Positions 1 to 34,128 of a stretch of DNA of 34,128 nt are shown in pieces. The translations under genes were made by a program, and so were the position numbers. How positions within the stretch are numbered: position 1 is the first letter of the stretch; each line of letters opens with the position of its first letter. Below the pieces are notes generated by a model. It ran no database searches, was not told the origin of the DNA, and worked only from the letters and a program-made list of their open reading frames with translations. Source of the stretch: Granulosicoccus sp. (GTDB lineage Bacteria; Pseudomonadota; Gammaproteobacteria; Granulosicoccales; Granulosicoccaceae); NCBI GenBank assembly GCA_013002205.1, contig JABDKN010000125.1:1-34128 (forward strand). The letters are read 5' to 3'.

Positions 1-1100
1 CGACGACCGGTGGATGTCGTGCGGTGGTAGGCCATTCCGTCCTCGTCAAACAGGTAGCAATTCTGCGCCGGAATATTCAACTCGATCCGGTCACCGTGAC
101 GCGTAGGGTCGATGCCCGGGCGCTGCACCACGAAGTGCTCCAGTCCACCGCAGTTGCCGTACAGGAAGGTCGAACCACCCAGCCGTTCCGCCACATCAAC
201 CTGAATGGGCAATGTAAAATCCCCGGTATCGCCGCCAGCATCCTCAGGCCGTATGCCCAGCGTAGCCTTTGACCCGGCCGTGGCTCGTGAGGCATCGACC
301 GCCAGCACACCCGTGCCGCCACCCGGCAGTTCGACGACCGCCTGGCCTGAACTGCCCTCGCGCAGGATCACCTCGATGAAGTTCATTTTCGGTGAGCCGA
401 TGAATCCGGCCACGAAGATGTTGTCGGGATGATGATACAACTCGAGAGGTGAGCCGATCTGTTCGACGTAACCGGATCGCAATACCACGATCTTGTCGGC
501 CATGGTCATGGCTTCCACCTGGTCATGCGTTACATAGATCATCGTGGCATCCAGGTTGTTGTGCAGCTGGGCGATCCGCAGACGCATCTCCACGCGCAAT
601 TCCGCGTCCAGGTTCGACAGCGGTTCATCGAACAGGAACACGTCGGGATTGCGCACGATCGCCCGACCGATGGCCACTCGCTGACGTTGACCGCCAGACA
701 GATTCTTCGGCTTCCGATCGAGCAATTGATCAAGCTGCAGCGTTTTGGCCGCCTTGTTGACTTTTTCCGCAACCTCAGCCTTGTCGGCACCACCCATACG
801 CAAACCGAAGCCCATGTTCTCCTCGACCGTCATGTGCGGGTACAGGGCGTAGGACTGGAAAACCATGGCGATGCCCCGGTCAACGGCCTCCACCTCCGTC
901 ACGTCCCGTCCCTTGATGTGAACAGAGCCATCCGATAGCTGCTCGAGCCCGGCAATCATTCTCAGCAGGGTGGATTTGCCGCAGCCGGAAGGTCCGACGA
1001 ACACGATGAACTCCCCACTGGGCAGCTTCATGTCCACGCCATGGATCACCTCGGTACTGCCAAAACGCTTGGTTGCCTTGCGTAGCTCTACTTCAGCCAT
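1..1100 (-). CDS. Sugar ABC transporter ATP-binding protein, MalK/UgpC type (3' end cut by window)
   Basis: Cytoplasmic ATPase subunit that energises CUT1-type sugar import. The translation from the ATG at 1098-1100 gives a Walker A motif GPSGCGKST (residues 36-44), Q-loop Q82, signature LSGGQ (134-138), Walker B VFLFDEP (154-160) and the switch His in YVTHDQ (about 192). A C-terminal OB-type regulatory domain typical of MalK/UgpC/MsmK proteins follows. The 366 codons present are close to the family length of about 360-370, so only the last few residues and the stop lie outside the window. GAGG about 12 bases upstream could serve as ribosome binding site. The gene follows the IclR gene in the same direction (74-base gap). 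It is the only ATPase near the binding protein and two permeases at 8833-11984, which lack one, so it probably completes that transporter; a housekeeping ATPase shared by several importers is also possible. Confidence 0.95.
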   Translation of the reverse strand, partial: MAEVELRKATKRFGSTEVIHGVDMKLPSGEFIVFVGPSGCGKSTLLRMIAGLEQLSDGSVHIKGRDVTEVEAVDRGIAMVFQSYALYPHMTVEENMGFGLRMGGADKAEVAEKVNKAAKTLQLDQLLDRKPKNLSGGQRQRVAIGRAIVRNPDVFLFDEPLSNLDAELRVEMRLRIAQLHNNLDATMIYVTHDQVEAMTMADKIVVLRSGYVEQIGSPLELYHHPDNIFVAGFIGSPKMNFIEVILREGSSGQAVVELPGGGTGVLAVDASRATAGSKATLGIRPEDAGGDTGDFTLPIQVDVAERLGGSTFLYGNCGGLEHFVVQRPGIDPTRHGDRIELNIPAQNCYLFDEDGMAYHRTTSTGR

Positions 1101-1174
1101 CGTTGATTTCCCTCGTTAGTGCGATGAACAGGATAACTGCTGCCAAAAAATCCGCCGGGTGAAAATTCCATGGC

Positions 1175-2008
1175 TCAATGTGCCGATCCGCCGACCGTGC
1201 CGGTATGCGGCGCCAGACGTCGGGAGATCTCCGCTGCCGCAGAGACCAGAGCACTGCGCCAGCTGAGCAATTCCGCCTCATCCGTTCTGAAAGATGGCGC
1301 GGTGATACTCACCCCGGCGATTGCCCTGCCGGTCGAATCGACCACGGGAGCCGCGATGCAACGTGATCCCAGGAAGCGCTCTTCAGCATCGATGGCAAAA
1401 CCTCGCTGACTGACCAGGGCCAGTTCGCGCATCAATGCGGGCTTGTCGGTGATCGTATTGGGTGTGAAGCGGGCAAATGAGATGCGGCTGATGATGTCCC
1501 GTTGTTGCTCCTCGATACACCAGGCCAGCATGACCTTGCCGATGCCGGTACAGTACACCGGTTCGCGATTACCGACGCTGATCGAGTGACGCACGCTGCG
1601 CGTGCTCTCCACATGATCGATGACTACGACATGAGTATCCGCCAGCACTGCTATCTGTACCGTCTCGCCACTCAATGCATTCAGGGCGAGCAGTTGATCG
1701 CGGGCCAGCTCACGGATGTCGCAGCGCGTCCAGATGCGGTTGGCCAGTTCCAGGATACGATAACCCGAAGACCAGGTCAGTGAGCGCTCATCGAGCTGAA
1801 TGAGTCGTTCATCGGCAAGCTCATTGAGGAGCCGGTGCAGGGTTGCCTTCGGAATTCCTGACATCTCCAGAAGTTCGGCGAACCTGAGCGGGCCTTCCGC
1901 AGCCACCAGCTCCAGCAGGTACATGGCCCGCCCGATACCACCAGCGGCGCGCTGCGGGTTGGTGGCCGATACGCGGCCGGTGTCAGTCGACTTCCTGCTG
2001 CTGCTCAT
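1175..2008 (-). CDS. IclR-family transcriptional regulator
   Basis: 277-residue DNA-binding protein with the two-domain IclR layout. A winged helix-turn-helix spans about residues 24-85 (the stretch around FAELLEMSGIPKATLHRLLNEL is the recognition part), and an effector-binding IclR C-terminal domain spans about 95-265 (including EPVYCTGIGKVMLAW and the RGFAIDAEE/GSRCIAAPV region). The start ATG (2006-2008) has no obvious Shine-Dalgarno. The gene is divergent from the galactoside operon starting at 2236, and a perfect IclR-style palindrome lies in the gap just downstream of a strong promoter. The likely role is repression of that operon until a galactoside-derived effector binds. Effector identity and sign of regulation are inferred from position only. 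Confidence 0.94.
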   Translation of the reverse strand: MSSSRKSTDTGRVSATNPQRAAGGIGRAMYLLELVAAEGPLRFAELLEMSGIPKATLHRLLNELADERLIQLDERSLTWSSGYRILELANRIWTRCDIRELARDQLLALNALSGETVQIAVLADTHVVVIDHVESTRSVRHSISVGNREPVYCTGIGKVMLAWCIEEQQRDIISRISFARFTPNTITDKPALMRELALVSQRGFAIDAEERFLGSRCIAAPVVDSTGRAIAGVSITAPSFRTDEAELLSWRSALVSAAAEISRRLAPHTGTVGGSAH

Positions 2009-2064
2009 TGATTAAATCGTGCTGTATTGACGTGTTCGGCAGAGAACCAGCGTGCGCCGACTGC

Positions 2065-2078
2065 CTGGTGGGCACCAG
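2065..2078. promoter_or_regulatory. Possible second operator (inverted repeat)
   Basis: CTGGTG-GG-CACCAG is a perfect 6-base inverted repeat located upstream of the -35 box and about 57-70 bases ahead of the IclR start codon. It could be an autoregulatory or activator site, or chance; its sequence differs from the palindrome at 2128-2142. Confidence 0.3.
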
Positions 2079-2095
2079 CTGGCAGATGTTTTCGT

Positions 2096-2125
2096 TTGAC
2101 AGCTTTTGACTGCCGCTCTTATAAT
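2096..2125 (+). promoter_or_regulatory. Sigma70-type promoter of the galactoside operon
   Basis: A perfect -35 hexamer TTGACA (2096-2101) is followed after 18 bases by a perfect -10 hexamer TATAAT (2120-2125). It points toward the GH36 gene, whose ATG is 110 bases further on, giving an expected transcription start near 2132 and a leader of about 100 bases. Both hexamers match consensus, so the promoter should be strong unless repressed. Confidence 0.85.
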
Positions 2126-2127
2126 TT

Positions 2128-2142
2128 TGGAACATTGTTCCA
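2128..2142. promoter_or_regulatory. Probable IclR-type operator
   Basis: TGGAACATTGTTCCA is a perfect inverted repeat with 7-base arms around one central base. Its TGGAA-N5-TTCCA layout matches the known E. coli IclR consensus form. It begins two bases after the -10 box and covers the expected transcription start, the classic place for a repressor. The divergent IclR gene at 1175-2008 is the obvious candidate ligand. Confidence 0.8.
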
Positions 2143-2235
2143 CTATTACGACGTGGACGCAATCCGATCACACCATTTTCCCGCTTTCAGCCAACAGCTG
2201 ATCCAGTCGACGACAACACTGAGTATCTTAATCGG

Positions 2236-4374
2236 ATGTCCAGCCAGACCAGACATTGGCGACTTGACGGTAACTCGAGCACGCTACTGGTGATTCGAGA
2301 CCACGCCGTCCCCCGTCTTTTCTGGTGTGGCAGCCGCCTGCACGACGATACGGAACTGGCGCATATGCTGGTTCACGATGATTCGGCGCTGGCCTTTGGC
2401 GGACTGGACGGCGTGACACCACTGTCGCTGTTTCCGCAGGCAAGCACCGCCTACACCGGCTCCCCGGCCCTCAACGGGCACCGAAACGGTGCTGCTTTCG
2501 CACATGCCCTGCACACGAGCGACATCCGCCAGGACGAAAACCACCTGACCATCATGTTGCAGGACGATCACGTCAACCTGTCGGTTGAACTGCATCTGTC
2601 ACTGGATGCCAGCAGCGATGTGGCGCGCATGTCCACCTCCCTGACCAACACCGGAAATACTCCCTACACGGTCGACTGGCTCGCCAGTGCCACATTGCCA
2701 ATGCCGAGTTCATACAGGGAATGCCTGACGCAGCATGGTCGCTGGGGCCTGGAGAGCCAGACTCATCGACGCACCATCGCACCGGGTCGAATCGACATCA
2801 GCAATCTGCACGGGCGCACCAGTCATGAGCATGCATCCAGCCTGGCCTGTGGCACGGCCGGATTCGGTGATAACGGTGGTGACGTGATGTTCGCCCATCT
2901 GGCCTGGAGCGGCAATTTCAGCCTGCGCATCGAGCGCCTCAGTAACGGCACCATTTCCCTGCAGGCAGGTGTTCTCTACCTGCCGGGCGAATGCCTGTTA
3001 CAGCCGGGTGAGACGGTCACGACACCGCCGGTCCTGTTTACGCGTGGCAATGGTATGAACCAGTGCACCCAGCGATTTCACCAGCATGCCCGCAGCTCTA
3101 TCCTGCCAGCGTGGACACGTCGACCGAGACCGATACACGCCAACAGCTGGGAGGCACTTTATTTCAACCACGATCAGGACGCCCTGTTTACCCTGATCGA
3201 TGCAGCGGCCAGTGTCGGCGCAGAGCGATTCGTGCTCGATGATGGCTGGTTTCTGCACCGCCGATCGGACAATGCCGGACTGGGTGACTGGTATGTGGAT
3301 ACCGGCATCTATCCTGAGGGGCTGCACCCGGTGGTGGAGAGAGTACGCCAGCATGGCATGCAGTTCGGCCTCTGGTTCGAACCGGAAATGGTCAATCCGG
3401 ACAGTAATCTGTTTCGTGCCCATCCTGAGTGGACCTTGCAACTGGCCCATGTCGACACACCACTGGCACGTAACCAGCTGGCACTGGACATCGCCCGCGA
3501 CGAGGTCTCCGACTACCTGTTCGAGCGCATCACGTCTCTGGTTCACGAGTACGCCATCGACTACATCAAGTGGGACCATAACCGCGATCTGGTCCTGCCC
3601 GGGGATGGCGCGCACGCGCGCGCAGCCGCCCAGCCCGCTGCGCTGTACCGCCTGATGGCGCGTATCATCGATGCCTGCCCCGATCTGGAAATCGAATCCT
3701 GTGCCGCAGGCGGGGCGCGCGCCGATTTTGCCGTGCTGGAACACACTGGCAGAGTGTGGACGTCGGACAACATCGATCCCATCGAACGGGCACGCATTCA
3801 GCAGGGATTTCTGCGCTTCATGCCACCAGAAATCATGGGCGCACACGTGGGACACAAAACGGCGCACCTGACCGGGCGCGTGACCAGCCTGCACACTCGT
3901 GCCATCGTGGCTCTTCAGGGACAGTTCGGTTTCGAGCTCGATGCACGACGGCTCGATCCGCACGATGTCATCACCCTTCAACACTACACGCAGCTCTACA
4001 AGCGCCATCGGGAATGGCTGGCCAGTTCGCGCTACTGGCACGTACCGACCTATTCCAAGGCGTTGATTGCCTGCGGATTCGTCGACGAGGCACAGCGGCA
4101 GGCACTGTTCAGCGTGGTCGCCATTGGCAATATGCACCCTACGCGACCCGGGCACCTGCCACTGGCGGGGCTGGTCAGTGACAGATTCTACCAGTTGACA
4201 CTGGAGAGCATCAATCTGAGCGAACTGGCACCGTTCAACAAGATCATCCCCGACTGGTGCGATCACGCGGTCACCACCACCGGCGAAATGCTGATGAAGT
4301 TCGGTGTGCCTCTACCCGTCATGCCCCCCCAGTCAGCACTACTGATTGGCTGCCACAGAGTATCCGATTCATGA
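2236..4374 (+). CDS. Alpha-galactosidase, GH36
   Basis: 712-residue retaining alpha-galactosidase that releases terminal alpha-linked galactose (melibiose, raffinose-type sugars, alpha-galactosyl glycerols). The N-terminal beta-sandwich (about 1-285) precedes the catalytic barrel (about 300-620) and a C-terminal beta domain. Diagnostic pieces are DDGWF (335-339), LWFEPEMVNPDS (379-390), the nucleophile Asp447 in IKWDHN, ESCAAGGARAD (487-497) and the acid/base Asp511 in TSDN. Full length matches the family. No signal peptide is visible, so it is cytoplasmic and acts on imported oligosaccharides. It is the first gene of the operon; its stop overlaps the galK start as ATGA (4371-4374). The glycine-rich motif reads CAAGGAR rather than the usual CSxGGGR, a mild departure near the active site. 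Confidence 0.96.
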   Translation: MSSQTRHWRLDGNSSTLLVIRDHAVPRLFWCGSRLHDDTELAHMLVHDDSALAFGGLDGVTPLSLFPQASTAYTGSPALNGHRNGAAFAHALHTSDIRQDENHLTIMLQDDHVNLSVELHLSLDASSDVARMSTSLTNTGNTPYTVDWLASATLPMPSSYRECLTQHGRWGLESQTHRRTIAPGRIDISNLHGRTSHEHASSLACGTAGFGDNGGDVMFAHLAWSGNFSLRIERLSNGTISLQAGVLYLPGECLLQPGETVTTPPVLFTRGNGMNQCTQRFHQHARSSILPAWTRRPRPIHANSWEALYFNHDQDALFTLIDAAASVGAERFVLDDGWFLHRRSDNAGLGDWYVDTGIYPEGLHPVVERVRQHGMQFGLWFEPEMVNPDSNLFRAHPEWTLQLAHVDTPLARNQLALDIARDEVSDYLFERITSLVHEYAIDYIKWDHNRDLVLPGDGAHARAAAQPAALYRLMARIIDACPDLEIESCAAGGARADFAVLEHTGRVWTSDNIDPIERARIQQGFLRFMPPEIMGAHVGHKTAHLTGRVTSLHTRAIVALQGQFGFELDARRLDPHDVITLQHYTQLYKRHREWLASSRYWHVPTYSKALIACGFVDEAQRQALFSVVAIGNMHPTRPGHLPLAGLVSDRFYQLTLESINLSELAPFNKIIPDWCDHAVTTTGEMLMKFGVPLPVMPPQSALLIGCHRVSDS

Positions 4375-5570
4375 GCCCTATCGGCGAGGAAAGCCCCGAG
4401 CGCCTGCTGGAGCGTTTCAACCAGAAGTTCGCTCGTTCCGGGCAGGCAATCTCGGCGTTCTTTGCACCCGGGCGTGTCAACCTGATCGGTGAGTACACCG
4501 ACTTCACCGGGGGCCTGGTGTTTCCCTGCGCCATCAACCAGGGCACCAGGCTGCTTATCCGCCCCACGCACGACCATCAGTATCGTTTTGCCAGTACCAA
4601 CTTCGATCTGATGGCACAACTGGAGCACAGCGAGATCAGCCAGACCTATGGCGATAACTGGATCAACTACCCGCTCGGGGTGCTCGACCAGTTCATCCGT
4701 CGTGGCGTACAGCTTGATGGATTCGACTGCCTGTATTCGGGCAATGTACCTAATGGCGCCGGTCTCAGTTCATCCGCATCCATTGAAGTGGTCACGGCAT
4801 TCGCGCTCGACCAGCTGCTGCATACCGAGCTGCCATTGCTGGAACTGGTGCATATCGCACAAGCTGCAGAAAACGATTTCGTCGGCATGCAGTGCGGCAT
4901 CATGGACCAGTTCGCCGTTGCCTTTGCCCGGTCAGGCAATGCGATGATGCTGGATTGCCACACGCTGGAGCATCGACAGGTGCCACTGCATCTGGATGGA
5001 CTGGCCATCGTCGTCAGCAACACCAATCAACGTCGAGAGCTGAACGAATCGGCCTATAACGACCGTGTTCATGAATGCAGCAGAGCACTGGATCTGCTGG
5101 CACCTGTCCTCGGCATCACGCATCTGGGCCAATTGTCTCCCCGCCAACTCGACGAACAGGCGACCCAGTTCGCCGGGGATTCAGTGGCGCTGATGCGTGC
5201 CAGGCATATCGCGGATGAAAACGCCAGGGTCAGAGCTGCGGTTCCGGCGCTCGAAAATGGTGATATGCAGGCCTTCGGCTCACTGATGAACGCATCGCAC
5301 GATTCCCTGCGCGACCTGTTCGAGGTGTCCAGTGGCCCACTGGATCACCTGGTTCGCCTGGCACGTATGCAGCCCGGGGTGCTCGGTAGCCGGCTTACCG
5401 GCGCCGGTTTCGGTGGCTGCACCGTCAGCCTGATGCCCGAGTCCGGGGTGTCCGGGTTCATCCGCCAGGTGGGCGCCGACTACACAGCTGCCACCGGACT
5501 GACAGCCGACTTCTACACGATACAACCTGGCGACGGTGTGAGAAGACTCGGCCTGGATACACCCACATGA
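4371..5570 (+). CDS. galK: Galactokinase
   Basis: 399-residue GHMP kinase that phosphorylates galactose to galactose-1-phosphate in the Leloir pathway. All three GHMP motifs are visible: GRVNLIGEYTDFTGG (34-48, the galactokinase signature), PNGAGLSSSASIEV (127-140, phosphate-binding) and LTGAGFGGCTVSL near the C terminus, plus the catalytic Asp179 in CGIMDQ. The ATG at 4371 was chosen because it overlaps the upstream stop (ATGA), follows GalK length, and avoids a 38-residue non-homologous extension back to 4257. The signature carries Tyr where galactokinases normally have His (GEHTDY). It is coupled to galT by another ATGA. Confidence 0.97.
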   Translation: MSPIGEESPERLLERFNQKFARSGQAISAFFAPGRVNLIGEYTDFTGGLVFPCAINQGTRLLIRPTHDHQYRFASTNFDLMAQLEHSEISQTYGDNWINYPLGVLDQFIRRGVQLDGFDCLYSGNVPNGAGLSSSASIEVVTAFALDQLLHTELPLLELVHIAQAAENDFVGMQCGIMDQFAVAFARSGNAMMLDCHTLEHRQVPLHLDGLAIVVSNTNQRRELNESAYNDRVHECSRALDLLAPVLGITHLGQLSPRQLDEQATQFAGDSVALMRARHIADENARVRAAVPALENGDMQAFGSLMNASHDSLRDLFEVSSGPLDHLVRLARMQPGVLGSRLTGAGFGGCTVSLMPESGVSGFIRQVGADYTAATGLTADFYTIQPGDGVRRLGLDTPT

Positions 5571-6625
5571 GGACTCGCAAAACCGGGAACTGGGAACGCC
5601 GCTGGCATCCACTGCTGTCACAGTGGGTCCTGATCTCCGCCCGTTCCGCTGCCCGTCCGTGGTCAGGCGCAAAGCTGGCAGATCATCAACAGGCCGTACT
5701 GCAACACGATCCCGATTGCTATCTGTGCCCCCGCGTGACCCGCGCCAACGGACAGGTCAATCCTGATTACCAGGGTGCCTATGCATTTGACAACGACTTT
5801 CCCTCACTGTCATTCGATGCACCGGACGATGCCTCCACGAGCAACGAAAACGAGTTGCACAGGACAGCGCCTGCCCATGGACGATGCCGGGTCCTGTGCT
5901 GGTCGGAACGTCACGATGCGACGCTGGCCAGCCTCGATACACACAGGATGCAGGCAGTCGTACGGCTCTGGCAAACCGAGTACCAGAGCCTGTGCCTGCA
6001 GACAGGTATCGAAAACGTCCTGATTTTCGAAAACAAGGGCGTGGAAATCGGTGTCTCCAATCTGCACCCGCACGGTCAGATCTATGCCACCTCCTTCGTC
6101 ACCGACAGTGCGTCCCGCATGCGCGATGCGCAGGCAACCCATGCCCGTGAGCATGGTGGCGAGTCGCTGCTGCAGAACCTGCTCCATGACGCACACACGC
6201 AAGCGCACCTGATGGTCGAGAAGCGGCGGTGGTTTTCGGTCATCGTACCGTTTGCCGCCCGCTTCTCCTATGAATCCTGGATCGTGCCGAATCGGCATGT
6301 CAGCTCCCTGGCCGACATGCAGGACGAGGAACTGGACGAGCTGGCCGTCCTCTATCAACGGCAGGTCAGGCGTTACGACCTGCTATTCCAGCGCTCGGCA
6401 CCCAATATCACGCTGTTGCACAATGCACCCTGTGACGTGGCCCATCAGGCTGACAATCTGCACTGGTGCTTTCACCTGGTTTTCCAGCCGCCGCTGCGTG
6501 ATCCCGAGAAACTCAAATACCTCGCAGGCTTCGAATCCGGGAGCAACAATATCGTCAATCCGGTACAACCGGAACAGGCTGCCGAACAACTGCGCAGCAT
6601 CGACCCGGATCGCTGGTCCTCATGA
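5567..6625 (+). CDS. galT: Galactose-1-phosphate uridylyltransferase
   Basis: 352-residue class I GalT that exchanges UMP between UDP-glucose and galactose-1-phosphate. The structural-metal cysteines appear in CYLCP (Cys51, Cys54), and His116 and His167 are the likely remaining ligands by comparison with E. coli GalT. The active-site triplet HPHG (167-170) contains the nucleophilic His169 within SNLHPHGQIYA. Length matches the family (about 345-350). It starts by ATGA overlap with galK (5567-5570) and ends by ATGA overlap with the GH42 gene (6622-6625). UDP-galactose formed here needs a GalE epimerase, which is not encoded in the window. Confidence 0.97.
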   Translation: MRTRKTGNWERRWHPLLSQWVLISARSAARPWSGAKLADHQQAVLQHDPDCYLCPRVTRANGQVNPDYQGAYAFDNDFPSLSFDAPDDASTSNENELHRTAPAHGRCRVLCWSERHDATLASLDTHRMQAVVRLWQTEYQSLCLQTGIENVLIFENKGVEIGVSNLHPHGQIYATSFVTDSASRMRDAQATHAREHGGESLLQNLLHDAHTQAHLMVEKRRWFSVIVPFAARFSYESWIVPNRHVSSLADMQDEELDELAVLYQRQVRRYDLLFQRSAPNITLLHNAPCDVAHQADNLHWCFHLVFQPPLRDPEKLKYLAGFESGSNNIVNPVQPEQAAEQLRSIDPDRWSS

Positions 6626-8664
6626 GAACCGGCGTCTGTTACTACCCCGAGCACTGGCCTGAAGAGCGCTGGGCAACCGACGCTGCGCACATGCGCAGGC
6701 TGGGCCTGAGTGTCGTCAGGATAGGTGAATTCGCGTGGAGTCGACTGGAAGAGCGTGACGGCAGCCTGTCTCTGGACTGGCTGGAACGTGCAATGAACAT
6801 ACTCCACGATGCCGGTCTGTCCATCGTGCTCGGTACACCCACCGCCACTCCGCCACGCTGGATGCTGGACAAGTACCCGGACATGCTGGCAGTGGATGCA
6901 CAGGGCCGCAGGCGCGACTTCGGATCACGCCGGCACTATTGCTTTTCACATGAACCCTACATCGATGAATGCCGTCGCATCGTATCGATACTGGCAGAGC
7001 GATTCGGCGAACACCCCGGTCTCATTGCCTGGCAGACGGACAATGAATACGGTTGCCACAGTACCAGCATCAGCTATTCAGCACAGGCGCTGGCCGCATT
7101 CCGTGGCTGGTGTGCCGATCGTTATACCGACATCCGGCAACTCAACCTTGCCTGGGGCAATGTCTTCTGGAGCATGGAGTACGACAGCTTCGAGCAGATA
7201 GGATTGCCGGTTGGCACGGTGACCGAGAGCAACCCGTCACACCAGTTGGCCTACTGGCGCTTTTCCTCGGCGCAGATTCGTCGATTCAACCGTGCCCAGG
7301 TGGAGATCCTGCGTAAACTATCACCTGGCAGGGACATTCTGCATAACTACATGGGTAACTTCGTCGAGTTCGATCATCACGAGCTCTCCCGGGATCTGGA
7401 TATTGCCACCTGGGACAATTACCCCCTGGGTTTCCTGACCCGCGACAGTGATGACGCGGAGGACCAGAAACTGTTTCTGCGCACCGGGCATCCGGATAGC
7501 TCAGCCTTTCATCACGACCTGTATCGTGGCTGCTGCAATGGACGATGGTGGGTCATGGAACAGCAACCCGGTCCGGTCAACTGGGCGCCGTATAATCCAT
7601 CGCCTGCCAGTGGCATGGTCAGACTCTGGGGCTGGGAAGCCTTTGCCCACGGGGCTGAGGTCATGAGCTACTTCCGCTGGCGACAGGCGCCTTTCGGACA
7701 GGAACAGACGCACACCGGCGTGCTCCTGCCCAATGGCGACGACGACGTCGCGGCTGCGGAAATCGCCGTTCTCAACCGGGAGCTGGACGAGCTCGCATCG
7801 CTACCGGCCAACGCATTGACCGGGAACACTGTGCACCCTGACGACAGGATCGGTGGGCACGCATCGACGGTGCAGTCCAGCGTTGCCATCGTCTTCAGCT
7901 ATGCCGGTATAGCCATGCAGGATATCCAGCCGCCGGGAGGCAGCGGCTATAGCTCGCTGGATTTCTGTCAACGGCTGTATGGCGCCTGCCGGCAATGGGG
8001 CGTCAATGTGGACATCGTCTCGCCACAGGCCGCCCTGGATCACTACCGACTGATACTGGTGTGTACCAGTACCGAAGACGATGCACCCCTGGTCGAGAAA
8101 CTGGAGGCGGTGCGCCGCGAGCAGCAGCCGATCATCGCGCTGTTTCCGGGCACCGGCAGCCGATCATCCGAGTATCGGATCCCGGACGAATTGCCTCCGG
8201 GGCAATTCGCACGATTGATACCTGTCCGAATCGTCCGCAGCGAATCACTGCCATTGCGCACCGTCCTGACGGCCAGCGATGCCACGGGAAGGTATCTCAA
8301 CTGTGCCCGGTGGCGCGAACATGTGAACAGCCCCATCGAGCCCCGGATGCGCTTTTCCGATGGCTGGGGCTTTCACTATGAGCAGGAACGCATTCACTAC
8401 ATCAATGCCATTCCCGACGACCCGGCACTCAGATCCCTCGCTGGAGAGTGGCTTCAACAGGCCGGCCTGCCCTGCCGGGACATTGGCCCCCTGGTGCGCA
8501 CACAGCGCATCGGTCCTTACCGCCTGGCGTTCAATTTCGGTACGCAACGGGTCGATCTGGACAAACATCTGGGACCGCGCCTCGATTTTCACCACGACAC
8601 GCAGGTTCTCATCGGCTCGCGTACACTGGATCATGCGCAAGTAGCCGTCTGGGTAGTCCGATGA
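6622..8664 (+). CDS. Beta-galactosidase, GH42
   Basis: 680-residue GH42 retaining beta-galactosidase, normal for the family. The TIM barrel (about 1-380) starts with GVCYYPEHWPEERW and carries the acid/base Glu142 in QTDNEYG and the nucleophile Glu313 in VMEQQPGPVNW. A trimerisation/flavodoxin-like domain (about 390-590) and a short C-terminal beta domain follow. There is no signal peptide, so it should cleave imported beta-galactosides in the cytoplasm. Position after galA-type, galK and galT genes with ATGA coupling suggests stoichiometric production with them. GH42 enzymes often act on galacto-oligosaccharides or galactosylglycerol rather than lactose; the substrate here is unknown. Confidence 0.96.
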   Translation: MRTGVCYYPEHWPEERWATDAAHMRRLGLSVVRIGEFAWSRLEERDGSLSLDWLERAMNILHDAGLSIVLGTPTATPPRWMLDKYPDMLAVDAQGRRRDFGSRRHYCFSHEPYIDECRRIVSILAERFGEHPGLIAWQTDNEYGCHSTSISYSAQALAAFRGWCADRYTDIRQLNLAWGNVFWSMEYDSFEQIGLPVGTVTESNPSHQLAYWRFSSAQIRRFNRAQVEILRKLSPGRDILHNYMGNFVEFDHHELSRDLDIATWDNYPLGFLTRDSDDAEDQKLFLRTGHPDSSAFHHDLYRGCCNGRWWVMEQQPGPVNWAPYNPSPASGMVRLWGWEAFAHGAEVMSYFRWRQAPFGQEQTHTGVLLPNGDDDVAAAEIAVLNRELDELASLPANALTGNTVHPDDRIGGHASTVQSSVAIVFSYAGIAMQDIQPPGGSGYSSLDFCQRLYGACRQWGVNVDIVSPQAALDHYRLILVCTSTEDDAPLVEKLEAVRREQQPIIALFPGTGSRSSEYRIPDELPPGQFARLIPVRIVRSESLPLRTVLTASDATGRYLNCARWREHVNSPIEPRMRFSDGWGFHYEQERIHYINAIPDDPALRSLAGEWLQQAGLPCRDIGPLVRTQRIGPYRLAFNFGTQRVDLDKHLGPRLDFHHDTQVLIGSRTLDHAQVAVWVVR

Positions 8665-8822
8665 GCAGACCAGATGCTATCGTCTCATCCGATCCCAACG
8701 CGCTGAACTCATCGACGCCCAGGCTTGATGGTTCAACCCGATCCAATCGGTATCACGGGTCCTGGCAGATACCCGACACTCAATTGCTGCCAAATCGTTT
8801 GCAAGCCACTTCTGGAGAATAG
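8661..8822 (+). CDS. Possible 53-residue ORF coupled to the GH42 gene
   Basis: An open frame begins with ATGA overlapping the GH42 stop (ATG 8661-8663, TGA 8662-8664), the same junction used by the three preceding gene pairs. It runs 53 sense codons to TAG at 8820-8822, ten bases before the binding-protein ATG. The product is polar (Ser/Pro/Arg/Asn-rich) with no membrane segment, no Cys and no family that I recognise. It may be a small protein, a translational relay that carries ribosomes to the binding-protein gene, or a chance frame in an intergenic spacer. Confidence 0.3.
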   Translation: MSRPDAIVSSDPNALNSSTPRLDGSTRSNRYHGSWQIPDTQLLPNRLQATSGE

Positions 8823-8832
8823 AGAAAACCGT

Positions 8833-10068
8833 ATGTTCAAGACAATCAGACAGACCGCTGCTGCCCTGGCCATTGCCGGCGTCATCAGTGTTCCGGCCAT
8901 CGCCGGCGACCTGGTCATCATCTTTGATGATCTCAACCCCGCTCCCAAGCAAGGCTTCGAAGACGCTGTGGAGAAATTCAAGGCAGCCAACCCTGATATC
9001 AATGTCATCGTCAGCATCAATGATCGTGAAGCCCACAAGACAGCCATTCGAAACTTCCTGAGTGCCGATGCACCGGACGTCACGACCTGGTACCCGGGCA
9101 ACCGCATGGCCCCGTTTGTCAATGCAGGACAGTTCGAAGACATAACGGACCTGTGGGAAGCTGAAGGCTTCTACGACAGTCTGGCCTCGACCAAATCAGC
9201 CATGACCATAGATGGCAAGCAGTGGGGCGTACCCTATTCCTACTACCAATGGGGTATCTACTATCGCTCGGACATCTTCGCCGAGCAGGGTATCGACGTT
9301 CCACAGAACTGGGAACAGTTACTGGCGGCCTCGGCCAAGCTCAAGGAAGCCGGCATCACGCCCTTTACCATCGGCACCAAGTACCTGTGGACAGCTGCAG
9401 GTGTTTTCGACTACCTGAACCTGCGCACCAATGGCTATGATGTGCACAACGACCTGACGGCCGGCAAGATCAAGTACAGCGATCCACGCATCGTGGATGT
9501 CTTCGAAAAATGGAAGCAACTGGTCGAGCCTGGCTACTTCATCGAGAACCATGCCACCATGAGCTGGCAGGACGCGCTGGCACCATTCATCAAGGGCGAA
9601 GCAGCCATGTACGTCATGGGTAACTTCAGCGTGGAAGCCATGCGCGATGGCGGCCTGACCGATGACCAGATCGACTATATGCAGTTTCCTGAAATTACGC
9701 CGGGCGTTGCCCGCGCAGAAGAAGCACCCACGGATGCCTTCTTCATTCCAGCCAATGCCAAGAACAAGGAAGATGCGCGCAAGTTCCTGGCTTTCGTCGC
9801 CCAGCCCGATATACAGACCGAGTGGAACAAGACCATCAACCAGTTGCCCATCAACAAGAACGCGTCGGTCGGTGATGACAAGTTCCTGCAGAAAGGCTTC
9901 GAAACGGTCAGCACCGCCAGCGGCCTGGCCCAGTTCTTTGATCGGGACGCGCCAGCTGAAATGGCCAAGGTCGGCATGGAAGGCTTCCAGGAATTCATGA
10001 TCAAGCCGGAACGTCTGGACGCCATTCTCAAGCGCCTGGACAAGATTCAGGAGCGTGTTTACAAGTAG
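8833..10068 (+). CDS. Sugar ABC transporter substrate-binding protein
   Basis: 411-residue periplasmic solute-binding protein of the CUT1 (MalE-like) group that would capture the galactoside. A Sec signal peptide spans residues 1-24 (Lys/Arg n-region, Ala-rich core, cleavage after PAIA before GDLV). The mature protein shows family features such as AIRNFLSADAPDVTTWYPG (about 73-92) and the hinge/ligand region WGVPYSYYQWGIYYRSD. The ATG at 8833 was chosen because it places the signal peptide at the N terminus; upstream in-frame starts add 36 non-homologous residues. AGAG eight bases ahead is a modest ribosome binding site. Three hairpins separate it from the permease genes. Confidence 0.95.
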   Translation: MFKTIRQTAAALAIAGVISVPAIAGDLVIIFDDLNPAPKQGFEDAVEKFKAANPDINVIVSINDREAHKTAIRNFLSADAPDVTTWYPGNRMAPFVNAGQFEDITDLWEAEGFYDSLASTKSAMTIDGKQWGVPYSYYQWGIYYRSDIFAEQGIDVPQNWEQLLAASAKLKEAGITPFTIGTKYLWTAAGVFDYLNLRTNGYDVHNDLTAGKIKYSDPRIVDVFEKWKQLVEPGYFIENHATMSWQDALAPFIKGEAAMYVMGNFSVEAMRDGGLTDDQIDYMQFPEITPGVARAEEAPTDAFFIPANAKNKEDARKFLAFVAQPDIQTEWNKTINQLPINKNASVGDDKFLQKGFETVSTASGLAQFFDRDAPAEMAKVGMEGFQEFMIKPERLDAILKRLDKIQERVYK

Positions 10069-10075
10069 TCACCGT

Positions 10076-10094
10076 TTGTCGGCTTACCCGACAA
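10076..10094 (+). other. Intercistronic hairpin 1
   Basis: TTGTCGG-CTTAC-CCGACAA forms a perfect 7-bp stem with a 5-base loop, starting 8 bases after the binding-protein stop codon. There is no following U-tract, so it resembles an mRNA-stabilising or processing hairpin rather than an intrinsic terminator. Confidence 0.6.
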
Positions 10095-10106
10095 GCATTC
10101 GGTTCG

Positions 10107-10135
10107 CCGGTGGGTCAGCGCATCTGATCCACCGG
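10107..10135 (+). other. Intercistronic hairpin 2 (12-bp stem)
   Basis: CCGGTGGGTCAG (10107-10118) pairs with CTGATCCACCGG (10124-10135) around the loop CGCAT. The stem is 12 bp with a single G-U wobble. No T-run follows. Its strength and its place between binding-protein and permease genes suggest a 3'-protective structure like the REP element in the E. coli malE-malF gap, letting the binding protein be made in excess. Confidence 0.7.
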
Positions 10136-10148
10136 TCATCCCGGACCC

Positions 10149-10165
10149 GTCCGGCAAGTCCGGAC
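10149..10165 (+). other. Intercistronic hairpin 3
   Basis: GTCCGG-CAAGT-CCGGAC is a perfect 6-bp stem with a 5-base loop, ending 28 bases before the permease start codon. It is the third hairpin in the 125-base gap and lies close upstream of the GGAG ribosome binding site of the permease gene. Confidence 0.5.
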
Positions 10166-10193
10166 TGTCCAGACGAGATGTGGAGAAACGTGT

Positions 10194-11126
10194 ATGGCGA
10201 TCGATAGTGGCAGTACCACCGTGCCAGGTGCGCAGCATCGCAAACGCAGCTGGTTCTACAAGAATCGCATCAGGCTGGCACCCTGGCTGTTCCTGGCACC
10301 GGGACTGATCTTCTTCTTCATTTATGTCATTGCACCGATTTTCGAATCTATCTGGATCTCCTTCTACGCCTGGGATGGACTGGGCGAGAAGGAATGGATC
10401 GGCATCGGCAACTATGTCGAGCTGATGGATGATGAGCGGTTCTATACCTCACTGATCAACAATGCCTGGTGGTTGGTCCTGTACATGCTTGCAGTACCCG
10501 CGGGACTGGCGATTGCACTGTTTCTGAACCAGACGGTGACGGGCATCCGTCTGTATAAATCCCTGTTCTTCTTTCCATTCGTCATCAGCCAGGTGGTGGT
10601 CGGACTGATATTCACCTGGTTCTACAACCCGGACTTCGGTATCGTGGGCATCGTCTGGAGGTTCTTCGGTGCCTCCCCACCAGCAATACTGGCCGATGAG
10701 GACCTGGTGACCTTCGGTATCATTTTTGCCGGTCTGTGGCCGCAGATTGCCTATTGCATGATCCTCTACCTGACCGGCCTGAACAATGTGTCACCGGACC
10801 AGGTGGAAGCCGGCCGACTGGACAATGCCCGGGGCTGGAAGATGTTGTGGTATGTGATTCTGCCCCAGCTGAAGCCGGCCACCTTCATCGCGGTGGTCGT
10901 CACCGTCATCGGCGCATTGCGTTCGTTCGATCTGATCGCCATCATGACCGGAGGTGGTCCCTACGGATCGTCCAATGTGCTGGCTTACTACATGTTCGAG
11001 ACGGCACTGTCCGAATACGGTTTTCGCTACGGATACGGTTCAGCAATAGCCACTGTGCTGTTCCTGATCATGCTGGTGTATATCAGCTTTTTTCTATGGC
11101 GCATGTATCAGGACGAGAGGGGATAA
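10194..11126 (+). CDS. Sugar ABC transporter permease (MalF-like)
   Basis: 310-residue inner-membrane subunit with about six hydrophobic helices (first at about 30-53, last at about 285-305). The cytoplasmic EAA loop, EAGRLDNARGWKMLWYVILP at about 205-224, contacts the ATPase. GGAG lies about 9 bases before the ATG. It is followed after six bases by the second permease gene, and together they form the translocation pore for the substrate delivered by the protein at 8833-10068. Confidence 0.95.
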   Translation: MAIDSGSTTVPGAQHRKRSWFYKNRIRLAPWLFLAPGLIFFFIYVIAPIFESIWISFYAWDGLGEKEWIGIGNYVELMDDERFYTSLINNAWWLVLYMLAVPAGLAIALFLNQTVTGIRLYKSLFFFPFVISQVVVGLIFTWFYNPDFGIVGIVWRFFGASPPAILADEDLVTFGIIFAGLWPQIAYCMILYLTGLNNVSPDQVEAGRLDNARGWKMLWYVILPQLKPATFIAVVVTVIGALRSFDLIAIMTGGGPYGSSNVLAYYMFETALSEYGFRYGYGSAIATVLFLIMLVYISFFLWRMYQDERG

Positions 11127-11132
11127 GCAGCC

Positions 11133-11984
11133 ATGTTTCCAAAACCCATCGAAAATTCCGCAGCCGGTGTGCGTATCGGCTACCAGATCATCCTGCCGAT
11201 TGCCCTGTTCCTGTGGCTGCTGCCCCTGCTGGCAATCTTCCTCACCTCCATCCGCCCTGCCGCGGATATCAACGCCGGCAACATCTTTGGCATGCCGTCA
11301 GATTTTCTGCTGATAGAAAACTACCTTGCCGTATTCCAACAGTCAAAAGCAGGTGTCTACCTGTGGAATTCGGTGCGCATCACGGTACCGACGGTCATCC
11401 TGGCAGTGAGTCTGTCCTGCCTGACAGGCTATGCCCTGTCGGTCTATCGTTTCAAGTGGGCCGTCCCACTGTTCTTCGTCTTCGTTGCGGGCAACTTTGT
11501 ACCCTTCCAGATTCTGATGGTGCCGGTTCGAGACCTGTCCGTGAATACCGGCCTCTATGACACGGTCAAAGGCCTGGTCCTGTTTCACTCCGCCTTCCAG
11601 CTCGGCTTCTGTACCCTGTTCATGCGGAACTTCATCAAGGCGTTACCCTTCGAGCTGATCGAATCAGCCCGTATCGACGGGGTCAGCGAATTCAAGATCT
11701 TCTGGTACCTGGTTCTGCCACTGGTAAAACCGGCAATTGCTGCGCTGTCAGTCTTGATATTTACGTTTATCTGGAATGATTTCTTCTGGGCCACCGTACT
11801 CATCCAGGGCGATCATGCACTGCCGATCACCGCCGGCGTACGGGCACTCAATGGTCAATTCGTCAGTCAGTGGCAGTTGGTTTCCGCCGCCTCCCTGCTG
11901 GCAGCCATACCGCCGGTACTGATGTTCTTTGCCATGCAGAAGCACTTCATTGCCGGTTTGACGCTCGGCGCGACCAAGGGCTAG
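11133..11984 (+). CDS. Sugar ABC transporter permease (MalG-like)
   Basis: 283-residue inner-membrane subunit, about six transmembrane helices, with the EAA loop reading ELIESARIDGVSEFKIFW (about 173-190) before the conserved LVLPLVKPA. Length fits the MalG/UgpE/LacG group. It pairs with the MalF-like permease just upstream. The stop TAG at 11982-11984 is directly followed by a GTG that may start the DAHP synthase gene, so the operon probably continues. Confidence 0.95.
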   Translation: MFPKPIENSAAGVRIGYQIILPIALFLWLLPLLAIFLTSIRPAADINAGNIFGMPSDFLLIENYLAVFQQSKAGVYLWNSVRITVPTVILAVSLSCLTGYALSVYRFKWAVPLFFVFVAGNFVPFQILMVPVRDLSVNTGLYDTVKGLVLFHSAFQLGFCTLFMRNFIKALPFELIESARIDGVSEFKIFWYLVLPLVKPAIAALSVLIFTFIWNDFFWATVLIQGDHALPITAGVRALNGQFVSQWQLVSAASLLAAIPPVLMFFAMQKHFIAGLTLGATKG

Positions 11985-13085
11985 GTGAACCCGCACCCGG
12001 TTATCATCCAGCCCATGAAAATCACCACCTCCGACGTCAGGATCGATTCGATCGTCACCCTGCAAAGCCCGGCCGAGCTGTTTGCCGAGCTGCCGTTGTC
12101 AGAGGAGCAGGCCGATGCCATCACCACGACCAGGTGCCGCATTGCCGATATCATTCATGGCCGCGACCCGCGGCTGCTGATCGTGGTTGGCCCCTGCTCC
12201 ATCCACGATCCGCTGGCAGCCATGGAGTATGCCAACCGCCTGCACTCACTGCGAACCCGGTACCGCGATACGCTGGAAATCGTCATGCGCGTGTACTTCG
12301 AAAAACCACGCACCATCATTGGCTGGAAAGGACTGATCAATGATCCACACATGGACAACAGTTTCCAGATAGACGAAGGGCTTTACAAGGCTCGCAGACT
12401 ACTGCTCGATCTGGCCGACATCGGTATGCCTGCCGGTTGCGAATTCCTGGATGCGGCCACCGGTCAGTATTACGCCGATACGGTCAGCTGGGGAGCGATC
12501 GGCGCGCGCACCACCGAAAGCCAGGTTCATCGTGAAATCGCATCCGGATTGTCCTGTCCGGTCGGGTTCAAGAACGCCACCAGTGGTGATGTCGGCATTG
12601 CCATCGACGCCATACAGGCCGCCGGTCATGCCCATGCATTCCTGAGCCCGACCAGCGAGGGCAGGATCGCATTGTTCAGAACCACCGGCAATGAGGATGC
12701 CCACCTGATCCTGCGTGGTGGAAACACGCCGAACTATGACGGCGCCAGCGTGAAGGCGGCGTTCGACCAGCAGAACGCCCGGGGATTGTCGCGCCGGATC
12801 ATGATCGACTGCAGTCACGCTAACAGCCTGAAGGATCACAGGCGGCAAGTGGCAGTGGCCAGCGATGTTGCCGGCCGACTGGACAGAGAACACCCGATGA
12901 TCGCGGGGCTGATGATCGAAAGCCACCTGTGTGAAGGCAAGCAGGGCATGAAGGATCCGTCCAGCCTGCGCTACGGTCAAAGCATCACTGATGCCTGCCT
13001 GGGCTGGGATGATACCCGGCACACACTGGACGGTCTGGCACAGGCCATGAGCGGCATTGTTTCCCAGGCTGCCCTGCCGGGCTGA
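11985..13085 (+). CDS. 3-deoxy-7-phosphoheptulonate (DAHP) synthase, class I (AroF/AroG/AroH type)
   Basis: Condenses phosphoenolpyruvate with erythrose-4-phosphate in the first step of the shikimate pathway. Strong signatures are VVGPCSIHDP, MRVYFEKPRT, GWKGLINDPHMDNSF, SWGAIGARTTESQVHRE, ILRGGNTPNYD and MIDCSHANS; these contain the metal and substrate ligands of E. coli AroG. Either GTG 11985 (366 residues, touching the previous stop) or ATG 12015 (356 residues, close to E. coli AroG at 350) may be the start; ATG 12015 fits family length better. It follows the permease gene with no gap, an unexpected partner for a galactoside operon. The feedback specificity (Phe, Tyr or Trp) cannot be told from sequence by eye. 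Confidence 0.93.
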   Translation: MNPHPVIIQPMKITTSDVRIDSIVTLQSPAELFAELPLSEEQADAITTTRCRIADIIHGRDPRLLIVVGPCSIHDPLAAMEYANRLHSLRTRYRDTLEIVMRVYFEKPRTIIGWKGLINDPHMDNSFQIDEGLYKARRLLLDLADIGMPAGCEFLDAATGQYYADTVSWGAIGARTTESQVHREIASGLSCPVGFKNATSGDVGIAIDAIQAAGHAHAFLSPTSEGRIALFRTTGNEDAHLILRGGNTPNYDGASVKAAFDQQNARGLSRRIMIDCSHANSLKDHRRQVAVASDVAGRLDREHPMIAGLMIESHLCEGKQGMKDPSSLRYGQSITDACLGWDDTRHTLDGLAQAMSGIVSQAALPG

Positions 13086-13116
13086 AGGAAGATGGGCACC
13101 AGCATCTGGATCGGGT

Positions 13117-13135
13117 GTCTCAATCTCGATGAGAC
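13117..13135 (+). other. Weak hairpin after the DAHP synthase gene
   Basis: GTCTCA (13117-13122) and TGAGAC (13130-13135) form a 6-bp stem around a 7-base loop, 31 bases after the DAHP synthase stop in the gap between convergent genes. An A-rich stretch but no T-run follows on the plus strand, so it may help end the operon transcript but is not a convincing intrinsic terminator. Confidence 0.3.
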
Positions 13136-13186
13136 GATAAAAGCCGTCTGAAAATCGCCTTATTATTGTCTCACCGAAGTTGATCC

Positions 13187-14137
13187 TCAGCGGTGATACA
13201 GCACCCTGCCAATGAGATTGAGCAATAGCTGTGCTGCCAGGGTAGACGTACTGCCAGCGTGATCATAGTCGGGAGCCACCTCCACCAGATCGATACCCAC
13301 GATAGATCCACGTCGTGCCAGTCCGTCGAAGAGCTCCAGTCCTTCGTAATAGTCAAAACCACCGTGGCTGGGTGTACCGGTACCCGGAGCAATCGACGGG
13401 TCAAATCCATCGATGTCGATGGTGAGGTAATAACGCCTGCCCGCAGGAATGCGATCCAGTACACCGGCCACACCCAGACGGCGATACTGGCGAACGGAAA
13501 TGATGTCCGAGCCCATCGAGCGCGCCGCATCGTAGCCGTCTTTCGCGGTGGATGACACATTGCGTATGCCTATCTGGCTCAGGCCGCTGACGTAGACCTT
13601 TTCCAGTGCACGACGCATCGGGTTGCCGTGTCCACAGCGCACGCCGTGCCGTTCATCGACAAAATCCAGGTGCGCATCCAGTTGCACGACGTGTATCGGT
13701 TCCTGCCCATCGAATGCCGCTATGCACGGAATGTTGACGGAATGATCACCTCCAAGCACCACCGGAATGGCCCCTGCGTGCAGAATCCTGCGAACTGCAA
13801 ACTCGATGTTGGCATGGCTCTGCTGCGTATCGGTATGCACGATATCCGCATCGCCGATATCCACGATACGCGTGCTGTCGGCAGGCAAGTAGGTGATGTC
13901 GTCTTCGTGATCGTAGGCACCTGCGTGGCCGAATGAAAACAGCGTCGACGCCTCGCGAATGGATCGCGGACCGAATCGGGCACCACTGCGATACTGGCAG
14001 CCAAAATCATACGGTGCACCCAGCACCGCCACCTGTGCATCGATCGCATCCCAATCCTGCACATACGGATATTTGCCAAACGTACAGATGCCGACAAACG
14101 GCAGATCGAGCCGGCCTGTGTCATACCCTGATGTCAT
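13187..14137 (-). CDS. Ureohydrolase (agmatinase / guanidino-acid hydrolase family)
   Basis: 316-residue binuclear-Mn enzyme of the arginase superfamily, which hydrolyses a guanidino group to urea plus an amine. All metal-ligand motifs are intact: GGDHS with His132, LDAHLD with Asp154/His156/Asp158, and DIDGFDP with Asp241/Asp243, followed by the late Glu in GIDLVEVAPDYD. Length and GHGNPMRRALE fit agmatinase-like proteins rather than arginase proper. Substrate (agmatine, guanidinobutyrate, guanidinopropionate or another guanidine) cannot be decided by eye. A GGGAAA stretch lies upstream of the ATG. It is downstream of the 841-residue gene in the same direction after an 83-base gap. Confidence 0.9.
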   Translation of the reverse strand: MTSGYDTGRLDLPFVGICTFGKYPYVQDWDAIDAQVAVLGAPYDFGCQYRSGARFGPRSIREASTLFSFGHAGAYDHEDDITYLPADSTRIVDIGDADIVHTDTQQSHANIEFAVRRILHAGAIPVVLGGDHSVNIPCIAAFDGQEPIHVVQLDAHLDFVDERHGVRCGHGNPMRRALEKVYVSGLSQIGIRNVSSTAKDGYDAARSMGSDIISVRQYRRLGVAGVLDRIPAGRRYYLTIDIDGFDPSIAPGTGTPSHGGFDYYEGLELFDGLARRGSIVGIDLVEVAPDYDHAGSTSTLAAQLLLNLIGRVLYHR

Positions 14138-14166
14138 GTGCGATTTCCCGTTGAGAAGTGTTTTCG

Positions 14167-14180
14167 TGCATGGTCATGCA
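14167..14180. promoter_or_regulatory. Palindrome upstream of the ureohydrolase gene
   Basis: TGCATG-GT-CATGCA is a perfect 6-base inverted repeat 30 bases before the ureohydrolase start. A GTCATGC element is also repeated directly (14173-14179 and 14183-14189). It is a candidate operator for the gene, with no known matching regulator in the window. Confidence 0.3.
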
Positions 14181-14220
14181 TAGTCATGCTGGCAATGAAG
14201 CGAAGGGATCTGCAGAGCCG

Positions 14221-16746
14221 TCAGTCGCCGCCGACGCACAGCGGAGAAAACTGTATCCTCGGCTCACTGCCAAGCTGCAATCCTGGCAGGGGCGCGCCAT
14301 TGCTGGCCAGGGGAGCGTCGAAGGCCAGCGACACAGGGTAGCTACTGCCACGTGGTGTGACACTCAGGCTGCACAGGCCGCTGTCGAAAACGGGAGCTCT
14401 GGCCAGGCAGGAACGCTTGAACCCGTGAAAATCGGCATATTCCGCGGCTGAACCGGCAATCAGGACCCAGCCGGCGACATCTGCCTTCAAGCGCCATTCC
14501 GATCCGGCATAGAGCCCGGCGACAACGGGCTCGAGAGTACCGCTGGCAAACACCGCGGCATAACCCTGTTGCACACTGGCGAACAGCCAGCTATCCAGCG
14601 AAGCATCGATCTCATCCATGACATCCTGCGGGCAGAAAAGATGGGTAAAGCCGATGTCGGTGGGCTGCAGTGTCAGGTCATAGATCATCAAAGCCATGTC
14701 ACCGTGTTGCGCAACCTTTGGCAACACACCGTTTCCGGACCAGTATGAGGGTCTGCCCTCTCCCCAGACCCGCAATTCACCCGGGTGATTGACCCAGATC
14801 CCTGCATGCGGATGTGCGGCCAGATGCAGATCGACCAGATGCTGTTGATGACCTGGCAGTCCGCTCCTGTGATCACTGACTGACGAGAGCTGCACATCGG
14901 CTGTTTTCCACAGCGACAAGTGCGCACTGCCATCCAGCCCCTGTTGATATTCCGCCAGCAGGCTTTGCCCTTCCGGCACCTGCAACAGCTTGCCCAGGCC
15001 AGGTGGCAACCGGTAACCGGATACAGCCAGCATGGCTGCTGCCGTATCATGGCCCGGATACCATCGCCCGCCGAAGGCCACGGCCGCCACTGCACCCAGT
15101 TCGGTGGCAGGCCCGGCCAGCAATTCCTTCTCATACGCCCGGCCTTGCGAACCCGTGGGAACACCGTTGATGGTATGTAACGCAATCATCGTAAACAGTC
15201 GATCGATGACGACTCGGGCACGGCCGGCGATGGCCGGATCAGGCGCATTGGCCACCAGGGTGAACAACGCGCGCAGGTCGATCGGGTAATAGGCCGCCGA
15301 ATTCCACTCCGCCAGTCCATGCTCATCGACGGCATCGAACCAGCGATGCAGTCTGGCCAGCGCCTGCCGGGCATGCTCACACCCTGACTTCCCACTATTG
15401 TGGAAACATTCTTCGTCGTAGAGAGAGCCGGCCAGGTACTGCGCAACATGAAAGCACAGTACGTGGTTTTCGCTCCAGAACCACATGACATCGTTACCGG
15501 GTTCATCCAGCCAATAGCGAAATCCAAGAAGTGCCTGACGCAGACGGCGTTCATTGTCTGCGGACAGACAACTGGCATAGCGGCCGGCGATCCAGACCAG
15601 TGTCATCATGTGAAAGTCGGCACAGTCATCTCGTGCCTGCACGATATCGAGCATGCAATTCAGATTACGCTGCGCGTGTTCGTCCCAGGCGTTCTGATGG
15701 AGCATCACCAGTGCATGGGCAGGTACAGAGCGCATGTGTCGCCTCATGGCCGACAGTACTTGCCGATAGCGACCGTTGGCATCGCCTGCGGAGAGTTCGA
15801 TTCCCTGTCCCAGTACCGAGGTGCCGATCCTGCGATACAAGGCGACATCACCTACCGTGCATTGCCAGCTCATCACTGGACACCCGGAGGTGAACTCGCC
15901 GGCCACCTTCACCTCGGCTGGCGGCAATGACTGGCCCAGGGTAATGACCTGTCGGGTAGACGGCTGCCGCTGTTCGAGGATCGCCGAGGCTGATCGGTTG
16001 ATCTGCACCAGGCGATCCTCCTGCAGCGACAGCGCCATCGGCTCACGGGGCAGGCAGTCACTGGTGATGCACACCATCGCCGCGGTATTGAACACATGCT
16101 CGGTGCGCAGACCGGCCATCATCTGCTCGGCCTCGGCAAGTCGCAGAGGATCACTACGCGTCACCAGTCCAGACTCCACACCCTGGCCCTCGAGCAAGGT
16201 CAGCTCGAAGAAACAACTCGTATCACGTTCGTGCAAATCATCCAGGTACACGGTAATCACCTGTACACCAGCATCGACAGTGGCATCGAAGCACTGCTCT
16301 GCCGGTCGGTTGCGCGTATAGGGCTCATGCACCAGGACGAGCAGGTCGTTGCACCAGACACGCATCCCCCCGCAGGTTCTCGCCCGCAGGCTAAGTGTCT
16401 GCCTGGACGCTACCCGCAGAACACAGCGAGCCCAGCGGCTCACGACAGTCGGCTGGTGACAGAAGGTTGAAAAATCGACGCGCGGATCCCCGGCACTGAT
16501 ATGGATACTCGGGAACTTCCGATTCTTCAGCGCGATCTGTCGTGTCTTTACCTGTTCTCGCCAGGCTTGCCGACAAGGCAGGTCTCCGGTCAGCACCCAG
16601 CCGTTCTCGAAACGGTAGTTGATGCCATCGGGCATGGGTCGCGCCTGCCCCGGGAAATGCACGACCTCGGGATCGCTCAGGTTCCAGCGATCGAGACTCT
16701 GTCCGGCGCTCAGGCTCTGGTATGACACTGCTGCCTCAGCCTTCAT
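14221..16746 (-). CDS. Uncharacterised 841-residue protein, putative carbohydrate-active enzyme
   Basis: I cannot name the family. From the ATG at 16744-16746 the protein has an N-terminal beta-rich part (about 1-200) resembling a carbohydrate-binding sandwich, with VWCNDLLVLVHEPYTRN and YLDDLHERDT. A long helical middle follows (about 320-600), carrying WFWSENH (422-428), GLAEWNSAAYYPIDL (477-491) and INGVPTGSQGRAYEKE (526-541). The C-terminal half (about 610-841) is again beta-rich. A helical toroid followed by beta sheets is typical of polysaccharide lyases and six-hairpin glycosidases, so a sugar substrate is likely by architecture only. There is no signal peptide, hence probably cytoplasmic. 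The frame extends to 16923, but the extra 59 residues are Arg/Cys/Pro-rich and would cover the intergenic palindrome. It is divergent from two Gfo/Idh/MocA genes. Confidence 0.8.
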   Translation of the reverse strand: MKAEAAVSYQSLSAGQSLDRWNLSDPEVVHFPGQARPMPDGINYRFENGWVLTGDLPCRQAWREQVKTRQIALKNRKFPSIHISAGDPRVDFSTFCHQPTVVSRWARCVLRVASRQTLSLRARTCGGMRVWCNDLLVLVHEPYTRNRPAEQCFDATVDAGVQVITVYLDDLHERDTSCFFELTLLEGQGVESGLVTRSDPLRLAEAEQMMAGLRTEHVFNTAAMVCITSDCLPREPMALSLQEDRLVQINRSASAILEQRQPSTRQVITLGQSLPPAEVKVAGEFTSGCPVMSWQCTVGDVALYRRIGTSVLGQGIELSAGDANGRYRQVLSAMRRHMRSVPAHALVMLHQNAWDEHAQRNLNCMLDIVQARDDCADFHMMTLVWIAGRYASCLSADNERRLRQALLGFRYWLDEPGNDVMWFWSENHVLCFHVAQYLAGSLYDEECFHNSGKSGCEHARQALARLHRWFDAVDEHGLAEWNSAAYYPIDLRALFTLVANAPDPAIAGRARVVIDRLFTMIALHTINGVPTGSQGRAYEKELLAGPATELGAVAAVAFGGRWYPGHDTAAAMLAVSGYRLPPGLGKLLQVPEGQSLLAEYQQGLDGSAHLSLWKTADVQLSSVSDHRSGLPGHQQHLVDLHLAAHPHAGIWVNHPGELRVWGEGRPSYWSGNGVLPKVAQHGDMALMIYDLTLQPTDIGFTHLFCPQDVMDEIDASLDSWLFASVQQGYAAVFASGTLEPVVAGLYAGSEWRLKADVAGWVLIAGSAAEYADFHGFKRSCLARAPVFDSGLCSLSVTPRGSSYPVSLAFDAPLASNGAPLPGLQLGSEPRIQFSPLCVGGD

Positions 16747-16849
16747 GGCGCAACACCATCCGGTGTTCACAGGGGTCTCGCATCCAGTGCTGCATTCCGG
16801 TCTCGCTGCAGTACATGGTGATTGAGCTCGCCTGCGTCGGGGTACGGTC

Positions 16850-16855
16850 AGTATA
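16850..16855 (-). promoter_or_regulatory. Possible -10 box for the 841-residue gene
   Basis: Read on the minus strand this is TATACT, about 104 bases before the chosen start codon, preceded by an AT-rich stretch. No good -35 element is seen at the right spacing, so the call is tentative. Confidence 0.25.
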
Positions 16856-16903
16856 GGGAAAATACGCGATCCGTTGGCTATCGGCCAGTGCTCTTCGATA
16901 GAA

Positions 16904-16916
16904 TCACACGGTGTGA
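16904..16916. promoter_or_regulatory. Palindromic operator candidate in the divergent gap
   Basis: TCACAC-G-GTGTGA is a perfect 6-base inverted repeat with one central base, located between the divergent 841-residue gene and the Gfo/Idh pair. A dyad of this size in a divergent control region commonly binds a dimeric regulator (LacI, GntR or similar). No regulator gene is adjacent, so the ligand is unknown. Confidence 0.45.
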
Positions 16917-17007
16917 ATGACACCGCGCCTGTCCCTGATCGATCACGTCATCGCACCGAGGATAACCAGCACGTTCATTTTCACGCAACCACGAGAGCGC
17001 ACCCGTC

Positions 17008-18021
17008 ATGTTGAAATTTGCAGCCATTGGCCTTGACCATCGACATATCTACGAACAGGTCGGTCGACTGCTGGAACTGGGGGCCAGTTGCACGGGATTC
17101 TGGACCGACGGAGAGCCGGAACCCCTGAAGGGATTCACCAGGCGATTTCCGGAGCTGCAGCGTGTGGCTGATCCTGCAGTGCTGTATGACGATCCGGATG
17201 TTCAGCTCATCGTCACTGCCGCCATACCGCGTGAGCGTGCCGGGATAGCCCTGCGTGCCATGCACGCCGGCAAGGATGTGATGAGTGACAAACCCGGTGT
17301 GACGACACTGGCTGATCTGCAGCGCCTGCGCGTGGCGGTAGCAGAAACCGGACGCATCTGGTCGGTCAATTTCTCCGAGCGCTTTGAGGTACCCGCGACC
17401 CAGAAGGCGGCAGAGCTGGTGGCCGAGGGCAGGATTGGTCGGGTCGTCCAGACCCTGGGCATGGGTCCGCATCGACTCAACAAGCCTACGCGCCCTGACT
17501 GGTTTTTCGACACCGCGGCCTATGGGGGCATACTGGCTGATATCGGCAGTCACCAGATAGACCAGTTTCTCATTTTCACGGGGTCAAGCGATGCAGAGAT
17601 CGTCTCTTCCACCGTGGCCAATTACAACAATTCCGGTACGCCCGGGTTGCAGGACTTCGGTGAGATCGTGCTGCGCAGTGATCGCGGTCACGGCTATGTT
17701 CGGCTTGACTGGTACACCCCTGACGGATTGCCGACCTGGGGCGATGGCAGGTTGACGATCCTGGGCACCGAGGGTTATATCGAGCTGCGAAAGTATGTGG
17801 ACATCGCCGGTCGCGACGGCACCAACCACCTGTTCCTGGTGGATGGTCACGGCATGGAACACATCGATTGCTCCGGGCAGCCATTGCCCTACTACCAGCA
17901 GTTGATCAGCGACATCGAGCAGCGCAGCGAAACGGCCATGAGCCAGGCACACTGCTTCAAGGTCATGGAGCTGGCCTTGCGAGCGCAGTCACAGGCGGTT
18001 GACCTCGGAATCAGAACTTGA
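17008..18021 (+). CDS. Gfo/Idh/MocA-family oxidoreductase (first of pair)
   Basis: 337-residue NAD(P)-dependent dehydrogenase of the glucose-fructose oxidoreductase/inositol dehydrogenase family. The Rossmann part (1-120) starts with FAAIGLDHRHIY, in which the usual GxGxxG is replaced by GLDHRH, as in a subgroup of these proteins. DKPG (about 95-98) supplies the catalytic Lys. The C-terminal alpha/beta domain includes GGILADIGSHQIDQFL with the conserved His. Its last codons overlap the TTG start of the next gene. Divergence from the 841-residue gene suggests that they act on the same carbohydrate. Substrate unknown. Confidence 0.9.
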   Translation: MLKFAAIGLDHRHIYEQVGRLLELGASCTGFWTDGEPEPLKGFTRRFPELQRVADPAVLYDDPDVQLIVTAAIPRERAGIALRAMHAGKDVMSDKPGVTTLADLQRLRVAVAETGRIWSVNFSERFEVPATQKAAELVAEGRIGRVVQTLGMGPHRLNKPTRPDWFFDTAAYGGILADIGSHQIDQFLIFTGSSDAEIVSSTVANYNNSGTPGLQDFGEIVLRSDRGHGYVRLDWYTPDGLPTWGDGRLTILGTEGYIELRKYVDIAGRDGTNHLFLVDGHGMEHIDCSGQPLPYYQQLISDIEQRSETAMSQAHCFKVMELALRAQSQAVDLGIRT

Positions 18022-19079
18022 GCACGACACTACGCGTAGCCATCGTCGGCGCCGGAATCGGTGCTGAGCATCTGAAAGCCTATCTGGCCCTGCCAGATCT
18101 CTATCGGGTAGTCAGTATTGCCGATCTCGACCGGCAGCGCGCTGCACCGCTCGTGGCAGCAGCTGGCGCCGACTACGATGACTCGCTGCAGGCTGTGCTG
18201 GCTCGTGAGGATGTGGATGTCGTGGATATCTGCCTGCCACCGCAATTGCACAAAGAGGCCGTGCTGGGTGCGCTGGCCTGTGGCAGGCACGTCATCTGCG
18301 AGAAGCCATTGACCGGATCACTTGCGCAGTGTGATGAGATCATGGCCGCGGCAGCGGCTTCGACCGGCCAGGTCATGCCGGTGTTCCAGTATCGCTTTGG
18401 CCAGGGCCTGGGTCAGCTGCGCCGCCTGATCGATACGGGCCTGGCCGGCCGGCCGTTTGTCGCTACCGTGGAGACCCACTGGAATCGTGACGCAAACTAC
18501 TATGCAGTGCCCTGGCGTGGGCGATGGGATACCGAACTCGGCGGCGCCATCGTCGGGCATGCGATACATGCACATGATCTGCTGGTGCACACACTCGGTC
18601 CCATCGTCGCGGTACAGGCGCAACTGGCAACGCGCGTCAACCAGATCGACGTGGAGGACTGCGCTGCCTTCATCATCGGAATGGGCAATGGTGCACTGGT
18701 CACCTCGTCTGTCACGCTGGGCAGTGCGCGTGATCAATCCCGACTGCGATTCTGTTTTGAAAACCTGTCGGCACAAAGCAGCCTGGATCCCTACAACCCT
18801 GGCACCTCACCCTGGACATTCCAGGCAAGGGATCCGTTTGAGCAAAGCAGGATCGACTCAGCGCTGGCAGATTACCCTGCGCACCAGGAAGGTTTCGCCC
18901 GTCAGTTCGAGCTGGCACATGCCGCCCTGACCGAGGGCACCCCACTGCCGGTCACCCTGGCTGACGCCCGCGCATCGCTGGAACTGATTACCGCAGCCTA
19001 CTCCTCTCATGCCACGGGCGAACGCGTCAGGTTGCCACTGAACGCCGATCACCCCGGCTACGCCGGGTGGGTACCGTGA
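18018..19079 (+). CDS. Gfo/Idh/MocA-family oxidoreductase (second of pair)
   Basis: 353-residue dehydrogenase with the typical nucleotide site VAIVGAGIGAEH at the N terminus, the catalytic Lys in CEKPL (about 95-99) and GGAIVGHAIHAHDLLVH (about 175-191) in the C-terminal domain. The start is a TTG at 18018-18020 overlapping the previous stop (TTGA); no ATG gives a complete Rossmann fold, so the rare start is required. Tight coupling to its neighbour suggests a heteromeric complex or consecutive steps. It differs clearly in sequence from the first copy, so the pair is not a recent duplication. Confidence 0.9.
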   Translation: MSTTLRVAIVGAGIGAEHLKAYLALPDLYRVVSIADLDRQRAAPLVAAAGADYDDSLQAVLAREDVDVVDICLPPQLHKEAVLGALACGRHVICEKPLTGSLAQCDEIMAAAAASTGQVMPVFQYRFGQGLGQLRRLIDTGLAGRPFVATVETHWNRDANYYAVPWRGRWDTELGGAIVGHAIHAHDLLVHTLGPIVAVQAQLATRVNQIDVEDCAAFIIGMGNGALVTSSVTLGSARDQSRLRFCFENLSAQSSLDPYNPGTSPWTFQARDPFEQSRIDSALADYPAHQEGFARQFELAHAALTEGTPLPVTLADARASLELITAAYSSHATGERVRLPLNADHPGYAGWVP

Positions 19080-19081
19080 AC

Positions 19082-20005
19082 TCATTCTCTGCCTCCTTTG
19101 ACGATATACACCGCCAGCAGTATCAGGGCCGCCCCGACCCAGGAGATCAGACTGAGCCTTTCACCGAGCAACAGGAAACCGGCCATCGCAGCAAACACGG
19201 TTTCCATGGACAATAGAATGGAAGCGCGAGGTGCGGGCACGTGCTGCAGGGCAATTGCCATGAGACCGAAGGTCAGAGCACTGGACAGGACGCCCACGTA
19301 CAGTATCGGGATGGCTGCCGCGAGCAGGCGACTGGTGTCTATGGATTCCAGCAGGAGCGCCGCTGTCAGGCCCAGAACCGCCACGACAACAAACTGCACG
19401 AAGGTGTAGCTCATAGGCTGAGCATGGCGGGATGCTTCACCCGATATGATGATCAGGCAAGCCCAGAAAATCGATGAACACGCGACTAGAATGTCGCCCG
19501 TGTTCAGGGCACTAAGCGAACCGCCACTGAGACCCCAGACACCTGTAGAGGCCAGTATAACCGCCAGCCAGATGCGTATCCCCGGTCTCTGCCGGCGCAC
19601 CATCCAGAACAGCAAGGGTGTGACCACAACGTAGAGCGCTGTGAGAAAACCGGTGTTGGTGACCGTAGCCGTGACGATTCCGGTCTGCTGGACTGCGGCA
19701 GCAACAAAGAACACCAGGCCGGCGAACATCCCGTAGGCCACGACGTATCGTCCACCGCCCAAATCGGGTTCGTGCCGTGATACCGCAGTCGGCTCATCGC
19801 GAAATACGGCCAGTCCCCGGCACCAGCCTTGCTCGGCCATGACAAAAGGCAGCAGTGCTGCCGCTGCTACCGTGCCGCGCATACCGAGAAAGAGTAGCGG
19901 ACCAATCTGCAGCATGGCAATCTTCTGGAAATAGAATGCCACGCCCCAGATGAACGCTGCCAGCAGGATGAACAGGTCACCGCGGACACGTCCGGACAAA
20001 TGCAT
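19082..20005 (-). CDS. EamA/DMT-family transporter
   Basis: 307-residue inner-membrane protein with two EamA repeats and about ten transmembrane helices, including GDLFILLAAFIWGVAFYFQK at the start and the glycine-rich final helices LISWVGAALILLAVYIV. The family exports or exchanges metabolites such as amino acids; the cargo here is not evident. The start ATG (20003-20005) was chosen because it is four bases after the YHS gene stop and places the first helix at the N terminus; upstream starts would run into that gene. Co-transcription with the YHS gene is likely. Confidence 0.88.
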   Translation of the reverse strand: MHLSGRVRGDLFILLAAFIWGVAFYFQKIAMLQIGPLLFLGMRGTVAAAALLPFVMAEQGWCRGLAVFRDEPTAVSRHEPDLGGGRYVVAYGMFAGLVFFVAAAVQQTGIVTATVTNTGFLTALYVVVTPLLFWMVRRQRPGIRIWLAVILASTGVWGLSGGSLSALNTGDILVACSSIFWACLIIISGEASRHAQPMSYTFVQFVVVAVLGLTAALLLESIDTSRLLAAAIPILYVGVLSSALTFGLMAIALQHVPAPRASILLSMETVFAAMAGFLLLGERLSLISWVGAALILLAVYIVKGGRE

Positions 20006-20009
20006 CAGC

Positions 20010-20498
20010 TTAGTTCGACAGACTCTCCCAGGCTGCGTCTGCATCCTGTTTGTAGGTTTCCCAGTTGCCCCCGGTCCAGCGATCCCGCCCACGCGCTGCG
20101 TAAAACAGGTAGAGTCTGTCATCGAAAATTTCCCAGTGCGTACCATCGGTGCGCACCAGTCCCTCGCCCAGGCTCAGTGCATTGGCGCAGAATCCATTGT
20201 AGGCAGGTGAATACTTCTGCGGATCGGCAGCAAACAGTGCGCTGCTCTCCTGGGTCGCAAACAGCCATTTGGCACCCTTGTACTCCACCGTGTAGCCCTT
20301 TGTACCTTCTACGGCAGACGCCTGCGGTTCAGGCTCGATCTGATGATAGAGCACCGAATCATGACCACCGATGGCCACGCCGCCGAAACGGGATTTGGAC
20401 ACGGGTTCGGCCGCCATGACCAGTGAGGATGCCAGCAGGGCGAGAAGTGCAAGTGCCAGGCTTGTTATATATCGAGAAGCAGCAATGTTTGTTTTCAT
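20010..20498 (-). CDS. Exported YHS-domain protein
   Basis: 162-residue protein with a signal peptide (about residues 1-30, ending near VMAAEP) and a YHS-type domain. The features are GVAIGGHDSVLYH, YTVEYKGAKWLFATQESSALFAADPQKY split across the core, and NGFCANALSLGEG. Such small exported proteins are common in proteobacteria and are thought to bind metal or heme, but their role is not firmly known. The ATG at 20496-20498 places the signal peptide first; the upstream extension of 79 residues is rejected. A 236-base stretch without a gene precedes it; I see no clear promoter there. Confidence 0.88.
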   Translation of the reverse strand: MKTNIAASRYITSLALALLALLASSLVMAAEPVSKSRFGGVAIGGHDSVLYHQIEPEPQASAVEGTKGYTVEYKGAKWLFATQESSALFAADPQKYSPAYNGFCANALSLGEGLVRTDGTHWEIFDDRLYLFYAARGRDRWTGGNWETYKQDADAAWESLSN

Positions 20499-20734
20499 GA
20501 GCAGTTTCGCGTGAGGATTCGACTTTAAGGTAGCGTGCCGAGTGGCCAGGTTCATGCTGGCAGTTGCAACGTCGCAGGAATGCTCCAGAGCAGGGAGGCA
20601 TGGGAATACTGACCCGCGAACGCTGTAAAGGTTTCCACGTTCTTCAGCCACAGGCCAGCACGCACAGGCACCACGGCACAGCGGCACTAGGGCACTACTG
20701 AGCACTACTGCACCACCACGCCACAGTGCCGGCA

Positions 20735-22810
20735 TCAGGTCCCGGCACGCACCCAGACCGCGGTATCATGAAACACCGCGCCACCGTCGGGTTTTCCCGG
20801 TTCGCTGCTGATCAGGGTATTGATACCCAGACCACCGGCAAAATCCTTGTTATGCCACAGCCCCTCCACCACCACGGTGCCGGTCTGCACTCCGTCGAAG
20901 GCCAAAGCGGTCAACGACACCTGACCCAGCGCGTTGCCCAGTGTCACCAGTTCGCCATCTTCGAGCTGATAGCGAGCCAGGTCATCCGGGTGGATCCGTG
21001 CAAGCGGACGTTTCTCCATCTTCCGACTCGATTGCGTTTCTGAAAAACTGGTATTGAGAAATTGCCGTGCGGGAGCTGCCACGAGACGCAAGGGGCAATC
21101 CTCAGTAGGTGAATCGATGACCGCCCAGTGATCGGGAAACGAGGGCATGCCCGAGAAATGCCTGCCCACTGCGCTCCAGTCCGGAGAAAAATGGAACCGT
21201 TTGTCCGGGGTACCGAAACCGTTCAGGAAATTGGCATCGGCGAACGAGGGCCACGCACGATCCACACCGCCGCTGGCCACCACACTGGCATAATCCGGCA
21301 AGTCCGATGATTGCAGCAGGTTGTCGATCAATTCGCGCTCACTCAGGTGGAAGCCTGCCTGCGTCAGTCCCAGACGTCGTGCCATGGCCTGCAGGACCCA
21401 GTGGTTGCTGCGACATTCACCGGGTGGTTCCAGCAATTTCGGACCGATCTGCAGGTGGGTATGACCACTGGCGGTGTAGATATCGTCATGCTCCAGAAAC
21501 ATGGTAGCCGGCAGTATGATGTCAGCGTACGCGGCCGTCTCGGTCAGAAACTGCTCATGCACGACGGTGAACAGATCATCCCGGGCCAGACCATCGAGAA
21601 CGCGGCGCGTGTCCGGTGCCACTACGGCCGGGTTCGTATTCTGGATGAACAGGGCCTCGATGGCCGGTCCTCCCTGCAGATCGTCGGGATGCCCGGTCAG
21701 CGCATGGCCGATACGCGACTGATCGATGATGCGGGTACTGCACGGAATGTCCAGTCCCTGGATCTGCGTCCTGTCCAGCTCATAGATGGCCGCGTTGCCG
21801 TACAGCGCACCACCACCTTCGTACTGCCATGCACCACTGACCGCTGGCAGGCAACTGACAGCGTGCATGTTCACCGCACCATTGCGGGAGCGGGTAAAGC
21901 CGTAGCCGATACGCAGGAAGGCTTTTTTCGTGCGCCCGTACAGCCTTGCGAATTCGACGATCTGCTCCACGGGCAGACCCGTTATCTGTGAGGCCCAGCC
22001 AGGGGTTCGGGTGGCCAGATGCTGCCGCAATTGCTCAGGCTGGTCGGTGTACGCAGCCATATAGGCCTGGTCAGCCAGGCCTTCCTCGAACAGAACATGC
22101 ATCACGGCACAGGCCAGCGCACCATCTGTGCCGGGTTTCAGCATCAGGTGCAGGTCGGCCTTTTCCGCGGTCCTGGTCCGGTAGGGATCCACGACCACGA
22201 ACTTTGCACCATTGAGCCGCTTTGCCTGCGCCACATGATGCATTACATTGACCTGGGTATTGACCGGGTTACCACCCCAGACCACGATCAGATCGCTCTT
22301 GCGCATCATGCGCACATCACTGCCGCTCTTGATCCCGGCACCCGCCTTGAATCCTGCGTCCGACAGGGCAACGCAATAGGTGGAGTGCTGGCGTGACGTG
22401 CCGTAGGCACGGCGGAATCGATCGAGGCCGTCACGCTGCACCAGTCCCATCGTGCCGGCATAGTGGAATGGCCAGATGGCTTCGGCACCGCTACGCTGCC
22501 GGATACTGTCGAATCGCTGGCAGATGGTATCCAGTGCGTCCTCCCAGCTGATGGGCTCGAACAGGGAGTCGGCCGCTGTGCCGGCACCCGGTTTCCCGCC
22601 AGCCTTGCGCCGGAGTGGCCTCATCAGGCGATCCGGGTGATGTACCCGCTCGGCATAGCGCGACACCTTGGCGCAGATGACGCCCTGGGTGTAACTGTGG
22701 TCCCTGGCACCGTACACACGGCCTATTCTGTGTTCATCCAGCACTTCCACATCCAGAGCGCAAGTGCTCGGACAGTCATGTGGGCAGACACTGCGCTGGC
22801 GTGTACTCAC
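20735..22810 (-). CDS. Molybdopterin-dependent oxidoreductase (4Fe-4S, DMSO-reductase superfamily)
   Basis: 691-residue predicted Mo/W-bis-MGD enzyme. It begins with the 4Fe-4S motif Cys9-x3-Cys13-x3-Cys17-x28-Cys46 (CPHDCPSTC ... GVICAKV). MGD-binding segments include DLIVVWGGNPVNTQ and VVVDPYRTRTAEKADLHL, and the C-terminal molydopterin dinucleotide-binding domain includes RIHPDDLARYQLEDGELVTL. There is no Tat signal, so it is cytoplasmic. The GTG at 22808-22810, seven bases after the kinase stop, is preferred; an ATG at 22891 would overlap the kinase gene by 74 bases. Substrate unknown. It is the last member of the tight operon, which suggests a redox step on the same compound or an intermediate. 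Confidence 0.9.
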   Translation of the reverse strand: MSTRQRSVCPHDCPSTCALDVEVLDEHRIGRVYGARDHSYTQGVICAKVSRYAERVHHPDRLMRPLRRKAGGKPGAGTAADSLFEPISWEDALDTICQRFDSIRQRSGAEAIWPFHYAGTMGLVQRDGLDRFRRAYGTSRQHSTYCVALSDAGFKAGAGIKSGSDVRMMRKSDLIVVWGGNPVNTQVNVMHHVAQAKRLNGAKFVVVDPYRTRTAEKADLHLMLKPGTDGALACAVMHVLFEEGLADQAYMAAYTDQPEQLRQHLATRTPGWASQITGLPVEQIVEFARLYGRTKKAFLRIGYGFTRSRNGAVNMHAVSCLPAVSGAWQYEGGGALYGNAAIYELDRTQIQGLDIPCSTRIIDQSRIGHALTGHPDDLQGGPAIEALFIQNTNPAVVAPDTRRVLDGLARDDLFTVVHEQFLTETAAYADIILPATMFLEHDDIYTASGHTHLQIGPKLLEPPGECRSNHWVLQAMARRLGLTQAGFHLSERELIDNLLQSSDLPDYASVVASGGVDRAWPSFADANFLNGFGTPDKRFHFSPDWSAVGRHFSGMPSFPDHWAVIDSPTEDCPLRLVAAPARQFLNTSFSETQSSRKMEKRPLARIHPDDLARYQLEDGELVTLGNALGQVSLTALAFDGVQTGTVVVEGLWHNKDFAGGLGINTLISSEPGKPDGGAVFHDTAVWVRAGT

Positions 22811-22817
22811 CAGCGGC

Positions 22818-24455
22818 TTACTGGCTGGTGTTACGGGCGGCGAGCATGGCAAAGTAACGTGCGACCGCTTCCGCACCCGGATCGATGACACCCTGCAATG
22901 AGGCTGCCGGCACGTAGGTTGACCGCCCTGAACGCGCGCGGCTCATCCGGGCAGTTGCGTCAGCCCCCTTGCGTGCCGCCTGTGCCGCCTGTTGCAGACT
23001 GCCACTGTCCAGCAGTTCGTCCAGTGCAGGAACCAGCGCATCGATCATGGTCCGGTCTCCCAGCGAGGCGCCACCATACGTCATCATGCGCCTGACGCCC
23101 TCACGCAGAGCCGTTAACGTGTCATCACCAGCGCGTGCAGCATCACTGGCCGCCGAAAACAGGATGGCCAGCAATACGCCGCTGGAGCCACCCATGGACA
23201 CCGACAACTGGTCACTGATGGCACGCAGCAACGCCGGTGGATCGGCCAGCGGCAATTTACCGATGACCGCGTGCAGATTACGGGCAGCCTGCGCAACGGT
23301 TGAACCCGTGTCACCGTCTCCCGTTCTGGCGTCCAGTGCATTCAGGTCGTCCTGCATGGCCAGGAACGCTGCACAGCTGTCAGCAATCAATCCGCTCACC
23401 GATTCGTCATGACTCGAGTCACCGGGGGTCGTACGCAGACCTTCCGGAAGCGGCTGCACATCGATGGCTCCGACACGATGACTGCCGGGCCAGGCCGCAC
23501 AGTTTACCGGCGACTCCAGGGCTTGCATCCATTCCTCCTGCGCAGGCAGCAGCGATACGCTGAAGCCATGCATATCCAGGGATGTCATCATCGGTGCAGG
23601 ACCAATGACTGCCCTGATATGCTGGCCAGAGGCAGTATCCAGCAGTGTCTTCAGCAGTATCTGCATTTCCAGCGGCGTTGCACCGCCAAGGTTATTGAGC
23701 AGCATGACCTGCCCAGTCCCGCCATCCAGCGACTCACCCAGTTTGTCCATCAGCACGGTGCAGACCGATGTGGCCGTCGTGAAATCGATCATCTGGACAC
23801 CCGGTTCGCCGTGTATGCCCAGCCCCAGTTCCGCCTTGCCGGTGGGCACCCTTGCATCCTTGCTGCTGCCGGGCACCGTGCAGTTGTCCAGCGCTACGCC
23901 GTAGCTTCGGGCAGCCTTCGCCACGGCGCGCGCGGCGCTTGCGACCGTCGCCAGGGACGCGCCCTGCGAGGCCAGGTGCCCGGCGATCTTGTGCACGAAC
24001 AAGGTACCGGCAACGCCGCGTGGCTGGGGCAAGTCAGGCAAGGCCACATCATCACCCACGACCACCATCTCCACCTTTCTGCCAAGCGCCTTGGCACGCT
24101 CCGCTGCCAGGCCGAAATTGAGACGATCGCCGGTATAGTTCTTGACGATCAGCAGGCAACCGGCGTCCCCGGTCACTGCCAGGATACCGGCCAGCACCGC
24201 TTCGACACTGGGCGAGGCGAAGACTTCACCGCACACGGCCGCACTCAACAGCCCCTCTGCCACGAACCCGGCATGCGCAGGCTCGTGGCCGGAGCCACCG
24301 CCGGACACCAGCGCCACCGACGCGTTACCCGTATCACGCCGAAAAATAACCTTGATGTGCGGATAACCATCCAGTCGACTGAGACGATGGGTGCGCAACA
24401 GTCCATCCAGTGCGTCAGTGACCAGATGATCGGTCGAGTTGATGAATTGCGTCAT
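22818..24455 (-). CDS. Dihydroxyacetone kinase-like protein, fused DhaK-DhaL (ATP-dependent)
   Basis: 545 residues. The DhaK domain (about 1-330) has SGGGSGHEPAHAGFV (51-65), the Lys/Asp-containing IVKNYTGDRLNF (103-114) and the covalent-substrate His215 in GLGIHGEPG. The DhaL domain (about 350-545) has the Mg-ATP aspartates in LDARTGDGDTG (Asp375, Asp380, Asp382) and DALVPALDEL. Fusion of both domains marks the ATP-using rather than the PTS-using form. Members phosphorylate dihydroxyacetone, glyceraldehyde, or C4 ketoses such as erythrulose. Here it sits between a dehydrogenase and an oxidoreductase gene, not with glycerol genes, so a different small ketose is likely. Confidence 0.94.
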   Translation of the reverse strand: MTQFINSTDHLVTDALDGLLRTHRLSRLDGYPHIKVIFRRDTGNASVALVSGGGSGHEPAHAGFVAEGLLSAAVCGEVFASPSVEAVLAGILAVTGDAGCLLIVKNYTGDRLNFGLAAERAKALGRKVEMVVVGDDVALPDLPQPRGVAGTLFVHKIAGHLASQGASLATVASAARAVAKAARSYGVALDNCTVPGSSKDARVPTGKAELGLGIHGEPGVQMIDFTTATSVCTVLMDKLGESLDGGTGQVMLLNNLGGATPLEMQILLKTLLDTASGQHIRAVIGPAPMMTSLDMHGFSVSLLPAQEEWMQALESPVNCAAWPGSHRVGAIDVQPLPEGLRTTPGDSSHDESVSGLIADSCAAFLAMQDDLNALDARTGDGDTGSTVAQAARNLHAVIGKLPLADPPALLRAISDQLSVSMGGSSGVLLAILFSAASDAARAGDDTLTALREGVRRMMTYGGASLGDRTMIDALVPALDELLDSGSLQQAAQAARKGADATARMSRARSGRSTYVPAASLQGVIDPGAEAVARYFAMLAARNTSQ

Positions 24456-24464
24456 GAGCGTTGC

Positions 24465-25655
24465 TCAGCCGTTGCCGGATGGAATGTCGAGTGATTTCCA
24501 GACACCACCCTCCTGCGAAGAACCGACGACGGCAGCTACGAAGGCCACACCTGCCAGTCCGTCGTGCACGGTGGGATACAGACAGCCAGATGGCGGAGTA
24601 CGAGCGTCACGAGCGGCGTAAATAGCCTCCGCGGCGTCGGCATAAAGGCTGGCAAATCCCTCCAGATAACCTTCCGGGTGTCCGGCGGGTATACGTGTGT
24701 GGCCAGCCGCTGCCTCACTGGCCCCACTGCCACCGCGGGTAATCAGCTGGCGTGGTTTGCCCAGCTCCGTGAACCACAGGTAGTTGGGATCCTCCTGACT
24801 CCACTCGATACCAGCCTGGCTGCCGTAGATGCGCAGTCGCAGGGCGTTTTCATTGCCCGTGGCAACCTGGCTTGACCACAACACGCCGCGAGCCCCTCCA
24901 CGGTATCGCAGCAGGACATTCGCGTTGTCATCCAGCTTGCGTCCCGGGACGAAACTCTGGATATCTGCGCACAGGGACTCCAGCTCAAGCCCCGATACGA
25001 AGCCTGCCAGGTTGAAGGCATGCGTACCGATGTCGCCGATGCAGCCGCCCATGCCGGAACGTTCCGGGTCAGTTCGCCATCCAGCCTGCTTCTGCCCGCT
25101 GTCTTCCAGCTTGGTCGCCAGCCAGTCCTGTGCGTACTCCGCCTGTATGACGCGGATGTCACCCAGCAACCCCTGGGTAATCATCTCCCTGGCCTGCCTG
25201 ATCATTGGATAGGCCGTGTAGTTGTGCGTCAGTACAAACAGGGCTTTCGAGGCAGAGACCTTCTCCACCAGCGACTTTGCATCGGCAAGGCTCGCTGTCA
25301 TCGGCTTGTCACAGATGACATGGATACCACGCTCCAGGAATGCACAGGCAACCGGATAATGCAGATGATTCGGCGTCACGATACTGACCGCCTCGATACC
25401 ATCCTCACGTGCGGCTTCGCGCTCAGCCATGTCACTGAAACTGGCATAGGCGCGCTCAGCGGACACGCCCAGATCGACAGCCGACGCCAGAGATTTCTCG
25501 GGTGTCGATGAAAACGCGCCAGCGACCAGTTCATAGTGATCATCCAGCCTGGATGCCATGCGATGCACGCCACCGATGAAGGCATCGCGGCCGCCACCCA
25601 CCATGCCGAGCCTTATGCGTGCAGGACGCGCCTGCTGTGTTGTCCCGTCGACCAT
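24465..25655 (-). CDS. Gfo/Idh/MocA-family dehydrogenase
   Basis: 396-residue NAD(P)-linked sugar or polyol dehydrogenase. The nucleotide site reads IRLGMVGGGRDAFIGGVH (14-31), the catalytic Lys is in CDKPM (about 115-119), and the substrate domain holds GGCIGDIGTHAFNL with the conserved Asp and His. It lies 5 bases from the isomerase gene upstream and 9 bases from the kinase gene downstream, so these are co-transcribed. Gfo/Idh plus TIM-barrel isomerase pairs are known for oxidising a hydroxyl of a sugar or glycoside and then isomerising or eliminating; this is the most likely type of job here. Confidence 0.93.
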   Translation of the reverse strand: MVDGTTQQARPARIRLGMVGGGRDAFIGGVHRMASRLDDHYELVAGAFSSTPEKSLASAVDLGVSAERAYASFSDMAEREAAREDGIEAVSIVTPNHLHYPVACAFLERGIHVICDKPMTASLADAKSLVEKVSASKALFVLTHNYTAYPMIRQAREMITQGLLGDIRVIQAEYAQDWLATKLEDSGQKQAGWRTDPERSGMGGCIGDIGTHAFNLAGFVSGLELESLCADIQSFVPGRKLDDNANVLLRYRGGARGVLWSSQVATGNENALRLRIYGSQAGIEWSQEDPNYLWFTELGKPRQLITRGGSGASEAAAGHTRIPAGHPEGYLEGFASLYADAAEAIYAARDARTPPSGCLYPTVHDGLAGVAFVAAVVGSSQEGGVWKSLDIPSGNG

Positions 25656-25660
25656 GATGC

Positions 25661-26719
25661 CTAGTGCTCCAGTCCCAGCATGCGCCTGTTGGCTGCCTCG
25701 TCGGTCCCGCCATCGGCAAAGTCGTCAAACGCCCTTTCGGTGACACGAATGAGGTGATCGGACACGAAGCGGGCACCTTCTCGCGCGCCATCTTCCGGAT
25801 GCTTGAGACAACATTCCCACTCCACCACCGCCCAGCCGTCGAAGTCGTAGGCAGCCAGTTTGGAGAAGACGCTGCGAAAATCCACCTGCCCGTCCCCCAG
25901 GCTGCGAAAGCGACCGGCACGATCGACCCAGTTCTGATAACCCGAGTAGACACCCTGGCGACCGGTCGGGTTCAGTTCCGCATCCTTGACGTGAAACATG
26001 CGGATGCGCTCATGATAGATATCGATGTTGTCCAGGTAGTCCAGGTGCTGAAGTACATAGTGCGACGGGTCATAGAGCATGTTGCAGCGGCTATGGCCCT
26101 GCAATCTGTCGAGAAACATCTCGAAGGTCACTCCATCGTGCAGATCCTCGCCCGGGTGAATCTCGTAGCACACATCCACACCACACTCATCGGCCCTGTC
26201 CAGTATGGGCTTCCAGCGCCTGGCCAGTTCGTCGAAGGCTGTGTCGATGAGCCCGGCTGGACGCTGCGGCCAGGGATAGACATAGGGCCAGGCCAGTGCG
26301 CCGGAAAACGTGGCGTGCGCCTGTATGCCCAGGTTTTGCGATGCCTGCAGGGCCAGCATGACCTGATCCACCGCCCAGGCCTGCCGTGCAGACGGATTGC
26401 CACGAACTTCAGGTACGGCGAACCCATCGAAGGCTTCGTCGTAGGCCGGGTGTACGGCGACCAGCTGTCCCTGCAAGTGCGTCGACAACTCGGTGATCTG
26501 GATATCGTTGGCCTGTGCAATGCCGGAGATCTCGTCACAATAATCCTTGGACGATGCCGCCTTGGCGAGATCGAACAGTCGCGTATCCCAGCTGGGTATC
26601 TGTACTCCCCGATACCCGCATCCTGCTGCCCATCGGGTAATTTCATCCCATGAATTGAATGGCGCATCGTCCCCGGCAAACTGCGCCAGAAACAATGCTG
26701 GTCCCTTGATGTTCTTCAT
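25661..26719 (-). CDS. Sugar phosphate isomerase/epimerase-like TIM-barrel protein
   Basis: 352-residue AP-endonuclease-2-type barrel. Metal-ligand motifs are visible: CYEIHPGED (Glu/His), YDPSHY, MFHVKDAEL and VVEWECC near the C terminus, which together form the divalent metal site of this family. The ATG at 26717-26719 has GAGG nine bases upstream and fits homolog length; earlier starts are rejected. It is the first gene of the operon, followed by the Gfo/Idh gene. Family members isomerise, epimerise or cleave oxidised sugars and inositols; the exact substrate is unknown. Confidence 0.92.
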   Translation of the reverse strand: MKNIKGPALFLAQFAGDDAPFNSWDEITRWAAGCGYRGVQIPSWDTRLFDLAKAASSKDYCDEISGIAQANDIQITELSTHLQGQLVAVHPAYDEAFDGFAVPEVRGNPSARQAWAVDQVMLALQASQNLGIQAHATFSGALAWPYVYPWPQRPAGLIDTAFDELARRWKPILDRADECGVDVCYEIHPGEDLHDGVTFEMFLDRLQGHSRCNMLYDPSHYVLQHLDYLDNIDIYHERIRMFHVKDAELNPTGRQGVYSGYQNWVDRAGRFRSLGDGQVDFRSVFSKLAAYDFDGWAVVEWECCLKHPEDGAREGARFVSDHLIRVTERAFDDFADGGTDEAANRRMLGLEH

Positions 26720-26833
26720 CGTTCTTCCTCGTTGGCCTTCGTCGAGACTAAGGCAAAACGAGCAGGTGAACAAGTCAGGGAAATCAGGGCGGGCGAGCAG
26801 CAAATGGCTCCTGCATCGATCGCCCTGGCGGCT

Positions 26834-27178
26834 TTACTTATCCCACAGCACGTTCTCGCCGGCTGCGCTGGCCGCCTCGAGCAAACTGATAAGCGGTCCT
26901 GCGCGTGTGTGGAGCGATACCGGGACATTGTCCTCGTCATCTCCATAACCGCTAGCCTGAGACTCGCCACCGCCATGACCGTCGCTTCCAGACTCGCCCT
27001 CTTCTGCTTCCAACTTTGCCAGTCCTTCGTGTAATGTTTGCAGGGCTTCGGGGATGTCGGCAGCGAGTATGGCGCCGGGTACATTACCACTCTGGCCCAT
27101 CAGTTTCAGCAGCGACACGGCTGCCGTACCGAACATGGTTATATCCGCGTAGGCATTTGTCTTGAACGTTACCAGCAC
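26834..27178 (-). CDS. DUF1840-family protein
   Basis: 114-residue small protein of unknown function. Recognised from its N-terminal pattern LVTFKTNAYADITMFGTAAVSLLKLMG, split here as LVTFKTNAYADI and MFGTAAVSLLKLMG, then NVPGAILAADIPEAL and the C-terminal VSLHTRAGPLISLLEAA. A Gly/Asp/Glu-rich linker (about 58-83) separates the two conserved parts. The start is GTG at 27176-27178, supported by AGAGGT four bases upstream; the frame continues upstream but without similarity. The family is found in beta- and gammaproteobacteria. It faces the YdjM-like gene with 27 bases between starts. Confidence 0.82.
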   Translation of the reverse strand: MLVTFKTNAYADITMFGTAAVSLLKLMGQSGNVPGAILAADIPEALQTLHEGLAKLEAEEGESGSDGHGGGESQASGYGDDEDNVPVSLHTRAGPLISLLEAASAAGENVLWDK

Positions 27179-27205
27179 TCTGACCTCTTTGAGGATGACC
27201 TGAAC

Positions 27206-27901
27206 TTGGCCGACTTTAACACACACATTTTCGGTGCAGCAGCCGTTGTCAGTCTGGGAGCAACCTGCTGTACCAAACTGCTGTCACTGGGCGTGGCCGA
27301 GGGCTTGATGCTGACCGTGGCGGGGATGGTCGGTGGCATCCTGCCGGACATCGATCTGAAGCAATCGCAGCCATCGCGCGCCCTGTTCACGGCGCTCGGC
27401 ACACTCGCCGCACTGGCCTGGATGTTTGCCAGCATCCAGGGTTATACCGCTCTGGAGCTGTGGCTGGGCGCGATTGCCGTCTACGTGCTGGTGAGATTTC
27501 CCCTGTGGTGGCTGTTTCACTCGGTAACCACTCATCGTGGCATCCTGCATTCCCTGATAGCGGCGATCATGGCAGGTGTATTGATGTGCGCGCTGGCCTG
27601 GCGACATCTGCACACCACTGAGCTGTTGAGCTGGCTGCTGGGACTTTTCATGACGGCGGGCTATATCATTCACCTGGTACTCGATGAACTGGTCAGCGTG
27701 GACTTCACCGGTGTGCGCATCAAACGCTCGTTCGGCAGTGCCCTGAAAGTGCTGGATATGCAACAACTCCCGGCCAGCTGCCTGGTCATCTTCATCACCC
27801 TGGTTGGCTGGTTCTGGACCGCTCCGTTGAACGCAGCCTGGGATCAGTGGCAGTCACTGTATACCGACTGGCGACCTGCACTGCTTCCGCACTGGCTGTA
27901 G
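27206..27901 (+). CDS. YdjM-type membrane protein, predicted metal-dependent hydrolase
   Basis: 231-residue inner-membrane protein of the YdjM (LexA-binding, membrane-bound hydrolase) family. Conserved His/Asp motifs are FNTHIFG (4-10), GGILPDIDL, FHSVTTHRGILHS and IIHLVLDEL, set among about six hydrophobic helices. The start is inferred as TTG 27206-27208 (product starts LADFNTH, the family's usual MA-FNTH beginning), with GAGG 11 bases upstream; an in-frame ATG farther upstream would run through the DUF1840 gene. No LexA-type box is evident. Biochemical activity is not established for the family. Confidence 0.85.
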   Translation: MADFNTHIFGAAAVVSLGATCCTKLLSLGVAEGLMLTVAGMVGGILPDIDLKQSQPSRALFTALGTLAALAWMFASIQGYTALELWLGAIAVYVLVRFPLWWLFHSVTTHRGILHSLIAAIMAGVLMCALAWRHLHTTELLSWLLGLFMTAGYIIHLVLDELVSVDFTGVRIKRSFGSALKVLDMQQLPASCLVIFITLVGWFWTAPLNAAWDQWQSLYTDWRPALLPHWL

Positions 27902-27930
27902 TGCGAGTCGCCAGGATCGTTCCGACCGGG

Positions 27931-28002
27931 TGACGCAGACTGCAGATCACTGCCTCGGCCACCTCGACCGGTCACCCCTGCGGCACAGTTTACTCTGCGT
28001 CA
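27931..28002. other. Long inverted repeat in the convergent gap
   Basis: TGACGCAGA (27931-27939) and TCTGCGTCA (27994-28002) are perfect 9-base arms. A competing pair GGGTGAC (27928-27934) and GTCACCC (27971-27977) overlaps the first arm, so the two stems exclude each other. The element fills most of the gap between two convergent genes. There is no T-run; a Rho-independent terminator is not supported, but an RNA structure ending both transcripts is possible. Confidence 0.4.
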
Positions 28003-28032
28003 GTGCGTCCCGATCAGCCGATGCGCTGGCTA

Positions 28033-29430
28033 TCAGGATTGTACCTTGAGGCGCCTGAGCAGCTGCAGTGTGATACCACCTTTATCGATACCCTCGGCAG
28101 TCTGATAGTCCGCAATGGCCTTCAGTGTTCCCCGGCCCATGATGCCGTCTATCGGGCCAGGGTCGAAGCCTTCTCGCTTCAGTGCGCGTTGCAGCGACGT
28201 GACGATCTGGCGCGTCATGTTGGCTTCGCAAAGCACCTGCTTCCACTCGGCCTGAGCCGGCGACAGTTCTATCTGACTGGTGACTGTCTTGGTTCGCGCC
28301 GGTATGGTTATACGACGCTCGGACGCCGGCGATACCAGGCGCTGCACGGTAATCGTCTGGTAACGGGCCGGAATGACTGAGTTCTTCGTCGAAGCAGGCT
28401 CGCTGACCACTTCACGCGTTATGTTGGCGTACTCGGCCGGACGTTGTGTCAGGCAGATCTCCCGGCCCGTCGCAACGGCATTGGAGTCTGCGGTCTCCCC
28501 TTTCGCCAGCCAGAAGAAAACCGGGTCGGCGACCTTTACACGTCGGTTTACCGAGGTGTATTCAGCGGGCACATCCACACGTTTTTCAGACGCTGGCCGG
28601 ACCAGTCGCTGTACTTTGATTGTCTTGTACACAGCCGGTATGTTGATGGTCTTGGTCGTGGCAGGCTTGTCCTGCACCGTCTTGGTCAGTGTCTCGTAGC
28701 GCGCAGGCACTTCAACCAGGCACATGACTTCACCCGTCGCATTATCTACCCGTTCGATCACACCACAATTCTCCTGCCAGACGCTGCGGGCTGGTTCGAC
28801 CAGAACCGATTCCGTTTCGGTACGATAGACTGCAGGTACGTCCACCACTTCGCTGGATGCCTCCTTGACGACAACCCGCTCCTCCACGGTTTCATATTCT
28901 GCAGGAACCACACTGATAGTCTGCGTGGCTTCCTTCACCATCACCTGCACGGTTTCGGATTTGTACTGCGCTTCGGTGTAATACTCGGCAAAGCAGCTGC
29001 CCGGATCGACGCTCTTGGTATCGATGCCGGAGCGTGAAATATGTTCGATGGCATCAGGGCTGGCCGGCATCACCCTGGAACCCACCCGGGTAGTCCAGGT
29101 GAGTTCGGCGGGCCGCACTTCCACCTTGTCGGTTTCCTTGGAGAAGACCGTCGGCGTCACCTCGATCGCCTGCCCTGCATCCTTGACGATGATGGTCTGG
29201 TCGGCAGATTCATACGTGGCTTCCACTGTCTCGATACGCTCGGAAGCCTCCTGGACGATGATCTCCTCACTTCGTGTCTCGAAGCGTGCCGGTGTGATCA
29301 CTTTTGCATAGCACTCACCCGGTTTGGCATCGGGCAGTACCAGATTGTTATCGACTTGCTGGGCGGTCACAGGCAAGATAATGAGACAACTACCCAGGAC
29401 ACCCAACAGGGGCAAGGTCAATTTACGCAC
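28033..29430 (-). CDS. Exported modular repeat protein with peptidoglycan-binding domain
   Basis: 465 residues: signal peptide (1-23, cleavage after PVTA), four modules of about 75 residues, and a C-terminal peptidoglycan-binding domain (about 403-463; LQRALKREGFDPGPIDGIMG and TLKAIADYQ). Each module opens with a Cys (40, 146, 237, 326), holds about three subrepeats of 20-25 residues of the form PAxYxTxxxxVxVxxAS, and closes with a Trp near an acidic/polar patch. Subrepeats alternate beta-strand-like segments rich in Val, Thr, Glu and Lys. It is probably a periplasmic or surface protein attached to the cell wall. I know no function for the repeats. The upstream gene on the same strand encodes the Kelch/TSP3 protein. 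Confidence 0.85.
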   Translation of the reverse strand: MRKLTLPLLGVLGSCLIILPVTAQQVDNNLVLPDAKPGECYAKVITPARFETRSEEIIVQEASERIETVEATYESADQTIIVKDAGQAIEVTPTVFSKETDKVEVRPAELTWTTRVGSRVMPASPDAIEHISRSGIDTKSVDPGSCFAEYYTEAQYKSETVQVMVKEATQTISVVPAEYETVEERVVVKEASSEVVDVPAVYRTETESVLVEPARSVWQENCGVIERVDNATGEVMCLVEVPARYETLTKTVQDKPATTKTINIPAVYKTIKVQRLVRPASEKRVDVPAEYTSVNRRVKVADPVFFWLAKGETADSNAVATGREICLTQRPAEYANITREVVSEPASTKNSVIPARYQTITVQRLVSPASERRITIPARTKTVTSQIELSPAQAEWKQVLCEANMTRQIVTSLQRALKREGFDPGPIDGIMGRGTLKAIADYQTAEGIDKGGITLQLLRRLKVQS

Positions 29431-29503
29431 AATGAAAACTCCACGGGTTCAAAAGTACTGCCTCAGGGCAACACCGTGATTGTCGTATGCTCTGAGACTT
29501 AAT

Positions 29504-31117
29504 TCAATGTTTCTGATCGATAGAGCGTAAAACAACGTATTTTCGCCGAAAGATTGACGTTTTTCGGATCAGCCGCGACAGCGTAACGACTCCAAGTGCG
29601 GCCAGCAGCCATGCAGTTGCACTACCGCCATTTTTTCCAGCCGACGTCACCGCACTGTCGGGCACCAATGGCTCAGGATCTTCCGAATCGTTCAGCCCGT
29701 CATCATCGGAATCCGCATCCAGTGGATCTGTACCGGCAATGATCTCGGCACCGTCGTTCAGCCCGTCCAGATCCGAATCTGCATGATTGATATCGGTACC
29801 TCTATCTACTTCATCAGCATCTTCCAGGCCATCGCCGTCCGAATCGGTTCGGCGTGGATCCGACCTCCATACCAGCACCTCCGCACCATCACCCAGACCA
29901 TCCTCATCAGTATCCTGCACTATAGGGCTGGTCAGGTGGACGTTGATCTCATCACCATCAGTCAACCCGTCCTCGTCCGAGTCGCTGCGGTTCGGATCGC
30001 TGCCATTGGCCACTTCGGCACCATCGATGGCACCATCGTCGTCACTGTCCGCATCCAGAGGGTCGGTGCTGTAGACAGACGTCTCCTGCACATCGCTCAA
30101 GCCATCACCGTCCCGATCCGGGTCGACGCCCAGTGCAAGGGTTTCGTGCGAGGCGGTCTCGCCGCCGCCACCTTTGACATTGCTGCCGGAGACGACATGC
30201 CAGGTCCTGCCCATGAGCGCGGAACCACCACTGTGCCGGGCCTCATTCATCGGCTGCAGGGCACGCCAGGTATTGGTATCCAGATCGTAGGCTTCGGTTA
30301 CTTTGAGTGCGGTGCTCTGTGTATTGATTTCGCCACCCGCCACCAGCACCTCATTGCCAGCCGCCACCGCCAGCGCACCTGCGCGCAGGGTCGGAATGTC
30401 GGCTCCGACATGCCAGGTGGCCGTCGCAATATCAAATATATCGGTGGCGGCAACGCCTTTGTCGAACACGTCTGGCAGATCGCTGCGTCTGCCACCGGCA
30501 GCCACCAGCCTGCCACTCACGACCACCAGTGCGAAGTGATCCCTGGCATGCGGTGCATCCGGCAGGCTCGTCCATGTCCGGCTGACAGGATCATACCGGT
30601 CCAGCCAGTCGACGGCGCCGCCATTATGTCCCAGGGTATTTCCACCAAGCACATATATATGACCGTTGTACTCTGCCGCTGCTGCCGAGCCGCGCAGTCG
30701 ACTGGCGGGCATGGTCCCCACCGTCGCCCATTGCTCGGTGACCGTGTCAAACGTGTGGATTTCGGCAACGCTGGGTTCATCCGGGAAACAACAGGTCATC
30801 GCCCCGATCACATAAATGGTCGACCCGATAGCGACCGGTTGAAAATGGTGCAGCTCCATGGGTGCATTGCCAATTACACGCCATTGCCCGGTCACAGGAT
30901 CGTACACCTGCACCGGCCGGACGCCACGACCACCTAACAGGTAGAGCTTGCCATCCACCGCCACCGCAGCGGATTCATGACGAGCCACGGCGGTGCTGCC
31001 ATCGCTGCTGGTAACCGACTGCCAGGGTGTGGTGTCGTCCGTTGCCGCCATCACCGCCATCGCGTAGATCAGCGACAGGGGGACCAGCAGATGGAGTAGA
31101 AATCGACGCAGCGGCAT
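29504..31117 (-). CDS. Exported Kelch-repeat / thrombospondin type 3 protein with C-terminal anchor
   Basis: 537 residues. A signal peptide (1-25) precedes about six Kelch blades (about 44-325; recurring YxLGG and YDPxTxxW motifs), predicted to form a beta-propeller. Next come thrombospondin type 3 calcium-binding repeats (334-485), seen as repeated DSDxDGLxDGxE. A Gly/Ser linker and one hydrophobic segment (about 500-515, from ATAWLLAALG) with a following Arg/Lys cluster form a C-terminal anchor resembling GlyGly-CTERM sorting signals, though with an 18-residue tail after the basic cluster. The protein is probably displayed on the cell surface or outer membrane with calcium-rigidified stalk. 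Ligand unknown. Confidence 0.9.
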   Translation of the reverse strand: MPLRRFLLHLLVPLSLIYAMAVMAATDDTTPWQSVTSSDGSTAVARHESAAVAVDGKLYLLGGRGVRPVQVYDPVTGQWRVIGNAPMELHHFQPVAIGSTIYVIGAMTCCFPDEPSVAEIHTFDTVTEQWATVGTMPASRLRGSAAAAEYNGHIYVLGGNTLGHNGGAVDWLDRYDPVSRTWTSLPDAPHARDHFALVVVSGRLVAAGGRRSDLPDVFDKGVAATDIFDIATATWHVGADIPTLRAGALAVAAGNEVLVAGGEINTQSTALKVTEAYDLDTNTWRALQPMNEARHSGGSALMGRTWHVVSGSNVKGGGGETASHETLALGVDPDRDGDGLSDVQETSVYSTDPLDADSDDDGAIDGAEVANGSDPNRSDSDEDGLTDGDEINVHLTSPIVQDTDEDGLGDGAEVLVWRSDPRRTDSDGDGLEDADEVDRGTDINHADSDLDGLNDGAEIIAGTDPLDADSDDDGLNDSEDPEPLVPDSAVTSAGKNGGSATAWLLAALGVVTLSRLIRKTSIFRRKYVVLRSIDQKH

Positions 31118-31192
31118 AGCAGGTTAGTCTCGGGGGCGAACCCACTGAAATGCAATAAACGGCCCACGTGCAGACGCCTGTCCACCCACTCT

Positions 31193-31211
31193 GTCGGATG
31201 GATAATCCGAC
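31193..31211 (-). other. Hairpin after the MocR gene
   Basis: GTCGGAT-GGATA-ATCCGAC is a perfect 7-bp stem with a 5-base loop, about 20 bases past the MocR stop and before the Kelch-gene start. No T-run follows on the minus strand, so a terminator is uncertain; it could also be a 5' leader structure of the Kelch gene. Confidence 0.4.
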
Positions 31212-31230
31212 CGACCCGGTATGTCCCGTA

Positions 31231-32718
31231 CTAATTCGCCTTCAGTTGCCGGGTCAGCAGGGCGAGTTTGTCGAGACCGTCGACAATCTTTTCCTCGGCG
31301 ATGGAAGAAAACCCGAGCCGGCAGAAATTGGTCGGCCCTTCACGACTGGCGAAATAGTGATCACCTGCATTGATGATGATGCCGTTCTCGGCAGCCAGCG
31401 ATTCCAGTTCACGGGCCCGGACGCCCTCCGGCAACCTTACCCAGAACGATGAGCCGCCGAAGCTTGGCGCCTGCGCCGAGAACACATCGTGCTGTTTCAG
31501 TGCGGTGTCCAGCACCTGCCATCGTGCCTTGAATGCCTGCGTCAATCGCAGCAACGCCGAGTCGTGATGACCCAGTGCCAGAAAATGCGCAACCGTTCGC
31601 TGGTTGTTCGTTGGCGGGTGCCGGTACATGAGCCTGCGCAGTGCGCGCGCCTGGCGAATGAATTTTCTCGGTCCCACCATGAATCCGACCCGCAAGCCGG
31701 GTGCCAGGGTCTTCGACAGGCTGCCGACATAGATCACCTGGTTGCCGGTATCCAGGCTTTTCAGGGCAGGCGTGGGCTTGCCGACGAAATTCAGTTCGCT
31801 CTCGTAATCATCTTCCACGATCGTGACATCATGAAGAGCCGACTTGCGCAGCAGGTCCTTTCGCGCCTCCAGTGACATGGTCGTGGTGGTCGGGCACTGA
31901 TGACTTGGCGTGACATACAGCATCTTGCACCCGGCCAGCCGGTCGTCAGTCACAACGCCGTGTCGGCCCACTGGAAACAGCACCCGGTTGCTGGTGTACA
32001 GGGCAAATATATTGCGTGCATCGACATAACAGGGATCCTCCAGCCCGACCTGACTGCTACTGTTCAGCAGCAGTTGCCCTATCAGGAACAGCGCATTCTG
32101 TGCGCCGGTCGTGATGAGAATCTCATCCTTGTCCGCCCAGACTCCGCGCCGGGGAAGTACCCGGGTGTGAATCTGCTCTACCAGCAGATCATCATCATGA
32201 TCCACCCGGTCCTGGGTCCAGCGACTGATGGCATCCACGCGCAGTGACAGGCGACAGGCTTCCCGCCAGTCGTTGACCGGAAACAGTGAGGAATCAGTCT
32301 GCCCGTAGATGAACGGGTATTCATACTGACGCCAGTTGAGCGGACGGTTGATATTGCGCTGTCCCAGCAGGTCGAGTACCGTCTCAGGCCCCTCTTCCGA
32401 CTCGGCATACGTGGTGTCGGATGTCACCGGTCGCTTACCGGGCCTGGGGGCGTCGACCATGCCGTCCAGAATTGCCGGATTGACGAAATAGCCACGTCTT
32501 TCCAGGGAAAGCAGGTAATGTTCGTCAATCAGATGCTGATAGGCCAGCACGACAGTATTGCGGGCAACATTCAACTGTCGGGACAGCTCCCGGGATGAGG
32601 GCAAGGGAATGTCTACAGGAATTCGCTGGTCGAGAATGGCCTTGACCAGTGTTTGTCTCAACTGGGCCTGCAGGCTCTGGTCGCTGGTTACGTCAAGTTT
32701 GAACAACTGCTGCCACAT
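31231..32718 (-). CDS. MocR/PdxR-type regulator (GntR winged helix fused to class I aminotransferase-like domain)
   Basis: 495 residues. The N-terminal GntR winged helix (about 1-80) contains PLPSSRELSRQLNVARNTV. A linker leads to a PLP-dependent fold type I domain with ITTGAQNALFLIGQ, VEDDYESELNF and the PLP-binding Lys in VGSLSKTLAPG. MocR proteins sense PLP or amino acids and control pdx, gab, tau or similar operons. The ATG at 32716-32718 follows the upstream stop by 16 bases and avoids overlap; a longer start (32781) would overlap. No obvious PLP- or amine-linked target gene is next to it, so its regulon is unknown. Confidence 0.93.
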   Translation of the reverse strand: MWQQLFKLDVTSDQSLQAQLRQTLVKAILDQRIPVDIPLPSSRELSRQLNVARNTVVLAYQHLIDEHYLLSLERRGYFVNPAILDGMVDAPRPGKRPVTSDTTYAESEEGPETVLDLLGQRNINRPLNWRQYEYPFIYGQTDSSLFPVNDWREACRLSLRVDAISRWTQDRVDHDDDLLVEQIHTRVLPRRGVWADKDEILITTGAQNALFLIGQLLLNSSSQVGLEDPCYVDARNIFALYTSNRVLFPVGRHGVVTDDRLAGCKMLYVTPSHQCPTTTTMSLEARKDLLRKSALHDVTIVEDDYESELNFVGKPTPALKSLDTGNQVIYVGSLSKTLAPGLRVGFMVGPRKFIRQARALRRLMYRHPPTNNQRTVAHFLALGHHDSALLRLTQAFKARWQVLDTALKQHDVFSAQAPSFGGSSFWVRLPEGVRARELESLAAENGIIINAGDHYFASREGPTNFCRLGFSSIAEEKIVDGLDKLALLTRQLKAN

Positions 32719-32734
32719 GGGTCTGTCATGCGCT

Positions 32735-33439
32735 CTACCCACGCGGCCATTCCCCGGTGCCGTCCAGATCGACCAGCTCAAAGTCCAGTTCGTCTACCGA
32801 ATCCGGCAATTCAGACTCGGACAATGAGGGTATATCCAATTCACGCGACAGAGGACTGCGCAGCCCTCGCGATCCCGGCTTGCGCGTGTACGAACTTGTC
32901 ACTGCCTCGTTGCCATCGGGTGCCGCTTCGAGAGAGTGCAGGGAGGCTTGTGTATTTCGGCTGATGGCAGGTTCGTTGATTCTCTTCTGCAGGACGGGTA
33001 ATTCATTGGCCCCCGACCAGGAATCCGGTTTGTTCCTGGCCAGCTCCAGCTCCCTGGACTTGTTGGATTTGTAGCTGGCGAAATCTCGTTTCAGGCGAAT
33101 CTGTTGATCTTCATAGGAGGCAACCTGCGATTCCAGAGTCTGGATACGCTGAGCCTGCAATTGCGCGTGGACATCCAGTGCTTCCTCGCGCTTCAAGGTG
33201 GTCTGTGCCCGCTCCTCGGACTCCGCCAGTGACTGTCGCAGAACATCGAGGTCGGCACGCGCCGATTGCAGATCGGCTTCGGCGGATTTCAATCGAGTGA
33301 GTTCCCGCCGCACATCGTCTATGACCATGCGTGCACGTCGCTTGGCGCGTAGCAGGGCCACGCAATACCCCATGACCGCTCCCAGAGCGGTGGCGGCCAA
33401 CAGGCTGTACAGCAGAGTTGTGGGCGAATCGACGTTCAT
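32735..33439 (-). CDS. Membrane-anchored coiled-coil protein
   Basis: 234 residues with no family that I recognise. A single hydrophobic N-terminal segment (about 9-30) followed by basic RAKRRAR suggests an inner-membrane anchor with the rest in the cytoplasm. Residues about 40-130 are heptad-rich coiled coil (SAEADLQSARADLDVLRQSL, and more). The C-terminal 90 residues are polar, low-complexity and acidic at the end. The start overlaps the stop of the OmpA-like gene as ATGA, so both are translated together and probably work together in the envelope. Confidence 0.8.
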   Translation of the reverse strand: MNVDSPTTLLYSLLAATALGAVMGYCVALLRAKRRARMVIDDVRRELTRLKSAEADLQSARADLDVLRQSLAESEERAQTTLKREEALDVHAQLQAQRIQTLESQVASYEDQQIRLKRDFASYKSNKSRELELARNKPDSWSGANELPVLQKRINEPAISRNTQASLHSLEAAPDGNEAVTSSYTRKPGSRGLRSPLSRELDIPSLSESELPDSVDELDFELVDLDGTGEWPRG

Positions 33440-34128
33440 TGGCTGATGTCCTCCGCAGACACTCTGACACGGTGTGTGCCTTCGGGTAAATCGTTGCCAG
33501 ACTCGATGCGAATCCGGAAACGTTTTTTCTCAAGTCCTCGCTGGATCAGGTAGGAAGCGATTGCCCGACCACGATCACGACTCAACACATTGTCAGCGGC
33601 ACTGCCATCAGACTCATTGGTGGCCAGAGATACCAGTATCGGTACGTCCGAGTACAGGTACAGCAAGTCGAACATACCATCCAGAGCCCGCTGGGTAGCC
33701 TTGGAAATCGTGGCGGAGCCCGGCAGGAAGCGCAGGCGCAGAGACAGGCCGGACAGGATTTTCAACTCGCGGTCCCTGACTCGTTCATATTCCCGCATCT
33801 GCCTGGCCAGCGCCGCGATACGCGACGCTTCGGCAGCAGCAGCTTGCTTTGCCCGATCAGTGACATCAGTGTCGGCAATCGCCACCTTCAAGTCTGCCTC
33901 ATTGTTATCCGCTGCCAGGGCCGCAGACGCAAGCCGCTTTTGTTCTTCGGCTTCGACTTCAGCCTGCAAGCGTGCTTCTTCCGCCGCCTCGGCTTCGGCC
34001 TGCAGGCGTGCTTCTTCCGCCGCCTCGGCTTCGGCCTGCAGGCGTGCCTCCTCGGCCGCCTCGGCTTCAGCCTGCAAGCGTGCTGCTTCCGCCGCCTCGG
34101 CTTCAGCCTGCAAGCGTGCCTCCTCGGC
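33436..34128 (-). CDS. OmpA-like protein with long Ala/Glu coiled coil (5' end cut by window)
   Basis: At least 230 codons, open to the window edge; the N terminus is missing. The visible N part is a regular 12-residue repeat (AEAEAAEEARLQ) for at least five units, then a shorter helical stretch rich in Ala. The C-terminal part (from GLSLRLRFLPGSATISKAT to IESGNDLPEGTHRVRVS) looks like an OmpA/MotB-type peptidoglycan-associated domain, with the LSRDRGRAIASYLIQRGLE segment typical of the family. The architecture resembles TolA-like linkers joined to an OmpA domain, spanning the periplasm. It is translationally coupled to the next gene by ATGA. Confidence 0.85.
   Translation of the reverse strand, partial: AEEARLQAEAEAAEAARLQAEAEAAEEARLQAEAEAAEEARLQAEAEAAEEARLQAEVEAEEQKRLASAALAADNNEADLKVAIADTDVTDRAKQAAAAEASRIAALARQMREYERVRDRELKILSGLSLRLRFLPGSATISKATQRALDGMFDLLYLYSDVPILVSLATNESDGSAADNVLSRDRGRAIASYLIQRGLEKKRFRIRIESGNDLPEGTHRVRVSAEDISQ
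33963..34128 (-). repeat. 36-bp tandem repeats within the coiled-coil coding region
   Basis: Four full 36-base units (33963-33998, 33999-34034, 34035-34070, 34071-34106) and part of a fifth up to the window end, differing at only a few bases each. Each encodes 12 residues (AEAEAAEEARLQ-like). The high DNA identity points to recent unit duplication, so the copy number probably varies between strains. Confidence 0.9.

Follow-up and report, generated by a model that had tools for sequence, protein, structure and literature searches.

The window, a 34,128-nucleotide stretch of a Granulosicoccus sp. contig, carries at positions 28033–29430 on the minus strand a gene with a GTG start that encodes a 465-residue protein predicted to bind peptidoglycan and to fold as a giant hairpin. 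Plus-strand ORFs overlapping it are taken for antisense shadows. Directly upstream on the same strand, after a 73 bp gap, a gene at 29504–31117 encodes Kelch repeats together with bacterial TSP3 repeats, and its product ends in a Gly-Gly, hydrophobic and basic tail which presumably resembles a C-terminal sorting signal. A further envelope gene nearby, encoding an OmpA-domain protein, is cut by the window end (33437–34128, minus strand) and adjoins a coiled-coil-like ORF at 32735–33439.

The protein begins with a predicted signal peptide (residues 1–23; 29362–29430) and continues into four modules, all of the following features being encoded on the minus strand and named after their places in the proposed fold. 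Module 1 (residues 40–122; 29065–29313) contains three 23-residue subrepeats and is followed by a mid-ribbon loop (residues 123–145; 28996–29064) with a short predicted helix at 125–133. Module 2 (residues 146–220; 28771–28995) is followed by a tip turn (residues 221–235; 28726–28770) that leads into a conserved TGE-[IV]-M-C motif. Module 3 (residues 236–310; 28501–28725) starts with the tip residue Cys237, and a second mid-ribbon loop with approximate boundaries (residues 311–316; 28483–28500) joins it to module 4 (residues 317–402; 28225–28482), whose last landmarks are Trp396 and, at the ribbon foot, Cys401. A PG_binding_1 domain (residues 407–449; 28084–28212) completes the protein. The module limits follow strands predicted by AlphaFold2 and the pairing of modules follows covariation. 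A lipobox script flags the protein as a lipoprotein, a candidate assignment that was rejected: Cys15 lies inside the signal peptide and is not conserved in orthologues, and by eye cleavage between VTA and QQ fits signal peptidase I, so that the protein is counted as secreted.

Each subrepeat is anchored on the proline of PAxY or the corresponding residue, and these anchors fall at positions 47/70/93, 153/176/199, 242/265/288 and 331/354/377, with an anchor-to-anchor step of exactly 23 residues throughout every module. Each module opens with a cysteine (40/146/237/326) and closes with a tryptophan (112/218/307/396), and Cys401 follows the last module. The first-pass annotation, made from the DNA sequence, had described four modules of three subrepeats with a cysteine near the start and a tryptophan at the end, all of which holds in the 465-residue ORF. 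It had also proposed repeat detection as a check; when the repeat part is aligned to itself without gaps, the best offset (89) has a BLOSUM62 score of 248, whereas none of 300 shuffles exceeds 60, and this together with the exact step bears out the repeat, the module repetition not being due to chance.

An alignment of 60 proteins, consisting of the window protein and 59 of the 80 fetched relative loci (the 21 omitted being mostly near-duplicates, plus a fragment and some doubtful starts), gives the subrepeat consensus P A x [YF] x T V x x [RK] V L V x [PE] A S x x x x x [IV]. Each of the 23 positions is occupied by a letter in all 720 cells (12 subrepeats in 60 proteins). Residues that are invariant in 60 of 60 proteins, the window protein counted, include Cys40, Cys146, Cys237, Cys326 and Cys401, Trp218, Trp307 and Trp396, and Gly135 in the first mid-ribbon loop; Trp112 is conserved in 90% or more. 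Strong conservation is also seen in TGE-[IV]-M-C-L at the tip and in G135, C146 and E149 of the mid-loop. Cys222 is present in some close relatives only.

Pfam recognizes PG_binding_1 (PF01471) at residues 407–449 (E 4e-8; 33.7 bits compared with a curated cut-off of 23), and the C-terminal model (residues 401–462) matches SltB3 (5ao8) with Z 10.1 and an r.m.s.d. of 1.8 Å over 61 aligned residues. Among the 60 members (Pfam, E<=0.01), PG_binding_1 is found in all 60, PG_binding_2 in 17 and PG_binding_3 in four, with five other families each in one or two. The wall attachment put forward by the first-pass annotation is supported by this domain, as predicted binding, and the domain would fix the ribbon foot to peptidoglycan. 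The PG_binding_1 proteins SltB3, SleB and CtpB have the same C-terminal domain but carry an enzyme, whereas no enzymatic domain is found by Pfam in the window protein, the remainder of which is the repeat.

Pfam, NCBIfam and PDB sequence searches recognize the wall domain and not the repeat: the four Pfam matches of the window protein at E<=1 leave the repeat part without a catalogued family, NCBIfam matches no family in more than three of the 60 members over the two-module stretch (E<=0.1) and a sequence-profile search of the PDB gives a single match at E 0.23. The earlier statement that the repeat matches none known by name therefore stands against these collections, and no characterized repeat family with a known function emerged. 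A search of the open PMC literature (titles and the starts of abstracts) found no description of the repeat or the family. Foldseek gives no match against the PDB at E<=0.001 and one against viral models, with a TM-score of at most 0.23, which is not convincing and excludes no family. VIA-align likewise yields nothing convincing for the repeat part and excludes no family; 12 of its 15 weak rows (Z 2.0–3.4) are pore-forming proteins, over ranges that we take to fall on their long hairpin stems. The likeness to these β-hairpin stems is geometric at most. The Z values lie far below significance, no sequence relation is seen and pore formation by the window protein is not suggested.

AlphaFold2 modelling of the full protein from the 60 sequences gives a mean pLDDT of 75, with values of ∼80–90 within modules, lower values at module ends and values below 50 in the linkers (pTM 0.42). 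In nearly every subrepeat the model has strands of 12 and then 7 residues, each followed by a two-residue break, in agreement with the β-rich units foreseen by the first-pass annotation; the structure prediction that it had proposed as a check thus returns regular strands and not disorder. When modules 3 and 4 are modelled alone the best model reaches 87–94 in the repeat blocks, with the five models differing widely (mean pLDDT 85, 74, 67, 62 and 49), and since it holds these two modules only it is uninformative as to nested pairing. The strand breaks are PA and xA, which are not typical turn sequences; this and the weak hairpin-stem-like matches suggest continuous kinked strands paired at long range.

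Strand pairing was assessed by averaging covariation along antidiagonals (i+j=K, in module coordinates) and comparing all registers of a module pair, with z expressed in standard deviations over registers and with phylogeny kept. In APC-corrected mutual information (MI) from 97 proteins of 3-3-3-3 architecture (subrepeats per module), K=77 stands out for modules 1 and 4 (z 4.3) and modules 2 and 3 (z 4.9), and in 102 non-redundant 3-3-3-3 proteins it is first of 96 registers for both pairs (z 4.2 and 4.7). Mean-field direct-coupling analysis (DCA) with a reduced alphabet again ranks K=77 first of 96 for both (z 4.6 and 4.7). A weaker MI lead at K=77 for modules 2 and 4 (z 2.2, 102 proteins) is removed by DCA. 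For the 4-4 proteins the register K=100 was predicted before testing; 60 more loci were fetched, and in 67 non-redundant 4-4 proteins (effective number 26) K=100 ranks first of 123 (MI z 4.4, DCA z 5.1). Re-dealing the second halves among proteins abolishes the register signal (24 z values <=1.5 for 3-3-3-3 and 12 <=1.1 for 4-4).

The 3-3-3-3 set was also split. In the 62 proteins that remain without L001–L051 and everything titled Granulosicoccaceae, the register ranks first for modules 2 and 3 and second for modules 1 and 4, and in the 40 dropped proteins it ranks first for modules 1 and 4 but only fourth for modules 2 and 3. Half of the top 50 inter-module MI pairs (25, of which 20 are in modules 2/3 and 1/4) lie within two residues of register against a background of 6.1%, as do 11 of the top 50 for the 4-4 proteins against 4.8%. 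Charge complementarity, which is a measure of its own, ranks K=77 first of 80 registers for modules 1 and 4 and third of 80 for modules 2 and 3, with ranks of 22, 28, 46 and 63 for the other module pairs, and K=100 ranks second of 103. The first half of the protein is acidic on average and the second half is basic, with mean net charges over 97 proteins of −2.9, −1.4, +5.6 and +7.0 for modules 1 to 4.

In the numbering of the window protein the register is i+j=439 for modules 1 and 4 and i+j=456 for modules 2 and 3. It places twelve predicted strands end to end opposite twelve others (49–60 with 379–390, 63–69 with 370–376, 155–166 with 290–301 and so on), pairing 12-residue with 12-residue strands, 7-residue with 7-residue strands and PA breaks with xA breaks. 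The strand layout alone also fits module 1 paired with module 2, so that it is the covariation that decides the pairing. Covariation, and not the model coordinates, shows that the first and second halves pair antiparallel, module 1 with module 4 and module 2 with module 3. In the DCA of the 3-3-3-3 proteins, modules 1 and 2 (z 3.5) and modules 3 and 4 (z 4.8) also show parallel coupling in register (D=0), similar in size to the hairpin signals; the hairpin does not explain this, and repeat homogenization or a lateral contact would be a guess at its origin.

Two tandem hairpins, with module 1 on module 2 and module 3 on module 4, would be permitted by the equal module lengths and by the AlphaFold2 strands, which align for such pairing too, but this arrangement is very unlikely: at the register the DCA ranks modules 1 and 2 30th and modules 3 and 4 80th of 96 (modules 1 and 3 rank 33rd and modules 2 and 4 22nd), and each supposed pair carries like charge, modules 1 and 2 both being acidic on average and modules 3 and 4 both basic. 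Nearest to the first-pass annotation is a stiff rod of stacked units, in which each subrepeat forms a β-solenoid coil or a small sheet. The strict 23-residue period and the β prediction would suit such a rod, as would a within-module coupling at D=23 in the 4-4 proteins that exceeds its neighbours (0.05, DCA), although this coupling may also come from repeat homogenization. The cross-arm coupling is nevertheless about twice as strong in the 4-4 proteins (0.099 versus 0.051 at D=23) and over ten times as strong in the 3-3-3-3 proteins (0.095 for modules 2 and 3 versus 0.007, near background), a solenoid predicts no antiparallel cross-arm register and the PA and xA breaks are not typical turn residues, all of which makes stacking very unlikely. 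The proposal of a stiff rod is thus retained in part: the protein is probably elongated, but its units are not simply stacked, as covariation pairs the two halves antiparallel.

Covariation is blind to whether the paired strands belong to one chain or to two, and the same ribbon could be built by two chains that dimerize antiparallel, with the tip or foot cysteines perhaps locking them together. The five conserved cysteines are an odd number, which would leave one spare for a partner. On the other hand, the connection from one arm to the other is short, as in a direct hairpin (18 residues between Trp218 and Cys237 in the window protein and 12 in L146), and the arms are mostly equal within one chain. 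The dimer is accordingly considered unlikely, and a single nested giant hairpin is the most likely form of the antiparallel halves.

The positions of the cysteines were compared with this register. Cys40 and Cys401 sum to 441, two off register. Two further facing pairs are Cys237 with Trp218, at the tip, and Cys326 with Trp112, both of which deviate from register by no more than one residue. In the nested hairpin Cys146 and Cys326 would flank the mid-ribbon loops, and a disulfide between Cys40 and Cys401 may close the ribbon at its foot. All five cysteines are kept in 105 of 105 3-3-3-3 proteins, and all three in 70 of the 73 4-4 and 6-6 proteins, the other three losing the tip cysteine only, as expected if the foot cysteines bond to each other. 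Against a foot disulfide, the short relatives L146 and L217, which have no wall domain, also lack the closing cysteine. The inter-module disulfides suggested in the first-pass annotation are therefore plausible from the cysteine positions, the bonds themselves being inferred.

The family is large, and the proposed search for further proteins with the subrepeat found many of them. At least 567 relatives were confirmed in a scan of named genomes. The 80 that were retained are mostly titled Gammaproteobacteria and include Granulosicoccus (up to 72% identity), Arenicella, Neptuniibacter, Amphritea and Vibrio, as well as bins titled Sulfurovum, Sulfurimonas, Desulfobacula and Nitrospirae, although the titles of metagenome bins can be wrong. 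The cultured marine species Neptuniibacter marinus and Pseudomaricurvus alcaniphilus are among those with a member. Matches at E<=1e-5 occur in 52 of 95 genomes (own included), and 47 of the 48 genomes of the window's family, Granulosicoccaceae, carry a relative as counted from the match list. At class level the count is 58 of 369 genomes (E<=1e-10), at least 11 of which match through the wall-binding domain alone as judged from match ranges, and at phylum level the repeat profile matches in 18 of 299 genomes (own included). The sole other match in the protein's own genome has E 0.24. A phage or plasmid origin was considered and rejected: three phage records match in the wall-binding domain alone, most of nine matching plasmid records do so around that domain and searches of viral contigs found no relative. 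Subrepeats are absent from the Paracoccus plasmid protein and were not found at the Polaromonas place; a Methylobacterium plasmid ORF (L217) is a 2-2 version of the repeat.

A position-weight scan of 194 ORF sequences, some of which are pieces of one gene, reads 105 as 3-3-3-3, 71 as 4-4, two as 6-6 and one as 3-3, counts that are not a random sample, since similarity to the window protein decided which relatives were fetched and the 4-4 forms were picked by hand from match lists. Equal arms are thus read by script in 179 of the 194. The remaining 15 were examined by subrepeat spacing: L003, L051, L038, L207, L211, L215 and L145 look like the usual types in which a single subrepeat misses the threshold or a single step is irregular, and by eye L140 and L141 can be read as 3-3. 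L035 and L132 (one protein), L105 and L154, all truncated at a contig or locus end, and the broken copy L150 are not counted as equal-armed. A home-made profile finds the wall-binding domain in 105 of 105 3-3-3-3 proteins, 69 of 71 4-4 proteins (one of the two exceptions, L181, is cut by a contig end), both 6-6 proteins and 10 of the 16 others. A lipobox pattern is present in 34 of 105 3-3-3-3 and 49 of 71 4-4 proteins, often followed by a charged, heptad-like linker; these counts are rough, with at least L001 and L010 being false positives and L155 and L196 looking like missed lipoproteins. Many relatives are thus predicted lipoproteins.

Taken as a whole, the protein is probably a giant nested antiparallel β-hairpin with a wall-anchored foot that would act as a passive strut or tether of the envelope. 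The chain would run out along modules 1 and 2 and return along modules 3 and 4, with each 23-residue subrepeat adding 12- and 7-residue strand segments split by paired two-residue breaks (PA opposite xA) that are read as bulges. Both chain ends would lie at the foot, with Cys40 near Cys401 and with Cys237 at the tip, and the foot would be held to peptidoglycan through PG_binding_1. In the predicted lipoprotein relatives the N-terminus would be lipid-anchored through the linker, presumably in the outer membrane. The simplest and likeliest role, judging from the predicted domains and fold, would be that of a strut, spring or tether of the envelope.

With ∼158 paired residues per arm and 3.3 Å per residue, the ribbon would have a contour of at most ∼50 nm (∼30 nm for 4-4 proteins). 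The simulated distance between the outer membrane and the wall of Escherichia coli with Lpp is 8.3 nm (PMC8824477); in such a gap a ribbon of ∼50 nm could not stand straight and would have to be coiled, run along the wall or extend past it. A more specific proposal, which is possible but held tentatively, is that these proteins are covalently closed, equal-armed two-stranded β-ribbon needles of ∼30–50 nm contour serving as wall-anchored periplasmic rulers or springs, the halves of one chain, each a single kinked path of 23-residue units with paired bulges, zipping in register (2+2, 3+3, 4+4, 6+6 or two times 3+3) and the needles, in many species, also being anchored to a membrane.

The main functional rival keeps the hairpin fold but replaces the mechanical strut by a wall-bound scaffold or ligand-binding platform serving an enzyme or a surface polymer. 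The conservation of TGE-[IV]-M-C-L, G135, C146 and E149 goes beyond the seeming need of a passive spacer. Against this, no gene neighbour is common to more than 13 of 81 loci, which also led to the rejection of an operon partner; the commonest shared neighbours are a YdjM-like gene downstream (13 of 81) and the cluster of the Kelch/TSP3 gene (11 of 81). The platform is regarded as rather unlikely, and the passive strut or tether is preferred.

Known envelope tethers differ from such a strut in part. The order of lipobox, linker and C-terminal wall-binding domain in Lpp and Pal/OmpA-type tethers is also seen in many relatives (linker features by eye). Lpp, however, is a short helical trimer, unlike the repeat protein. 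Neither LPP (PF04728) nor OmpA/Pal (PF00691) is among the four Pfam matches of the window protein (E<=1), and the Pfam LPP model matches none of the 48 genomes of the window's family, with a positive E. coli control. The own genome contains 19 OmpA-domain matches, so that other tethers probably exist; the protein family bears on how the outer membrane is attached to the wall in bacteria whose 48 searched genomes gave no LPP match.

Another likeness is to the G5–E repeats of SasG/Aap, which according to PMC4458895 form an elongated, wall-attached stalk of tandem repeats with single-layer β-sheets. As described there, G5 and E are consecutive triple-stranded domains, whereas the window protein pairs two distant halves. 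The G5 profile is not among the eight Pfam families matched by the 60 members (E<=0.01), and the single-layer triple-stranded G5–E fold is absent from the Foldseek and VIA-align rows shown, which excludes nothing. Wall-anchored repeat stalks are known, but the zipping of a first half onto a second half (∼150 residues per arm) was not found in the searches made, in a family whose repeat has no Pfam or NCBIfam match. The pairing rule, the register and the cysteine scheme are concrete and testable on one purified protein.

The reach of the ribbon would be set by the number of subrepeats, and several relatives depart from the usual lengths. A rule that arms are always equal is broken by L143, in which the script reads 10 and 5 subrepeats and the second count is 6 by eye; no other sequence gathered is clearly unequal. 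Two adjoining genes on the minus strand of this locus both lack a wall domain; one is 4-4, and the other, with about 10+6 subrepeats, several of them near-identical, looks like a one-sided expansion. L150 (G231:C1) has a stop within module 4 and a shortened module 2, and a second place in the same genome scores equally. Both 6-6 members (L039 and L151) have by eye an extra N-terminal stretch of ∼150 residues before the ribbon, with its own shared Cys. The most extreme repeat expansion is in L035:2-4897 (G029:C220), a 1632-residue ORF cut by the contig start, in which 56 detected subrepeats, 51 of them in a single unbroken and visibly basic array, are followed by the wall-binding domain.
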